Positions 1 through 56,636 of a stretch of DNA of 56,636 bases are shown one piece after another. Position 1 is the stretch's first letter. Each line of letters starts with the position of its first letter. Below the pieces are notes generated by a model, which had not been told where the DNA came from, ran no database searches, and saw nothing but the letters and a program-made list of their open reading frames with translations. Source of the DNA: an uncultured Gammaproteobacteria bacterium (GTDB lineage Bacteria > Pseudomonadota > Gammaproteobacteria > Steroidobacterales > Woeseiaceae); contig CALBPI010000083.1 in assembly GCA_937899415.1 (NCBI GenBank), positions 1-56,636 on the forward strand. Reading direction: 5' to 3'. A program made the translations under genes and the position numbers.

Positions 1-1
1 C

Positions 2-136
2 CCCCCGCTCGCCCACCCCGCCGCACGCACCGCCGACCCCATCCCGACCGCGTTGCCCAGTTGGTTGCTCTTCACGGCATACGTTATCGCCTACGCACAC
101 GGACTGGCGCGCGCCGCACGTCGGAGCAACATCTGA
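2..136 (+). CDS. 3' end of an unidentified membrane protein gene (partial)
   Basis: An open frame enters from the left edge and stops at 134-136, one base before the ATG of the next gene. The last 44 residues contain a hydrophobic stretch (WLLFTAYVIAYAHG) followed by an arginine-rich tail (ARAARRSN). This is what the last transmembrane helix and cytoplasmic end of an inner-membrane protein look like. The tight spacing suggests translational coupling with the acyltransferase gene downstream. Too little is present to name a family. It could be a chance frame, but its codon use matches the following gene. Confidence 0.45.
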   Translation, partial: PPLAHPAARTADPIPTALPSWLLFTAYVIAYAHGLARAARRSNI

Positions 137-137
137 C

Positions 138-1856
138 ATGGCCGTCTCCAGAGACCAGCGTATTTCGATTCGTACGGTCGCCGACACGGGGACCGTGACC
201 GGGCGACGCCTGTTCCGGGTGGCACCCGTGCTCGATCGGATTCTGGGCATCCACCATCTCGATCGCTTCTATCGACAACATGATCTTGCCGGCCTGGCGC
301 CGGAACGCTTTGCGGCGCGCAGTCTCGAAGCGCTTGGTGTCGAAATCGCCGGCGCCGAGTCGCTTGCAGATCGGCTGCCCGACGAAGGCCCTGTGATCAT
401 CGTCGCAAATCATCCTCACGGCGGTATCGAAGGCCTTGTACTCGTCAAATTACTGACTGCACTGCGGCCCGACACCAAGATTCTGGCCAACGTTGCATTG
501 AAGGTATTTGATGAGCTCAAGTCGCAGTTCTTGTTCGTCAATCCGCTCAATGCGCGGGATCCAACCAATCGACGCGGCCTGCGCGAGAGTCTGAAGCACT
601 TGCAGGCTGGCGGCGTGCTTGTGATCTTCCCCGCCGGACGTACGTCCTTTTATCAGCCAGAGCTGGGTGCGATTGCCGACAGCGCCTGGAGCCGGTCGGT
701 GGCCAGCCTCGCGCGCAAGTCTGACGCCAAAGTCATGCCGGTCCGATTTATGGGCCGAAACAGCAAGCTGTTCTACCGACTCGGTGCGATCTGGTATCGA
801 TTCCGCCTGCTGATGCTCGCGCGAGAGCTCTTGAAGATGCGGGGCCAACGTATCGAGATTGCCGTCGGTGTCGCCGCAGACGTGTCGCGACTGCAGCGCT
901 ACGGTGATGAGACACTGACCAGCATGTTCCGCGTGCTGTGTGCGTCGCTTCAGACGGAGCCCGCAGCCCGTGACCGCAGCGCCAGCGAGCAACGGCCGCT
1001 GGCCGAGTTGCGCGATGCTGCGACGATCTCGACTGAGATCGCCGCACTGCCCGCCGCACAACGTGCCGTGACCGCGCAAGGCATGATCGTTGGCTATGCC
1101 ACGCGCAGCCAGATTCCGGAGCTCGTGCGTCAGATCACCCGGGAACGGGAACGCACGTTCCGCCTGCTCGACGAAGGCAGTGGTCAACCGCTCGATACCG
1201 ATCACTTCGACGACCGCTACGACCATATCTTCTGTTGGCACGAACACGACCAGGCCCTGGTTGGGGCCTACCGCGTCTGCCGAAGCGGCCCCGTCGGCGC
1301 CGCAGCACCAACGTATTTGCAGTCGATGTTCAACTTTAACGACGCGTTCTTCCCGGCGCAGGGTGGCGCGCTGGAGCTGGGCCGTTCGTTCATCACTCCG
1401 GAATACCAGCGATCACGACACGCGCTCGACCTGCTGTGGCGTGGCATCGGCAGCTACCTGGCCGCGCACGCGGACATCAGCATGCTCTATGGCACCGTGT
1501 CACTGTCGACGCAGTACGACGCGGCGTCCACGCAGATGATCTGCAGCGCGCTTATCGAAGCTGAGAGTCCTGTGAAGCCGCGGCACGCATTAGCGCCCAC
1601 CCTACCGCCCGAGTGGCAGCGTTTTCTTGAGACCCATGTCGTCGATCTGGCCATGCTCAATGCGCTGATTTCGGCGCGTGAACATGACGGCAAGGGCGTC
1701 CCGGTGTTGCTACGGCACTACGCCGGTCTGGGTGCACGGTTTCACGCCGTCGGCGTGGATCGTCAATTTGCCAATACGCCAGGGCTCTTGCTCAGCGTAG
1801 ACCTTGCGACACTGCCAGCCTCGAAGCGCAAGCGCTATCTGGGCCGGGAATCGTAA
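138..1856 (+). CDS. Bifunctional lysophospholipid acyltransferase / GNAT N-acyltransferase (OlsF-like)
   Basis: The 572-residue protein has two acyltransferase halves. The N-terminal half is a PlsC/LPLAT domain (about residues 60-260) with NHPHGG at 91-96, the variant of the HX4D motif used by hemolysin-like acyltransferases, and FPAGRTS at 164-170. The C-terminal half (about 310-560) resembles the OlsB-type GNAT domain, which adds a 3-hydroxyacyl chain to an amino group. In OlsF enzymes the C-terminal domain makes lyso-ornithine lipid and the N-terminal domain adds the second acyl chain. This gene has the same domain order, so I infer synthesis of ornithine lipid or a similar aminolipid at the inner membrane. 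The amino-acid head group cannot be read from sequence. The start is the ATG one base after the upstream stop. Confidence 0.78.
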   Translation: MAVSRDQRISIRTVADTGTVTGRRLFRVAPVLDRILGIHHLDRFYRQHDLAGLAPERFAARSLEALGVEIAGAESLADRLPDEGPVIIVANHPHGGIEGLVLVKLLTALRPDTKILANVALKVFDELKSQFLFVNPLNARDPTNRRGLRESLKHLQAGGVLVIFPAGRTSFYQPELGAIADSAWSRSVASLARKSDAKVMPVRFMGRNSKLFYRLGAIWYRFRLLMLARELLKMRGQRIEIAVGVAADVSRLQRYGDETLTSMFRVLCASLQTEPAARDRSASEQRPLAELRDAATISTEIAALPAAQRAVTAQGMIVGYATRSQIPELVRQITRERERTFRLLDEGSGQPLDTDHFDDRYDHIFCWHEHDQALVGAYRVCRSGPVGAAAPTYLQSMFNFNDAFFPAQGGALELGRSFITPEYQRSRHALDLLWRGIGSYLAAHADISMLYGTVSLSTQYDAASTQMICSALIEAESPVKPRHALAPTLPPEWQRFLETHVVDLAMLNALISAREHDGKGVPVLLRHYAGLGARFHAVGVDRQFANTPGLLLSVDLATLPASKRKRYLGRES

Positions 1857-1870
1857 GAGAGCGTGTTCGA

Positions 1871-4438
1871 CTAGAACCGCCCCTCCAACTCGAGCCCGAT
1901 CACACGAGGCGCATCAATCGGTCCGTAGAAGGTCCCGTCGAATCCAAAGGTGAGATTTGGGAATGCAAGGCCGGAAATGACGCGTCGATCGGTCACATTT
2001 TCTGCGAACAACTTGACTGCGTAACGATCGAAGTCGAATCCCGCAAAGAGATTGATTCGCGTGGCCGCTGGCTGAATGGCGCGACCTGTCAGCGGGTCCA
2101 ACTCCCGACTCCGGAACTCAAGTGGCGTTTCTCCGACAAAGCTCGCTTCGGCCCTCGCAAAGAATCCGCTTTCTCGGCTGTAGTTGATTGCCAGGTTGCC
2201 GTCGTACTCCGGAACGAGCTTTACAGCAACACCATCGAGATCCTCAGTCGAACCGACTTGCCCACGACCACCCTCGATGAATGCTGTGTCTCGGTAAACG
2301 GCATCGGTGTATCCCAGATTGGCTGCGATGCTCCACTGCGCACTGAGTTCGTATACCAACTCGATTTCGAATCCAGTATTTTCGATGTTGGCATTGGACG
2401 AAATGAACGACGGTGTGATCAGAACGCCATTGTCGTCGGTCAGCAGATCAAATTCCTGCCATCCGTCGCTTTCGATGTAGAACGCTGCCGCATTCAGATA
2501 GCCCTTGCCGTTTGCAAACGACTTCTTGAAGCCAATCTCGTAGTTCCAGATCGACTCCGACCCGAATCGGAGAATGTCGGAGGCGACCGTCGGGTCGGCC
2601 GAGGCCGCGAGATTAAAGCCCCCGGGGATGTACCCCTTGGCGACATTGCCGTACACCGTCAAGGTATCGCTAGCCTCGTAGCGGAGCGCGAATCGCGGCA
2701 ACCACTCGGTGAAGTTGGACTCGCCGTCCACCGGTAGAAACGTGATCGTCTGAAATCCGAACGCGATTTCATAACCCGCCTGCGATGAGTCTCGTTTGGC
2801 ATCGTCATAGCGCAAACCGACCGTGCCGTAGAGTCCCTCGACACCCAAACCAAAGGTCGTCGAAACGAAAAAAGCCAGGTCCTCCGATCCCGCGAACAGG
2901 TCGGGGACCTCTCCAAACGGATCGTAATCGCCGAGTACTGGGTTGAAGAACGCCACGTTCCGATTGAAAAACCGATCCTCCAGGTACCAGGAGACGCCCG
3001 CCAGATACTCGAAGACGTCGCTATCGAGCGAAGTAAATCGCAGCTCACTCGACCAAATCTGGCGTCGATTCGCGGTGAATCCGTTCTGGAACGGCAAGGC
3101 AGAGATATCGGTGTCCAGCCCTACCGAATCCTCTTCGAGATCAGAGTAAGACACGGCTAAATCGATATCGCCAACTGCCAGGGATCGCGTAATACTGAGG
3201 CCGGCGACAACGTCCCGTTCGTTTGTCTGCTTTCGCACATCGCTGAAGAACTCATACCGACCGATGTTTCGGCCCTGGTGGAACAAGTCGCGGAATGAAC
3301 CCAGAGGCACGCCACTGATGGGATCGAACAGAACGTTGTCGTCGTAGGCAGACTGGTCTTGTGGAACAAACTCGTTTTCGAACAGCCCAGGGGCATCAAC
3401 ATCAATCAGGTAGGCAGTGGCGCGAACGGAAAGATCATTGCTGGGCTCAAAGACAAGATGCCCCTGAATGAACGACTCTTGAATCTGCGCCGTACCGGTA
3501 TCTGGCGAAAACGGGTTTTGAAGAAATGCATCGCTTTCTGCGTACTTCAGCACCAATGACCCCGCAAGGGCATCGCCAACAAGGGGACCGCCGATAAATC
3601 CGTTGAGACCCAGAGCTTGATCGCCGTTATAGAAGCTGGTGGTTACACGAGTATCGATCTCCAGTGTGTCCGTGGGCCGCCGCGTCTGGATGACGAACAG
3701 ACCGGACTCGGCATTGGCACCGTACAAGGTGGACTGGGGGCCGCGCAGCACCTCGATCGACTCGATCTGGTCCAGCACGGCATTGCTCAGCTCTCGAAAC
3801 GGAATACCATCAATGTAGATGGCGGCCCGGTTCACAATATCCTGGCTGGACTCGATGCCTCTGATCGTAGCGAATACGGAGCTGGTCTGGCCGGACTGGT
3901 TGAACTGAACGTTCGGCGCAAGATCGTCGAGGCGTCGGAAATCACGCAGGCGAGCCGCGCTGATCTCTGCCTGACGCAGCACCGTGGCGGCGACGTCGGC
4001 ATCCTGAAGCGTGGACTCTCGTTTCTGCCCCCGCACAATAATTTCTTCAAGCGCGCTCTGCGCAGGACGCGCTGCGGATTCCGGCTGTCGATTAGGCGCG
4101 GGTTCTGTCGACTCAACGATAAGATAGGTATCACCATCGACTTCTAGCGCCAGTCCCGATTGCTCCAGCACGCGAGCGATCGCATCCCGCGCGGTCATGT
4201 CACCGGATACGGCCGGTGCTCGCTTACCCGCCGTCAGGTTCCCCGCGACCAGGATATCGATATTGAAGGTATCGCCAATTACGGTGAGTGCATCATCCAG
4301 ACTGCCTGCGGGTACGACGACCGACTTGGGGATCACGGACTGCCCCCAAGCGCACACCGACATGGCGAGAACGACGGTGCCAACCGCACCACGTATCCAC
4401 CCCAATCCTGACGCTCTGCGCTTCAACCACGTATCCAC
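1871..4438 (-). CDS. TonB-dependent receptor with STN signalling domain (FecA-type)
   Basis: This 855-residue outer-membrane receptor has a signal peptide ending near residue 33. An STN domain follows at about 45-110 (DDALTVIGDTFNIDILVAGN), the periplasmic part that contacts a FecR anti-sigma protein. The plug begins near QKRESTLQDADVAATVL and the beta-barrel ends in the expected aromatic residue (LELEGRF). The start is GTG, preceded by a GGAGG ribosome site 8 bases upstream. It lies just downstream of fecR- and fecI-like genes on the same strand. I infer cell-surface signalling: ligand binding outside releases the sigma factor, which turns on this receptor. The ligand is unknown; a ferric siderophore is most likely, but polyphenol- or sugar-type substrates are possible. 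Confidence 0.88.
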   Translation of the reverse strand: MDTWLKRRASGLGWIRGAVGTVVLAMSVCAWGQSVIPKSVVVPAGSLDDALTVIGDTFNIDILVAGNLTAGKRAPAVSGDMTARDAIARVLEQSGLALEVDGDTYLIVESTEPAPNRQPESAARPAQSALEEIIVRGQKRESTLQDADVAATVLRQAEISAARLRDFRRLDDLAPNVQFNQSGQTSSVFATIRGIESSQDIVNRAAIYIDGIPFRELSNAVLDQIESIEVLRGPQSTLYGANAESGLFVIQTRRPTDTLEIDTRVTTSFYNGDQALGLNGFIGGPLVGDALAGSLVLKYAESDAFLQNPFSPDTGTAQIQESFIQGHLVFEPSNDLSVRATAYLIDVDAPGLFENEFVPQDQSAYDDNVLFDPISGVPLGSFRDLFHQGRNIGRYEFFSDVRKQTNERDVVAGLSITRSLAVGDIDLAVSYSDLEEDSVGLDTDISALPFQNGFTANRRQIWSSELRFTSLDSDVFEYLAGVSWYLEDRFFNRNVAFFNPVLGDYDPFGEVPDLFAGSEDLAFFVSTTFGLGVEGLYGTVGLRYDDAKRDSSQAGYEIAFGFQTITFLPVDGESNFTEWLPRFALRYEASDTLTVYGNVAKGYIPGGFNLAASADPTVASDILRFGSESIWNYEIGFKKSFANGKGYLNAAAFYIESDGWQEFDLLTDDNGVLITPSFISSNANIENTGFEIELVYELSAQWSIAANLGYTDAVYRDTAFIEGGRGQVGSTEDLDGVAVKLVPEYDGNLAINYSRESGFFARAEASFVGETPLEFRSRELDPLTGRAIQPAATRINLFAGFDFDRYAVKLFAENVTDRRVISGLAFPNLTFGFDGTFYGPIDAPRVIGLELEGRF

Positions 4439-4552
4439 CCTGGTGCCTCCGTCGAATACCGAAATGACAATTCAATGTGATTCGTGAATACGACGCTTTG
4501 GAGCCGTGGTTTAACACCCCCTTTGGGGGTTCGACCCCAATCTCGCGACTGT

Positions 4553-5605
4553 CTAGTTTCTGCCGGAAGGCGCTTGGGGTCGCAATACGATCTGCTCAGG
4601 GGCAACGGTGTGGACCGTCACCGGCAGAATCCTCGGTAACATGTCGAGCATGCGCTGAATATTGGCGCCGTCGAAGGTAGCGCTAACGGTCTGCAGCTGC
4701 AGGCTGCCAGTGGGATCGTCTATGGTGATTGAGCCTTCAAAGTAGCGGTTGGCGTCGGCGATCAGCTCGCTGAGCGGTGCCTGACGATAGACCAGGCGAC
4801 CGGACTGCCAGGCACCTACTGAAGCCGGGTCGACTTCCGTGATCTTGGCAAGCACAGCGTTGGTCGCTGACACCTGCTGCCCTGCTGTCACTCGCAATGA
4901 GGCGCCACCGTCGGCAGCGCCGTCAGCGAGTCGAACACCCACCGTGCCCTCGGCAACCGCAACGCGGGTGATACCGCCATTACTGCGTACATCGAAGCGC
5001 GTGCCGACCACGCGCACGACCAGGTCGGTCGATCTCACGACAAACGGTCGGTGGGCGTCAGGCAGAACGTCGAACAGTGCCGCGCCACGGACCAGGTCAG
5101 CTTCCCGGATTTCTGGACCCATTCGTACCTCCAACACGGAGTCAGCGCCCAATAGCACGGTGCTACCATCCATTAGTGCAAAGCGTTCGGTTGCCCCAAC
5201 CGGAGCGGTAAAATCGCTCACAGTGACGGTTATCTCAGTATCAGGCGATCCACGCAGCCACGAGGCCGAGAACACCACAGCCAGAACTGCGCAACCGGTC
5301 ACCATGGCGCCCGCCAGCCAACGCCGTGCTGAGGTGTGACTGCCAGTGGATACCCACCAGGCCCCCAGCCTTTCGCGTATCAAGGGCCGGTGGAGCTCGG
5401 CGTCCAACGCGTCGGGATTCATATTGCTGATTGCTTCGATCGTGTTATCCGCTAGTGCGAATGCCGCTGCATGATGGGGCGCCTGTTGCAGCCAGGCATC
5501 AAACGCATCTCGTGTCTCTTTACTGACTTCGGGATCAGAAAGCCGCAGATGCCACTCATGGGCGGCCTGCGAGAGCGGATCGACTGTGCTGCTGATATCA
5601 GTCAT
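4553..5605 (-). CDS. FecR-family anti-sigma regulator
   Basis: The 350-residue protein has the three parts of FecR. A DUF4880-like N-terminus (AAHEWHLRLSDPEVSKETR) would sit in the cytoplasm and bind the sigma factor. One membrane helix follows near residues 95-115 (WLAGAMVTGCAVLAVVFSAS). The periplasmic FecR domain has the usual DGSTVLLGADS-like core, and a C-terminal DUF4974-type STN-contacting domain ends the protein. Its start overlaps the end of the sigma-factor gene by 8 bases, so the two are coupled. It would transmit the signal from the STN receptor encoded 114 bases downstream. No unusual features were seen. Confidence 0.88.
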   Translation of the reverse strand: MTDISSTVDPLSQAAHEWHLRLSDPEVSKETRDAFDAWLQQAPHHAAAFALADNTIEAISNMNPDALDAELHRPLIRERLGAWWVSTGSHTSARRWLAGAMVTGCAVLAVVFSASWLRGSPDTEITVTVSDFTAPVGATERFALMDGSTVLLGADSVLEVRMGPEIREADLVRGAALFDVLPDAHRPFVVRSTDLVVRVVGTRFDVRSNGGITRVAVAEGTVGVRLADGAADGGASLRVTAGQQVSATNAVLAKITEVDPASVGAWQSGRLVYRQAPLSELIADANRYFEGSITIDDPTGSLQLQTVSATFDGANIQRMLDMLPRILPVTVHTVAPEQIVLRPQAPSGRN

Positions 5606-6194
5606 CGCTAGTCTTCTCTTGATCCGCTGCCGACAGCAATGTATCGATCAGCGCCGTTGCTTTGGCGATGTGTTTTTGTGCTGCCGACCGGCTAACGCCG
5701 AGCTGTCGCCCCACATCGGAAACCGAGAGTCCGTCGATACGGTGCAGCATGAAGGCACGTCGGCGCTTAGCCGGCATGCGTCGCAACGCGGTGTTGATCA
5801 GCATCAGCTCCTCCTTTGCCAATACGACTCTTTGCAGGTCGATATTGTCACCCCGGGCTGTGAAGAACTGATCTGCCACGTCGGCTTCGTAGCGCGATGC
5901 GACACCAGCAGATCGCTTTTCATTCAGGACGATATTGCGCGCCGTCCGCCACAAGAAGGCCTCGGCGTTGCGAATACGCTCAGGCTGCGCGTGCTCCAGC
6001 AACTTTTGAAAGGCGAGCTGCGTTACATCGTCGGGGTCAGGCGGCCCGTTGCCAAACAAACGCCGAATCGACGCTGACACGATCCGAGCCTGCCGGCGGT
6101 ACAGAGCTTCAACCGCGTCACCGTGCTCTGGATCATCCCCGCCGACAGCGTCCGAGGTACTCAATTCACCGGCAACAGTCTTGTCGAGGTCCAC
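5598..6194 (-). CDS. ECF RNA polymerase sigma factor (FecI-like)
   Basis: The 198-residue protein has sigma region 2 (about 30-100, PDPDDVTQLAFQKLLEH then FLWRTARNIVLNEKR) and region 4 (about 130-185, MPAKRRRAFMLHRIDGLS and the helix-turn-helix VGRQLGVSRSAAQKHIAKA). The YVGRSLGVS-like region 4 and the linked fecR and STN-receptor genes place it in the FecI (iron-starvation) group. It probably directs transcription of the receptor gene downstream. The 175 bases upstream, before the hugZ-like stop, should hold its promoter, but I could not identify a clear Fur box there. Confidence 0.87.
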   Translation of the reverse strand: MDLDKTVAGELSTSDAVGGDDPEHGDAVEALYRRQARIVSASIRRLFGNGPPDPDDVTQLAFQKLLEHAQPERIRNAEAFLWRTARNIVLNEKRSAGVASRYEADVADQFFTARGDNIDLQRVVLAKEELMLINTALRRMPAKRRRAFMLHRIDGLSVSDVGRQLGVSRSAAQKHIAKATALIDTLLSAADQEKTSDD

Positions 6195-6369
6195 TAGTCG
6201 ACTCTGCTTGATTCAAGAGCCAGAGGTGCACGGCTATCAATCAATGGGGGTGACGCCGTAGCACGAAGTACAAATGCTGTTCGTGCGCAATGATCGCGGT
6301 GAGCGCATTGTGCTGGCCGCGCCGACGCGTACATGGACAATATCGCAAACCTGTCAGGCAGCATCTTCT

Positions 6370-7137
6370 TCAGCCCTCACTTGCAACCTTGCGCCGTGCG
6401 TCGCGCACGAGATCGACAAGCGCGGGACGCAATGCGGCCGTCGCGTTGAGCGGTGTCTCGTACTCGAAACGCCGGTGCTCGTCGCCGAGCGCGAGGTCAA
6501 TGCCTTGCGGATCGAGCCCTGTGATGCGCCAGTCGCCGTCTTTTGCCCCGAGCAGCACCGTGGCGTAGAGCTGGTTGGCATCCGCATGATCGTCATTCAT
6601 ATGCTCGACGGCGCCGCCCTCCATGTCGTTCCAGGCCGCCCAGTCGTCGAAGTCAGTTGTCACATCGTCGGCGACTAGCGCATAGGCGCGGCCGAAACCT
6701 GCAATGTAAGAAGCTTCATGGAGGTCGAGGCACCAAAGCGAGAAGTCATCGAAGTCAATGTAGGCGCTGGCCGTGGGGTGTCGGGCCAGGTAGCGACGCC
6801 GCGCGCGTTCATGATCATCACCGTCGAGACGGCGCACGACGCCGCTCAGGCTCAACCTGCCGTGGGCGAGCGGATCACCGCTGCCCGGCTCACCGATCAG
6901 TAACGAGGCACGGCCGTCACGCGTCATGGCATCCACGCGCCCGGACAACGATGACACAGGAAACACAGGTAGCCCATTGGTATCGGTCGCCAGGCCGACG
7001 CGCGTGACCGACGGCGCAGCATCGTCGCCGAGCAGCGCAAGCGCACCATGGCGCGCCGTGCGGATTATCGTGCGCGCCTCTGCGCGAACTGCCTCATCGA
7101 CGGGTTGCAGCAGTTGTGTCTCGTTATCGGTGCTCAT
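6370..7137 (-). CDS. hugZ: HugZ-like heme-utilization protein (PPOX fold plus DUF2470)
   Basis: The 255-residue protein has an N-terminal pyridoxamine-phosphate-oxidase-like split barrel (about 15-150: RHGALALLGD, FPVSSLSGRVDAMTRD, ASLLIGEPG) and a C-terminal DUF2470 domain (about 170-250, AVEHMNDDHADANQLYATVL). This is the architecture of HugZ/HutZ-type heme-binding and heme-degrading proteins of Gram-negative heme-uptake loci. It lies 29 bases downstream of tonB at the end of the exbB-exbD-exbD-tonB run, and a Fur-boxed TonB receptor is further upstream. I infer use of heme iron in the cytoplasm. Heme breakdown by this particular protein is not proven by sequence, since related split-barrel proteins use flavin instead. 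Confidence 0.8.
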   Translation of the reverse strand: MSTDNETQLLQPVDEAVRAEARTIIRTARHGALALLGDDAAPSVTRVGLATDTNGLPVFPVSSLSGRVDAMTRDGRASLLIGEPGSGDPLAHGRLSLSGVVRRLDGDDHERARRRYLARHPTASAYIDFDDFSLWCLDLHEASYIAGFGRAYALVADDVTTDFDDWAAWNDMEGGAVEHMNDDHADANQLYATVLLGAKDGDWRITGLDPQGIDLALGDEHRRFEYETPLNATAALRPALVDLVRDARRKVASEG

Positions 7138-7166
7138 GGTGTCGCTCCTGACCGCTGGCGCGGGAC

Positions 7167-8030
7167 CTAGTCCTTCTTGATCTCAACCGAGTAATCCAGC
7201 ATTGCGCCCTCTGGCGGGCGCGGAAACGGCGCACAGGACTTGATGAGTTTCATGGCGGCTCGGTCAAAGCGCTTGGAGCCCGAGCTGTCCTTGATCGCCA
7301 TGCTCACAATGCCACCCTCCAGATCTATCGAGAACGACACGAGCGCTTCTCCGCGGGGTACCGACGGCGGCAGACGTTCACGCGAAAGAATTCGGACGAT
7401 CTGGCCCGCATAGTTGGAGGCTTCAGCATTGCCCGCCTCCGAGCTGGCGGCTTGCGCGCCCGAGTCGGCCGTCGGCGAGCCGCCCGTCGGGGAAGCGACG
7501 CTGTCATCGGCGTCGCGGCCGTCCGCGTTTTGGCTCTCTGTATTCGTGCCCGCCTCCGCGGCATCACTGAGACTCAGCGTCTCGGTGTCCAGTGGCGTGC
7601 TTTGCGCGGTTTCCGTCACCGCAGGCTCCGGAGCCACCGCCTGCGGCTCAGGCGGCACCTCAGGTGCGATCTCGGGAGTCTCGGTCGGCGCTTCAGTGTC
7701 AACGGGGGCTGCTTCGCTCAGGTCGTCGAGATCCGCGGGCGGCTCCGGCATTGGCTCGGCGACCGCGTCAGGCGGCGTCGCCGGCTGTGACTCGCGCGGT
7801 TCAGGCTCGGGCGGCGCGGTTGTCTCAGGAGTGTCCGACGCAATCTCTCCGCCACGATCGGCCTGCGCCGCTGACGTGTCACTGCCTGCACTCCCGAAAT
7901 TGACGGAGAAACTGCCGCCCGCAACCTCGATCTTCGGCGGCGGCGCGCGGAACACGACAAAGAGCAACAGCCCATGAATCGCCAGCGCCAGGCCGACCGC
8001 CAGCAATCCGCGGGCCAGCTTCGGATTCAT
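7167..8030 (-). CDS. tonB: TonB energy-transducing protein
   Basis: The 287-residue protein has one N-terminal membrane anchor (LLAVGLALAIHGLLLFVVF, about 8-27). A long periplasmic stretch rich in Pro, Glu, Ala and Thr follows (about 60-190). The C-terminal TonB domain (about 205-287) contains YAGQIVRILSRERLPPSVP and FDRAAMKLIKSCAPFPRPP. The proline-rich region spans the periplasm and the C-terminal domain grips receptor TonB boxes. Its start overlaps the end of the upstream exbD gene by 4 bases, so it is translationally coupled. It most likely energizes the two receptors in this part of the window. A second TonB gene lies near 43,900. Confidence 0.88.
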   Translation of the reverse strand: MNPKLARGLLAVGLALAIHGLLLFVVFRAPPPKIEVAGGSFSVNFGSAGSDTSAAQADRGGEIASDTPETTAPPEPEPRESQPATPPDAVAEPMPEPPADLDDLSEAAPVDTEAPTETPEIAPEVPPEPQAVAPEPAVTETAQSTPLDTETLSLSDAAEAGTNTESQNADGRDADDSVASPTGGSPTADSGAQAASSEAGNAEASNYAGQIVRILSRERLPPSVPRGEALVSFSIDLEGGIVSMAIKDSSGSKRFDRAAMKLIKSCAPFPRPPEGAMLDYSVEIKKD

Positions 8031-8410
8031 CGCGGTTGCGCTTGCGTCAGAACGACGATCTGCTCGGTACCGGCCGCCTTGAGGTTGGCAATCAACCGCA
8101 GCAGATCACTGGCGGGCAGGTCCTTGTCGGGCAGTAGCCGAACGGGCGCCTGTTCCTCGGCGCGCAGCGCCAGGTAGTCCGACAGCGAATTGATGGGCGC
8201 ACCGCGGAAGGTCAGGTCCAGATCCTTGGAGATCGCCAAGGCATCGGGTCGGGTACAACAGTCCAGGTCCGTGGACTCCACGAATCGGAGCTCGCGCGGC
8301 GGCTGCGCCAGCGTTCCGGCCACCATAAAAAAGATCAGGATCAAAAAGACGATGTTGATCAGCGAGATCATGGGCTCGCCCTTCGCGCGTCGTCGGATCT
8401 GCCGCCTCAC
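8027..8410 (-). CDS. exbD: ExbD/TolR-family biopolymer transport protein (second copy)
   Basis: The 127-residue protein has a short basic N-terminus, one membrane helix (ISLINIVFLILIFFMVAGTL, about 14-33) and a small periplasmic domain. This is the ExbD/TolR layout. The proton-path aspartate of ExbD, seen as D in SLIDVIF of the neighbouring copy, is replaced by Asn here (SLINIVFLI). It overlaps both neighbours by 4 bases. The paired arrangement with a normal ExbD suggests a hetero-ExbD complex in which this copy may be structural. Confidence 0.85.
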   Translation of the reverse strand: MRRQIRRRAKGEPMISLINIVFLILIFFMVAGTLAQPPRELRFVESTDLDCCTRPDALAISKDLDLTFRGAPINSLSDYLALRAEEQAPVRLLPDKDLPASDLLRLIANLKAAGTEQIVVLTQAQPR

Positions 8411-8799
8411 GGTGCGGGCCCGATGAGATTGATCTCGAGGCCGGGGACCTGCGACATCAGGGTCAGCACATCGATCAGGCGCTGCGTCACCACGGCATCC
8501 TCCGGCACCACGGTCAGCGTGGTTGTGCCGGCAGCCGAGAGCGCGCGCAAACGCGCCAGCAGCGCTTCGTCGACAATCTGCTCATCACCGAGACTGACGC
8601 CCACGACCTCGATCACCAGCCGTGCGCTCTCGGCCGAGCGGGTACTCGCACCGCCCTGACGCTCGGCAACCGAGATATCGATCTCCGAAAACCGGGAAAA
8701 GGTGGAGCTGAGCATGAAGAACAGCAGCAGCAAGAAAATGACATCGATCAACGAGGTGATCGAGGCGCGCTTACGAGGTTGGCGCTGTTTAAGTGCCAT
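8407..8799 (-). CDS. exbD: ExbD/TolR-family biopolymer transport protein (first copy)
   Basis: The 130-residue protein begins MALKQRQPRKRASITSLIDV, with the membrane helix SLIDVIFLLLLFFMLSSTF carrying the aspartate needed for proton coupling. The periplasmic domain ends in GLEINLIGPAP. I chose the ATG at 8799. The frame stays open to 8895, but that extension is polar, overlaps exbB deeply and lacks family similarity. With the chosen start, the overlap with exbB is 11 bases. It acts with ExbB as the proton-driven motor for TonB. Confidence 0.88.
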   Translation of the reverse strand: MALKQRQPRKRASITSLIDVIFLLLLFFMLSSTFSRFSEIDISVAERQGGASTRSAESARLVIEVVGVSLGDEQIVDEALLARLRALSAAGTTTLTVVPEDAVVTQRLIDVLTLMSQVPGLEINLIGPAP

Positions 8800-9442
8800 G
8801 CAGGTCGTCGCCTGCCGAATTGGCGACGACGGCGAAGACGTACTCCGCCGATAATCGCTCTGCGTCGATGCGATCTTCAAACCAGGACAAGGCAATCCCG
8901 GTGGGCATCGTCACGGCCAGACCTGCCGCAGTCGTCAGAAGCGCCACCCAGATCCCGCCGGCCAGTGCGGAAGGGTCGACTTGAGCGCCGGCGTCCTGAA
9001 GTGCCTGGAAGGCTTCGATCATGCCAATGACCGTGCCCAGCAGTCCCAACAAGGGTGAAAACTGCGCCACGTTATCAAGAATCCGGAATCCGCTTTCCAG
9101 CGGCGCCAGTTTCAATTCTGCCTCGGCTTCGAGTAACGCCTTGGACTCGGGGCCCGGCACCACGGTTGTCGCCATCACGAAAACAGGCGCGAGGAAGTGT
9201 GGCGACGCTTCGAGCGCCTTTCGCGCGGCTGCGCGGTCACCGGATTTGAACTGCCGAGCCGCCGCCTCGATGTCGGCGCGACTGCCGACCTTCTGGCCGC
9301 GGTACTGCAGGATCTTGTAGATCACGAGCGCCAACGTAAAGATCGAGATGATGAGCAGCAGGAGCAGGACCGGCCCACCAAGGTCATAGAACTGGCTGAG
9401 CGGACCCAAGGCCCCCTCTCCGGCGGACGTCTCTCGTTCCAT
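8789..9442 (-). CDS. exbB: ExbB/TolQ/MotA-family proton channel protein
   Basis: The 217-residue protein has three membrane helices. The first is near 25-45 (PVLLLLLIISIFTLALVIYK). The conserved block of helices 2 and 3 is near 120-200 (FSPLLGLLGTVIGMIEAFQAL and IWVALLTTAAGLAVTMPTGI), with the typical GLLGTV and TTAAGL motifs. It forms the pentameric channel of the TonB motor. It is the first gene of the run exbB-exbD-exbD-tonB-hugZ. No Fur box is visible directly in front. A strong hairpin between it and the upstream receptor gene suggests it has its own promoter or depends on read-through. Confidence 0.9.
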   Translation of the reverse strand: MERETSAGEGALGPLSQFYDLGGPVLLLLLIISIFTLALVIYKILQYRGQKVGSRADIEAAARQFKSGDRAAARKALEASPHFLAPVFVMATTVVPGPESKALLEAEAELKLAPLESGFRILDNVAQFSPLLGLLGTVIGMIEAFQALQDAGAQVDPSALAGGIWVALLTTAAGLAVTMPTGIALSWFEDRIDAERLSAEYVFAVVANSAGDDLHGT

Positions 9443-9506
9443 GTCGGTTCTTTATGTGTGCGAGTGCGTACGAGCGTTGTGAACGTAAGCTTACCGCCTA
9501 CGTAAA

Positions 9507-9539
9507 GCCCACTGCGAGCCAGGACGACTCGCAGTGGGC
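9507..9539 (-). terminator. Hairpin behind the heme-type receptor gene
   Basis: Two perfect 12-base arms (GCCCACTGCGAG and its complement) enclose a 9-base loop, 24 bases after the stop of the receptor gene. On the minus strand only three T residues follow, so it is a weak intrinsic terminator or an attenuating hairpin between the receptor and exbB. Confidence 0.6.
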
Positions 9540-9562
9540 GTTAGTGACACTCGGTACGGACG

Positions 9563-11641
9563 TCAGAACATCGCTGACATCGTGAACTTGAAGTTTCGCC
9601 CGACGGCGGGGCGCGTCGAAAGCAGCGGCTGGTACTGCTTGTCGGCCAGGTTCTCGACACCGAGACGAATCGACGTGTTGGCCAGAACATCCAGTTGCGG
9701 GATGTAGGTCAGACGCAGGTTGTGCAAGGTGAAGCTGTCACCGGAAAGACCCGTCAGCGGCGATTCCCGATCGTCGTCAAGGCTGACAATGGCTTCGTAG
9801 CTCAGGTCTGCTGTCTTGCCGAAGCGGTGACCGATCGTCAGTCGGAAGTTGTCGACTGGCGCACGATCGAATTCGGCGACATCACCCGTGTCGATGGCTA
9901 CCGTTTCATTGTCGGCGATGAACGCACCGTTCAGGTCGATGTAGGTGCCGCCTTCGAACGCCAGTGACGCCTCGATTTCGTAGCCACTGATGTCGACCTC
10001 GTCGATGCCGCTGTAGGTCGTCACGTCATCGAGTTCGGTATCGTAATAGTTAAGCTTGAGGGCCAGCACATCGTTGGCGCTAAAAAGGCCAACCGTGTTG
10101 TAGGCAAAGCCAAACTCCCAGGTGTCGCCGACCTCTGACTGACGAATGAACTGCTGGTTTTCCGCATCATCGATGATGGGCAGCAGCTCGGTGCGCGCGA
10201 TGCTGCCGAAAATCGACAAACCGTTTTCGAACTCGTAGCGCAGCGACGCACCACCCATCAAGGCATCATTCGTGACATCGACCGTCACCGGCGGGCCTGG
10301 AGGCGTGCCCGGAGGACCTGCCGGGGCCGCGAACGGATCCGCTTCGATATTCGAAGACTCGTAACGCAGCGCGGGGGTGAACGTGAAGCCGCCACCGAAG
10401 TTGATTTCATCGATCAGGAAGATGGCGTAGCGGTTGTCGGTGCCGCCTGGCGCCGCCTGCTCGTCAGCGCGGTCTCGGCGTATGTACTCCACACCGGCAC
10501 GCAAACGGTGCGACAGCGCGCTCGATTCGAACAGAGCTTCGTTGCGAACCGTAAAGCGCGTGGTCTCAAACTGGTGATTAGCGTCGCCAAGCGCGATGAC
10601 GACGGGGCCGAAGAACGGGTTGGTTTCGAGCGGCGAGCTGCCCGGTACGTAGGTACCCTCGATTTCCTGGTTGGCGTAAGTGAGTGCAACCTCGAAGTTG
10701 ATCAGGTCACTGTCGTACGGGTCGTAGCCGTAGATTGCTGAGATGGTCTGCGACGTGGTGTCGCGATCCACGTTGCCGAAGGCATCGGTGGAGGTAAAGA
10801 ACGTGTCGTAAGGTACATCGCGCTCACTGGTCTCACTTTGTGTGAAGCTGACCATGAGTGACTGGGAGTCATCGAACTGCACACGCGCCTTGAGCAGGTA
10901 TGAAGGCAGATCAAAGGCACTGTTGCCGATGAAGTTGCCGTCACCGTCCTGCTGGTTCATCTGCTCGCGGTAGGAGAAGTTCGCCAGCAGCTCCACGTTT
11001 TCGGTGGCCTGGTAGGCCGCCGTCAGCGAGGTGTTGTAGACATCGCGGTTGTTGAAGTAACCCGCCGTCGCGCCGAACGCGAAGCCGGGCTTGCCGCCCG
11101 TGAAGTCGGAGGCGTCTTTGGTTTCGAGCTTGACCGTGCCGCCGACGAGGCCGGCGCCGTATTCGAAGCTGCCGACCGTGCCGCGGATGACCTCAACATT
11201 TTTGTAGAGGTAGGGATCGGTGAAGAGCTGGCTACCAATGCGGTAGAGCTCCTCGCCGCCCGTGGTGGCGCCGTCAATAATGATCGCGACCTTCTGGTCG
11301 GTACCGAACGTACCGTTGGCGCCGAACCCGCGGATGTTGATACCGGAACCGGTCGGCGTGGACCCGTTCACGAGCGTGACGCCCGGAACCGAGTCGATGA
11401 GCTCACCGATGGTGTTGGCCTGGCGGTCGTCGATTTCGCCCTGCTCAATGATGGTCTTCGCTTCGGCCGTGTCCGTCTGGACAGCGCGCTTGCTCGTGCC
11501 GAGCGTCAGGGTTCCAAGAAACTCACCGTCCTGATTGTCTTCGGTGTCCTGGGCCATCGCAGGCGCGGTGGCGGTCAGGGCGGTGATCACGGCGGCGGAT
11601 ACGAGGCTCCGCCGAAACCTTTTAACTGGGTGGGAAGACAC
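9563..11641 (-). CDS. TonB-dependent receptor, probably for heme or hemoproteins
   Basis: The 692-residue receptor has a signal peptide (VSAAVITALTATAPAMAQ), a possible TonB-box region near TLTLGTSKRA and a plug domain (TIGELIDSVPGVTLVNG, GINIRGFG, NVEVIRGTVGSFEYGAG). The 22-strand-type barrel ends NFKFTMSAMF. The plug resembles the hemoglobin/heme receptor group. The adjacent exbBDD-tonB-hugZ genes support heme as substrate. I could not find the FRAP and NPNL motifs of classical heme receptors, so specificity rests on context. A 7-1-7 Fur box lies 23 bases upstream of the start, which implies iron repression. Confidence 0.83.
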   Translation of the reverse strand: MSSHPVKRFRRSLVSAAVITALTATAPAMAQDTEDNQDGEFLGTLTLGTSKRAVQTDTAEAKTIIEQGEIDDRQANTIGELIDSVPGVTLVNGSTPTGSGINIRGFGANGTFGTDQKVAIIIDGATTGGEELYRIGSQLFTDPYLYKNVEVIRGTVGSFEYGAGLVGGTVKLETKDASDFTGGKPGFAFGATAGYFNNRDVYNTSLTAAYQATENVELLANFSYREQMNQQDGDGNFIGNSAFDLPSYLLKARVQFDDSQSLMVSFTQSETSERDVPYDTFFTSTDAFGNVDRDTTSQTISAIYGYDPYDSDLINFEVALTYANQEIEGTYVPGSSPLETNPFFGPVVIALGDANHQFETTRFTVRNEALFESSALSHRLRAGVEYIRRDRADEQAAPGGTDNRYAIFLIDEINFGGGFTFTPALRYESSNIEADPFAAPAGPPGTPPGPPVTVDVTNDALMGGASLRYEFENGLSIFGSIARTELLPIIDDAENQQFIRQSEVGDTWEFGFAYNTVGLFSANDVLALKLNYYDTELDDVTTYSGIDEVDISGYEIEASLAFEGGTYIDLNGAFIADNETVAIDTGDVAEFDRAPVDNFRLTIGHRFGKTADLSYEAIVSLDDDRESPLTGLSGDSFTLHNLRLTYIPQLDVLANTSIRLGVENLADKQYQPLLSTRPAVGRNFKFTMSAMF

Positions 11642-11663
11642 GGTAGTCTCCTGTGTTTGTAAA

Positions 11664-11678
11664 TGCGAATGATTCTCA
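11664..11678 (-). promoter_or_regulatory. Fur box in front of the heme-type receptor
   Basis: TGCGAAT-G-ATTCTCA is a 7-1-7 inverted repeat with 6 of 7 matched pairs, close to the Fur consensus TGATAATnATTATCA. A second half-site (ATTCTCATT) follows at about 11690-11698, so Fur may bind as overlapping dimers. It sits between the receptor and the divergent BNR-protein gene and could control both. Confidence 0.75.
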
Positions 11679-11874
11679 TTCTACAGGCGATTCTCATTCG
11701 TGCAAAGTGTTGCAACCCAGCGACAGTGTGTTCTTGAGCCTTCAGGTTCTAGGCGGTATGTAGTTTCTTAGACAAAGATTATTCGTTGTTTGAGCGCTAC
11801 GGTGGCAGCCACGGCACCGTTTCATTGAACATAAGCTGCGCCAGTACGGGCACAAGCACCAGAGGACACCACGC

Positions 11875-13161
11875 ATGGCATCGCATCAGGGGCTTTTGAT
11901 ATTGATGGCTCTTGCGCTGATGGCAGGTGCCGCTGGCGGGATGGAGCAAGAGATGACAAAGACCTCAACAGCGCAGCGCCTGACACTGGCCGCCGAGCCG
12001 GTGCACGAAATTGGCCAGCTGGCTCGTGAACCCATGGTGGTCGCGCATCCGGATGGCACCCTGTTTCTTGCCGGCTTCGGTTCGAAAGTCACGGGTGTCG
12101 ACCCCAATAAACCCCCGCTCCTCTGGAAAAGTACCGACGGTGGCCTTCAATGGACGCCGGTCGCCGTGGGCAACGCAGAGGACGGCGCGCGCGGTAACTC
12201 AGACGTGGATCTCGCCATAGGCCCCGACGGTGCGTTGTACTTCGTCACCATGGGCTTCGATCGAAGCACCTTTGAGGGCACCCACATCACCGTCGGCGTG
12301 AGTCACGATGCCGGCGAAAACTGGGACTGGACCGTGCTTTCGGAGACTCGTGGTGACGACCGCCCCTGGGTAGCGGTGGCACCCGATGGCACCGCGCATG
12401 TGGTGTGGAATGACGGCAAGGGCGTGAACCACGCGAGCAGTACCGATGGTGGTCAGCGATGGACGCGGACAGACAAAAGAGTTTTCGACGTGGGCGGCTC
12501 CAGTCATCTGGCCGTAGGACCCGAGGGCATGTTGGCAGTGAGGATTACGCCGATCTCGGCGTCTGGCCGTCAGTTCGATGAGGGCGTCGACAAAGTAGCC
12601 GTCAGCACCGACAAAGGACGCAGCTGGGTTTTGCACGACGCACCCGGGCAGCTCGTGTGGGACCCGACGTTCCAGCAACCCGGCGTGATTCCGCGCTGGG
12701 TGGAGCCGGTAGCCTGGGATGCGCAAGGCGCGCTGTACTCACTCTGGAGTGAGGGCACCAATGTCAGGCTGGCCCGCTCAACAGATCGTGGTGCGAGCTG
12801 GGCAATCCACGAGGTTGCCGACGATCAGATGGCGGCCTTCTTCCCCTATCTCGTGGCGCAGCCCTCGGGCGAGCTGGCGGCTACCTGGTTCACGGGCAAT
12901 CGGCAAGAAGACTCGCTCTTCGTGAATGTGGCGCACTTCAGCGCCACCGCGTCGGCCGATGCAGCGCCTCGGATTGTGCGCGCTGAGCCGTTTGTTCCTG
13001 AGACCTGGCAGGACAGGGTAGACGTCAAAGCGCGGGACACGGCTGGCGAATATGTCCCGGTGCTGTTCTTGCCTGACGGTACGCTGGGCGTCGCGACGCC
13101 AGTGCAGGACGCACACAACGATCGCTACGGCTTCACGTGGTGGCGGTTCGAAGTGGAATAA
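11875..13161 (+). CDS. Secreted BNR/Asp-box repeat protein (sialidase-like fold)
   Basis: The 428-residue protein starts with a hydrophobic export signal (LLILMALALMAGAAGG). It carries at least five Asp-box motifs of the S-x-D-x-G-x-x-W type (KSTDGGLQW, SHDAGENW, SSTDGGQRW, STDKGRSW, STDRGASW), spread across a six-bladed beta-propeller. The fold is that of exo-alpha-sialidases and related secreted proteins. I did not find a convincing arginine triad or catalytic Tyr/Glu pair, so sialidase activity should not be assumed. It diverges from the Fur-boxed receptor, with 233 bases between them. Confidence 0.72.
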   Translation: MASHQGLLILMALALMAGAAGGMEQEMTKTSTAQRLTLAAEPVHEIGQLAREPMVVAHPDGTLFLAGFGSKVTGVDPNKPPLLWKSTDGGLQWTPVAVGNAEDGARGNSDVDLAIGPDGALYFVTMGFDRSTFEGTHITVGVSHDAGENWDWTVLSETRGDDRPWVAVAPDGTAHVVWNDGKGVNHASSTDGGQRWTRTDKRVFDVGGSSHLAVGPEGMLAVRITPISASGRQFDEGVDKVAVSTDKGRSWVLHDAPGQLVWDPTFQQPGVIPRWVEPVAWDAQGALYSLWSEGTNVRLARSTDRGASWAIHEVADDQMAAFFPYLVAQPSGELAATWFTGNRQEDSLFVNVAHFSATASADAAPRIVRAEPFVPETWQDRVDVKARDTAGEYVPVLFLPDGTLGVATPVQDAHNDRYGFTWWRFEVE

Positions 13162-13224
13162 CGGTTGGCGCGCCCGGCGGGATCCCTATGTTTGACCTTC
13201 TGCCCGCCGGCCCTCCCTCATTGA

Positions 13225-13242
13225 CTTATTTGTACAAATAAG
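13225..13242 (+). promoter_or_regulatory. Perfect palindrome, probable ArsR-family operator
   Basis: CTTATTTGTACAAATAAG is an exact 18-bp palindrome ending 13 bases before the regulator's start codon. Wider flanks GACTTAT (13223-13229) and ATAAGTC (13248-13254) form a second inverted pair. AT-rich palindromes of this kind next to the gene are typical ArsR/SmtB operators and imply autoregulation. Confidence 0.72.
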
Positions 13243-13255
13243 CAAATATAAGTCG

Positions 13256-13543
13256 ATGGATGATGCACAACGCCAGGAACTCGCCGACCTTCTCAAAGCG
13301 CTGGGCGAGTTCAATCGCCTGTCTTTGGTGTATGAGCTGTGCCAGTGCAACGCACCGCAGAATGCCATGTGCCTCTGTGAATGCTGCAGCGTTGATTCAT
13401 CCGTGGTGTCACGCCACTTGAAGGTGCTCGCCCAACAAGGCGTGGTCCAGATGGAGAAAAAGGGGCGTGAGCGTGTGTATTCCCTCAACCGCAGCGACGT
13501 CGCCGACAGGCTTCGCGCGCTCGCGGATCAGATTGAGGGCTAG
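13256..13543 (+). CDS. ArsR-family metalloregulator with a cysteine-rich sensing region
   Basis: The 95-residue protein is a winged-helix ArsR/SmtB repressor. Helix-turn-helix residues CCSVDSSVVSRHLKVLAQQG align with the DNA-reading helix of ArsR. Six cysteines cluster before it: C29 and C31 (CQC) and C39, C41, C43, C44 (CLCECC). The second group lies exactly where classical ArsR has its ELCVCDLC arsenic/antimony site. A thiophilic ion such as As(III), Sb(III), Cu(I), Cd or Hg is therefore the likely signal. The start ATG lacks a strong ribosome site, so a short leader is likely. It is followed 27 bases later by a cysteine-rich peptide gene that should be in the same transcript. Confidence 0.88.
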   Translation: MDDAQRQELADLLKALGEFNRLSLVYELCQCNAPQNAMCLCECCSVDSSVVSRHLKVLAQQGVVQMEKKGRERVYSLNRSDVADRLRALADQIEG

Positions 13544-13570
13544 GCCTGCAAACTTGGGAGAACATCAGCC

Positions 13571-13666
13571 ATGACCGACGAGAAAAAATGCGATTGCGAC
13601 TGCGAAACCCGCAAATGCTGCGAAGAAAAAAGCTGCGAGTGCTGCGCGGAGCGCTGCTGCTGCTAA
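13571..13666 (+). CDS. 31-residue cysteine-rich metallothionein-like peptide
   Basis: An ATG at 13571 opens a 31-codon frame ending in TAA, with a purine-rich ribosome site (TTGGGAGA) about 8 bases upstream. It begins MTDEKKCDCDCETRKCC and ends in CCC. In total 11 of 31 residues are Cys (positions 7, 9, 11, 16, 17, 22, 24, 25, 29, 30, 31), arranged as CxCxC, CC, CxCC and CCC, between charged Lys, Glu and Asp residues. There is no signal peptide or hydrophobic segment, so it should be cytoplasmic. It follows the thiol-type ArsR regulator directly. I infer a metal-sequestering peptide controlled by that regulator. It matches no bacterial metallothionein family I know, and it is short enough to be missed by gene callers. 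Confidence 0.78.
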   Translation: MTDEKKCDCDCETRKCCEEKSCECCAERCCC

Positions 13667-13678
13667 GTCCGTCGAGAC

Positions 13679-13698
13679 CGCCGGTCACCTGACCGGCG
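13679..13698 (+). terminator. Hairpin between convergent peptide and apbE genes
   Basis: CGCCGGTCA and its exact complement TGACCGGCG are separated by two bases, 12 bases after the peptide stop and 5 bases before the end of the convergent gene. There is no T-run, so it is a possible bidirectional terminator or transcript-end stabilizer. Confidence 0.45.
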
Positions 13699-13702
13699 AC
13701 AC

Positions 13703-15196
13703 TCAGCGCGCCGTCGATGCGGCTCTGACGGCCCCGTCGTTGCGGTTCGTATCAGCGACTCGTTGCCAGCGGATGGCGATGTCACCCAATTCACCCTCGG
13801 CGGTGACGCGCGCCTCGACGGGCGCGGAGAGGTCGATATCAAAGGTCTGATAGGTGTGCCCACCGTGCTCGCGGGCCGCCTCAAGGTGCAGGCGGAACTG
13901 GCTGCCCGCGACAGGCTTGCCGCGGTCGTCCCGCCCATCCCAGCTCACCGAATAACTGCCGGGCCGCCGCGTGGCCCGCGCGTAGCCATCGAGAAGCTCT
14001 CGATTTTCCCGTCCTACTGCCCGCCACCAGCGCCGGTTTTCCTGCGCCCAGCGTTGGCTGTCGCCGAGGATCAGTAGATTGCGAACGGGCTTGCGTTCGC
14101 TGTCGGTGATCCACAGTGCGACGTAGGGACGACGGTACTTGCCGCTTTCCACCCGGGGAATCTGAAAGTCTACGGTCATCACCGGTATCGAGCCTGACTC
14201 GCTTGCGCGCTCAAGCGCGCGCCAGCCGTCCGACACGAGCTGTTGACCACCCTGCAACACCAGCAGTAGCTCTATGCGTTCCTGCCCGGCCGCCCATTCG
14301 AGCGCATCGCTGCCGCTGACGCTGGCGGCAACGGTTGCGGCGACATCGGCCGCCAACGCGGTATCGGCAATCGCGAAGCCAGATGTGCCGTGCGCCACGG
14401 GCCAACCGTCGCGCGTGGAGAGAATCTGGCTGTAGTCGCGACGACGAACCTTGAAAGTCCGGCCGCTGTGACCGCTCGCCGCTAGCGCCTGGTTGCTCAA
14501 CTCGACAGTACCGTCGCGGGCTGCTACATCCGCTGGCGTCGCCGAGAGACCCACACGCCAGGGCACATTCCCTTCGCTCGTACCGACATAGAGACCGTCC
14601 CCGCCGATATCGACCTTGATGCCGACCGCGTTCGGCACCACCGAACGCATTGCGGCCATGGCCTTGTCGATGATGTAGCCCTTGGCAATGCCACCCAGGT
14701 CGAGACTGACACCCTCTGGCAGTGCATACGTGCCGTCAACGGGCACCGGCAGTTCGGTCGCGCGCAGCGTTCTGGCCAGTGCGCGCAACTCGCGTCGGGC
14801 GGGTGGCGCGTCCTGACGCTCCGCATCGCGCCAGGCGCTGCGAATCTGACCCAGCTTGCAGCTGAACTGCCCGCCGGTCGCCGACTCCCAGTGGCGGCAT
14901 TGGCTGATCAGCTCGCGAAGTTCAGGCGACATCGTCTCCAGAACCCGCGCCTGATTCAGCCGCGACACCTCGCTGTCCGGTTGATAGTCGGATAGCAGGG
15001 CCTCCAGACGAGACGTTTCCTCAAGGGCCGCCGCAAAGGCGGCGTCCGCCTCGGAACGACTCACGCCGACCACCGACAGGTCCATGCTGGTGCCCAGCAC
15101 GCCGCCGTAATGACGCGTCATCGTTTCGGCCGACACCGCCCCGGCCAGAACCGTCGCAGCCAGAACGGCGGCGGTCTGCAGCAATCGCATTGTCAT
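13703..15196 (-). CDS. FAD:protein FMN transferase (ApbE) fused to DUF2271
   Basis: The 497-residue protein has a signal peptide (MRLLQTAAVLAATVLAGAVSA). An ApbE domain follows (about 25-320) with the family's SDYQPDSEVSRLNQ region and the SLDLGGIAKGYIIDKA signature. The last part (about 345-480) is a DUF2271 domain (VDFQIPRVESGKYRRPYVA, then YSVSWDGRDDRGKPV). ApbE links FMN to Thr/Ser of exported redox proteins. DUF2271 and PepSY genes recur beside apbE in flavin-based envelope electron-transfer clusters, and here DUF2271 is fused on. It lies 26 bases downstream of the EF-hand gene, behind the Fur palindrome, so iron control is likely. I saw no flavinylation target motif (D/S-x-T/S-GA-T/S) in the neighbouring proteins. 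Confidence 0.85.
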   Translation of the reverse strand: MTMRLLQTAAVLAATVLAGAVSAETMTRHYGGVLGTSMDLSVVGVSRSEADAAFAAALEETSRLEALLSDYQPDSEVSRLNQARVLETMSPELRELISQCRHWESATGGQFSCKLGQIRSAWRDAERQDAPPARRELRALARTLRATELPVPVDGTYALPEGVSLDLGGIAKGYIIDKAMAAMRSVVPNAVGIKVDIGGDGLYVGTSEGNVPWRVGLSATPADVAARDGTVELSNQALAASGHSGRTFKVRRRDYSQILSTRDGWPVAHGTSGFAIADTALAADVAATVAASVSGSDALEWAAGQERIELLLVLQGGQQLVSDGWRALERASESGSIPVMTVDFQIPRVESGKYRRPYVALWITDSERKPVRNLLILGDSQRWAQENRRWWRAVGRENRELLDGYARATRRPGSYSVSWDGRDDRGKPVAGSQFRLHLEAAREHGGHTYQTFDIDLSAPVEARVTAEGELGDIAIRWQRVADTNRNDGAVRAASTAR

Positions 15197-15222
15197 CAGC
15201 GTGGAAGGTCTCGCGGCCGGCG

Positions 15223-16221
15223 CTAGTCCCCGGTATTGGCAGCAAGCTGCTGCTCATCTGCGGCTTCGAATCGCGGCGGCATCGGGTCGTCGAGCGACAC
15301 ATAGCCGTCCTGACTGCCGTCGTAGCGGGCAAAGATGCGATTGCCCGACGCTCGATATTCGGCAAAGGTCATCTGACCATCGCTGTCGTCATCGAGCTTT
15401 CCGAAACGGCGTCGGCTCTGCTGTACCGATTCAGCCCGGAACGTGTCGATGACGGCATCCATGCGGTCCTCGAATTCACCCGCGTATTCATCGGGTTCGA
15501 GTGTCCCGTCGCCATTGAAATCAGTGAGGTCGTAATCGGCGCGACGTTTCCCATCAAACTCATCCCGCTCGACGCGACCGTCCTGGTTCAGGTCGTAGCG
15601 TGCCATGACGCCGGCAAGATTATGCGTCGTCGGCATGACCAGCATGGACCGCGCATACGACATTTGACGCTCACGGCGCTGCTCGCGCTCTTCGGCTGTC
15701 AACTCGCTGTCAGGCTTCGGCGACCAGTTGTAGCTGCGTTCCGGGTCGGCGCTATTGATGACGTTGTCCTTGTTCGTATCCCAGCCCGTGAAAATCCGAT
15801 CACCTGATGCCGCGTACTCGTTCCAGGACATGAACTCATCGTCGTCCTTGTCCATGGCGGCAAACCGAACGTAGGTCTGTTTGGCACGCCCGCTGCGGTC
15901 AACCTCCAGTTGTGCGTCGAGACGGTCTTCCCACTCGTAGACGTATTCCTGCTCGTCGACGATCCCGTCACTGTTGGTGTCGGTAAGGTCAAAGCGATCG
16001 CGCCGGGACTGTTCAAACTCGATCGAGCTGACCCGGCCGTCGCCATCGTGGTCATGGTCAGCGATGAAGTTCATGCGACGTCCCTCTTGCTTCCACTGCG
16101 CCATGCGGGCCTCGGCGGCGCTCACTGAGGTCTTGGTCGTTGCTTTTTCTGCGGTGCCGTCACCGGCAATAGCTGTACTCGCGCAAAACGCGAGCACCGC
16201 AAACGGTATAACTCGAGTCAT
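15223..16221 (-). CDS. Secreted calcium-binding protein with eight EF-hand-like loops
   Basis: With the ATG at 16221 the protein has 332 residues and a clear signal peptide (MTRVIPFAVLAFCASTAIAG). Eight DxDxDG-type loops follow, including DHDHDGDGRVSSIEF, DTNSDGIVDEQEY, DKDDDEFMSWNEY, DTNKDNVINSADPE, DLNQDGRVERDEF, DFNGDGTLEPDEY, DDDSDGQMTFAEY and DGSQDGYVSLDDP. The two halves look duplicated: loops 3-4 and 7-8 share ASGxRIF before the last loop. The frame is open to 16629, but the extension crosses the Fur palindrome and the divergent gene, so I reject it. It forms an operon with apbE-DUF2271. It probably binds Ca2+ in the periplasm or outside; its partner is unknown. Confidence 0.8.
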   Translation of the reverse strand: MTRVIPFAVLAFCASTAIAGDGTAEKATTKTSVSAAEARMAQWKQEGRRMNFIADHDHDGDGRVSSIEFEQSRRDRFDLTDTNSDGIVDEQEYVYEWEDRLDAQLEVDRSGRAKQTYVRFAAMDKDDDEFMSWNEYAASGDRIFTGWDTNKDNVINSADPERSYNWSPKPDSELTAEEREQRRERQMSYARSMLVMPTTHNLAGVMARYDLNQDGRVERDEFDGKRRADYDLTDFNGDGTLEPDEYAGEFEDRMDAVIDTFRAESVQQSRRRFGKLDDDSDGQMTFAEYRASGNRIFARYDGSQDGYVSLDDPMPPRFEAADEQQLAANTGD

Positions 16222-16273
16222 TGGGTTGCTCCGCCAATTTCGGAAAAAATTTATCCTCGCACCGTCTCCGCCT

Positions 16274-16300
16274 AAATACAAATGAGAATCATTTGTATTT
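16274..16300. promoter_or_regulatory. Perfect 27-bp Fur-type palindrome in a divergent promoter
   Basis: Arms AAATACAAATGA and TCATTTGTATTT are exact complements around the centre GAA. The core ATGAGAATCAT matches Fur boxes (consensus GATAATGATAATCATTATC). It lies 53 bases before the EF-hand/apbE operon and 60 bases before the PepSY gene, so one site can repress both directions when iron is sufficient. Confidence 0.8.
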
Positions 16301-16360
16301 GTCCTGTAGGCCACATAACCTTTTGATGATGAATAGATTGTTATCGCTAGGTACGCAGTC

Positions 16361-16972
16361 ATGACGCGGCAGCGGTTCTTTACGCTGATCCGCAGCGTAC
16401 ATCTGTACAGCTCAACAGCGCTGTTCGCGTCGCTGGCCTTTTTCTGTGTAACGGGCGTGACCCTGAGCCATGGCTGGTACCTCGATTCAGGCAGTCGCAG
16501 CGATTCACGGGAACTGGCCATTCCAGAGGCGCTCGCCCAGGGGCTGGCGCCCGATGTTTGGGATCCGGATATTGATGCCCTCACCGACTTCATCGAGCGC
16601 AGTGCCGGGCTGCGTGAGCCGACCAACATCGAACTCGACCGTGACTACGGCGAGATCACGCTGTCCTATTCCGCGCCGGCGGCGGATGCGGATGTGCTGG
16701 TCACCCAGGAGGGCATGTTCATCGATGCCCAACGTGGCTCCTGGCTGGCGACACTCAATGATTTGCACAAAAACCGGGATGCCGGCCTGAGCTGGTCGGT
16801 CCTCGTCGATGTCACCGCGATCGGCATGTTGGTCTTTGCCCTCACCGGCCTCGTTATCCTGTTTCAAAATCGCCGCAAGGTTCGCAGGTCACTGATGATT
16901 GTTGCGGTAGGTCTGGCAACACCCGTGTTTATTTTTCTGTTGCTCGTGCCCGGCATTCCCGTTCAGACGTAG
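16361..16972 (+). CDS. PepSY-type membrane protein (small envelope redox component)
   Basis: The 203-residue protein has an N-terminal helix (STALFASLAFFCVTGVTLSH, about 18-37). A periplasmic PepSY-like region of about 110 residues follows (ELDRDYGEITLSYSAPAADA, GMFIDAQRGSWLATLNDLHK). Two C-terminal helices complete it (VDVTAIGMLVFALTGLVILF and SLMIVAVGLATPVFIFLLLV). PepSY-associated transmembrane proteins often reduce ferric siderophores or pass electrons through heme held by His residues; His14, His37 and the His of NDLHK are candidates here. Its position beside apbE-DUF2271 and the shared Fur palindrome supports a role in iron reduction or release. This is an inference and it could instead be a regulatory membrane protein. 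Confidence 0.7.
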   Translation: MTRQRFFTLIRSVHLYSSTALFASLAFFCVTGVTLSHGWYLDSGSRSDSRELAIPEALAQGLAPDVWDPDIDALTDFIERSAGLREPTNIELDRDYGEITLSYSAPAADADVLVTQEGMFIDAQRGSWLATLNDLHKNRDAGLSWSVLVDVTAIGMLVFALTGLVILFQNRRKVRRSLMIVAVGLATPVFIFLLLVPGIPVQT

Positions 16973-17006
16973 CGCGCCGCAGCTTCCTGCTGACCGCGCG
17001 TCACGG

Positions 17007-18359
17007 CTAGAACGTCAACGTCAACGTCGCGCCCTGCCCGTCCGGCTCGACAAGCCGGATGAACCCGCCATGCGCAATCATGACCTGCCGCGCCAGCGCG
17101 AGTCCGACCCCCGAACCGCCCTCACGCGTCGTGAAAAACGGCACGAAGATCTTGTTGACGAGATCGGCAGGCACACCCGGACCGTTGTCGGTGATGGCGA
17201 TAACCACGTTGCCTCGGCGGTTCAGCCGCCCCGTGAGCGTCACTGCGGGTGCATCGCGCTCCCGACAGGCCTGCCATGCGTTGCGCAGCAGGTTGAGCAG
17301 CACGGGCTCGAGCAGGTCGCGGTCGGCGTAAACGTCGAGCGACGCCGGGTCGGCATTGTGGGTCAGCGATACACGGGCGTCCTGCCATTCGGCGGTTGCA
17401 AGCTGGGTCACGGTCTCGAAGAGATCCAACAAGGCGACGCGCTTTTTTTCGGGTGGCGCAAGGCGCGTAATCTGACGGTAGCTTTCAACGAACTGCATCA
17501 AGCTGTCCGAGCGGCGTGCCACGGTCGTCACGGCCTGATGCAAATCATCGACGTCTTCTCCCAACGCCGGGTCGCTGCCGCTGCGGGCCCGGATATCGTC
17601 GGCAAGATCCGCGGCCGTCTGCGCCAACGACGTGACGGGCGTGATGGAGTTCATGATCTCGTGCGTAAGCACTTTGACCAGATCCTGCCAGGCCTGCGCC
17701 TGTGTCGCATCGAGCTCGGACTGGATGTCCTGCAGCGAGATTAGCCGCTCGCTCTGGCCCTCGATGACGACCTCGGTAACGGCGAGCGTGAGGCGGTACT
17801 CGATGCCCTCGACCGAAAACGTCACGAGCCGCCGCTGCCCGGGCACGGATTCGTCGATGGCATCGTGGAACGCCTTGCCGAACTGCAACAGGTCGGGAAG
17901 CCTCGTGACGTGGGCTGCGCCGAACAGCCGGCGCGAGGCATTGTTTTGCAACGTCACCGCACCATGCGCGTGCAGCGTCAGCAAGGGCACGGGAATGTGT
18001 TCAATAAGCGCCTTCAGACGACGGATCTCGACTGCTTGCCCCGTCGCGCGCTCGCGCATGCGTTCAATGATGTCCGAGAAGGCCTCGCCGAGCTCCGGGA
18101 AACCCGAGCCCAGATCCTCAAACTCGAATCGCTGTGAGAAATCCGCATGCCGCGCGGCATCGAGAAAGCGTGCGATCTCTCGATTGGTGCGGCTTACGAA
18201 GTACCAGAGCTCCGTGGCAGCCGCCGCAAACAGCAACGCCGCGACGATGTTGGCGCTGTGATACCCCGGCGCCACAAGTAACCAGGTCGCGAGCGTCAGC
18301 AGGCCACCGGCAATAACGAGCCGCACACCCAATCGAAGCGCGAATCGTCTATAGACCAT
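17007..18359 (-). CDS. Sensor histidine kinase (NtrY-like)
   Basis: With the ATG at 18359 the kinase has 450 residues. Two membrane helices lie at the N-terminus (LVIAGGLLTLATWLLVA and IVAALLFAAAATELWYFV), followed by a HAMP/PAS-like linker. The H-box is LTHEIMNSITP and the ATPase domain has LLNLLRNAWQAC, ITDNGPGVP, FVPFFTTREGGSGVGLALA. The frame continues to 18515, but that part is not homologous and would overlap the regulator by 167 bases. The chosen start overlaps it by 11 bases. It is the partner of the sigma-54 activator and would sense envelope stress or a toxic compound exported by the divergent ABC system. The periplasmic part is very short, so sensing may occur in the membrane or cytoplasm. 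Confidence 0.88.
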   Translation of the reverse strand: MVYRRFALRLGVRLVIAGGLLTLATWLLVAPGYHSANIVAALLFAAAATELWYFVSRTNREIARFLDAARHADFSQRFEFEDLGSGFPELGEAFSDIIERMRERATGQAVEIRRLKALIEHIPVPLLTLHAHGAVTLQNNASRRLFGAAHVTRLPDLLQFGKAFHDAIDESVPGQRRLVTFSVEGIEYRLTLAVTEVVIEGQSERLISLQDIQSELDATQAQAWQDLVKVLTHEIMNSITPVTSLAQTAADLADDIRARSGSDPALGEDVDDLHQAVTTVARRSDSLMQFVESYRQITRLAPPEKKRVALLDLFETVTQLATAEWQDARVSLTHNADPASLDVYADRDLLEPVLLNLLRNAWQACRERDAPAVTLTGRLNRRGNVVIAITDNGPGVPADLVNKIFVPFFTTREGGSGVGLALARQVMIAHGGFIRLVEPDGQGATLTLTF

Positions 18360-19728
18360 GCTTTTCCATTCGCCGGTACAGCGAGGCACGGGTGAGCCCG
18401 AGCTCCCTGGCCGCCTTCGAGATGTTGAAACCGTGCTTGCGCAGCACCTTCTCGATGGTCTGACGCTCCATCTGGTCGAGGTTGTGAACGTTGGGAATCG
18501 CCGTACCTGCTGCACCTGAAGACGCCGGGCCGCTCAGCTGCAGATCTTCGATCTGAATCACGTCACTCGTAGCGAGGATCACGGCGCGTTCGATGGCATG
18601 GCGCAGCGCGCGCACGTTGCCAGGCCAGGGATCGTCGGTCAGCGCTTGCTTCGCATCGTGCGTCAGCGACAAGCGCGGCTTGCCGTATTTCTCCCCGTAG
18701 ACGCGCAGGTAGTGTTGTGCGATCGCTACGATGTCGTCTGTACGTTCGCGTAGCGGCGGCACCGTGATCTCAACGGTGTTAAGCCGAAACAAAAGGTCGG
18801 GCCGGAATCGTTGTTCGTCGCGCAACGCTGCGGCGGGCACGTTGGTTGCTGCGACGATGCGCACGTCGACGGGTTCCGAGCGATCCGAACCGACGGGCGT
18901 GACGTGCCGCTGTTCGAGCACGCGCAGGAGTTTCGCCTGCTGCGCGAGTGGCAGGTTGCCGACCTCGTCGAGAAACAGTGTGCCGCCGTTTGCGGCCTGG
19001 AAGCGGCCTGCACGGTCGGCGTTTGCGCCCGTAAAGGCGCCCTTCTTGTGTCCAAACAACTCAGACTCGAACAACGACTCGCTGATTGAGCCCATATCGA
19101 CGGAGAGAAACAGTTGACCCGCACGCGCCGAACGTCGGTGGATCTCACGCGCGATGAGCTCCTTGCCCGTGCCGTTCTCGCCGAGAATGAGGATGTTCGC
19201 ATCCGTGGGGGCTGCGCGCTCTACCACCGACAGCACGCCGGCGAGTGCACCCGACGTGCCCACGATCGGTGACGGCTGCCCCTGCGCGGACTCCTGGAGC
19301 AGCTGATTTACGCTGCGCAGCGACGCGTTCTCAACACGGCGCCGATGCAGCTCGACGGCCGCCGACAACGTCGCGACGACCTTCTCGTTTTGCCAGGGCT
19401 TGGCAACGAAGTCGCTGGCACCAAGCTTCATCGCTTCGACCGCAGTATCAACCCCGCCATGTGCGGTGATCATGACGACGACGAGGTCCGGGTCGAGCTC
19501 GCGAATGCGAGCCAGCCATTCAAGCCCCTGCGCACCGGAAGACTCGCCAGGCCCGAAATTCATGTCGAGCAGCACCGCATCGAATTGCCCGCCGCCGACG
19601 CGCTCCGGAATCGACGTCGGATCGTTGAGCGTTTCGACGTGCTCGAAGTGGCGCCGGAGCAAGAGTCGGCCCGCTGTGAGGATGTCGGGGTCGTCATCGA
19701 CGATGAGGATGCGGCCGGGCTCGGGCAT
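18349..19728 (-). CDS. Sigma-54-dependent response regulator (NtrC family)
   Basis: The 459-residue protein has a receiver domain (about 5-120; DDD near residue 11 and phospho-acceptor in AVLLDMNFGPGE). The AAA+ domain (about 155-380) has Walker A GENGTGKE, the sigma-54 contact loop GAFTGA and FLDEVGNLP. A Fis-type helix-turn-helix ends the protein (FNISKAARELGLTRASLYRR). It activates -24/-12 promoters when phosphorylated. A near-consensus promoter of this kind and two tandem palindromes lie in the 171-bp gap towards the divergent exporter, so its target is almost certainly that operon. The gene is followed by its kinase with an 11-base overlap. Confidence 0.92.
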   Translation of the reverse strand: MPEPGRILIVDDDPDILTAGRLLLRRHFEHVETLNDPTSIPERVGGGQFDAVLLDMNFGPGESSGAQGLEWLARIRELDPDLVVVMITAHGGVDTAVEAMKLGASDFVAKPWQNEKVVATLSAAVELHRRRVENASLRSVNQLLQESAQGQPSPIVGTSGALAGVLSVVERAAPTDANILILGENGTGKELIAREIHRRSARAGQLFLSVDMGSISESLFESELFGHKKGAFTGANADRAGRFQAANGGTLFLDEVGNLPLAQQAKLLRVLEQRHVTPVGSDRSEPVDVRIVAATNVPAAALRDEQRFRPDLLFRLNTVEITVPPLRERTDDIVAIAQHYLRVYGEKYGKPRLSLTHDAKQALTDDPWPGNVRALRHAIERAVILATSDVIQIEDLQLSGPASSGAAGTAIPNVHNLDQMERQTIEKVLRKHGFNISKAARELGLTRASLYRRMEKHGL

Positions 19729-19750
19729 GGGAAATCAGGGATCTGGACGA

Positions 19751-19789
19751 GTGTCCGGAATCGTACAGTCACTGTTCGAATTCGTACAG
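19751..19789. promoter_or_regulatory. Two tandem palindromes, probable activator (UAS) sites
   Basis: GTGTCCGGAATCGTACAG (19751-19768) and CTGTTCGAATTCGTACAG (19772-19789) fit one pattern, CTGTnCGAATTCGnACAG. The second is a near-perfect palindrome. Their starts are 21 bases apart, two helical turns, on the same DNA face. They end about 50 bases before the -24 element, the usual place for binding of an NtrC-type activator. Confidence 0.7.
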
Positions 19790-19840
19790 TTTCAAGCGCC
19801 ATGCCGCACTCACGACATTTGAAATCAGACACTTAGAAGT

Positions 19841-19856
19841 TGGCACACCGCTTGCT
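19841..19856 (+). promoter_or_regulatory. Sigma-54 (-24/-12) promoter of the exporter operon
   Basis: TGGCACACCGCTTGCT matches the consensus TGGCACG-N4-TTGCW at every conserved position except G7, with the required spacing between GG and GC. The predicted transcript would start about 12 bases downstream, near 19868, before the GTG start at 19900. Confidence 0.85.
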
Positions 19857-19899
19857 ATAGCTCTACCAGGCATACACAAGGCTGCAAAGAGCACATCCA

Positions 19900-21219
19900 G
19901 TGAGCAAGGTTTCCAGCATCGAAAAGCCGCACACACCGGGCCGACCGGGCCTCTCCGGACAGGGTATGGACCGCATCGTCGAGAAGCGCACTGACTGGCG
20001 AAAGCGCGCGGGCTACGCTGCGCTGGCCCTGGCCGCGGCTGCCTTCGCATGGTGGGTCTTCGCAACGCTCACGGGTGGCCGCTCGCTGAGCGTCAACGCC
20101 GAACGCATCAAGGTATCACCGGTCTCGATCGGCACCTTCGAGGATTTCATCCCGTTACGCGGTCGCCTTGTTCCAAGCAGCACCGTCTACCTCGATGCGA
20201 TCGAGGGCGGCCGCGTCGAGCAGGTGCTCATCGAGGACGGTGCACGCGTCGCGGCCGGCGACCCCATCGTGATCCTGTCGAACACAAATCTGCAGCTCGA
20301 GGTACTCGGCCGCGAGGCCGCAGTGACCGAGCAGCTCAACAACATGCGCACGATCGAGTTGCAGCTCGAACAGAACCGGCTCTCGCACGCGCGCAACCTC
20401 GTCGAGATCGAATACCAGATCACGCGGCTCACGCGCAGCATCGAGCGCCAGCAGGAACTCGCATCACGCGAACTCGTCTCGCAGTCCACGATCGACGAGC
20501 TGCAAGACGAACTCAATTACTTCCAGGCACGCCGCGCCGTCACGCTCGAAAGCCAGGCCACCGACGCGCGACTGCAGGAAGCGCAGCTGCGCCAGCTCCG
20601 CGCCTCGGGCACGCAGCTCGAATCCAGCCTCGCCCTGGCGCGTGAAAACCTCGAGGACCTCAATGTGCGCGCGCCCGTCGCGGGCAAGCTCACGGGCTTT
20701 GTCGTCGAGGTCGGGGTGTCGATTGCGCGCGGCGGTCGACTCGGCCAAATCGACGACCCAGACGGCTACAAGCTCAAGGTACAGATCGACGAGTTCTACC
20801 TTGGCCGAGTCGACATCGGTCAGACCGCAACAGCTCAGCACAACGGCCAAGCGCACGAGCTCGCGATCACCAAAATCTATCCGCAGGTGAACAACGGGCA
20901 GTTTGAGGTCGACATGGCATTCGCCGGGCAGCCCGATGACCTGCGTCGCGGCCAAACGCTGCAGCTTCGCCTCACGCTTGGGGACAACGCCGACGCGGTT
21001 CTGATTCCGAACGGCACGTTCTACCAGGAGACGGGTGGTGCCTGGGTCTTTGTCGTCGCGCCCAACGGCGGCGAAGCCGTGCGCCGCAGCGTACGTATGG
21101 GCCGGCGCAACACCGATTTCATCGAGGTACTCGATGGGCTCGAGCCCGGCGAGCGCGTCATCACATCACCGTACACGAGCTTCTCCGGCATGGACCGGCT
21201 CGTGCTCGACCAGAACTGA
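19900..21219 (+). CDS. Periplasmic adaptor (HlyD/MacA-like) of an ABC efflux pump
   Basis: The 439-residue protein starts with GTG and has one membrane helix (YAALALAAAAFAWWVFATL, about 38-56). A biotinyl-lipoyl-like half-motif follows (VEQVLIEDGARVAAGDPIV, about 105-125), then a long alpha-helical hairpin rich in Glu and Gln (about 130-245). The second lipoyl half (APVAGKLTGFVVEVGVSIARG) and the beta-barrel domain (YLGRVDIGQTATAQHNGQA) complete the adaptor. It bridges the inner-membrane ABC permease and an outer-membrane channel. It is first in the sigma-54-controlled operon, 21 bases before the ATPase. No TolC-type gene is present nearby, so a channel encoded elsewhere must be used. Confidence 0.9.
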   Translation: MSKVSSIEKPHTPGRPGLSGQGMDRIVEKRTDWRKRAGYAALALAAAAFAWWVFATLTGGRSLSVNAERIKVSPVSIGTFEDFIPLRGRLVPSSTVYLDAIEGGRVEQVLIEDGARVAAGDPIVILSNTNLQLEVLGREAAVTEQLNNMRTIELQLEQNRLSHARNLVEIEYQITRLTRSIERQQELASRELVSQSTIDELQDELNYFQARRAVTLESQATDARLQEAQLRQLRASGTQLESSLALARENLEDLNVRAPVAGKLTGFVVEVGVSIARGGRLGQIDDPDGYKLKVQIDEFYLGRVDIGQTATAQHNGQAHELAITKIYPQVNNGQFEVDMAFAGQPDDLRRGQTLQLRLTLGDNADAVLIPNGTFYQETGGAWVFVVAPNGGEAVRRSVRMGRRNTDFIEVLDGLEPGERVITSPYTSFSGMDRLVLDQN

Positions 21220-21240
21220 ACACCGGACAGGGAAACAGCC

Positions 21241-21921
<681 letters not shown>

Positions 21922-21952
21922 CCCGCCCCTCATCTGCGAAACGGAAACCGCC

Positions 21953-24382
21953 ATGACCTGGAACAACGTCATCATCGCACTCAGGAACCTGCGAAAGCAC
22001 AAGGTGTTTGCGCTCATGAACATCATCGGGCTCGCCATCGGGCTCGTGGTGTTCGTGTTCGGCAACCTGCTCGTGAACTACGAGGCCAACCACGACGCGA
22101 ATTTCGCCAACGCGAACCGCATCTACTCGGTCGGCTCTATCGCCGCACCCGAACTCGACGTCGGTGTCGACCGAATCAACAGCACCTTCATGGCCGTGGG
22201 TCCAGTTCTCGGCACGACGCTGAGCGACATCGAGTACGTTTCGCGATCGATGGCCGAGGAATATCTGATTACACGCAACGGCGACGGCTTCTATCAGCAA
22301 ATCCGCTTCGTCGACGCCGCCTTCTTTGAGATGTTTGATTTCGAGTTTCTCGCGGGTGACCCCAAGGCAATGGATAGCCCCTCCGCGGTGCTCATGACCG
22401 AGTCGTCGGCAATCCGCTATTTCGGTCGCGCGAATGTCCTCGGCGAGACCGTCACACTCGATAATGAGTTCGATTACAGCGTGGCGGCGATTGTGCGGGA
22501 TCTCCCCCGTGACACCCACTTCAACTCCTCGGTGTTCCTCGCAGCCGATTTCGAGGTGGTGATGTCCATCAAGGCACTCGGCCGCATGCGGGACTACGAC
22601 CTCGCCGGCGACTGGAACAACCTGGCGCTCAACAACATGCTTTACGTGCAGCTGCCAGCCTCACTTGACCAGGCGTGGCTGCAGTCGCAACTCGACGCCG
22701 TCTACGAGCGCATCGTCCCCGTGGATCAGCGCGAAGTCACGGCCGGCTTTTATGTCACCCCACTAAAGGAAACAAACCTCGCGATCTGGGACACCCTGGG
22801 GCTGCCCGTCATCGAGGTCGTCAGGCTCCTGAGCCTGCTGGTGCTCGTCGTCGCATGCGTCAACTACACGAATCTCGCCACCGCGCAGTCGCTGGGTCGC
22901 AGTCGCGAGGTTGGAATGCGCAAGACCATGGGCGCGGGGCGCGGCCAGTTGCTGACCCAATTCCTGACCGAGAGCGTTGTCATTGCCACGCTGTCGATGC
23001 TGGTGGCCATTGCCGCGCTCGAACTCATCATTCCACTGTTCAACGCTGCGACGGACAAGATGCTGGTGCTCGACTACCTCGGCACCTTGCCCTGGCTCGC
23101 GCTTGCCGTGCTCATCGTGGGCGTGGGCGCAGGCATCTACCCGGCGCTGCTGATCACCAAGGCCACACCCATCGAGGCACTGCGCGATACCGCGCGCAAG
23201 GGACGCAAGGGTTCGCGAACGCGCTCCCTGATGATCGGCGGCCAGTTTGCGATTTCCGCATTCATGCTGGCCATCGTCGCGATCGTGTTCACACAAAACG
23301 AGCGCGTGAAGGAGACCAGCTTCGAGTTCCCGCGTTCGGAGGTCTACGTGTTGAACCGGCTCAACGTCGATGACATACGCGAACGGCTGGACGTTCTTGA
23401 GAACGAGCTCGAGGCGCTGCCGCGCGTCGACAGCGTAACGTTTTCGAGCCAGGTGCCGTTCGAGCAGAACAACTCCACCCATGATGTCGCACGCCTTCCG
23501 GGTGATGAAGCCGGCAAATTTGCTATTCAGGTCATGCGGATGCGGCCCGACTTTCTCGAAACCTACGATATTCCGGTGCTCGCAGGTCGCTCGCTCGACC
23601 GCAATAACGCGAGTGACGAAAGAACCGTCGGGCAGGAGACGCTCAACGTCATCGTCAACGAACTCGCCATCCAGACCCTGGGCTTCGCGTCGCCACAGGA
23701 CGCGATAGGCGAACGCTTCTTCGATCTCGAGGTGCCGGATACCGTCGCACGCGAGTACGTCATCGTCGGCGTCGTACCCACGCAGAACATCACAGGCCTG
23801 TTCAACTCGCTCAAGCCCTGGGTCTACTGGTACCAGGAGAACATCGTCCGCGTTGGCTCGGTTCGAATCACGGCCGGCAATATGAGCGACGCCATCGATG
23901 ATATCGAGCGCGCCTGGAAGCGCGTCATCCCTGACTACCCCATCCAGGGACGCTTCCTCGACGACGTGTTCGATGATGTCTACAACATCCTCAAGCTCAT
24001 GAATTCCACACTCGCCGGCTTCGCCTTTATTGCCATGGCGCTTGCGTTGTTCGGGCTGTTCGGTCTGGCGGCCTTCATGGCAACCCAGCGCACCAAGGAG
24101 ATCGGTGTTCGCAAGGTGCTCGGCGCGAACAACCTGCAGATCGCGCGCCTGCTCGTGTGGCAGTTCTCGAGGCCCGTGCTGTGGGCGCTCGCGATCGCAT
24201 TGCCGCTGGCCTGGTTCGCCGCGAGCCTTTACTTGAACTTCTTTTCGGATCGCATCCCGACATCGATTCCTATTCTGGCTGTGGCGGGGCTGATCGCCGT
24301 GCTGCTCGCCTGGCTCACGGTTGCCGGGCACGCCGTGCGTATCGCGCGCGCGAATCCCGTGCGTGCGCTGCGTTATGAATAG
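21953..24382 (+). CDS. MacB/FtsX-type ABC permease
   Basis: With the ATG at 21953 (the frame is open from 21848, overlapping the ATPase gene) the permease has 809 residues. It starts MTWNNVIIALRNLRKHKVF, the typical amphipathic beginning of this family, followed by helix 1 (LMNIIGLAIGLVVFVFG). There is a large periplasmic MacB-like domain (about 50-270) and an FtsX core (about 285-430, VVACVNYTNLATAQSLGRSR). A second helix, a second periplasmic domain (about 450-670) and a second FtsX core ending in IARANPVRALRYE follow. The duplicated layout is that of large antimicrobial-peptide-type permeases. Regulation is by the sigma-54 promoter of the operon. Confidence 0.9.
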   Translation: MTWNNVIIALRNLRKHKVFALMNIIGLAIGLVVFVFGNLLVNYEANHDANFANANRIYSVGSIAAPELDVGVDRINSTFMAVGPVLGTTLSDIEYVSRSMAEEYLITRNGDGFYQQIRFVDAAFFEMFDFEFLAGDPKAMDSPSAVLMTESSAIRYFGRANVLGETVTLDNEFDYSVAAIVRDLPRDTHFNSSVFLAADFEVVMSIKALGRMRDYDLAGDWNNLALNNMLYVQLPASLDQAWLQSQLDAVYERIVPVDQREVTAGFYVTPLKETNLAIWDTLGLPVIEVVRLLSLLVLVVACVNYTNLATAQSLGRSREVGMRKTMGAGRGQLLTQFLTESVVIATLSMLVAIAALELIIPLFNAATDKMLVLDYLGTLPWLALAVLIVGVGAGIYPALLITKATPIEALRDTARKGRKGSRTRSLMIGGQFAISAFMLAIVAIVFTQNERVKETSFEFPRSEVYVLNRLNVDDIRERLDVLENELEALPRVDSVTFSSQVPFEQNNSTHDVARLPGDEAGKFAIQVMRMRPDFLETYDIPVLAGRSLDRNNASDERTVGQETLNVIVNELAIQTLGFASPQDAIGERFFDLEVPDTVAREYVIVGVVPTQNITGLFNSLKPWVYWYQENIVRVGSVRITAGNMSDAIDDIERAWKRVIPDYPIQGRFLDDVFDDVYNILKLMNSTLAGFAFIAMALALFGLFGLAAFMATQRTKEIGVRKVLGANNLQIARLLVWQFSRPVLWALAIALPLAWFAASLYLNFFSDRIPTSIPILAVAGLIAVLLAWLTVAGHAVRIARANPVRALRYE

Positions 24383-24392
24383 GCGATCGTCG

Positions 24393-25151
24393 TCAGGCGC
24401 CGCGACGAATACCGGTTAGAAACACGAAGTCATCCGGAAACGTCACCGTGTCGCCTGTCAGGGTCCTGCGCATCTCTTCGACGCCAGCGGAAAGCTCCTC
24501 GTCACTGAACTCACTGAGAAGGGACATGTAGCGGCCCTCAACCATTTGGATATATCGCTCTGTTGGCAGCGCCTGGTTGAGCGTGTGATGTGCGATTTCA
24601 ACATCCAGTTGCCCGTCTCGCAGCGCGTCCGCGATGTCGAGGTGGTTGGGCTGCAGACGCTCAAATCTCTTAAGCGCGGCCTGGAAGAGCGGATAGCGGA
24701 TGCGTTGCGGCAACATGACGATCAACAAGCGCCCGCCTCCAGTCAGGCATCGCGCCAGATTGGATAGCGACATCGAAGGGTCGGGAAAGTGGTGCACGGC
24801 TTCCTTGATGAGAATCCGGTCAACACGCTCCCCTCGCTCAGAGAAGCTGTCGGCGTCTCCGACAATGGTCTCGATCTGGACCGAAGCATCAAGATTCGCC
24901 AGCATCGATGGCGACGGATCTACGACCTTGACGGGATTGCGCAGATCAACCCGCTCCATCAGCGCTTTTGCGAAGATTCCCGTCCCACCGCCAATATCCG
25001 CCACCGTATGGCTTGGCTCGGGACGGAGATGCTGCACGATGAGGTCGGTCATGCCGCCGACATTCGCCTGCGAGTGGGCCCAGTGCGCATCGTATGTTGC
25101 TGCAAGATGCTCGTAGTGACGATCTGTAAAACTCGAGTCGGCGCTGTTCAT
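24393..25151 (-). CDS. Class I SAM-dependent methyltransferase
   Basis: The 252-residue protein has motif I VADIGGGTGIFAKAL (SAM-binding glycine loop, about 52-66), an acidic residue at the end of strand 2 (VKVVDPSPSML), motif II-like VDRILIKEAVHHFPDP and a downstream GGRLLIVMLPQ. It begins with a YEHLAATYDAHW segment common in ubiquinone/menaquinone-type and antibiotic methyltransferases. The substrate is unknown. It is transcribed towards the exporter permease and stops 10 bases from its end. It may be unrelated to the exporter. Confidence 0.8.
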   Translation of the reverse strand: MNSADSSFTDRHYEHLAATYDAHWAHSQANVGGMTDLIVQHLRPEPSHTVADIGGGTGIFAKALMERVDLRNPVKVVDPSPSMLANLDASVQIETIVGDADSFSERGERVDRILIKEAVHHFPDPSMSLSNLARCLTGGGRLLIVMLPQRIRYPLFQAALKRFERLQPNHLDIADALRDGQLDVEIAHHTLNQALPTERYIQMVEGRYMSLLSEFSDEELSAGVEEMRRTLTGDTVTFPDDFVFLTGIRRGA

Positions 25152-25288
25152 AGGGGCTACTCACAGTGTGTCTTCTTCATCATTATCAGAGAATTGCTTG
25201 TCAATGACTGTCTTTCGATATGGCCAAGCCAATCCCTGTGGCTGGTGATTTTGGCGCCCGAAGACTGAAAACCGAAGCGATACCCAAT

Positions 25289-25321
25289 AAAAAAGGCCAC
25301 ACCCCTGGGAGCGCGGCCTTT
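25289..25321 (-). terminator. Rho-independent terminator of the tRNA-Arg gene
   Basis: On the minus strand AAAGGCC pairs with GGCCTTT around a GC-rich loop and runs into a T-rich stretch (CCTTTTTTATT), starting 12 bases after the tRNA 3' end. This is a standard intrinsic terminator. Confidence 0.8.
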
Positions 25322-25332
25322 CGTGCCATGAC

Positions 25333-25409
25333 TGGCGCGCCCGACAGGATTCGAACCTGTGACCCCTGCCTTCGGAGGGCAGTACTCTATCCAGCTGAGC
25401 TACGGGCGC
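25333..25409 (-). tRNA. tRNA-Arg (anticodon CCG)
   Basis: A full 77-base cloverleaf can be folded on the minus strand. The acceptor stem is GCGCCCG/CGGGCGC, the D arm has GCTC, and the anticodon stem is CTGCC/GGCAG with loop CTCCGAA (anticodon CCG at 25373-25375). The T arm is ACAGG-TTCGAAT-CCTGT, and the CCA end is encoded. It reads CGG codons. It stands alone with its own terminator and no sign of integration at its 3' end. Confidence 0.96.
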
Positions 25410-25525
25410 GTGGCGCTAAGTGTAGTCGACATTGAATCGGCAACAAACCACCGCGTTAAGGCGCGGCAGCGCAAGCGCCGGAATGCGATACTACGCGCCG
25501 TTCTGACCCGCCACTCGCCAACGCC

Positions 25526-26554
25526 ATGTACCCGCTCCTGCGCTCCTTTCTGTTCCAGATCGATGCCGAACGTGCACATCACCTCGTGATGGACCGGCTG
25601 TCGGCGGCCGCAGCGCGGTCGCCGGCCAGGGCACTGTTGACACAGCGCTACGCCAAGCGGCAGTACGACCAACCCCGCGAGGTGATGGGGATCACCTTCC
25701 CCAACCGCATCGGCATGGCTGCCGGCTTCGACAAGGATGCCCGCCACCTGACTGCCCTGCAGACGCTGGGCTTCGGCTTTGTGGAAGTGGGCACCGTGAC
25801 GCCGCGTGCCCAACCCGGCAATCCGAAACCGCGCATCTTCCGGCTGCCGCGCGACAAGGCACTGATCAACCGGCTGGGCTTCAACAATGAGGGGCTTGAC
25901 GCCATGCGCGGGCGCCTTGAGCGACGCCCCGAGGGCCTTGTGGTCGGCGGCAACATCGGCAAGAACAAGGACACACCGGCCGACGAGGCGGTCAATGACT
26001 ACGTGACCTGCTTCCGCGGCCTGCACGACCGCGTTGACTATTTCGTGGTCAATGTGAGCTCGCCCAACACACCCGGACTGCGAAACCTGCAGGACCGCGA
26101 GCCGCTGACCCGAATCCTCTCTGAGGTGCAGAACGCCAATCAGGGGCTGGCGACATCCAAGCCGATCCTGCTGAAGATCGCGCCCGACTTATCGGATGCG
26201 CAGATCGTCGACACCGTGCACCTGGTCCAGGAGCTGGGCGTGGACGGCATTGTGGCCTGCAATACCACCATCAGCCGCGACGACCTCGAGACGCGACCCG
26301 ACCGACTCGAGGACATTGGCGCGGGTGGCGTGAGCGGGCGCCCGGTGCAACAGCGCGCCACTGACGTCACGACCCTGATTCGCGAAACCGCGGGCGCCGA
26401 CATGACACTCATCGGTGTCGGCGGTATCGCATCGGCGGACAGCGCGCGGGAACGCCTCGCGGCGGGTGCAGACCTGCTGCAGATCTACACGGGGTTCATC
26501 TATGAAGGCCCGGCAATCGTGGGCGCGCTCAAGCGCGCGGTGATGAATGCCTGA
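25526..26554 (+). CDS. pyrD: Dihydroorotate dehydrogenase (quinone), class 2
   Basis: The 342-residue enzyme oxidizes dihydroorotate to orotate in pyrimidine synthesis, passing electrons to quinone at the inner membrane. The N-terminus has the two short membrane-associated helices of class 2 ([20 protein letters not shown]). FMN- and substrate-binding motifs include [32 protein letters not shown], the catalytic [11 protein letters not shown] (Ser178/179), [19 protein letters not shown] and IGVGGI. The length is usual for the family. The start lies 117 bases from the divergent tRNA gene. It converges with nth, 17 bases apart. Confidence 0.96.
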
Positions 26555-26571
26555 CGCGCACCAGGTGCGGA

Positions 26572-27252
26572 TCACGCACGCTTTTTTCGTTTCCGCAGCC
26601 GGTCGTTCTCCATGCGCTCTTCGCGCATGCGTTTCCTGGTCGCCGCAAACGAGCAGATCGGGCACGTTTCCAGATCGTGAAACCGGGCCGGACAATACTC
26701 ACGCCCGAAAAAGATGATCTGCAGGTGCAGCTTGTTCCAGAGCGACTCGGGGAAGATGCGCTTCAGGTCGCGCTCAGTCTTCGTGACGTTGCTGCCGTCG
26801 GTGAGTCCCCAGCGCGTCGCGAGCCGATGAATGTGCGTGTCGACGGGAAACGCGGGCACACCGAAGGCCTGTGACATGACCACGGCCGCCGTTTTGTGGC
26901 CGACGCCAGGCAGCGCTTCGAGCCCGTCAAAGCTGGCGGGCACCTCGCCGCCTGCGGCGACCAGCATATCGGCGAGCTTTCTGATGTTCTTCGCTTTCTG
27001 CGGCGCAAGCCCGAGCTGACGAATGAAACCCAGGATGTCATCGACAGACAGCGCCGCCATAGCGGCCGGCGTCGGCCCGGCGGCGAACAACGCGGGCGTC
27101 ACTTCGTTGACCTTCTTGTCTGTGGTCTGGGCCGAGAGCAATACGGCGATCAACAACTCAAAGGTATTGCGGTGATCCAGTGGCGATGGCGTTTCCGGAT
27201 ACAGCGTCTCGAGCAGGTCGCTGATTCGCGCCGCTTTCTCGCTGCGCTTCAC
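26572..27252 (-). CDS. nth: Endonuclease III (DNA glycosylase/AP lyase) with atypical Cys cluster
   Basis: The 226-residue protein removes oxidized pyrimidines and cuts at the resulting AP site. The helix-hairpin-helix LEALPGVGHKTAAVV holds catalytic Lys120, and VDTHIHRL holds Asp138. Both have the numbering of the E. coli enzyme, so alignment is exact. The C-terminal iron-sulfur loop differs. E. coli uses Cys187, 194, 197 and 203. Here Cys occurs at 187, 197 and 200, while 194 is Leu and 203 is Ala. The cluster may be absent or use another ligand. The C-terminal tail is longer and highly basic (NDRLRKRKKRA), which may help DNA binding. Confidence 0.93.
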   Translation of the reverse strand: MKRSEKAARISDLLETLYPETPSPLDHRNTFELLIAVLLSAQTTDKKVNEVTPALFAAGPTPAAMAALSVDDILGFIRQLGLAPQKAKNIRKLADMLVAAGGEVPASFDGLEALPGVGHKTAAVVMSQAFGVPAFPVDTHIHRLATRWGLTDGSNVTKTERDLKRIFPESLWNKLHLQIIFFGREYCPARFHDLETCPICSFAATRKRMREERMENDRLRKRKKRA

Positions 27253-27307
27253 CGTGCAGGGTCCGCGTGCACGAGGCGCGTGCTCAGTTCATCCCGATGC
27301 CGCACGC

Positions 27308-28105
27308 TCAGGTCTCCAGCGTAATGAAATAGCCGGAGTGCTTTCGAATATTCAGAACACGGCCATCATCGAAGATCAGGTACTGACCCTTGATGCCTGC
27401 GAGCACACCTTCGATTTCGGGCAGCTTGTCGAAAGTCAGGCTCTTCACTTTGGTCGGATAGTCTTCGACGGGATAGCGGATCTCACAGACATCGTCATTG
27501 TCGGTCACATATTCACGCAGCGCCGGATCGATCTGTTCAATGAGCGTGTGTTTGCGCGCCAGCAAATCGTCGTCGCTGACGATGTTCTTGAGCATGCGTT
27601 GCCAGTTGGTACGGTCGGTGAGGAAATCTTTCATCGCGACCTCGACCACGCCAGCCGTATAACGGTTCGGGACACGGGCAAACTCGATGGCTTCTGATGC
27701 ACCCTGATCAATCCAGCGCGTGGGGATCTGAGAGTGACGCGTGATACCCACTTTGACGGCAGAGCTTTTGGCCAGGTAGACGACCTGCTCGGTCAGGCAG
27801 TGCTTCTCGGACCAGGCCATATCGCGCGACTCGCCCTCATGGGCGCGGCACAGCTCGGGCCGGATGATGCACTCGCTGGCTTCCGGCGCGTCACGAAAAC
27901 ACGGGTAACAAAACCCCTGCCCGAACGACTTTTTCGTGAGCCGGCCACACCGAATGCAGTTGATCTGCCCCTCGTAGGAGAGCTTGAGCGGGGCACCGAT
28001 GCAGGCATTCATATCGACCGTGGCGTCGCTCAGCGGCAGCGCATACTGAACGACGTCATCGAGCGACGTGCGCATTTTCAGGAGGTTACCGGCGGTCTGA
28101 GTCAT
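27308..28105 (-). CDS. DUF2797 family protein with zinc-ribbon and GIY-YIG-like core
   Basis: The 265-residue protein fits DUF2797. A zinc-ribbon near residues 50-70 has CIRC and CYPC pairs, followed by ECIIRPELCRAHEGESRD. A GIY-YIG-like strand-helix occurs at VVYLAKSSAVKVGITRHSQ (about 107-125), with the conserved RWIDQGASEAIEFA region after it. The biochemical function of the family is unknown. Its GIY-YIG relation hints at nucleic-acid binding, but the catalytic set is not complete. It lies 55 bases upstream of nth on the same strand and may be cotranscribed with it. Confidence 0.82.
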   Translation of the reverse strand: MTQTAGNLLKMRTSLDDVVQYALPLSDATVDMNACIGAPLKLSYEGQINCIRCGRLTKKSFGQGFCYPCFRDAPEASECIIRPELCRAHEGESRDMAWSEKHCLTEQVVYLAKSSAVKVGITRHSQIPTRWIDQGASEAIEFARVPNRYTAGVVEVAMKDFLTDRTNWQRMLKNIVSDDDLLARKHTLIEQIDPALREYVTDNDDVCEIRYPVEDYPTKVKSLTFDKLPEIEGVLAGIKGQYLIFDDGRVLNIRKHSGYFITLET

Positions 28106-28262
28106 GCTGTGATGCTGCTGTCATCCAGGCGCGAAAGCTTACCGGATTTTCGCGCCGCGACCACCGAGCGACATCGACTAGCACCCCGCCAACTTACCCG
28201 GCCGCAAGACCACCGTTGCGACCAGCGCGGCCATCAATCATCCCGACCAGCGACGTCGCCGC

Positions 28263-28859
28263 TTACTCGTAAAGCCAGGCCGGATCGGTAACGAGGAAGT
28301 ACAGGCCAATCAGGACCAGCACCCAGAACGCCCCGCCCAGGATCATCCAGATCCAGTTTGCTGCCGTAAGTGACGAATTGCTGCGTCCTTCGGGGTCTCC
28401 GCAGGCGAGATTGATGGCCTTCTGCGCCTGTAGCAGCAGGTAGGCGACGACCGGCACCGTAGAGATGGAGAGTATGTCGGTGTAAGGCTCGCCAATATTG
28501 ACCCGGGTCAGCCGGTCGAGCACGGCTGAAGCAATCGCCATGAAAACGACCAGCGTTGCAATCACGCCGGAGTTCCAGTTGCGGGAAGCGCCGACGGACT
28601 CCAGTTCCGCGTCGACACGTCGGAACAAGCTGTGCGTAAAAAAGATGTAGAACAAGCCGCGCATAGGCGACCAGACATCCAGATTGTCGCGCGCCTTCAC
28701 AGCGCGCCAGTTCCTGTAGAACCAATAAATGTTGTAGAGACTGATTGTCAGAATCGACAGCAGTAAAAACTTGGTGGGCGAGACGACGTAGAACGTCTGT
28801 TGGTTGTCGTCTACGACATCGGTGTCAGCGGTCGGTGGCGCAAAGATTTCGTCAGACAC
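28263..28859 (-). CDS. Uncharacterized four-helix membrane protein (DUF4234-like)
   Basis: The 198-residue protein has about four membrane helices: FLLLSILTISLYNIYWFY (about 31-48), GVIATLVVFMAIASAVL (about 98-114), ILSISTVPVVAYLLLQA (about 128-144) and WIWMILGGAFWVLVLIGLYF (about 168-187). The first block, with ISLYNIYWFYRNW, resembles DUF4234-type proteins, where a helix is followed by a basic amphipathic turn. The acidic Thr/Asp-rich N-terminus is cytoplasmic. Function is unknown. It is a single gene with a 157-base gap to DUF2797. Confidence 0.65.
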   Translation of the reverse strand: MSDEIFAPPTADTDVVDDNQQTFYVVSPTKFLLLSILTISLYNIYWFYRNWRAVKARDNLDVWSPMRGLFYIFFTHSLFRRVDAELESVGASRNWNSGVIATLVVFMAIASAVLDRLTRVNIGEPYTDILSISTVPVVAYLLLQAQKAINLACGDPEGRSNSSLTAANWIWMILGGAFWVLVLIGLYFLVTDPAWLYE

Positions 28860-29029
28860 GATACGTTCCCTGTTTTTTGTTGTTGCGGCGAGACTACCAC
28901 TCCAGCCGAATCAGTAAAGTCGGGAAATCGGAATATCGGTGGGGTTGCTTCGTTAGCTTCGACACGCCTGCAACAACGCACTGCGCTATAGTCGAACGGA
29001 GGAGATTCGACTGACAGGAGTGTCGGCGC

Positions 29030-31105
29030 ATGCGCAAGCAATTGGGTTTCCTGATTCTCGGGGCGGCCCTGGGCGTCCTGGGCACGTATGCACTCACGGA
29101 CCGGCCCGTCGACACCGCGTTCTCGACCCTGCCCGAGCGTGGTCTCGGCGAGATCGCACCCGTCTCTGTCCAGGCCGCCGAGCAGCATCGGGCCGAACGC
29201 TACGCGGAAATCACGACGATTGCCGAGACACTCGCACTGCCCACGGACTTCGCACAAACCGAAGCCCTCTATGTGATTGCAGGCCGATCGAGTTCGGCCG
29301 AGTTGCAGGACCTGATCTTTGACGCGGCACGCATCGAGGAACGGCTCGACCGCGGCGCGGCGTTACAGATTCTCTTTCTTAGACTGACCGAGCTCGACCC
29401 CATGTCGGCGGTCGCCATCACGAGATCACCGGCATTTGCCAACGAGCGCGGCTTCGAGCATACGGTGTGGGAAAACTGGGGGCGCGTCGATCTTGATGCG
29501 GCACTGGATGCCGCCACCGCACTCGATGGCGCCGACCGTCGACGCGCCGCCGGTGCACTGTACGCGGCGCTGCGTGGCGTCGACCACAACCGCGCGCAGG
29601 ACATCGAAACGATCCTCGGCGTGGCACCCGATCGCAATGCCCGGATGTTGCGAATCGCAGCGCTGGCGGAATCGAGTCCAATCGAGGCGATGGCCTACGT
29701 GGAGTCCTTTCCCAACAGCCAGGAGCGCATGCAGTACGCCAGCACTCTGGCCATGACGCTGGCACAGCGCTACGGCATCAACCAGGCCGGTCAGTACTCG
29801 GAGCTCATCAAGGACGCGATCGTGCGCCAGGTCTATGACGGCTACATCACCAATCTGCGCAACCGCAATGACCCCGCGGCGGCACTCGAGCGCATCCTGG
29901 CGGAACCACTGACGAACCGGAGCCGCAGCGCCGCGCTGCAGACCTTTCAGCAGCTCGCGTCACAAGATCTGAACGCTGCCGAGGCCGCGTACGAACGCAC
30001 AACGGACAACAGGCTCAAGAGTCTGCTCGGCCAATACCTCGTGACCAATATGGCCAATCAGGACCCCACGCGGGCATTGGCCTGGGTCAAGGCCAATAAC
30101 AGGCCCGGCCAGCAGCAGCTCATGACCAATGTACTGATCCAGTTGGCGCAGCAAGACCCCGAGATGGCGATGCTGGAAGCGCAGTCCATCGCCCACTTCC
30201 AAAATCGGGAGCGAACACTGTCGTCCGTCGTTCGGACCGTGGCCAATCAAGACCCCGTCCGTGCCGCCCAGTTAATCGATACCCTGGGCGAGTCCAGCAG
30301 CCGCCAGAATCTGATCGCGCAGCTGGTCCAGCAATGGGCGCAAAACGACTGGCGGGCCGCGTATGACTGGCTCAGCAGCGCGGAGGTCCCCAATCGCCGT
30401 AGGGTGCTGGAATCGATGGGCCACACGCTCATGAGTACAGACCTCGACGCCGCCGTCGAACTGCTGGAGCGGATGCCCGCGTCGAGCAGCGTGTCGCTGC
30501 GCCAGCAAATTGCCAGCCAATTCGCACAGCAACGTTCGGTCGCCGCAGCCGAACGTTTTATCGCCCAGTTCGCGAACGAAAGCGACTACCCGCAATTGCT
30601 CGGCAGCGTGGCGACCGCGGCCGCCGCCAACGACCCGGCGTCTGCGCTGCGTATTGCTGGGCGCATTGACAGCGCCGAGATGCGGGACCGGATCTACTCG
30701 CAAACACTGGCCCAACAGGCAGAGCGCGACCCGCTGGGCGCACTGCAACGTCTCGACCTGCTCAGTTCTGAGAACGGGCGCTCCATGGCCACCAACGAGA
30801 TCATCAACCGCTGGGGCCGCAGCGACCCGGAAGCCGCCCTGGAGTACGTCACCAACATGCCGCGGGGCACAGACCGTGATAACAGCATCAACAGTGTGAT
30901 CCGCAGCCTGGAACCCGGGTCCGACCGCGCCATGGCGTTAGCGCGATCCGTGTCGGACGACCGGCGACGCCACCAAATGGTCATGAACCAGTTCTACCGG
31001 CTGATCCCGACCGACCCGGCCCGCGCGCAACGGCTGCTCGGTTCAAGCGGTCTGGAGCCACATTACCGACAGCAGATCCAGTCGATGATCGACAGCAACC
31101 ACTAG
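29030..31105 (+). CDS. Exported or membrane-anchored helical-repeat (solenoid) protein
   Basis: The 691-residue protein has an N-terminal signal anchor (LGFLILGAALGVLGTYAL) and is otherwise almost all alpha-helical. Units of roughly 30 residues recur, marked by an N/D-P-x-x-A-L motif (NDPAAALERI, QDPTRALAWV, QDPEMAMLEA, QDPVRAAQLI, NDPASALRIA, ERDPLGALQRL, SDPEAALEYV, TDPARAQRLL). This is a HEAT/TPR-like solenoid exposed to the periplasm, probably a scaffold for protein-protein contacts. I do not recognize a named family. It is preceded by a TATAGT-type -10 near 28985 and a GGAG ribosome site. No operon partner is obvious. Confidence 0.7.
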   Translation: MRKQLGFLILGAALGVLGTYALTDRPVDTAFSTLPERGLGEIAPVSVQAAEQHRAERYAEITTIAETLALPTDFAQTEALYVIAGRSSSAELQDLIFDAARIEERLDRGAALQILFLRLTELDPMSAVAITRSPAFANERGFEHTVWENWGRVDLDAALDAATALDGADRRRAAGALYAALRGVDHNRAQDIETILGVAPDRNARMLRIAALAESSPIEAMAYVESFPNSQERMQYASTLAMTLAQRYGINQAGQYSELIKDAIVRQVYDGYITNLRNRNDPAAALERILAEPLTNRSRSAALQTFQQLASQDLNAAEAAYERTTDNRLKSLLGQYLVTNMANQDPTRALAWVKANNRPGQQQLMTNVLIQLAQQDPEMAMLEAQSIAHFQNRERTLSSVVRTVANQDPVRAAQLIDTLGESSSRQNLIAQLVQQWAQNDWRAAYDWLSSAEVPNRRRVLESMGHTLMSTDLDAAVELLERMPASSSVSLRQQIASQFAQQRSVAAAERFIAQFANESDYPQLLGSVATAAAANDPASALRIAGRIDSAEMRDRIYSQTLAQQAERDPLGALQRLDLLSSENGRSMATNEIINRWGRSDPEAALEYVTNMPRGTDRDNSINSVIRSLEPGSDRAMALARSVSDDRRRHQMVMNQFYRLIPTDPARAQRLLGSSGLEPHYRQQIQSMIDSNH

Positions 31106-31230
31106 CGCACGGCATTCGCTTTTGGTATGCAGCGATTTGCGCATGACAGCAAGCCGCACGGCTCAGTATCATGTCGCGTCCCGGCGGCACATCACCGTGC
31201 CCACGCCTCCCCAATCAACGGAACGTAATC

Positions 31231-31575
31231 TTGGAACTCACCGGCAAAATCACCCACGTCCTGGCCGAAAAGTCGGGCACCTCATCTCGCGGCGGATGGC
31301 GAAAGCAGGAATACGTCGTCGAAATCCCCGGCGACTACCCGAAGTCGGTCTGCTTCATGGTGTGGGGCGACAAGATCGACCAGTTCAAGATTACGGAAGG
31401 TGAATCACTGACCGTGCACTTTGATCTTGAGAGCCGGGAGTACAACGGACGCTGGTACACGGACGTCAAAGCCTGGCGCGTGGAACGCCCCGAGGCGCAG
31501 GCCGGCCAACAGGATGGGCCGCCGCCGATCGACGAGGCGCCGCCGCCCGTCTTCGACGACGACATCCCGTTCTGA
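31231..31575 (+). CDS. DUF3127 OB-fold-like protein with SSB-type C-terminal tip
   Basis: I place the start at TTG 31231, because the conserved family begins there (MELTGKITHVLAEKSG); an ATG at 31171 would add 20 unrelated residues. The 114-residue protein has the DUF3127 core (WRKQEYVVEIPGDYPKS, then FDLESREYNGRWYTDVKAWR), predicted to be a five-stranded OB fold. A Pro/Asp-rich linker leads to the last residues FDDDIPF, identical to the interaction tip of bacterial SSB. DUF3127 is best known from Bacteroidetes. I infer single-stranded nucleic-acid binding and docking of SSB partners such as RecQ, PriA, ExoI or HolC. Confidence 0.8.
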   Translation: MELTGKITHVLAEKSGTSSRGGWRKQEYVVEIPGDYPKSVCFMVWGDKIDQFKITEGESLTVHFDLESREYNGRWYTDVKAWRVERPEAQAGQQDGPPPIDEAPPPVFDDDIPF

Positions 31576-31611
31576 AACAGCGATCGACGCGCAGCCCAAC
31601 CTGTCTGTCGA

Positions 31612-32754
31612 TCAGTCTGCTGTAACCACCATCGTGACCGTGTTGCCCTCGCGAAGGCTCAGTCGCGCCTTGTAGACTCCGGCAACGTCACCCGCCACGA
31701 AGCGCAAGTCCATGCGGCCGACAGGTTGCGGCCCGATGCCGGGCGTCGCACCGATGACTGGTGCGGCGGGCATGAGACTGGGGCAGTTGATCTGATAGAC
31801 CTCTTGCCCTGTTGCACCCGGGGGCGCCTCGACCTGGACTGTACCGACGACCGTGCCCGACCGCCCGCCGTCGTCTCGGCGCAGGAGGTAGATGCCGTCC
31901 CGAAACGGCTCGAGCGACACATTGTCGAGCGGCTCGCGATCCGCGCCCCAGAGCAGAAACGACCAGGCGCGGCCTGCGGCCTCGCCCGTTGCGGTGGTCT
32001 GGTAGACAGGATTGTTGGGCAAGGGCGGCAGCAACGGCGGCCCGCACACGGGCTCGGCATCGCCCTCGGCACCACCCAGCGCCGGCACAAACACCGACGT
32101 AATGTTGATGCTGGGCGCGGCGCGCTCGCGGATCTCTAGCAGCGCCTCACCGGTCTCAAGTGAGCCGTTGGGCCCGGTTTCGGCCTCAACACGAATCCGG
32201 TACTGCCCCGCAGCAGGATTGGTCACACCGTTGAGAATCAGGTGCAGCTGCTTGATCCCTGGCGACTGCTCAATATTCTGTGCCGCAGTAAACACAAGCG
32301 CGTTGCGTGCGTGGTCGACCTGCAGCGTCGTGAATAGACGCGGCGGGAACAGCGGGTCCTGCGGCCAGCCGCGGAGCACGACCGCCGTCGTGCACTGCAG
32401 GTTTCCGGGGACGCAGGGTTGCGGCGGCAACGGCGGCACCGGCGGAAACGGAAACGGCACATCGTTGAGTGGATACGCCGGGTCGATGTTGCCAAGGTCG
32501 AACGCCGGCGGAAACACGACGGAGATCGTACGACCCGCCAGCAGGCTCCGGCCAGCCACATTCGGGTCCAGCGATCCGTCGAGCGTGATGAGCACATCCG
32601 TTGCGCTTCCGGCGACGTCGCCATCGGGCACGACAGGCGCGTTGCTGATGGACGCGACGATGCCCGTCGCACCCGCCGTGGATGCCTGCGGGGTGAGTGG
32701 TGTCATGCCGATCGCCAGCACGAGCACACTTAACAGAGCAGTTCTTGGTGTCAT
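31612..32754 (-). CDS. Secreted protein of unknown function
   Basis: With the ATG at 32754 (ribosome site GGAGGGAG just upstream; the frame extends to 32814 without support) the protein has 380 residues and a signal peptide (LLSVLVLAIGMTPLTPQAST). The mature part is beta-rich, with a Pro-rich insert (FPFPPVPPLPPQPC) and pairs of Cys that could form disulfides. One segment (GVTNPAAGQYRIRVEAETG) resembles an immunoglobulin-like or cohesin-like sandwich. I do not recognize a family. It diverges from the CadC-like regulator, with 157 bases between them, and may be its target. Confidence 0.6.
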   Translation of the reverse strand: MTPRTALLSVLVLAIGMTPLTPQASTAGATGIVASISNAPVVPDGDVAGSATDVLITLDGSLDPNVAGRSLLAGRTISVVFPPAFDLGNIDPAYPLNDVPFPFPPVPPLPPQPCVPGNLQCTTAVVLRGWPQDPLFPPRLFTTLQVDHARNALVFTAAQNIEQSPGIKQLHLILNGVTNPAAGQYRIRVEAETGPNGSLETGEALLEIRERAAPSINITSVFVPALGGAEGDAEPVCGPPLLPPLPNNPVYQTTATGEAAGRAWSFLLWGADREPLDNVSLEPFRDGIYLLRRDDGGRSGTVVGTVQVEAPPGATGQEVYQINCPSLMPAAPVIGATPGIGPQPVGRMDLRFVAGDVAGVYKARLSLREGNTVTMVVTAD

Positions 32755-32911
32755 TGGGCTCCCTCCTCGTTGAGATTCCCCTCCGACGCTAGAACTGCGG
32801 CATCCGCCTTGCATGAAGATTGCGCGAAGTTTTTCGTAATCCGGCCTTCACGTCTCACAGCGCCGTCGCGGCGCGATATAGTCGAGCCGTCGCGGGAGGG
32901 AGTGACCGGCG

Positions 32912-34483
32912 ATGGAACGCAATGACGTCGAGTACGAATTCGAGGACCTCGTGCTGGATACACGCCAGCACGGCGTGTTCCGCGGCACCACCCGAATTCA
33001 ACTCAGCAAGCTCAACTACGACATGCTGCTGGCGCTCGTCAGAGCGGCGCCCGCCGCGTTGTCACACGAGGCCTTGCTCGAGCAGGTCTGGCCCGGGCGT
33101 GTTGTCGCAGTGGAGACCATTGCGCAGCGCATTCGACTGGTTCGCCAGGCGCTCGATGATGACGCCGTTCGTCCCCGTTACATTCATGGCATACGCGGAT
33201 TTGGCTATCAGCTATTAGCCCCGGTGCGCATCAAGGCAACGCCCTTACCGACGGCAACCGAGGAACAGGCCCCCGTCAAAGAGGCGCTCGAGTTACCCGC
33301 GCAGCCCTCCATCGCAGTGCTGCCGTTCTCGGGTCAGTGGCGTGCGGTGGATGACCGCGATCTGGCATTTGGACTCAGCCAGGACATCCTGACGCAGATC
33401 GCGCGCACACGAACGTTCTTCGTCATCGCGCGTGGTACGGCAATGCGTTTCGCCGATCCCACGCTGGACCCGGTAGATATCAGCCGCGAGCTTGGCGTGC
33501 GCTATGTCCTGCAAGGCAGCCTCGAGCAACGTGACCGGCGCCTGAGCCTGCACGTGACACTGACTGATGGCGTTGCCGGACAAGTCGTTTGGGCGGATCA
33601 TTTCGACCGCAGGGTCGATGATCTCTTCGAGCTGCAGGAACAGATCGTCGACGACATCGTCGGCACCGTGGAGACCGAGGTCAGCCTGGCGGAGCAGCGC
33701 CGGGCGCTGTTGCAACCCTCCGCCGATCTCGATGCCTGGTCTGCTTACCACCGCGGCTGCTGGCACATGTACCACTTCGATCCCGCCTCGAACAAACGCG
33801 CCGAGCACTTCTTTGAGCTGTCGAGCAAGCTCGACCCGAGCGGATCGCGAGCGTTCTCCGGCCTGTCATTCGTGCACTGGAATCGGGCGTTTCTTGAGTA
33901 TGAGGAAGACCGTGACGCCGCGGTCGGCCGTGCGTACGACTTCGCCAATCGGAGCGTGCAGCTCGACCCCCGCGACCCACTTGCGCGCTGGGCGCTGGGC
34001 CGCGCTCACCTGCTCAGTCGCGACGTGAGTGCGTCGGTCCGGGAGCTCGACATGGCCAGCGAGCTCAATCCGAGCTTTGCCGTGGGGCGTTACTCACTCG
34101 GATTTGCGCTGGTGCAGGATGGTGAGACGCAGCGCAGCGCCAATGAGGCCGCGGCGGCCTTACGCCTGAGCCCCTACGACCCCATGCGCTGGGCCATGCT
34201 CGGACTGCATGGTTTCAGCAAAACGCTGGCGGGCGACTTCGAGCAGGGTGCAGACCTGTTGGCCGAGGCTGTAAATCAACCCCACGCGCACTACCAGTTG
34301 CTCGCCAAGGCCATCGTCTCCTCCGCGCTGGCCGGCCGTGACGACGACGCGCGACGATTCCTCGATCGGGTGCAGGCGGAGCGCCCCGAATACGGCTCTG
34401 ACGATTTCCTGCGAGCGTTTGCCTATCGGCAGGATGATCACGTCGCCCTGATCCGCGAGGCATTCGGCAGCCTGGGGCACTAA
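32912..34483 (+). CDS. CadC-like winged-helix regulator with TolB-type and TPR domains
   Basis: The 523-residue protein starts with an OmpR/PhoB-type winged helix (about 8-105: LSKLNYDMLLALVRAAP, EQVWPGRVVAVETIAQRI, RYIHGIRGFGYQLLAP). A FlgO/TolB-like domain follows (about 125-260, SIAVLPFSGQW, ILTQIARTRTFFVIARGTA). Tetratricopeptide-like helices fill the rest (about 275-520). CadC relatives usually have a membrane helix after the DNA-binding domain. I see none here, so this appears to be a soluble one-component regulator. It probably senses a protein or small ligand through the TolB/TPR part and controls its own region, including the divergent secreted protein. Confidence 0.82.
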   Translation: MERNDVEYEFEDLVLDTRQHGVFRGTTRIQLSKLNYDMLLALVRAAPAALSHEALLEQVWPGRVVAVETIAQRIRLVRQALDDDAVRPRYIHGIRGFGYQLLAPVRIKATPLPTATEEQAPVKEALELPAQPSIAVLPFSGQWRAVDDRDLAFGLSQDILTQIARTRTFFVIARGTAMRFADPTLDPVDISRELGVRYVLQGSLEQRDRRLSLHVTLTDGVAGQVVWADHFDRRVDDLFELQEQIVDDIVGTVETEVSLAEQRRALLQPSADLDAWSAYHRGCWHMYHFDPASNKRAEHFFELSSKLDPSGSRAFSGLSFVHWNRAFLEYEEDRDAAVGRAYDFANRSVQLDPRDPLARWALGRAHLLSRDVSASVRELDMASELNPSFAVGRYSLGFALVQDGETQRSANEAAAALRLSPYDPMRWAMLGLHGFSKTLAGDFEQGADLLAEAVNQPHAHYQLLAKAIVSSALAGRDDDARRFLDRVQAERPEYGSDDFLRAFAYRQDDHVALIREAFGSLGH

Positions 34484-34507
34484 CCGTCAAAACACCGCGC
34501 TGTGGTG

Positions 34508-37024
34508 CTAGGGCGGAAGCACGCGCTCGAAGACACGATTTCTCGCGAGGATCGCTTCGGTCTCCTGCAGCCTGCCGCTCGCGTCCAGATAAGTGAAGTA
34601 GCGGCGGGCTGCCAGGAACACATTGAGTTCGTTGAGCGTCGTGTCTCCCTGAGCAAGGGATTCAATCCTCGCCCAGTGAGTGCGTGCTGCGGTGGCATCG
34701 TTTCGCGCCCAGGCCTGGCTCGCCCGCGCCGCATCAAGCCGCGCCATGCGCACGTCGTCCTGTTCCCATTGTTGCTGCGCGATCTTTGATGCCGCGGCAA
34801 TATGGCCTGCGGCCCTATCGAATTGCCGCTGGCGTTGCGCCGTATCGGATGCGCCCAGATGCGCCCAGTAGCGAGCCTGGTAGTAACCCTCATCAGCCAG
34901 CAACCGGATCGCGCGTTCGTAAGCCGCCATCGAGTCCTCAAGTTGGCCGCGCTCGCGGTACACGCCGGCGACCTGAGTCACGAATGGCGCGAGCTCCGGG
35001 CCTGAGATACCGGGTAACTGTTCGCGCAACGCGAGGGCCTCCTCGGATGTCGCCGCAGCCGTTTCGAGATCACCCATAAGCCATTGCGCGGTGGCCCGGG
35101 CCAGCAAAACATCTGCGTACTGCGCAGAATCCTTGCCGTGAACAAACTCAAATACGGGCCCTGCCCGCTCGACATACTCGAGCGCGGTGTCGAAATGCGT
35201 CTGCCACTGGTGATGAACCCCAAGATTGAGCAGCAACTGACCCACCCAGACATGTTGATCGCCAAGCCTCTCGCGCGCCAGAACGAGCGCGCGCTCGTAG
35301 TGACCCCGTGCCTCGGAAAAGTCGCGCGCTTCATCGCTCATGACAGCAAGGGTATTGATGAGGCTGACGTGATAGTCGGGGTTCATCTCTAGCGCTTCGG
35401 TTTGCTCCAGCGCGCGCTCAAGCCACGCCTTGCTGTCCTCGAACTGGCCCAGGGTGCGATAACCCGTGGACAAACTCGTGGATATGGCCATTTTGCGAAC
35501 CGACACCCAGCGTTCGCCGTCGCCCTCGAACGCCTGAATCCGCTGCCATCGATCCTTGTTAATTTGCAGCGCCGCGTTGTGTTCGCCGCCAACGGTGAGC
35601 AAGACTTGTTTGATGTTGTCCGCCTGGTCGATATCCCAAGGCGGTGCATCGCTGTCCTTGGCAGCCACGCGCGACAGGTCGGCGAGCGAACCAGCGACAT
35701 CCAGCATGCCGAACTCGAAGTAGAGCCCCGCGAGCTCGTTGAGCGCCGGCACGCGCACGTAGGGCTCTTCAGGAACGACCTCGTCAGCGCGTGCGGCACC
35801 GGCCTCCAACATGTCGCGGACAGAAATGGCATCGAGTGCTCGGCTGTCGACTGCAACGGATCGAAACACCTCTTTGAAGAACCGAACGCTGGCGGCCGTT
35901 TCCTGTTGCGCGCGTTTCGCCGATTCTGCTTCCTGTTCCGCCAGCTCTGCCTGCGCGCGTGCTTCGTCGCGAGCCGCCGTGAGTCCCAGCGTGTACCAGG
36001 TGGTTGCGGCCGCAAGTGTCACTAGCGCGACGACCGCCGTACCGACGGGCAGCCAATTGCGCTTCAGGAATTTGCTGAGCCTGTAGCCACGACCCGAACC
36101 GGCAATCGCAAGTGGAAATCCGTCTATGTAGTTTTGCAGGTCATCGCGCAATGCAGCCGCACCGCTGTACCGCGCATCGGGGTCACCGCGAAGTGCGTGT
36201 GCAACGATTCTCCGAATGTCGGCAGGGAGGCGCGCATGCTGGGCTGCGCTGAATTGGATCTCGCCACCACCGGCAGCGGCCTGAATGGCATCCGACAGGG
36301 TTTCACCGCGATCTACCGGCTCACCGGAGATCAGCTCCGAAATGAGCAGACCCAGCTGGTAGATGTCTGATGCCACGCTGACCGGCTGGCCAAGCAGTTG
36401 CTCCGGACTCGCGTAGCGGGGTGTCAGCGGTCGCTCACGTGTCACCGCATCGCCATCGGGATCGATGAGCTTGGCGATGCCAAAGTCGAGCAGTTTTACG
36501 CGCCCCTCGTTATTGACAAGGATGTTGGACGGCTTGAGATCGCGGTGCACAACCAGTCGCGAATGCGCATGGGCAACCGCATCGACAATGTCGATGAGCA
36601 CCCCGACACGCGCTCCAGTGGACAAGTCGCCGCGCGCCGCGAACTCGGTCACCGAGACACCCTCAATGAGCTCCATGACAATGTAGGGCCAGCCCTCTTC
36701 GGTGACACCTGCGTCGAAGAGTTGCGAGATGTTGGGGTGATTCAACCCAGCGAGCACCTGTTGCTCCTGCAGGAACAACTCCCGGGCGCGATCATCGATA
36801 CCGCCGACCGGCGACACCTTGATGGCCACCTCGCGATCGAAGCTGCCGTCGCTGCGCACGGCGCGGTACACCCGACCCATACCGCCTTCGGCGATGAGTG
36901 TCTTGACCTCATAGTCACCGAGGGTGCGACCCAAGAGCGCATCGGGCTGGTCGGTGCGAACTTTCGAGAGCAGGCTGAAGCCACCCCCCGTCGCCAGCGG
37001 ATCGTCAGAGTTGTCCGTGGTCAT
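34508..37024 (-). CDS. Membrane Ser/Thr protein kinase with TPR-like sensor domain
   Basis: The 838-residue protein has a Hanks-type kinase domain (about 30-300) with the glycine loop IAEGGMGRVYRAV, Lys in VAIKVSP, the catalytic loop VVHRDLKPSNILVN, DFG in LLDFGIAKL and the activation/P+1 region YASPEQLLGQP. A membrane helix follows (WLPVGTAVVALVTLAAATTW, about 330-350), then a coiled-coil-like segment of Glu, Ala and Gln. About 400 residues of TPR-like helices lie outside the cytoplasm. The length and layout are those of PknB-like TPR kinases common in Xanthomonad-type and Planctomycete genomes. Such kinases often pair with an ECF sigma factor of the TIGR02999 group. One lies 5.4 kb away, but linkage is only suggestive. 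Confidence 0.88.
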   Translation of the reverse strand: MTTDNSDDPLATGGGFSLLSKVRTDQPDALLGRTLGDYEVKTLIAEGGMGRVYRAVRSDGSFDREVAIKVSPVGGIDDRARELFLQEQQVLAGLNHPNISQLFDAGVTEEGWPYIVMELIEGVSVTEFAARGDLSTGARVGVLIDIVDAVAHAHSRLVVHRDLKPSNILVNNEGRVKLLDFGIAKLIDPDGDAVTRERPLTPRYASPEQLLGQPVSVASDIYQLGLLISELISGEPVDRGETLSDAIQAAAGGGEIQFSAAQHARLPADIRRIVAHALRGDPDARYSGAAALRDDLQNYIDGFPLAIAGSGRGYRLSKFLKRNWLPVGTAVVALVTLAAATTWYTLGLTAARDEARAQAELAEQEAESAKRAQQETAASVRFFKEVFRSVAVDSRALDAISVRDMLEAGAARADEVVPEEPYVRVPALNELAGLYFEFGMLDVAGSLADLSRVAAKDSDAPPWDIDQADNIKQVLLTVGGEHNAALQINKDRWQRIQAFEGDGERWVSVRKMAISTSLSTGYRTLGQFEDSKAWLERALEQTEALEMNPDYHVSLINTLAVMSDEARDFSEARGHYERALVLARERLGDQHVWVGQLLLNLGVHHQWQTHFDTALEYVERAGPVFEFVHGKDSAQYADVLLARATAQWLMGDLETAAATSEEALALREQLPGISGPELAPFVTQVAGVYRERGQLEDSMAAYERAIRLLADEGYYQARYWAHLGASDTAQRQRQFDRAAGHIAAASKIAQQQWEQDDVRMARLDAARASQAWARNDATAARTHWARIESLAQGDTTLNELNVFLAARRYFTYLDASGRLQETEAILARNRVFERVLPP

Positions 37025-37309
37025 CGGCGAAACCTCCCCTTGGGTTCGTGATCACCAGCGCGGCCCTGTGCGGCTGGTCTCTCCAGCTAGATCGAAATCC
37101 GGGCCGATACCCCGCCAAACGCACGCCTGAGCGTCATCCCACCATAGCGTGGTGAGCGCACGCAACTTGGGTCTCTGTGGGGCCTCTGCCACGTCTCGCC
37201 CAGCTGTCGCAGAAAAAAATTCGCGTTCCGTGGCGGGATTCGCGGCCATTTCTCGTTCTAGGAGATAAGCGCCCCGAAAACGACAGAAGAACCCCAGGAA
37301 GCGACGACC

Positions 37310-37888
37310 ATGAACTTGTACCTGCGACTCATACTGACCTGGCTGCGCAATCGACGCAGCGACGCGCGGCATTACCTGCACGTCGCACGCAGCCGTTTCC
37401 GCGTGCTGCCGCATGACCTCGATGCATTCGGCCACATGAACAACGGCCGCTACCTGCAGATCATGGATGTCGCGCGCGTCGAGTGGATGATGCAGACGGG
37501 CGTCGCCGGTGAGATTCGCCGCCAGGGCTGGGCGCCGCTGCTCGGCGGCGGTGCCATGCGATTCCGCTACTCGCTGCGATTTCTGCAGCGCTACGAAGTG
37601 CGTACCCGGCTGCTCGGTTGGGACGAGCGCTGGTTCTACCTCGAGCACACCTTTGTCGACGCGCGCATGCGCAGCGTTGCCGTGGGCATTACGCGCGCCG
37701 GACTGCGTCGCAACGGCCAGTGGGTGCCCGCGACCGAAGTCGCCGAAGCCGTCTACCCGGGCGCCACACCACCGACCATGCCGGGCCATGTCAAAGACTG
37801 GACCGAACTTGAAGAAGCCATCTGTCTGCACAGCACGGACGTTCTGGACCACGCCGACGTAGACGACGCCTTGAGGAGTACACACTAA
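37310..37888 (+). CDS. Acyl-CoA thioesterase (hot-dog fold, 4HBT-like)
   Basis: The 192-residue protein carries the thioesterase motif DLDAFGHMNNGRYLQIMDVA, with the Asp/His-Asn arrangement of the 4-hydroxybenzoyl-CoA thioesterase group, and then FRYSLRFLQRYEVRTRLLGW. The hydrophobic N-terminus may bind it to the membrane. The start has an AGGAAG ribosome site 7 bases upstream. Its stop overlaps the next start by one base (TAATG), so it is coupled to the MMPL transporter. It may release or proofread an acyl chain whose product the transporter moves; the acyl substrate is not known. Confidence 0.8.
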   Translation: MNLYLRLILTWLRNRRSDARHYLHVARSRFRVLPHDLDAFGHMNNGRYLQIMDVARVEWMMQTGVAGEIRRQGWAPLLGGGAMRFRYSLRFLQRYEVRTRLLGWDERWFYLEHTFVDARMRSVAVGITRAGLRRNGQWVPATEVAEAVYPGATPPTMPGHVKDWTELEEAICLHSTDVLDHADVDDALRSTH

Positions 37889-40800
37889 TGACGACGTCAC
37901 TCATGAATACGCGACGCCTGTTTGAGGCCGTCACAGCTCGACCCGCTGTTGCGCTGGGCGTCATGCTGCTGGCGCTGGTCGTCGCTGCGGTCGGACTGGG
38001 TCGTCTCGTCAAGGACACCTCTGTCAAAGCCTTCATCCCCGGAGACCATGCGTCGCTGGTCGCTGACGCACGGGCAGACGCGCTGTTTGGGTTGTCAGAC
38101 ACTATTGCCGTCGCCGTGATAACGGACGGCGACGCCAGCGTTTTCGATGCTGAGACACTCGCGCTGGTCACGGAGCTGACGGACGCCATCCAGTCGCTCG
38201 ATAACATTCGCTACGACCGCGTTGTGAGCCTTGGCACCGAATCCTCGGTCAGCGGCGAAGATGGTGCCGTACTCATCGACCCTTACGTCGAGCCCGACGC
38301 CATGGATGCCGCCGCTGTCGCCGATGCGCGGGCGCGCTGGGCGCAGATGCCGCCGCATCGAGCCACGTTGATCAGCGAGGACGAGACGGGTGCGGTCGTC
38401 ATGGCCGAGCTCGTGGATACGACACTTGCCGCCGACACCTACACAGACGTGCTGGCCATCGCCGAGTCGCTGAGCCGCCCTGGCGTCACGCTGCACGTCG
38501 CAGGCCCGGGCGCCATCAGCGGCTATCTGAGCCAGTACATTGATCAGGACGCCCGCAAACTGCAGCCGCTCGTGTTTGTCGTGGTGCTCGCGTTTATCTA
38601 CTTCGCATTTCGCCGTGGCCGGGCGCTGCTGGGCCCGCTGATCGTGGTCGCGGGTTCGGCCGCAGGTGCACTCGGCATGATGGCCTGGCTCGGCGTACCC
38701 TACTTCGCGATCACCAATGCGTTGCCCGTGATCATTGTGGCGATCTCGGTCGCCGACTCGATTCACATCCTTTCCGCCTACTTTGCGTTGCGCGAACAAG
38801 AGCCCGAGATGGCGCGGCGTGAGTGCGTGATCCTGGCCATGTGCACCATGGCGCGGCCCATCACGTTGACGACGCTGACCACCATCGCGGGTTTTACAGG
38901 CATCGCACTCATGTCGATCATGCCGCCGATCACCTGGTTTGCCGTGTTCGCTGCCGTGGGCGTCGCGCTGGCCTGGCTGTTTTCGATGGTGGCGTTACCC
39001 AACGTGCTTTTGCTTGTCGACCCCGGTCGCAGCCCGGCGATGGCGCGTTGGTTGCAGCGCGGCTCGCGCACGGGCGGCGGGCAGCTGACTCGCTTCATGA
39101 CCACCAACCCCGGTCGCCCGCTGGCGGTCATCGGTCTCATGCTGGGACTCGCCGTTGTTGCCGGCACGGGCGCCACACGCCTACAGATTGACCGCTCGCA
39201 GGTCGAGAATTTTGCGCCGGGCGAGGCCATCCGCGTGGCCGACGAGACACTGAACGAGCACTTCGCCGGCACCGCGTTTCTCGACATCATTGTCGAAGCC
39301 GACGCACCCATGGGTCTTGTCACCGTGGATGCCATGCAGCGCATGCGCGACCTGCAGGGATACCTCGAGTCGCTGCCCCACGTTCGCAAGACCGTATCGA
39401 TTGTGGACTACGTCGCGCTGTTGCACGCCGCGCTCGACGAGCTGCCCGAAAACGACGTCGCCGCGCGCGTCCTGCCCGATGCCGACGCTCTGGTGGCAGA
39501 AACGCTCTTTACCTACGAGCTCAATGCCGATCCCGCCGACCTCGAGGAAGAGATTGACCGCGACTACCAGCACGCCCTCGTGCGCGGTGTCCTCAATGCC
39601 GATCGCTTCAGCCAGACGCGCGAGGTCGTGGAGTCTGTGCAGGCTTACATCGAAGCGAACTTCAGCGACGGGGTGCTGCGCGCCATGCTCGCCGGTGACG
39701 TCAACATCGGCTACCACTGGATGGAGAACCTGCGCGTCTCGCATTTCAAAGGCGTCGCGTTGTCGCTCGTGTTGGTCGTGCTCGTTTCGGCACTCGTCTT
39801 CCGCTCGATCACCTGCGGCATCGTGTCGGCGATTCCTGTCGTGTTTACCGTGGCCATGCTCTACGCCAGTATGGGATTCCTTGGGATCTACCTCGAGCCC
39901 GCGACTTCGATGTTTGCGGCCATCGCGCTCGGCGTCGGTATCGACTTTTCGATTCACCTCGTCGACGGTCTGCGCACGGCGCTGGGGGAACACGACGGCG
40001 ATCTGCGTGCCGCCATGACGGCGTCACTGCCACCCGTAGCACGCGCCTGCTTCTTTAACTCGGCCGCACTTGGCGTGGGCTTCGCGGTACTCATGACGAG
40101 CGATCTGCCCACGCTCATGCGATTCGGGGGTCTCGTCGCACTGGCCGCGCTGACGAGCTATCTCGTGGCGCTTGTGTTTATTCCCGCCGTGTTCGCACTC
40201 AGGCAGCAGTGGTTTCTGCGTCCGGCACGCGAACCGGCGCGCGCCGCAAGCGCTGCGGTGCTCGTCGTACTGGGCGCTCTGGTTTCGACGGAGGCGGACG
40301 CCGAGACACTCGACGCGCAGGTGGTGGCCGAGCGCGTTGCAGATCGCGCCGACCACAACGCAAGCCGACGGCTCATGCACATGACACTGATCGACCGGAA
40401 AGGCCGGCGCGACGAACGCACAGCCGTGCTGCACAAACGCACCGACGACGCACGACGACGCACGCGCGTGACGTTCACGGCGCCACGCAAGTACGCCGAA
40501 ATGGCGTTTCTCAGTGACGACCCCCTGCAGGGCGGCATCGCAACGCGCTGGATGTACCTGCCCGCCAGTGGTCGGGCACGGCGCATCCCCGCCACACGCC
40601 GTGGCCGCGCGTTTTTCGGCACAGACTTTTCCTACGCCGATATGCAGTCCGAGATCCGGTTCGAGCTCGATGAGTGGACGTTCTCAGGCGGCGAACAGAT
40701 CGACGACGGGAAGCGGCTGCGCTACCGCCTGTCGGGCACGGCCGTCAGCACATCCGTCGCCCGTGCGCTCGGCTACGGCGCTTTCGAGGCCGAGATCGAC

Positions 40801-41058
40801 GCCGCAACCTGGATCCCGATGCGGATCGAGTTCCGCGACCCGCGCGGCAAGCCGCTAAAGACCATCTCGGTTCGCGCCGTTTCTGAAATTGACGGCATCT
40901 GGACGCCGACAGAGATTGTAGCGACGCATCTACGGACCGGGCACACCACAGCCATCGCGTTTGAGGACATTCGAACCAACATCGCGCTCGACGGACAGCT
41001 GTTCGATGCGCAGGTGATGACGCGTGGTTTGGCCAGCCTGGATTTGGGAGGGCTGTGA
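37888..41058 (+). CDS. MMPL/RND transporter fused to a LolA-like lipoprotein-sorting domain
   Basis: The 1056-residue protein has an MMPL-type RND permease (about 15-780) with twelve predicted helices, including GVMLLALVVAAVGLG, LVFVVVLAFIYFAF and ALGVGIDFSIHLVDGL. The C-terminal part (about 805-1056) matches outer-membrane lipoprotein-sorting (LolA/LolB-like) proteins (MLHKRT..RVTFTAPRKYAEMAF, TRWMYLPASGRARRIP, GTDFSYADMQ). Between them is a signal-peptide-like helix (AASAAVLVVLGALVSTEADA, about 785-805), which would place the LolA domain in the periplasm. I infer transfer of a hydrophobic cargo from the inner membrane to a periplasmic carrier within one polypeptide. It is followed directly by an outer-membrane barrel gene. 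Confidence 0.88.
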   Translation: MTTSLMNTRRLFEAVTARPAVALGVMLLALVVAAVGLGRLVKDTSVKAFIPGDHASLVADARADALFGLSDTIAVAVITDGDASVFDAETLALVTELTDAIQSLDNIRYDRVVSLGTESSVSGEDGAVLIDPYVEPDAMDAAAVADARARWAQMPPHRATLISEDETGAVVMAELVDTTLAADTYTDVLAIAESLSRPGVTLHVAGPGAISGYLSQYIDQDARKLQPLVFVVVLAFIYFAFRRGRALLGPLIVVAGSAAGALGMMAWLGVPYFAITNALPVIIVAISVADSIHILSAYFALREQEPEMARRECVILAMCTMARPITLTTLTTIAGFTGIALMSIMPPITWFAVFAAVGVALAWLFSMVALPNVLLLVDPGRSPAMARWLQRGSRTGGGQLTRFMTTNPGRPLAVIGLMLGLAVVAGTGATRLQIDRSQVENFAPGEAIRVADETLNEHFAGTAFLDIIVEADAPMGLVTVDAMQRMRDLQGYLESLPHVRKTVSIVDYVALLHAALDELPENDVAARVLPDADALVAETLFTYELNADPADLEEEIDRDYQHALVRGVLNADRFSQTREVVESVQAYIEANFSDGVLRAMLAGDVNIGYHWMENLRVSHFKGVALSLVLVVLVSALVFRSITCGIVSAIPVVFTVAMLYASMGFLGIYLEPATSMFAAIALGVGIDFSIHLVDGLRTALGEHDGDLRAAMTASLPPVARACFFNSAALGVGFAVLMTSDLPTLMRFGGLVALAALTSYLVALVFIPAVFALRQQWFLRPAREPARAASAAVLVVLGALVSTEADAETLDAQVVAERVADRADHNASRRLMHMTLIDRKGRRDERTAVLHKRTDDARRRTRVTFTAPRKYAEMAFLSDDPLQGGIATRWMYLPASGRARRIPATRRGRAFFGTDFSYADMQSEIRFELDEWTFSGGEQIDDGKRLRYRLSGTAVSTSVARALGYGAFEAEIDAATWIPMRIEFRDPRGKPLKTISVRAVSEIDGIWTPTEIVATHLRTGHTTAIAFEDIRTNIALDGQLFDAQVMTRGLASLDLGGL

Positions 41059-42359
41059 TGAAGCGCTTGATGCTGATGGCCATGCTGGCCACATCCGGGC
41101 TGGCGCAGGCGGACGCAAAGCAGACGTTTGCGCTCGACGCGTCGCTCGCCTATGGCCATGGCGCCGATGGCGCGGCGCGCATGCACAGCCTGCTTGAGGT
41201 TCGGCCCGAGTACACCTGGCAGTCGGACACGGGCAAGGCGTTTGTCACCTCGGCACGCCTGCGACTGGACGCCGATGATGACATCGAACCCGGCGCGCCC
41301 GGTTACGAAAGCTACTGGTCCGCAGGCCAGCCAATCGCGCTGGGCGATACCGGCAGCCTCGAGCTGCGTGACGCCTACCTGTCAGTGGATGTTGGCGCAG
41401 GTCAGCTTCGCTTCGGCAAGCAGCAAATCGTCTGGGGCAACCTTGACGGGCTGCGCGTGCTTGACGTGATCAACCCGCAAGACTTCCGCTACTTCATCAT
41501 CGAGGACTTTGACGCCTCGCGACTAACGCTTTGGTCTGCGTATGCAGATGTCAGCCTCGGCGAGTGGCGCGCTGAATTCGCCGTCGTCCCCGATAGTTCC
41601 GGTCATGTGATCCCCGACGCTGGCGCCTGGTTCGAACTTCGTGCACCGCGATTCCGCTTCGGTGCGGCGCCCGGCGGTCCGGGGCTGCCCGTTGAGACCG
41701 TGCGGCCGCCCTCGGGCCTCGACGACACGGGATTTGGCGTACGGGTCACGCGGCAGGTGGGTACGGCGGCACTGAGTCTGGTCGCCTACAGCGGCCGCGA
41801 CCCCGAGCCGCTGGGTCGCGTGACCGCCGGGCCGCAGGGACCGGTCGTGCAACGCGATCTCGAGCGCCGCGACACCCTTGGTATCAGTGCCGATATCGGG
41901 TTGGGCCCTGTCGTGCTGCGACTGGAGCATGCGCGCCACCCCGACCGGTTTTTCAACACGTCCGGTGTGGCAGGTCTCGACCGCGTGCGTCGCGATCAGG
42001 CACGTTCGGCGTTGGGGCTCGACGTCACTGGGCCGTTCGACACATTCATCAATATTCAGTATCTCGATGATCGTGTCAGCGATGCACCCATGGATCTGGT
42101 GCGGCCGAAGACGGATCGCCTGGCAACGGTGGCTTTGCGCAAAACGGTGGGATTCGACACCTGGGAGTTTCTCGCTCGCTGGTACCGCAGTTTCACTGAC
42201 GGCGACAGCATGGCCACCTTGAGCGTTCAGCGCGCGCTCGGGGATCGCACGAGCATTCAGTTCGAAGCCGCGACGTTCCGCGGAACGGATACGGGACTGT
42301 TCGGGCAGTTCGTCGACCGCGACATGGCGACGCTGCGGCTCACCCACCGATTCCGCTGA
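41058..42359 (+). CDS. Outer-membrane barrel protein (DUF1302-like)
   Basis: The 433-residue protein has a signal peptide (RLMLMAMLATSGLAQA) and a beta-barrel with alternating strands. The block RFGKQQIVWGNLDGLRVLDV followed by INPQDFRYFIIEDFD is characteristic of DUF1302/porin-like outer-membrane proteins. It ends in an aromatic-hydrophobic terminus (LRLTHRFR). The start ATG overlaps the fusion gene's stop (TGATG); GTG three bases earlier is an alternative. MMPL, sorting protein and DUF1302 genes recur together in Proteobacteria. I infer that it is the outer-membrane exit or acceptor for cargo moved by the MMPL-LolA fusion. Confidence 0.78.
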   Translation: MKRLMLMAMLATSGLAQADAKQTFALDASLAYGHGADGAARMHSLLEVRPEYTWQSDTGKAFVTSARLRLDADDDIEPGAPGYESYWSAGQPIALGDTGSLELRDAYLSVDVGAGQLRFGKQQIVWGNLDGLRVLDVINPQDFRYFIIEDFDASRLTLWSAYADVSLGEWRAEFAVVPDSSGHVIPDAGAWFELRAPRFRFGAAPGGPGLPVETVRPPSGLDDTGFGVRVTRQVGTAALSLVAYSGRDPEPLGRVTAGPQGPVVQRDLERRDTLGISADIGLGPVVLRLEHARHPDRFFNTSGVAGLDRVRRDQARSALGLDVTGPFDTFINIQYLDDRVSDAPMDLVRPKTDRLATVALRKTVGFDTWEFLARWYRSFTDGDSMATLSVQRALGDRTSIQFEAATFRGTDTGLFGQFVDRDMATLRLTHRFR

Positions 42360-42460
42360 GGGAACAGCATGCCGCGACTACGCAACGCGTGGCTTCGACC
42401 TGGCTTCGGGCGCCAGACGTTTGAACGCGTGACGGGCGGCGACACGAGCGTCGACGAGGC

Positions 42461-43021
42461 TTATGCGTTGCTTGCTTCGATAAGCTCGGCAATGCGGCCC
42501 CGTGCCTCGGACCAGGCGCGTTCCACAGAACGCACCGAAAGCGACAAGGCCTCCGCCGTTTCGGCAGTCGTGAAGCCTGCGAAGTAACGGCACTCGAAGA
42601 CCTGCGCCTGGCGTGCGTTTTCGCGGGCCAACGTGTCGAGGAGTTCGTTGACCTGCAGCAGGAATTCGGCTTGCTCATGCGTGTCATCACCGACGACCGT
42701 TTCCATGAGCGTCACTTCATCCGCGGCGCGCTTGCCTGCCATGGCGTAACGCACCTCGTCGACGATGATCTGGCGCATGATCGTCGCGGCGAGCGCAAAG
42801 AACTGCCCGCGGTCTTCCGTGGTGAGTGCGCCGCCCGAGAGCAGCTTAAGGAAAGTCTCATGGACGAGCGTCGTGGCGCCCGTCGACCGGCTGTTGCGCG
42901 ACCGGCTTCGCGCCAGCGCCTTGAGGTCGGGGTAAATCAGCTGTGCCAGCGCATTCAGCGCGCCAGCGTCACCCTCGCGGTGCGCGCGTAACAGGACGGT
43001 GACGGACCGGGGTTCGGACAT
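42461..43021 (-). CDS. ECF sigma factor (TIGR02999 group)
   Basis: With the ATG at 43021 the protein has 186 residues, the usual size. Region 2 has LAQLIYPDLKALARSRSRNS and TTLVHETFLKLL. The linker TEDRGQFFALAATIMRQIIV followed by DEVRYAMAGKR is the group's hallmark. Region 4 is FAGFTTAETAEALSLSVRSVERAWS. The frame is open to 43105, but the added 28 residues are not part of the family. It lies 73 bases downstream of the small membrane protein and PadR genes on the same strand. Members are often linked to Ser/Thr kinases, and one is encoded at 34,508-37,024. Confidence 0.84.
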   Translation of the reverse strand: MSEPRSVTVLLRAHREGDAGALNALAQLIYPDLKALARSRSRNSRSTGATTLVHETFLKLLSGGALTTEDRGQFFALAATIMRQIIVDEVRYAMAGKRAADEVTLMETVVGDDTHEQAEFLLQVNELLDTLARENARQAQVFECRYFAGFTTAETAEALSLSVRSVERAWSEARGRIAELIEASNA

Positions 43022-43094
43022 GCTGCGGCGCCTGCGGGCGAGTTCTGGAAACTCCGATGCTACGGGCGCGTCGCGTGCATCGCCAGCTGAAGGT

Positions 43095-43445
43095 TCAGAT
43101 GCCAATCACGCGGGTGAGACCGGCAAACAGGAACAGCGTGGTCGCCAATCCGGCGACGCTTGCGCTGCCCCACCGCAGCATGACGACAGTACGCCTGCGC
43201 TCGGCAACAATAACCGGAGCATCGGGCAAGCGACTGACTTCCTGCAGCAAGCGTGTTGTGGCACCCAGGCTCGTACTCGCAAGCGCTGCGGCCGCTTCGG
43301 CTTCGTAGCCCGCCGATCGCGCTTCGGCAGCGAGGTCTTCGCGGTGCGCGAACCACTCCTCGGCCATCCGGCGCGCGGCACGTCGCGGCATACCCTGCCG
43401 ATAGAGCGCGTCGGCGAGTTGGCGCTGCTCAGGCGGGATCGACAC
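43095..43445 (-). CDS. Small membrane protein coupled to the PadR regulator
   Basis: I place the start at GTG 43445, giving 116 residues (MSIPPEQRQLADALYRQG...). It overlaps the PadR gene by 17 bases; the frame is open upstream but without supporting similarity. The N-terminal 70 residues are charged and helical (MPRRAARRMAEEWFAHREDL), and one C-terminal helix (WGSASVAGLATTLFLFAGLT) is membrane-spanning. It resembles the short membrane partners often coded next to PadR repressors, which may tether or sense for them. Function is unknown. Confidence 0.6.
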   Translation of the reverse strand: MSIPPEQRQLADALYRQGMPRRAARRMAEEWFAHREDLAAEARSAGYEAEAAAALASTSLGATTRLLQEVSRLPDAPVIVAERRRTVVMLRWGSASVAGLATTLFLFAGLTRVIGI

Positions 43446-43770
43446 GCGCCTCCCCCGACAGCGAAATGGCGTCCCGGATGCGTTCCCAGTCCGTCTCAAG
43501 CGTGGCCAGTCTTTTGCGGCCTTTCGCGGTCGCCGAGTAGTACACCCGTTCGCGGGCGCCCACCTTGCGACGGCGGGCCTTGAGTGCACCGGCCTTCTCC
43601 AGCGCGTACAGCGACGGGTAAATCACACCCTCGCCCAGCTTGATGGCCTCGCCCGTGACGAGCTGGATCTGACGGACGAGTTCATAGCCGTACATCTCGC
43701 GCTGCGACAACAGCCGCAAGAGTAAGAGTTCGGGCACGCCGGTCATGAAAGGCGGATTGGTTCTGGCCAC
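43429..43770 (-). CDS. PadR-family transcriptional repressor
   Basis: The 113-residue protein starts with GTG, supported by AGGAG 6 bases upstream, and reads MARTNPPFMTGVPELLLLRL. It has the PadR winged helix (REMYGYELVRQIQLV, EGVIYPSLYALEKAGAL, then the wing RRKVGARERVYYSATAKGRKR) and a short C-terminal dimer helix. PadR proteins commonly bind inverted repeats close to their own promoter. Two strong inverted repeats lie in the 121-base gap to the divergent TonB gene. It likely controls its own operon and the TonB gene. Confidence 0.88.
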   Translation of the reverse strand: MARTNPPFMTGVPELLLLRLLSQREMYGYELVRQIQLVTGEAIKLGEGVIYPSLYALEKAGALKARRRKVGARERVYYSATAKGRKRLATLETDWERIRDAISLSGEARVDPA

Positions 43771-43796
43771 GTCAGCTCCTGTGCAGTCTTCTCAAG

Positions 43797-43847
43797 ATAC
43801 CTAGAAGTAAAAAGCAAAGTCAATATTTACTTTTTGGTTCTAGGTAT
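43797..43847. promoter_or_regulatory. 10-bp inverted repeat, probable PadR operator
   Basis: ATACCTAGAA (43797-43806) and TTCTAGGTAT (43838-43847) are exact complements separated by 31 AT-rich bases. They lie between the divergent PadR and TonB genes. Distant half-sites that bracket an AT-rich core fit PadR binding or looping. Confidence 0.6.
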
Positions 43848-43852
43848 TTTAG

Positions 43853-43881
43853 CCTGTTACCTCGTGGTTAAAGGTAACAGG
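43853..43881 (+). promoter_or_regulatory. Hairpin leader directly upstream of the TonB start
   Basis: CCTGTTACC and GGTAACAGG form a perfect 9-bp stem with an 11-base loop. Its 3' arm ends at the ribosome site (GGGAGA) of the ATG at 43892. It may be an RNA structure that limits translation, or a second protein-binding site. Confidence 0.5.
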
Positions 43882-43891
43882 GAGAACCACC

Positions 43892-44509
43892 ATGCGTGAT
43901 TTTGCGATTGCGAGTGTTAGCGCGGCCACCGTCACAGCAGCGCTGCTCTTACTCATGACGGCACTGCTGGCCGACGGCTCCGTCTCCGTGATCCAGACCG
44001 TGCGACTGCCACCAACACTGACCGACACGGCCGTGCCCACGCCAACACCACCGCCGGAGCCCTTTGATCCCCCGGAGCCCATCGACGAGCCCGTGGCCGT
44101 GCCCACGGAGCGGCCCAGCCCCAGAAACCTGATCGACCCCATTGCCTTGCCAACAGTGGGCCCCGATGGCAACGGACCGCCCCGGCCGAGCCGGCCCGGC
44201 GACGGCATCGAAGACGGGATCGGCTTAGGCAACGGCGACGACGCACTCATCGAGCTTGTTAACGTCACGCCCATCTACCCCCAACGCATGCTGGCGCTGG
44301 GTGTCGAGGGTTTCGTCGACGTGCGCTATGACGTGAATGCGATGGGTCGAGCCGAGAACGTCGAGGTGACCTTCGCCACGCATCGGGGCTTCGAAAAGGC
44401 CGCCATCAAGGGGATTGAGCGCATTCGCTATCAGCCCCGCACGATCGACGGCAGAGCGGTGCCGGTTCGGGGCGTCGAGAAGCGCTTCAGTTTCAGTATC
44501 CGCGAGTAG
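43892..44509 (+). CDS. TonB-family energy transducer (second copy)
   Basis: The 205-residue protein has an N-terminal anchor (VSAATVTAALLLLMTALLA, about 8-26) and a Pro-rich periplasmic stretch (PTPTPPPEPFDPPEP). A C-terminal TonB domain follows (about 120-205: VTPIYPQRMLALGVEGFVDV, ATHRGFEKAAIKGIERIRYQ). The region is shorter than in the tonB gene near 7,200. It stands divergent to PadR, with no exbB/exbD beside it, so it must share a motor encoded elsewhere. It may serve receptors under PadR control. Confidence 0.85.
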   Translation: MRDFAIASVSAATVTAALLLLMTALLADGSVSVIQTVRLPPTLTDTAVPTPTPPPEPFDPPEPIDEPVAVPTERPSPRNLIDPIALPTVGPDGNGPPRPSRPGDGIEDGIGLGNGDDALIELVNVTPIYPQRMLALGVEGFVDVRYDVNAMGRAENVEVTFATHRGFEKAAIKGIERIRYQPRTIDGRAVPVRGVEKRFSFSIRE

Positions 44510-44516
44510 GTGTGGC

Positions 44517-44559
44517 AGCGGTGCTGGGCCTCAGCCTGGAAAGGCCTCCCAGCGCCGCT
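44517..44559. terminator. Large hairpin between convergent TonB and GH16 genes
   Basis: AGCGG-T-GCTGGG and CCCAGC-G-CCGCT pair across a 20-base centre that has its own CCT/AGG pairing. It occupies almost all of the 63-base gap between two convergent genes. There is no clear T-run. It may act as a two-way terminator. Confidence 0.5.
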
Positions 44560-44572
44560 TCACGCAAAACGG

Positions 44573-45898
44573 TCAAGGGGCACCGCGCTCGTAGATCCGC
44601 ACCCAGTCAACAAGCATGCGCTGCGGGAATATCGCGTCGTCAATGGGACCACCCGCGCGGCCCCAGTAGCCACCCACAGCCACATTGAGGATCAGGTGGA
44701 ACGGGTGGTCGTAAGGCCAGGCCTCCCAGCCTTCCCCTTCGTTCATGTAGGTGAAGTAGCGCACGTCATCCACAAAGATGTCGATGCGTTCCGGCGTCCA
44801 CTCGAGTGAATAGGTGTGAAAGGCCTCGGCCACATCATCGTCGAGGATCCGGCCTTTGCGCTGTTCCCACTCGATCCAGTAGTAGGCCTTGTTGTGCACG
44901 GTGCCGTGCACGTGGCCCATCTCGTAACCCACGTGCTCGAGGATGTCGATCTCGCCCGAGTTCGGCCAGGCATCACAGTCCGCAGCGCCCTGCCAGTCAT
45001 GTCCAGGCCCGCAGATCGTGGCGTACTTGAACGGGTCGGTAGGCAGCATCCAAATCGCCGCCCAGGTGCCCTGCCCGCGCGGCAGGCGTGCACGGATTTC
45101 GGCGCGGCCGTAAAGCATGTCGCCTTTGCCCGCGGTATGCACGCGCGCCGATGTGTAACGCGCATCGCCGTAGTCCTCGCGGTGCGCCTCAATCGTCAGG
45201 TAGCCATTCTCCACGCGGACGTTGCGGTCACGATCCGTGTAGGCCTGGTCTTCATCATTGACCTTGCGCGGATCCCAGATGTCGTAGTTCCACTTCTCGG
45301 GGTCAAGCGTGCCGTCCTTGTTGAACTCGTCGGACCAGACGAGCTTCCAGTTATCGTCGCGCGGCTGCACGCGATGTATCGCGATGCCGTGCAGTACTGG
45401 GACGCCCGCCGAGGCTTCGAATCGCAGCTCGAGCTCGCCCGTGTCGACGGCGACATCGGGTATCGTCACCGTGAGGTTTGAACGGATCTTGCCGTCGCGC
45501 GCGATCTTCACGTCGAGATCGCGGATGCGTTTCTCGCCATTGAAGAACACACTAAAGACGCGCTCACGGTCGTTGATGTCGTCAGGCTCGGCAAACTTGA
45601 GCGTCACGTCGTAACGGCCGTTGTCGACGGGCATCGCGAAACCTACATCACCATAACGGTAGGTCTGGTAGAGCTCGGGGTTCTGCGAACCCTTGATCTT
45701 GTCAGTGACGCCACGCTCGCCCGTGACGCGACCATCGTCTGCGATGTAGGGCGTGCCATCTTTTGCGGTGTAGGCGTCGCCACCCACGTTGACGGCGTAG
45801 ACCAGTGTGTCTGCACCCGAACTGCTTGCGCCTGCCATGAGAATGATTGCACCCAGCCAGCGGCGCCCGAGCGCCCGTGTCCCGTTACCTGTCCACAT
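44573..45898 (-). CDS. Malectin-GH16 endo-beta-1,3-glucanase (laminarinase type)
   Basis: The 441-residue protein has a signal peptide (WLGAIILMAGASSSGA). A malectin-like carbohydrate-binding domain follows (about 32-178; VYAVNVGGDAYTAKDGTPY, FSVFFNGEKRIRDLDV). The GH16 catalytic domain (about 183-438) carries EIDILE, in which Glu316, Asp318 and Glu321 form the nucleophile/acid set. GWEAWPYDHPFHLILNVAVGG near the end is typical of laminarinases. It would cut beta-1,3- or mixed-linked glucans outside the cell or in the periplasm, supplying the GH149/GH17 enzymes downstream. It is transcribed opposite to the rest of the locus. Confidence 0.86.
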   Translation of the reverse strand: MWTGNGTRALGRRWLGAIILMAGASSSGADTLVYAVNVGGDAYTAKDGTPYIADDGRVTGERGVTDKIKGSQNPELYQTYRYGDVGFAMPVDNGRYDVTLKFAEPDDINDRERVFSVFFNGEKRIRDLDVKIARDGKIRSNLTVTIPDVAVDTGELELRFEASAGVPVLHGIAIHRVQPRDDNWKLVWSDEFNKDGTLDPEKWNYDIWDPRKVNDEDQAYTDRDRNVRVENGYLTIEAHREDYGDARYTSARVHTAGKGDMLYGRAEIRARLPRGQGTWAAIWMLPTDPFKYATICGPGHDWQGAADCDAWPNSGEIDILEHVGYEMGHVHGTVHNKAYYWIEWEQRKGRILDDDVAEAFHTYSLEWTPERIDIFVDDVRYFTYMNEGEGWEAWPYDHPFHLILNVAVGGYWGRAGGPIDDAIFPQRMLVDWVRIYERGAP

Positions 45899-46020
45899 TA
45901 TTGGTCCCCCTTTTGGGGCCGATCAGGTCGACCCCCGCCGCGCAGTCTACGCACCTTGCAGTGCAACTTCAGCTAGGCTGACACGTCCAATACGACATCG
46001 AAATTGACTCGACGTAACCA

Positions 46021-46401
46021 ATGAGCCTGATCGGCAATCTCTTCTTTTTCGTTTTTGGTGGCTTTGTCATCTTCGTGGGCTACGTGATCGGCGGCATCGT
46101 GATGTGCCTGACCATTGTCGGCATTCCGCTGGGCTTTCAGTGCTTCAAGCTGGCCGCCGGCGTACTGACGCCGTTCGGTCGCGAAGTAGTCGAGACGCAA
46201 CCCCCGGGTGGCGCGTTAGCACTCATACTGAACATCATCTGGATCATACTGCCAGGCCTTGAACTGGCGATCATGCACCTGTTGTTGGCGCTGTTCTTCG
46301 CGCTGACGGTGGTAGGCTTGCCGTTAGCGGCGCAGCATATGAAGCTCGTCCCGCTGGCATTGCTGCCGTTCGGTCATCGAATCCGCGAGATTCGAGCGTG
46401 A
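46021..46401 (+). CDS. yccF: YccF-domain inner-membrane protein
   Basis: The 126-residue protein has two copies of the YccF pattern: LIGNLFFFVFGGFVIFVGY with MCLTIVGIPLGFQCFKLAAG, and LALILNIIWIILPGLELAIM with LTVVGLPLAAQHMKL. The TIVGIPLGxQ repeat is the family hallmark. It forms about four membrane helices. Its function is not known. It may be an independent gene within the glucan region. Confidence 0.85.
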   Translation: MSLIGNLFFFVFGGFVIFVGYVIGGIVMCLTIVGIPLGFQCFKLAAGVLTPFGREVVETQPPGGALALILNIIWIILPGLELAIMHLLLALFFALTVVGLPLAAQHMKLVPLALLPFGHRIREIRA

Positions 46402-46496
46402 TGCGCCTGAATCCGTTGCCCGAGGCTCGACGAAGTGTGAACAGGTAGACTCCTCGCGTGGACTCCGTCTGCGCCACTCCCGGCCGGAGAATGACA

Positions 46497-46814
46497 ATGA
46501 CGAAAACAATCCCTTCTGCTGCCCGCGCGCTTGCACTATTTGCCGCTTGCATCCTTGCAGGCTGCGCCGCCCCGCGCACTGCGACACTGCCCGACGGTAC
46601 GTTTGCATATCGCATCGACTGCGATGGCAACGCACGCGGTCTCAACCTCTGCCTTGAGAAAGCGGGCAAGAGCTGCGGCGCCCGCGGTTACACGATCGTG
46701 ACGCCTGAAGGCCGCAAGGTCAGCACCAGCGATGCCGTTGATGGCGGCGCGCAGGCGCTATTCAAGGACTTCGAAGGGGATCGCAACAGTATCCTCATTC
46801 AGTGCGGCACCTGA
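46497..46814 (+). CDS. Small putative lipoprotein
   Basis: The 105-residue protein has a lipoprotein signal peptide with lipobox LAGC (ARALALFAACILAGCAAP), so Cys21 would be lipidated. The start ATG at 46497 has GGAG at an ideal 8 bases; an ATG six bases earlier is too close to it. The mature part contains four further Cys (CDGNARGLNLCLEKAGKSCG and a C-terminal IQCG), probably in two disulfides. I do not recognize a named family. Confidence 0.72.
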   Translation: MTKTIPSAARALALFAACILAGCAAPRTATLPDGTFAYRIDCDGNARGLNLCLEKAGKSCGARGYTIVTPEGRKVSTSDAVDGGAQALFKDFEGDRNSILIQCGT

Positions 46815-46835
46815 CGCACGGCTAACGACATAGCA

Positions 46836-47660
46836 GTGCTGCATCTCGGTCTTCCGGCCTGGGCGTTTCCGGGCTGGAAGGACCGCTACTTCTCTGATTC
46901 CCCAAGCCGGCTTGCGAGCTACGCGCAGGTGTTCGATACCGTAGAGGGCAACACGACCTTCTACCGCACGCCCGACGCGGACACGGTTGCGCGCTGGCGC
47001 GATGCCGTTCGCGGCACCGACTTTCGCTTCTGCCTCAAGCTGCCGCGCGAGGTCACCCACGAGTACCGTCCCGACCTGGGCGCGCTGTCGCGCTTCGTCG
47101 AAACCGTGTCGCCGGCGGCGCCGCACCTTGGGCCCTTGCTCGTGCAGTTCCCGGCAGACGTCGGGCCGCGAGACCTGGGCCGCATCGATGCCGTTCTCGC
47201 GCGGATCGAGCGTCGACTCGAGACCGCTGTGGAAGTGCGTCATCCCACGTTCTTTGAGCAGCCCGAACGGCTGCTGCCTCTGCTGGAACGCCATGGTGCC
47301 AGCAGGGTGTCACTCGACGCGCGCCCGCTACACCTGGGCGACATCGCGCACCCCGAAGTGCAGGCGGCGCTGCACAAGAAACCGGACCTGCCGCTGCTCG
47401 AAGACACGGTCGGTGACCGGGCTTTTGTGCGGCTCGTACTGCACCCCGACCACGACAGCAACGCGGCCTGGGTCGAGGAATGGGTGGCGCGGACTGCGGC
47501 CTGGCTCGAGGCGGGAATCGAGACCTGGATGATGATCCACTGCCCCAATAACCTGCACTGCCCGGAAATGGCCCGGGACTTCCATGAGCGGCTGTCCCAA
47601 CGCGTTGCCCTGCCGGTTCTGCCAGGCTGGCCCACCCCGCAGCAGATGGCTCTCGTCTAG
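46836..47660 (+). CDS. DUF72 family protein (TIM-barrel type)
   Basis: The 274-residue protein starts with GTG and reads MLHLGLPAWAFPGWKDRYF, the DUF72 opening. It continues with FDTVEGNTTFYRTPDADTVA, DFRFCLKLPREVTHE, LLVQFPADVGP and AVEVRHPTFFEQPERLLPLL. DUF72 proteins adopt a TIM barrel related to endonuclease IV-type or sugar-isomerase-type folds; their reaction is not known. The start is 22 bases after the lipoprotein stop, so the two are probably cotranscribed. Confidence 0.86.
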   Translation: MLHLGLPAWAFPGWKDRYFSDSPSRLASYAQVFDTVEGNTTFYRTPDADTVARWRDAVRGTDFRFCLKLPREVTHEYRPDLGALSRFVETVSPAAPHLGPLLVQFPADVGPRDLGRIDAVLARIERRLETAVEVRHPTFFEQPERLLPLLERHGASRVSLDARPLHLGDIAHPEVQAALHKKPDLPLLEDTVGDRAFVRLVLHPDHDSNAAWVEEWVARTAAWLEAGIETWMMIHCPNNLHCPEMARDFHERLSQRVALPVLPGWPTPQQMALV

Positions 47661-47706
47661 CCGAATCAACACCCTGTAGAGTTCGTGAATTCCGCGGGTG
47701 ACAGCG

Positions 47707-47737
47707 TTGTCAATTTGCGCTGAAATAGGGCTATACT
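47707..47737 (+). promoter_or_regulatory. Possible sigma-70 promoter of the CBM9/GH149/GH17 operon
   Basis: TTGTCA (47707-47712) and TATACT (47732-47737) are good -35 and -10 elements, though the 19-base spacer is longer than ideal. They lie 30 bases before the ATG at 47767 and downstream of the DUF72 stop. A transcript starting near 47744 would exclude upstream in-frame codons. Confidence 0.5.
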
Positions 47738-47766
47738 GCCTTCGGGGAACAAGGATCACGACTGTG

Positions 47767-48588
47767 ATGCGCGAGGAGAACAGGGGGGCTCCGGCGCCGT
47801 TGGGGATAACGGCGTCGGACAATCGCGCCCCCGCTACATTTGTGCGAATTGGTGCAATGGTGGGTACGGCCTGGCTGATACTGGGCGGCACAGCCATGGC
47901 GCAACACTACGAGGGCCGGAGCCATTACGCGGCGCCGCTTGCTACCGCAGGCGTGGTCGTGGACGGCCTGGGCGACGATGCCGTATGGGCGGATGCCGAA
48001 TGGCGCGACATCGACCAGCGCTGGCTGGGCCCGGAGTACACGCAAGAAGATTTCAGCGGGCGGTTCAAGATCGCCTGGGACGAGACCCAGATCTACCTGC
48101 TCGTCGAGATCACGGACGATATCCTCATCGATACCCATCGTGATCCGCTTGTGCAGTACTGGGACGACGACTGCCTGGAAATTTTCGTCGACGAGGACCA
48201 CTCGGGCGGCGAACATCAGTACAACCACAATGCATTCGCCTACCACATGTCGCTCGACAACCAGGCCATCGATATCGGCACGGACGAGCGGGCGCGCGCC
48301 TACAACGATCACGCAACGAGCCACTGGCGGCAGACCGCCGACGGGCTGGTCTGGGAGGTCGCCATCCGGCTGTTCAGCGACGACTTCGTCGCCGACACCC
48401 CCGGGCAGGCGTCCGAACCGCTGAGCGCCGGCAAGATCATCGGTCTCATGGTCGCCTACTGCGACAACGACGGCAGCGAATTGCGTGAGAACTTTGTCGG
48501 TTCGGAGACCGTACCGTTCGGCCCGACCGACCGCGGCTGGATCGACGCCAACCTGTTTGGTGCTGTCGAGCTCGTTGGGGACCAATAG
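47767..48588 (+). CDS. Exported CBM9-like carbohydrate-binding protein
   Basis: I place the start at ATG 47767 (AAGGA 11 bases upstream; a frame from 47698 would begin before the promoter). The 273-residue protein has a late export signal (VRIGAMVGTAWLILGGTAMAQ). A CBM9-type beta-sandwich follows (GDDAVWADAEWRDIDQRW, FKIAWDETQIYLLVEITDD, DDDCLEIFVDEDHSGGEHQY, then AFAYHMSLDN). The family binds sugars through two Trp residues and Ca2+. It lies two bases before the GH149 gene. It probably captures glucan chains at the cell surface or periplasm. Confidence 0.78.
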   Translation: MREENRGAPAPLGITASDNRAPATFVRIGAMVGTAWLILGGTAMAQHYEGRSHYAAPLATAGVVVDGLGDDAVWADAEWRDIDQRWLGPEYTQEDFSGRFKIAWDETQIYLLVEITDDILIDTHRDPLVQYWDDDCLEIFVDEDHSGGEHQYNHNAFAYHMSLDNQAIDIGTDERARAYNDHATSHWRQTADGLVWEVAIRLFSDDFVADTPGQASEPLSAGKIIGLMVAYCDNDGSELRENFVGSETVPFGPTDRGWIDANLFGAVELVGDQ

Positions 48589-48590
48589 CA

Positions 48591-51500
48591 ATGGCAACAC
48601 AACACCCTTTCGCGATCGCAGAAACCGACCGTAGCGTGGCGGGCGACTTCGAAGACTTGCTCGGCGAGCGCCACTACGTCATCCGCAATGTGGATCGCAT
48701 GGCACCGTTCTTCATGAGCGTCGTGTCGCACAACAACCACTGGTTGTTCGCATCGTCGAACGGCGGGCTTACAGCCGGTCGCGTGTCGGCGGATACCGCG
48801 TTGTTCCCTTACGTCACCGTGGACAAGATCCACGACAGCGCCACGCACACGGGCTGTCGGACACTCTTGCGCGTCACGCGCTCGGGCAGCACCACAGAGT
48901 GGCAGCCGTTCGATCCGCACCGCCACCCCGACGCGCCGATCCAACGCTCGCTTTACAAGCACGTGCTGGGCAACAGCGTGTGCTTCGAGGAGTCACACCA
49001 GGAGCTCGGGCTCGTCTTCCGCTACCGCTGGCAGTTCAGCGACCGCTTCGGCTTCATCCGCGAATGCTGGCTCGAGAACACGGGCGAGCGCAGCGTGGAC
49101 GTGGCGCTGCTTGATGGCCTGCGCAACATCCTGCCGGCCGGCACGCCGCGCTTTGCGCAAACCAACACGAGCAACCTCGTCGACGCTTACAAGTGGACCG
49201 AGGTCGACGCCGAAACCGGGCTGGCCTGCTTCACGCTGTATTCGGCGATTACGGATCGCGCCGAGCCCGCAGAGTCGCTGCGCGCCAATACGGTGTTTTC
49301 TATTGGGCTCAACGACGCGACGCTGCTGCTCGGCGACGCGCAGCTCGATGCCTTCCGCTCAGGCCACGCGCTGGCGCCCGAGCGCCACACGCGGGGCGTG
49401 CGCGGTGACTACCTGGCGGCCACGTCACTGACACTGGCGCCCGGTGATACGCGACGCTGGTACTTCGTCTGCGACGTCGAGCAGGATCAGGCTGATGTCG
49501 TCGCCTTGCGCCGTGGTCTCAACGACACCGCAGCGATCGAGCGCGCCCTGGCCGAAGACGTCGTCGCGGGCAACGACTCGCTGGCGCGGCTCATGGCCAG
49601 TGCCGACGCCGTTCAGGCCGCCGCCGAAGAACCCGTGGCCGTCCACCACTACGCCAACGTGCTGTTCAACGTGCTGCGCGGTGGCATCTTCGATCACCAC
49701 TACGACGTGTCCACGCGAGACTTCCGCCGCTCGCTCACAGGCTTCGACCGCGCGCTGGTTGCGCAACACGCGGACTGGCTCAAGAGCCTGCCCGACACAC
49801 TCAGCATCTCGGCGCTGACCGAGGCTGTGGTCGCACGTGGCGACGCGCAGCTCGAACGCCTCACGCGCGAGTACCTGCCCATTCGCTTCGGACGCCGTCA
49901 TGGCGACCCAAGCCGCCCTTGGAACCAGTTCGCCATCGAGCTGGAGGACGACCACGGTGAGCGCCTGCTCGCCTACCAGGGCAACTGGCGCGACATCTTC
50001 CAGAATTGGGAAGCGCTGGCGCTGTCCTACCCTGACTTCGTCGAAAACATGATCGCGAAGTTCGTGAACGCGTCCACGGTGGATGGCTACAACCCCTACC
50101 GCATTACGAACGAGGGCATCGACTGGGAAGTCGAGGAACCCGATGACCCCTGGAGCTACATTGGCTACTGGGGCGATCACCAGATCATCTACCTGCAGAA
50201 GCTGCTCGAGCTCTCGCAGCAGTTCCATCCCGAGCGCCTCGCAGACCTGCTGCACCGACCCGTGTTCTGCTACGCCAACGTGCCCTACCGGATCCGGCCA
50301 TTCGCCGCCCTGCTTGACGACCCCAAGAACACGGTCGACTACGACGAAGCGCTGGCCGAGGTACTCGAGCAACGCGTCGCCGCACGTGGTGCCGACGGCA
50401 AGCTCGTGCTCGACGGCGATGACGCCGTATACCGCGTTACGTTGATCGAGAAGCTGTTGGTACCCCTGCTGGCAAAACTGGGCAATCTCGTGCCCGACGG
50501 CGGCATCTGGATGAACACCCAGCGCCCCGAGTGGAACGACGCCAACAACGCGCTTGTCGGCAACGGCGCCTCGATGGTCACGCTGTACTACCTGCGCCGC
50601 TACGTGACCTTTCTGCGCCGACTGTTCGCCGCGACCACAAGCTTCACGCTTTCGAGTGAGATCGATGTCTGGCTCGAGCAAACGGCCGATGCGCTCGCGG
50701 GCGCTCGCTCGCGCATGACGGGTACGCCCGTATCCGCCGAAGACCGCTTCCTGATCCTGCGCCGCCTCGGCGAGGCTTCAAGCCACTGCCGCGAAACGCT
50801 GTATGCCCAGGGCCAGTTCTCGGGCCAGGTGACGCGTCAGATCGACACCGTTAACCAGCTGCTCGACGACGCGCTGGTGGCTATCGACCACAGCATTGCG
50901 ACCAACCGTCGCGACGACGGCATGTATCACGCCTACAACATTCTCGATATTCGCGAGGGCCAGGTGGGCGTGTCCCATCTGTATCCGATGCTCGAAGGCC
51001 AGGTCGCGGCGCTCAGCGCCGAAGCACTCGAGCCCAACGATGCCGTGACAATGCTCGACGCGTTGTTTGCGAGCACCGTGTACCGCGCTGACCAGACCTC
51101 GTTCCTGCTCTACCCGGACCGCGCGTTGCCCGATTTCCTTGACCGCAATTGCGTGACGCCTGACCGCCTTGCAGGGATCGCACTCGTCGACCACATGATC
51201 GACGCTGGCGACCGGCGTCTCATGGACCGCGACGTCGACGGCAACTACCGGTTCCATGCGGACCTCATCAATGCGGGCGCACTGGATGCACGATTCGACG
51301 AGCTCGCGCCTGAGTATGGTGATCTCGTTGACGCGGCGCGCACGCCCATTCACGGCATCTACGAAGCCATCTTTGGACACCGCGAATTCACGGGGCGCTC
51401 AGGCACGATGTTTGGTTTCGAAGGTCTGGGCAGCATCTACTGGCACATGGTGGCGAAGCTGCTGCTAGCCGTGCAGGAACGCTTTTTCGCAGCCGTCGAT

Positions 51501-52052
51501 GATGAGGCGGATCCCGCCTCGTTGGCGGCGCTAGCAGCGCACTACTACCGCGTGCGCGAAGGCATCGGCTTCAACAAGACACCCGCTGAGTACGGCGCAT
51601 TTCCGACGGATCCCTATTCGCACACGCCAGGCCATGGCGGCGCCAGCCAGCCCGGTATGACGGGGCAAGTTAAAGAAGAAATACTGACGCGCTTCGGCGA
51701 GCTCGGCTTGCGCATCCGTGACGGCGCCGCACGCTTCCAACCCGCACTGCTGCGCCCGCGCGAATTTCTGGGCCACGGCGGCGAGTTTAAGTTCCTCGAC
51801 GTCCACGACGTGTGGCAGACGCTTGCGCGACCGCCTCGAAGCCTGGCCTACACGTGGTGCCAGGTTCCTGTCTTGTACGTCATCGACGACACAGCAACCG
51901 CCGCGATTACACTGACGCTTGCCGATCACAGCACACGTTCCATTGACGGGCTAACGCTGTCACGGCGTGACACGCAAGCCATCGCCGCGCGCGATGGCCA
52001 GGTCCGCCAGGTCACTGTGCGTGTTCCCGGCAACACACTGCGCCACGCCTGA
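48591..52052 (+). CDS. Probable beta-1,3-oligoglucan phosphorylase (GH149)
   Basis: The 1153-residue protein has no signal peptide. It shows the architecture of large GH94-clan phosphorylases: a beta-sandwich N-terminal part (HYVIRNVDRMAPFFMSVVSH), and a helical (alpha/alpha)6 core with GNWRDIFQNWEALALSYPDF and NEGIDWEVEEPDDPWSYIGY, in which Asp511 is the likely general acid. A C-terminal beta domain follows. Length and motifs fit GH149, which cleaves beta-1,3-glucan chains with phosphate to yield glucose-1-phosphate. The flanking GH16 and GH17 genes support this. GH94, GH161 or cellodextrin phosphorylase are alternatives. It begins two bases after the CBM9 gene. Confidence 0.72.
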   Translation: MATQHPFAIAETDRSVAGDFEDLLGERHYVIRNVDRMAPFFMSVVSHNNHWLFASSNGGLTAGRVSADTALFPYVTVDKIHDSATHTGCRTLLRVTRSGSTTEWQPFDPHRHPDAPIQRSLYKHVLGNSVCFEESHQELGLVFRYRWQFSDRFGFIRECWLENTGERSVDVALLDGLRNILPAGTPRFAQTNTSNLVDAYKWTEVDAETGLACFTLYSAITDRAEPAESLRANTVFSIGLNDATLLLGDAQLDAFRSGHALAPERHTRGVRGDYLAATSLTLAPGDTRRWYFVCDVEQDQADVVALRRGLNDTAAIERALAEDVVAGNDSLARLMASADAVQAAAEEPVAVHHYANVLFNVLRGGIFDHHYDVSTRDFRRSLTGFDRALVAQHADWLKSLPDTLSISALTEAVVARGDAQLERLTREYLPIRFGRRHGDPSRPWNQFAIELEDDHGERLLAYQGNWRDIFQNWEALALSYPDFVENMIAKFVNASTVDGYNPYRITNEGIDWEVEEPDDPWSYIGYWGDHQIIYLQKLLELSQQFHPERLADLLHRPVFCYANVPYRIRPFAALLDDPKNTVDYDEALAEVLEQRVAARGADGKLVLDGDDAVYRVTLIEKLLVPLLAKLGNLVPDGGIWMNTQRPEWNDANNALVGNGASMVTLYYLRRYVTFLRRLFAATTSFTLSSEIDVWLEQTADALAGARSRMTGTPVSAEDRFLILRRLGEASSHCRETLYAQGQFSGQVTRQIDTVNQLLDDALVAIDHSIATNRRDDGMYHAYNILDIREGQVGVSHLYPMLEGQVAALSAEALEPNDAVTMLDALFASTVYRADQTSFLLYPDRALPDFLDRNCVTPDRLAGIALVDHMIDAGDRRLMDRDVDGNYRFHADLINAGALDARFDELAPEYGDLVDAARTPIHGIYEAIFGHREFTGRSGTMFGFEGLGSIYWHMVAKLLLAVQERFFAAVDDEADPASLAALAAHYYRVREGIGFNKTPAEYGAFPTDPYSHTPGHGGASQPGMTGQVKEEILTRFGELGLRIRDGAARFQPALLRPREFLGHGGEFKFLDVHDVWQTLARPPRSLAYTWCQVPVLYVIDDTATAAITLTLADHSTRSIDGLTLSRRDTQAIAARDGQVRQVTVRVPGNTLRHA

Positions 52053-52079
52053 ATCCACGGCGTATTCGGAATACCCAAC

Positions 52080-52970
52080 ATGTCGAACCTCTATCAACGC
52101 AAGCTGGCGCTGGCCGGTCTTGATCCCTCCAAGTACACGCTTGATGAGCTTCGCGCCTTGGTGCGCAAGCTCTTGGAGCAGAAGATCCATGGCTTGTCCT
52201 TTAGCCCGTACGTTGCGGGACAGGGGCCGGGCACGGAGCTCAGTGAAGCGCAAATCCGTGAACGTCTGGCTGTCATTGAGGATCACGTCCACTGGATTCG
52301 GACATTTTCGTGCACCGATGGCCACGAGAAAATTCCCGCCATCGCGGCAGAGAAAGGCATTAAGTCCATGGTCGGCGTCTGGCTCGACGACGACCGCGAC
52401 AAGAATGCGGAAGAGATTCGAAACGCTATTGTGATCGCCAATGCTGGCCATGCGGCCATCATCGGCGTCGGCAACGAAGTCCTGCTGCGCGGCGAACTCA
52501 CCGCCGACGAACTTGTGGCCTACATCGAGCAGGTTAAGGCTGCGGTCCCCGGCGACGTCCAAGTAGGCTACGTCGATGCGTACTTCGAGTTTGAAGACCA
52601 CCCGTCGATTGCTGCTGCGTGCGACGTGATTTTGGCCAACTGCTATCCCTTCTGGGAAGGCTGCCCGGCAGACCATGCGCTGCTGTACATGAAAGAGATG
52701 TACCGCCGTGCGCAGCGCGCTGCCAACGGCAAGCCGGTCATCGTCAGCGAGACGGGCTGGCCCAATGTCGGAACACCGACGGACGGCGCGGAACCGTCAT
52801 TGGAGAATGCCATCCGCTATCTGCTCAACACCTACCGTTGGGCTGAAGAAGACGGTGTGGACATCATCTACTTCTCGGCCTTCGATGAGGCCTGGAAAGT
52901 CGGTGCCGAAGGCGACGTGGGTGCCTACTGGGGACTCTGGGATGCTGACGGCAATCCCAAGTACAGCTGA
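52080..52970 (+). CDS. Glycoside hydrolase family 17 (beta-1,3-glucanase type), likely cytoplasmic
   Basis: The 296-residue protein is a TIM barrel of GH17. The acid/base Glu133 lies in IIGVGNEVLLRGE, and the nucleophile Glu224 lies in VIVSETGWPNVG. The substrate-binding aromatics CYPFWEG and YFSAFDEAWK are present. There is no signal peptide, unlike plant and secreted bacterial GH17. The gene follows GH149 by 27 bases, so I infer a cytoplasmic trimming or transglycosylating role on beta-1,3-oligoglucans that feeds the phosphorylase. A small inverted repeat (GTATTC-G-GAATAC) lies in the gap. Confidence 0.85.
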   Translation: MSNLYQRKLALAGLDPSKYTLDELRALVRKLLEQKIHGLSFSPYVAGQGPGTELSEAQIRERLAVIEDHVHWIRTFSCTDGHEKIPAIAAEKGIKSMVGVWLDDDRDKNAEEIRNAIVIANAGHAAIIGVGNEVLLRGELTADELVAYIEQVKAAVPGDVQVGYVDAYFEFEDHPSIAAACDVILANCYPFWEGCPADHALLYMKEMYRRAQRAANGKPVIVSETGWPNVGTPTDGAEPSLENAIRYLLNTYRWAEEDGVDIIYFSAFDEAWKVGAEGDVGAYWGLWDADGNPKYS

Positions 52971-52974
52971 CGCC

Positions 52975-54774
52975 TCAGCGGACAAACCGAACGCGATCCA
53001 CGTATATTGTGACGGGCGATCGTCGACCGGTTAACGCCACGACAAACCCAACGCTCAGGCTGGAAAGATCCTTGCCGTCGAGAGGTACCTCATAGCGTTG
53101 CCAGGAATCGGAAAGCGTGATGTTGTCGACTTCCACGATGGCGCTGTCTGGATACGGGCGATCCGTTCCCAGCAAACCGACTCCAAATTTCACGGTCTCT
53201 CCGCCCCAGGCACCCCGCGCCCAAACCTCAAGTGCGCGCGCACCCGTCAGATCGTAGCCACCATCGATGTCACCCCAATTGTTGGCGGGGTTTTGCCAGG
53301 CCACAGCCACCCAGCCGTAGGTGCCCTCATAGCGGAACCTGAGCGCGTGCTCGCCCGAGTACGGATTACTGCTGTCGCGGTCATCGAGGGTCAAGGCCTC
53401 GGTATTGCCCATCCACCCCGATGGGGCCCATGGCATGGCCTCGAAACTGTCCTCATACACATAGACCGGCATGCGAGTGCGTACCTCGCCTTCAACGCGA
53501 AGCGGCACATTGGCGGTTGCCGCATTGCCCTGGCCGTCGTCCGCATAAGCGAACAGGCGATACCCACCCGGCTCTTCGGGCATCGCGACGACAACACTGC
53601 CGCCATCGCTCGATACGATGGCACCGTCAACGGGAATCGGTTGCGCACGAAGGTCACCACCCGTTAAGTAGTCGCCGGTCTCTGGCAGCAGCACCCAGCG
53701 CACTGCAACATCGTCTTCATCGGCGTCAGTCACCGCAACCCGGGCGGCGAGCTGGGTGCCGGGTGCTACCGATACGTCGCCGTCGACGGTGATATCGCTA
53801 ATGGCGGGTGCACGATTGGCAGCGGGCGCTCCCCCCCAGAGGGCGGTCATGGCCTCAACCGCCGCAAGCCGTGCGCCATCCGGCAAGAACATGCCGAACC
53901 ACGTTGATGTGCCTTCCACCTTGTGGCTCCACAGGAAGACATAGCCGCCCAGAGCCTGATTTGGGTTCTCGAGAATGCCCAGACGGTAGCTGCGCGTGTA
54001 GGCCGCCGCCTTTTTGGTACTCGTTAACTCGAATGGTGCACCCCATTCCGTGGTCGCGGTCTCCCAGGTGCCCGGTGGTCCAAACTCCGTCACGATGTAG
54101 GGCTTTGTGGCGCCGGCATCGGCCAGGCGTTGCGGCAAAGACGTGGAGCCGCCGTAGCTATTGATACCGTGAATATCGATCGCGCTCGCAACCTCATGCA
54201 CGTACCGAACCCGCTCGCCGCCAATGTCGGCGGTCACGGTCATTGTGGGATGATTCGGATCGAGCGTTTTGACAAGCGACGCGGCTTCATTCACCGCGGC
54301 CCAGATGCGGGGATTATCGCCCGCTTCAAAGCCTTCCATTTCGTTGCCGATGCCCCAGAGTAGAACCGCGGGGTGATCGCGGTATCGGAGCACGGTGTCG
54401 CGAACACGTTGCAACTGCTCGGCGACAAGCGATTTGTCGTTGTAGTCAAAACCGTGCCGCTCGTGGCCCAGCCAGATGCCGACGGTTACCGTGAGACCAC
54501 GTTCATGTGCCGCATCGAGCAGTGGACCAATATCGTCCGAGCCCCAGGTACGGATCGAGTTGGCGCCTGCCGCTGCCAACAAGTCGATGTCCCCGTCGCC
54601 GCCGGCGCCCTTAATGAAGTAAGGCTGGCCACCGCGAAGCAGTGACCAGCCTTGTTCTGTTTCGACCAGCTCGACGGGGATCGGTCCGTCCGCATCTGTT
54701 TGTGCGTCCTGCGCGCTACAGGGCGCGGTACTGATAGCTACCAGAGCACCGACAGTGAGTAGCCACCGGCGCAC
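52975..54774 (-). CDS. Exported GH2-type TIM-barrel hydrolase with C-terminal binding module
   Basis: With GTG 54774 as start, the 599-residue protein begins MRRWLLTVGALVAISTAPCSA, a clean signal peptide, and follows the upstream gene by 16 bases. A longer start at 54867 would overlap that gene by 77 bases. The catalytic barrel (about 25-330) has acid/base Glu145 (GIGNEMEG) and nucleophile Glu230 (IVTEFGPPG). An Ig-like domain follows. The C-terminal carbohydrate-binding jelly roll (about 440-599; GEHALRFRYEGTYGWVAVAW, TIYVDRVRFVR) is distinct. Its specificity cannot be read; a beta-glucosidase or beta-glucanase role fits the locus. Confidence 0.78.
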   Translation of the reverse strand: MRRWLLTVGALVAISTAPCSAQDAQTDADGPIPVELVETEQGWSLLRGGQPYFIKGAGGDGDIDLLAAAGANSIRTWGSDDIGPLLDAAHERGLTVTVGIWLGHERHGFDYNDKSLVAEQLQRVRDTVLRYRDHPAVLLWGIGNEMEGFEAGDNPRIWAAVNEAASLVKTLDPNHPTMTVTADIGGERVRYVHEVASAIDIHGINSYGGSTSLPQRLADAGATKPYIVTEFGPPGTWETATTEWGAPFELTSTKKAAAYTRSYRLGILENPNQALGGYVFLWSHKVEGTSTWFGMFLPDGARLAAVEAMTALWGGAPAANRAPAISDITVDGDVSVAPGTQLAARVAVTDADEDDVAVRWVLLPETGDYLTGGDLRAQPIPVDGAIVSSDGGSVVVAMPEEPGGYRLFAYADDGQGNAATANVPLRVEGEVRTRMPVYVYEDSFEAMPWAPSGWMGNTEALTLDDRDSSNPYSGEHALRFRYEGTYGWVAVAWQNPANNWGDIDGGYDLTGARALEVWARGAWGGETVKFGVGLLGTDRPYPDSAIVEVDNITLSDSWQRYEVPLDGKDLSSLSVGFVVALTGRRSPVTIYVDRVRFVR

Positions 54775-54790
54775 GAGCTGAACCGGCGCG

Positions 54791-55501
54791 TTAGCCGCCG
54801 TTCGCGAAGACAAAACCGTCCAAGCCACCCGGTGTAGAGGGCGGAACGTAGGTGAAGCCCCAGTCACCCAGCAATGACAACACGAGAATCGGGTCGCCCG
54901 GGACGAGTCGCGTGAAGCCGGTGGCGCCCGTACGGAACAGGTAGTCCGCTGTGAGCTCGTTTAGCGTCACGGGAAACGGCACGGGATCGTTAGTCGGGCT
55001 CACCGAGGTGCAGCAGGTAAAGAACACAACCGAGCCGAAGAAATTGTCGAGCACCGAACGGTACGCCTTAAGTGCCTGCTCCTGGATCAGCGGATCGCTG
55101 TTCGCGTCGAACAGCTCGTGCAGTGCCACCGCCGTAAAGAACTGGTTCTCGCCCGACGGGCGGCGTGCCAGCGCGGTTGCCCAGAAGTAGAAACGAGCTT
55201 TGGCTCCGGTCGGTCCTTGCGGAATCGTTGCAATGAGATCGAATTTTCCAGGTGCTTGCGGATCGTTTTCGTTGAACTCGGGCACCGAAATTGTCGTAAA
55301 CGGGTTCTCAGGGTCCTCAAGAACGCAGGTCTCGAGATTGATACCCACATCGGCACAAGCCAGGTTGAGCAGCGTGTCGGTCGGCAAAATTACAGCGTTG
55401 AACGGCGTGCCGTCGCTATCGTCGGGCTCACCCGAACAGCCTGCGCCCAAAAGGGCCAACGTCATGATCAGCGCGCCGGTAATGCGATTGTAGTTACGCA
55501 T
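54791..55501 (-). CDS. Putative outer-membrane lipoprotein of the glucan locus
   Basis: The 236-residue protein starts MRNYNRITGALIMTLALLGA and has lipobox GAGC, so Cys22 is lipidated. The mature part contains a helical segment (LYFWATALARRPSG-like region, about 105-165) with CC pairs (VFFTCCTSVSPTND). I do not recognize a family. Being between the barrel protein and the hydrolase on the same strand, it is probably their partner, for example an accessory lipoprotein that captures or positions glucan at the outer membrane. Confidence 0.68.
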   Translation of the reverse strand: MRNYNRITGALIMTLALLGAGCSGEPDDSDGTPFNAVILPTDTLLNLACADVGINLETCVLEDPENPFTTISVPEFNENDPQAPGKFDLIATIPQGPTGAKARFYFWATALARRPSGENQFFTAVALHELFDANSDPLIQEQALKAYRSVLDNFFGSVVFFTCCTSVSPTNDPVPFPVTLNELTADYLFRTGATGFTRLVPGDPILVLSLLGDWGFTYVPPSTPGGLDGFVFANGG

Positions 55502-55532
55502 AGTGATTATCCTCGGTCAGATCGCCCGGCGA

Positions 55533-56636
55533 TCAGAAATTGAACTGAAAGTAGGCGATGCCCTGGAAGATGAAGTCGTTATTACCATCCAGGAATTCAT
55601 CATCGGGCGAGTTCTCATCATTGGTTCGCGCCAGGATACGAACGCCAATCTTGGTCGAGTAGCGGTCGTCCAGACGCTGATCCATGAGGTAGGAGTAGTC
55701 GATCTTGTACTGCTCCGGGAAGGTGATGTTGAACTGACGCTCAAAGTCATACGGACCCCAGGAGTCCTTCTTGAACCAACCCTCAATGACATGGCGTTCG
55801 TTTATGACCGCCTTACCCGTAATTCCCCAAAAGTCGCGTGTACCGCCGTCCGGGTCACCCGTCGACTGATCGAAGCCGCGCTCCAGATTCAGGACGTAAC
55901 GGTTTCCGTTGCGATTGAATACCATGCGACTGGACGCGCGCCAAACGTCTTCTTCGGGCAGCCCAACACCAAACGAAGCGTTACTGTTGGTTGGCACAAA
56001 GAAGAACAGATTCGCATCCGTGGGGGTCGGGAAGGACGTGTAGTTCAACCCAATGTTAAACGCGAAACTCGCGTCTTCCCGGTAGTCGTTATCCCATTGG
56101 TAAAACGGCGTGGCGCCGGTCGGGTCCCACGTGACAAAAACCTCTGCCGAACGCGCCTCGCGATTATCGAGAACGGCGAACGGATCGGAATCGCGATCAC
56201 GTGCATTGATGCCGGGGTTCAAGACACCACCAGGCAATATGGCAGCCGGGATGTTCGGGTTAGCGTGCACGAGGTTATCCCGGTAGAGCACTCGCGGGAA
56301 CACCATGAGATTACCGAAGTTCATCATCATGCCTGCTTCGTACTGCTGCTTGTTACCCAGACCCGAGTAGGGTAGTCGCGTACCAAACTCGCGCAGCGGC
56401 CCGCCGCTCGATTCGGCAACGAGACCTGCGTACTCGGCAGCCACGTATGACAGCGTCCCAAGAAGCGGGAACGAGAATTTGGCTTTGACACCCAGCGTGT
56501 CTTCGAAGTCGATTTCGTCGACAAAGATCGTGCCGTCATCGAACCGGTCGTAGACCTCATCAACTCGCTCTGGTGCTGAGATGATGCCGCCAACCTCGAG
56601 CTTCATGGGACCGAATCGCTTGTCCATGTACAAGGT
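55533..56636 (-). CDS. Outer-membrane beta-barrel protein (partial, 5' end outside the window)
   Basis: The frame continues past the right edge, so only the last 367 or so residues are present. They show repeated amphipathic strands with aromatic girdles (SYVAAEYAGLVAE, YEAGMMMNFGNLMVFPRVLY, EDASFAFNIGLNYTSFP, RYVLNLERGFDQ, FERQFNITFPEQYKIDYSYL) and end in Phe (IAYFQFNF), the typical barrel-assembly signal. No plug domain is visible in this part, so it may be a porin-like channel rather than a TonB receptor; the missing N-terminus would decide. It is 31 bases upstream of the lipoprotein gene and likely lets oligoglucans in. Confidence 0.75.
   Translation of the reverse strand, partial: TLYMDKRFGPMKLEVGGIISAPERVDEVYDRFDDGTIFVDEIDFEDTLGVKAKFSFPLLGTLSYVAAEYAGLVAESSGGPLREFGTRLPYSGLGNKQQYEAGMMMNFGNLMVFPRVLYRDNLVHANPNIPAAILPGGVLNPGINARDRDSDPFAVLDNREARSAEVFVTWDPTGATPFYQWDNDYREDASFAFNIGLNYTSFPTPTDANLFFFVPTNSNASFGVGLPEEDVWRASSRMVFNRNGNRYVLNLERGFDQSTGDPDGGTRDFWGITGKAVINERHVIEGWFKKDSWGPYDFERQFNITFPEQYKIDYSYLMDQRLDDRYSTKIGVRILARTNDENSPDDEFLDGNNDFIFQGIAYFQFNF

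Follow-up and report, generated by a model that had tools for sequence, protein, structure and literature searches.

The stretch of DNA analysed here (56,636 nucleotides of an uncultured gammaproteobacterium, hereafter the window) carries an arsR-type gene followed on the same strand by a gene for a peptide of 31 residues, 11 of which are cysteines. We propose that the two constitute an autoregulated metal buffer, consisting of a CxCxxC repressor of the ArsR/SmtB family and an all-thiolate mini-metallothionein. This reading is considered likely, with a probability of about 0.77. It rests on conservation of the peptide gene, its near-strict pairing with arsR, a conserved operator-like block in front of the pair, a ribosome site preceding the peptide only, absence of other genes from the operon and enrichment of COG0523 genes in the vicinity. 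The features concerned are as follows.

13221 to 13249, plus strand: predicted promoter/operator, with TTGACT, a 17-nt spacer holding a palindrome, and AAATAT; it lies 6 nt before the arsR ATG.
13256 to 13543, plus strand: arsR-type repressor gene, 95 residues, with invariant Cys29 and CxCxxC (Cys39, 41, 44).
13556 to 13560, plus strand: Shine-Dalgarno-like GGGAG, 10 nt from the peptide ATG; a plausible ribosome site, judged by sequence.
13571 to 13666, plus strand: proposed mini-metallothionein gene, 31 residues, 11 cysteines, supported by conservation and pairing.
13679 to 13698, plus strand: 8-bp hairpin after the peptide gene, a possible transcript end (fold -23.1 kcal/mol, z only -1.64).

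The cysteine-rich peptide and its pairing with ArsR

The 96-base open reading frame 13571-13666 (plus strand) encodes MTDEKKCDCDCETRKCCEEKSCECCAERCCC, whose cysteines form CxCxC, CC, CxCC and CCC clusters. Between the end of the arsR-like gene (13543) and the peptide ATG (13571) there are 27 bases. Among 459 ORFs of 20-60 residues in the window, the peptide alone reaches 25% cysteine, the runner-up having 19%. As a control, 200 order-1 random windows were searched, and none of their 139,733 ORFs combined at least 10 cysteines with a cysteine fraction of at least 35% (top fraction 27%). Chance is therefore no explanation for the peptide.

Close ArsR homologs were found in four of 99 relatives' genomes, namely the window's own and three others (G053, G064 and G080), whose ArsRs are 78-81% identical to that of the window. 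A peptide with all 11 cysteines is located 3' of arsR in the same four genomes. Using an alignment of these four ArsRs, species genomes of GTDB 220 (84,980 in total) were scanned; 67 pattern matches were retrieved and 31 loci confirmed. The peptide is present 3' of arsR at each of the 31, at gaps ranging from -26 to +56 bases. A profile search detected exactly one copy of the peptide, just 3' of arsR, in 35 of 36 distinct genomes with an ArsR ortholog. These 36 represent every distinct genome in which an ortholog was found, L039 being the same contig as that of G053 and the L059 pair being identical to the G459 pair. The ortholog group scores 161 bits or more with a profile of 34 orthologs. 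The best other match listed scored 101 bits, some listings being restricted to E 1e-22 or better. The single exception is a cyanobacterium (G877, locus L201), in which the ArsR ortholog and the promoter block are intact and other DNA follows arsR; the profile search found the peptide neither beside arsR nor elsewhere in this genome. Loss of the peptide from this genome is conceivable.

The peptide is rare. A sample of 398 genomes from the whole phylum contained a single carrier, the window's own genome. Weak peptide matches in four relatives (E 0.28-0.99, L035-L038) were taken as chance, the matched stretches being devoid of CxCC and CCC.

Alignment of 34 peptides displays the pattern C-x(1,2)-C-x-C-x(4,6)-CC-x4-C-x-CC-x3-CCC. 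Ten of the cysteines never vary, and the eleventh is missing only from the peptide of L045 (33/34); no column other than cysteine is invariant. Across 31 named loci the cysteines are encoded by 204 TGC and 136 TGT codons. Since both codons are in use, it is the residue rather than the DNA that is conserved. Histidine is missing from the window peptide; two of the 31 named peptides contain it, and one contains an aromatic residue. The peptide meets the traits of metallothioneins in the broad sense: it is small, about one third of its residues are cysteines arranged in CxC/CC clusters, and aromatics are few. That it binds several ions through thiolates is inferred from sequence alone, there being no metal-binding or expression data.

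We compared the peptides with known families. A Pfam search with all 34 peptides returned at E of up to 1 only LSR (8 members, best E 0.15), that is, no significant match and no metallothionein model. The NCBIfam search, which also bears on a relation to MymT and other named bacterial metallothioneins, was made with two natural peptides and a third close to the consensus, and gave no match at E of up to 1. The peptide profile retrieved from PDB, at E 10, only two spider peptides (0.83). In the open-access literature searched, judged by titles and abstract openings, no description of the peptide was found.

Two comparisons help to place the peptide. In SmtA-type metallothioneins of bacteria, histidine is used besides cysteine, hydrophobic residues are present and the fold resembles a GATA zinc finger (PMC10612145), whereas the peptide described here has about 30 residues and is all thiolate. 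The peptide does not fit the SmtA/BmtA family (Pfam Metallothio_Pro), as there is no model match and the histidine ligands and hydrophobic core of a zinc-finger fold are lacking. The alpha-domain of mammalian metallothionein, which forms M4Cys11 (PMC10243857), has 11 cysteines like our peptide, but the parallel is limited to this count. The alpha-domain is about 30 residues in size and its cysteine spacing differs from that of the peptide; moreover, the latter is encoded by a bacterial stand-alone gene beside arsR.

An earlier note, made from the window without database searches, had claimed this frame, its 31 residues with 11 cysteines in the four clusters, a distance of 27 bases behind an ArsR-type gene, a ribosome site and the lack of a matching named family. 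Frame, composition and clusters held exactly, as did the distance; the ribosome site held as a plausible GGGAG, and the lack of a family held for Pfam (34 peptides) and NCBIfam (three peptides). The note would have been refuted by a frame not conserved where arsR is kept, and the outcome was the opposite, the sole departure being the cyanobacterium mentioned above.

An antimicrobial or toxin reading of the peptide was also considered. It was dropped on inference, as no signal-like segment was seen by eye and the peptide is coupled to a metal-type repressor.

Promoter, ribosome sites and boundaries of the unit

In front of arsR there is an inverted repeat (13220-13233/13234-13247) with 14-nt arms that are 86% complementary. 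A 29-nt block near TTGACATATTTGCgCAAATATGCAAATAT is located upstream of arsR at all 31 named loci, which score 19 to 29 of 29 against its consensus. Random 90-mers score 12.9 on average and 19 at maximum (n=2,000), so that the weakest locus merely equals the random maximum; besides, the consensus was derived from the very loci scored. In 29/31 named loci, 5-9 nt separate the end of the block from the start codon of arsR. A strict sigma-70 scan called no promoter in the window, 13221-13249 included. If both hexamers do represent a promoter, the operator would fill its spacer and arsR would be nearly leaderless. This is inferred from sequence, in the absence of DNA-binding data.

Ribosome sites are distributed unevenly within the pair. 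A Shine-Dalgarno-like motif precedes the peptide at 31/31 named loci and arsR at 2/31, the background rate for ATGs of any kind in this DNA being 16%. With a stricter motif these values are 27/31, 0/31 and 3.4%, respectively.

On its 3' side, the window's peptide gene faces a convergent apbE-type gene (ApbE/DUF2271) that ends at 13703, and the gene before arsR, coding for a BNR-repeat protein, ends at 13161. The hairpin at 13679-13698 lacks a T-run and was not called as a terminator; its strength is not clearly above that of shuffled sequences. At 30 loci we examined the first ORF of 110 residues or more that follows the peptide gene; in 21 it is convergent, as is the neighbour in the window. 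In the remaining nine the ORF is codirectional and at least 248 bp off, so none of the 30 loci has such an ORF within 100 bp of the peptide. Because no codirectional gene follows closely, the unit looks like two genes with the peptide last.

These data bear on the possibility that the peptide is a leader whose cysteine codons control attenuation of downstream genes. Its shortness, cysteine richness and CCC end, as well as the hairpin found soon after it in the window, would suit such a role. On the contrary, there is no other gene in the unit for a leader to control, most neighbours are convergent, the hairpin is weak (see its z above) and the downstream genes vary among loci. We regard this explanation as all but excluded.

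Several neighbouring genes may be mentioned in their own right. At L003 (619-1521, minus strand), a HupE/UreJ_2 gene is divergent from arsR and could share its operator. At L069 (174-1381, minus strand), the upstream region contains a DUF6702 gene as well as one that resembles HupE by eye. The window itself contains between 8789 and 18515 genes for a TolQ/ExbB-like protein (by eye), a TonB receptor, ApbE-DUF2271, EF-hand and PepSY_TM proteins and a HATPase_c (histidine-kinase-type) protein; by its gene content, this region resembles a cluster for TonB-dependent uptake and flavin-linked reduction.

The sensor, the metal and the proposed mechanism

The window ArsR passes the NCBIfam model NF033788 (metalloregulator ArsR/SmtB) with 60.9 bits at a cut-off of 55, and scores 21.8 against Pfam HTH_5, slightly below the cut-off of 22. 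Alignment shows that Cys29, Cys39, Cys41 and Cys44 are invariant in 34/34 ArsR orthologs. Placed before the DNA-reading helix, they are candidate metal ligands as inferred from sequence, though no binding data exist. The best PDB matches of the ArsR profile are Lmo1102, CadC and CzrA; in the alignment with CadC, the query's CLC lies over CVC. Lmo1102, CadC and CzrA sense metals among Cd, Pb, Zn and Co.

The AlphaFold model of ArsR is a winged helix with mean pLDDT of 74.5. Its residues 30-47, which include most of the cysteines, are mostly irregular and poorly determined, residues 34-37 falling under 50. Foldseek placed CadC, CzrA and SmtB on top, none of them below E 0.001 (0.002 or weaker), and the As(III)-responsive ArsR 6j05 at rank 16. 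CadC and CzrA are thus the closest solved relatives by profile and also the top fold matches, and the CxC is aligned with that of CadC. Unlike in these proteins, the pre-recognition helix is predicted by the model to be replaced by a short, low-confidence, cysteine-rich loop (NAMCLCxCC).

Further, we examined genomic context of the pair. Clustering of 392 ORFs from 32 loci revealed a single non-ArsR cluster recurring at more than four loci, which is the COG0523/CobW GTPase (8 ORFs at 7 loci, within about 8 kb). Genes with PF02492 (COG0523/CobW) lie within 5 kb of the pair in 6/31 genomes (expected at most 0.17, P 2.6e-8) and within 15 kb in 10/31 (expected at most 0.50, P 1.6e-10), expectations being derived from the density of 75 such genes in 128.9 Mb. 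As a control, other ArsR-like sites of these genomes were counted by hand: COG0523 was found within 15 kb of 4/75 and within 5 kb of 3/75 of them, from which the pair differs with Fisher P of 0.0006 and 0.018, respectively. The enrichment was spotted only after inspecting all recurrent neighbours. In 21/31 genomes there is no COG0523 gene within 15 kb, some contigs ending earlier, and 3/31 lack any at E 1e-10. No COG0523 protein was among the six scanned neighbours of the window's own pair.

Three of five nearby COG0523 proteins scanned (L046, L051 and L052) pass the curated cut-off for the zinc metallochaperone ZigA; the best models for those of L057 and L064 are PRK11537 and CobW, below cut-off. 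Of 90 neighbours scanned in the first set, two contain DUF1826 and two FUR. Zur is the best match of the Fur-like protein at L045 and Fur that of the one at L048, both below cut-off; a hisI-type protein, also at L048, scores above the cut-off of its model. Zur regulons include COG0523 and hisI2 (PMC6103462), and Zur-regulated COG0523 clusters include DUF1826 (PMC2770081). Surroundings of the pair resemble COG0523/ZigA zinc clusters in that COG0523, hisI-type, DUF1826 and Fur-family genes are also found near it. However, those clusters answer lack of zinc, whereas the ArsR switch would answer excess. In the main text of PMC2770081 the words "ArsR" and "metallothionein" do not occur.

The COG0523 enrichment makes zinc or cadmium likelier than arsenic. 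This assignment is statistical and comes from gene context; the identity of the metal is inferred, and we consider zinc/cadmium its likely value.

Alternatively, the same switch might be dedicated to detoxification of arsenite or mercury, to which the name ArsR would point. This would be in accord with the CxCxxC motif (Cys39/41/44) conserved in 34/34 orthologs. CxCxxC is the pattern of the As(III) site in E. coli-type ArsR. Counter-signals also come from single loci: L046 has MerC, and L056 has a gene for a phosphatase of the LMWPc family together with one that, by eye, is aquaporin-like. Against this explanation stand the lack of any recurring ars pump, arsenate reductase or mer enzyme at 32 loci, the COG0523 enrichment far over background, and the CadC-/CzrA-type character of the best PDB relatives, though the fold of 6j05 is matched as well. 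We therefore find it unlikely.

Another possibility is that the peptide is a metal carrier that delivers zinc to COG0523/ZigA GTPases or metal to its own ArsR. The enriched COG0523 genes, three of them ZigA-type, and the fact that each carrier has a single copy, invariably linked to the sensor, speak in favour of it. On the other hand, COG0523 is missing from the vicinity in two thirds of the genomes (21/31) and altogether from three, and a peptide in which cysteines alone are invariant has little left for a specific docking surface. This explanation also appears improbable.

Bufferins are copper-chelating RiPPs (PMC12452194), and a small cysteine-rich peptide adjoining a metal regulator might be the precursor of a similar copper binder. 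Yet no modification enzyme recurs among the 392 ORFs of the 32 loci, although an unlinked enzyme is not excluded and neighbour Pfam counts are limited to the first 25 families out of 115 and out of 135. In addition, all 31 named peptides have their first cysteine between residues 5 and 12, so that no room is left for the usual leader. A RiPP precursor is thus very unlikely.

We return to the metal buffer as the preferred reading. SmtB represses smtA, and AzuR represses nmtA via a 12-2-12 inverted repeat (PMC8790569). In Synechococcus (SmtB-SmtA) and Anabaena (AzuR-NmtA), as in the pair proposed here, a repressor of the ArsR/SmtB family controls a small cysteine-rich metal-binding protein; nmtA is far from azuR, whereas arsR and the peptide gene are adjacent on one strand. 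By analogy with these precedents, we propose a metal-released operator combined with a chelating peptide.

At low metal, an ArsR/SmtB-type dimer would occupy the palindrome within its own promoter and block transcription. Once the level of a thiophilic ion goes up, with Zn2+ or Cd2+ as the most likely candidates and Cu+, Pb2+, Hg2+ or As3+ as possible ones, the ion would bind the cysteine-rich loop through Cys29 and Cys39-x-Cys41-x-x-Cys44, and the metal-bound repressor would release DNA. A bicistronic mRNA would then be made, with the arsR start almost at its 5' end and without a ribosome site; the peptide, having a good one, would be produced in larger amounts than ArsR. The 11-cysteine peptide would wrap the metal in an all-thiolate cluster, for which M4Cys11 or several Cu+ would be suitable. 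Free metal would fall and the repressor would reset. The promoter hexamers, derepression, leaderless start, relative expression and cluster stoichiometry in this scheme are inferred, as is the metal, since no expression, metal-binding or DNA-binding data are available.

The earlier note had seen here a minimal metallothionein under a thiol-type ArsR, made when a toxic or excess metal is sensed. This is supported as the best reading, with metal binding and induction still inferred. It is refined in two respects: context favours zinc/cadmium-type homeostasis over arsenic, and arsR with the peptide gene appears as a scattered yet multi-phylum cassette.

If the proposal is true, the peptides represent a metallothionein family not described in the literature searched, about 30 residues long, based on an all-thiolate principle like that of eukaryotes and tied to its own sensor. 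Genes of about 30 codons are easily missed by gene callers, and no Pfam or NCBIfam model recognises them, so bacterial metal buffering may be undercounted. Such a compact sensor-plus-sponge unit would also be a candidate for biosensor or remediation use.

Phylogenetic spread and a second type of ArsR-linked peptide

According to deposited classification, carriers of the pair belong to seven phyla: Pseudomonadota, Planctomycetota, Bdellovibrionota, Cyanobacteriota, Nitrospinota, Calditrichota and Myxococcota. Named strains among them are Halioglobus pacificus KCTC 23430, Alteromonas sp. 5E99-2 and Cf. Phormidesmis sp. LEGE 11477. The carriers are for the most part metagenome-assembled genomes, and single phylum placements may be wrong. 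Phyla are intermixed in the ArsR tree, Calditrichota grouping with Planctomycetota at 97/97 and a Bacteriovoracaceae row with four gammaproteobacteria at 95/94; the bootstrap is not fully settled, with ten forks open. This mixing, along with the near-constant pairing, suggests that the two genes are transferred as a pair, an inference drawn from the ArsR tree only.

No ArsR matches at 1e-12 were found in the plasmids or phages searched, and no peptide matches in plasmids at E 10. The cysteine-codon pattern occurred in at least 120 stretches of viral contigs, where frames were considered only if shorter than 70 residues or fitting the fuller pattern. The 80 loci scanned proved to be cysteine-codon runs or unrelated frames without the ArsR motif and were rejected. 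When viral contigs were scanned with an ArsR profile, a single match came up, which is distant and partial (44% over 39 residues).

In the class of G475, the Bacteriovoracaceae genome with locus L051, 12 further ArsR genes scoring 83-101 bits were detected, which form the group nearest to the orthologs. Ten of them (L208, L210-L213, L215-L219) are followed 3' by a different small cysteine-rich peptide at a gap of -10 to +18; L209 and L214 have no cysteine-rich peptide 3' of arsR. In this second type the cysteine cluster comes first, and 9/10 peptides end in an amphipathic-looking helix (FLRHLAEFFDKK type). Three of them were scanned and matched nothing in Pfam or NCBIfam. Shortly before several arsR starts of this group, TTGCA/TGCAA repeats can be seen by eye.

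A bolder reading is possible, in which ArsR-coupled thiolate peptides make up a broader, so far unrecognised class and the pair represents one of its branches, another being the peptides with a terminal amphipathic helix (FLRHLADFFDKK type). These might be one-sensor/one-sponge cassettes moving between phyla, the peptides being more than sponges, namely dedicated metal-transfer partners of the zinc-chaperone system. The sister status of the ArsR groups is based on scores, not on a tree.

ArsRs with lower scores (48-71 bits, L194-L200) were found in the order of G466; none of their genes has a small ORF with four or more cysteines within 400 bp 3'. Those of L194-L199 share a recognition region of CC-x-(I/V)D or CTVD type, and some possess a C-terminal CC.
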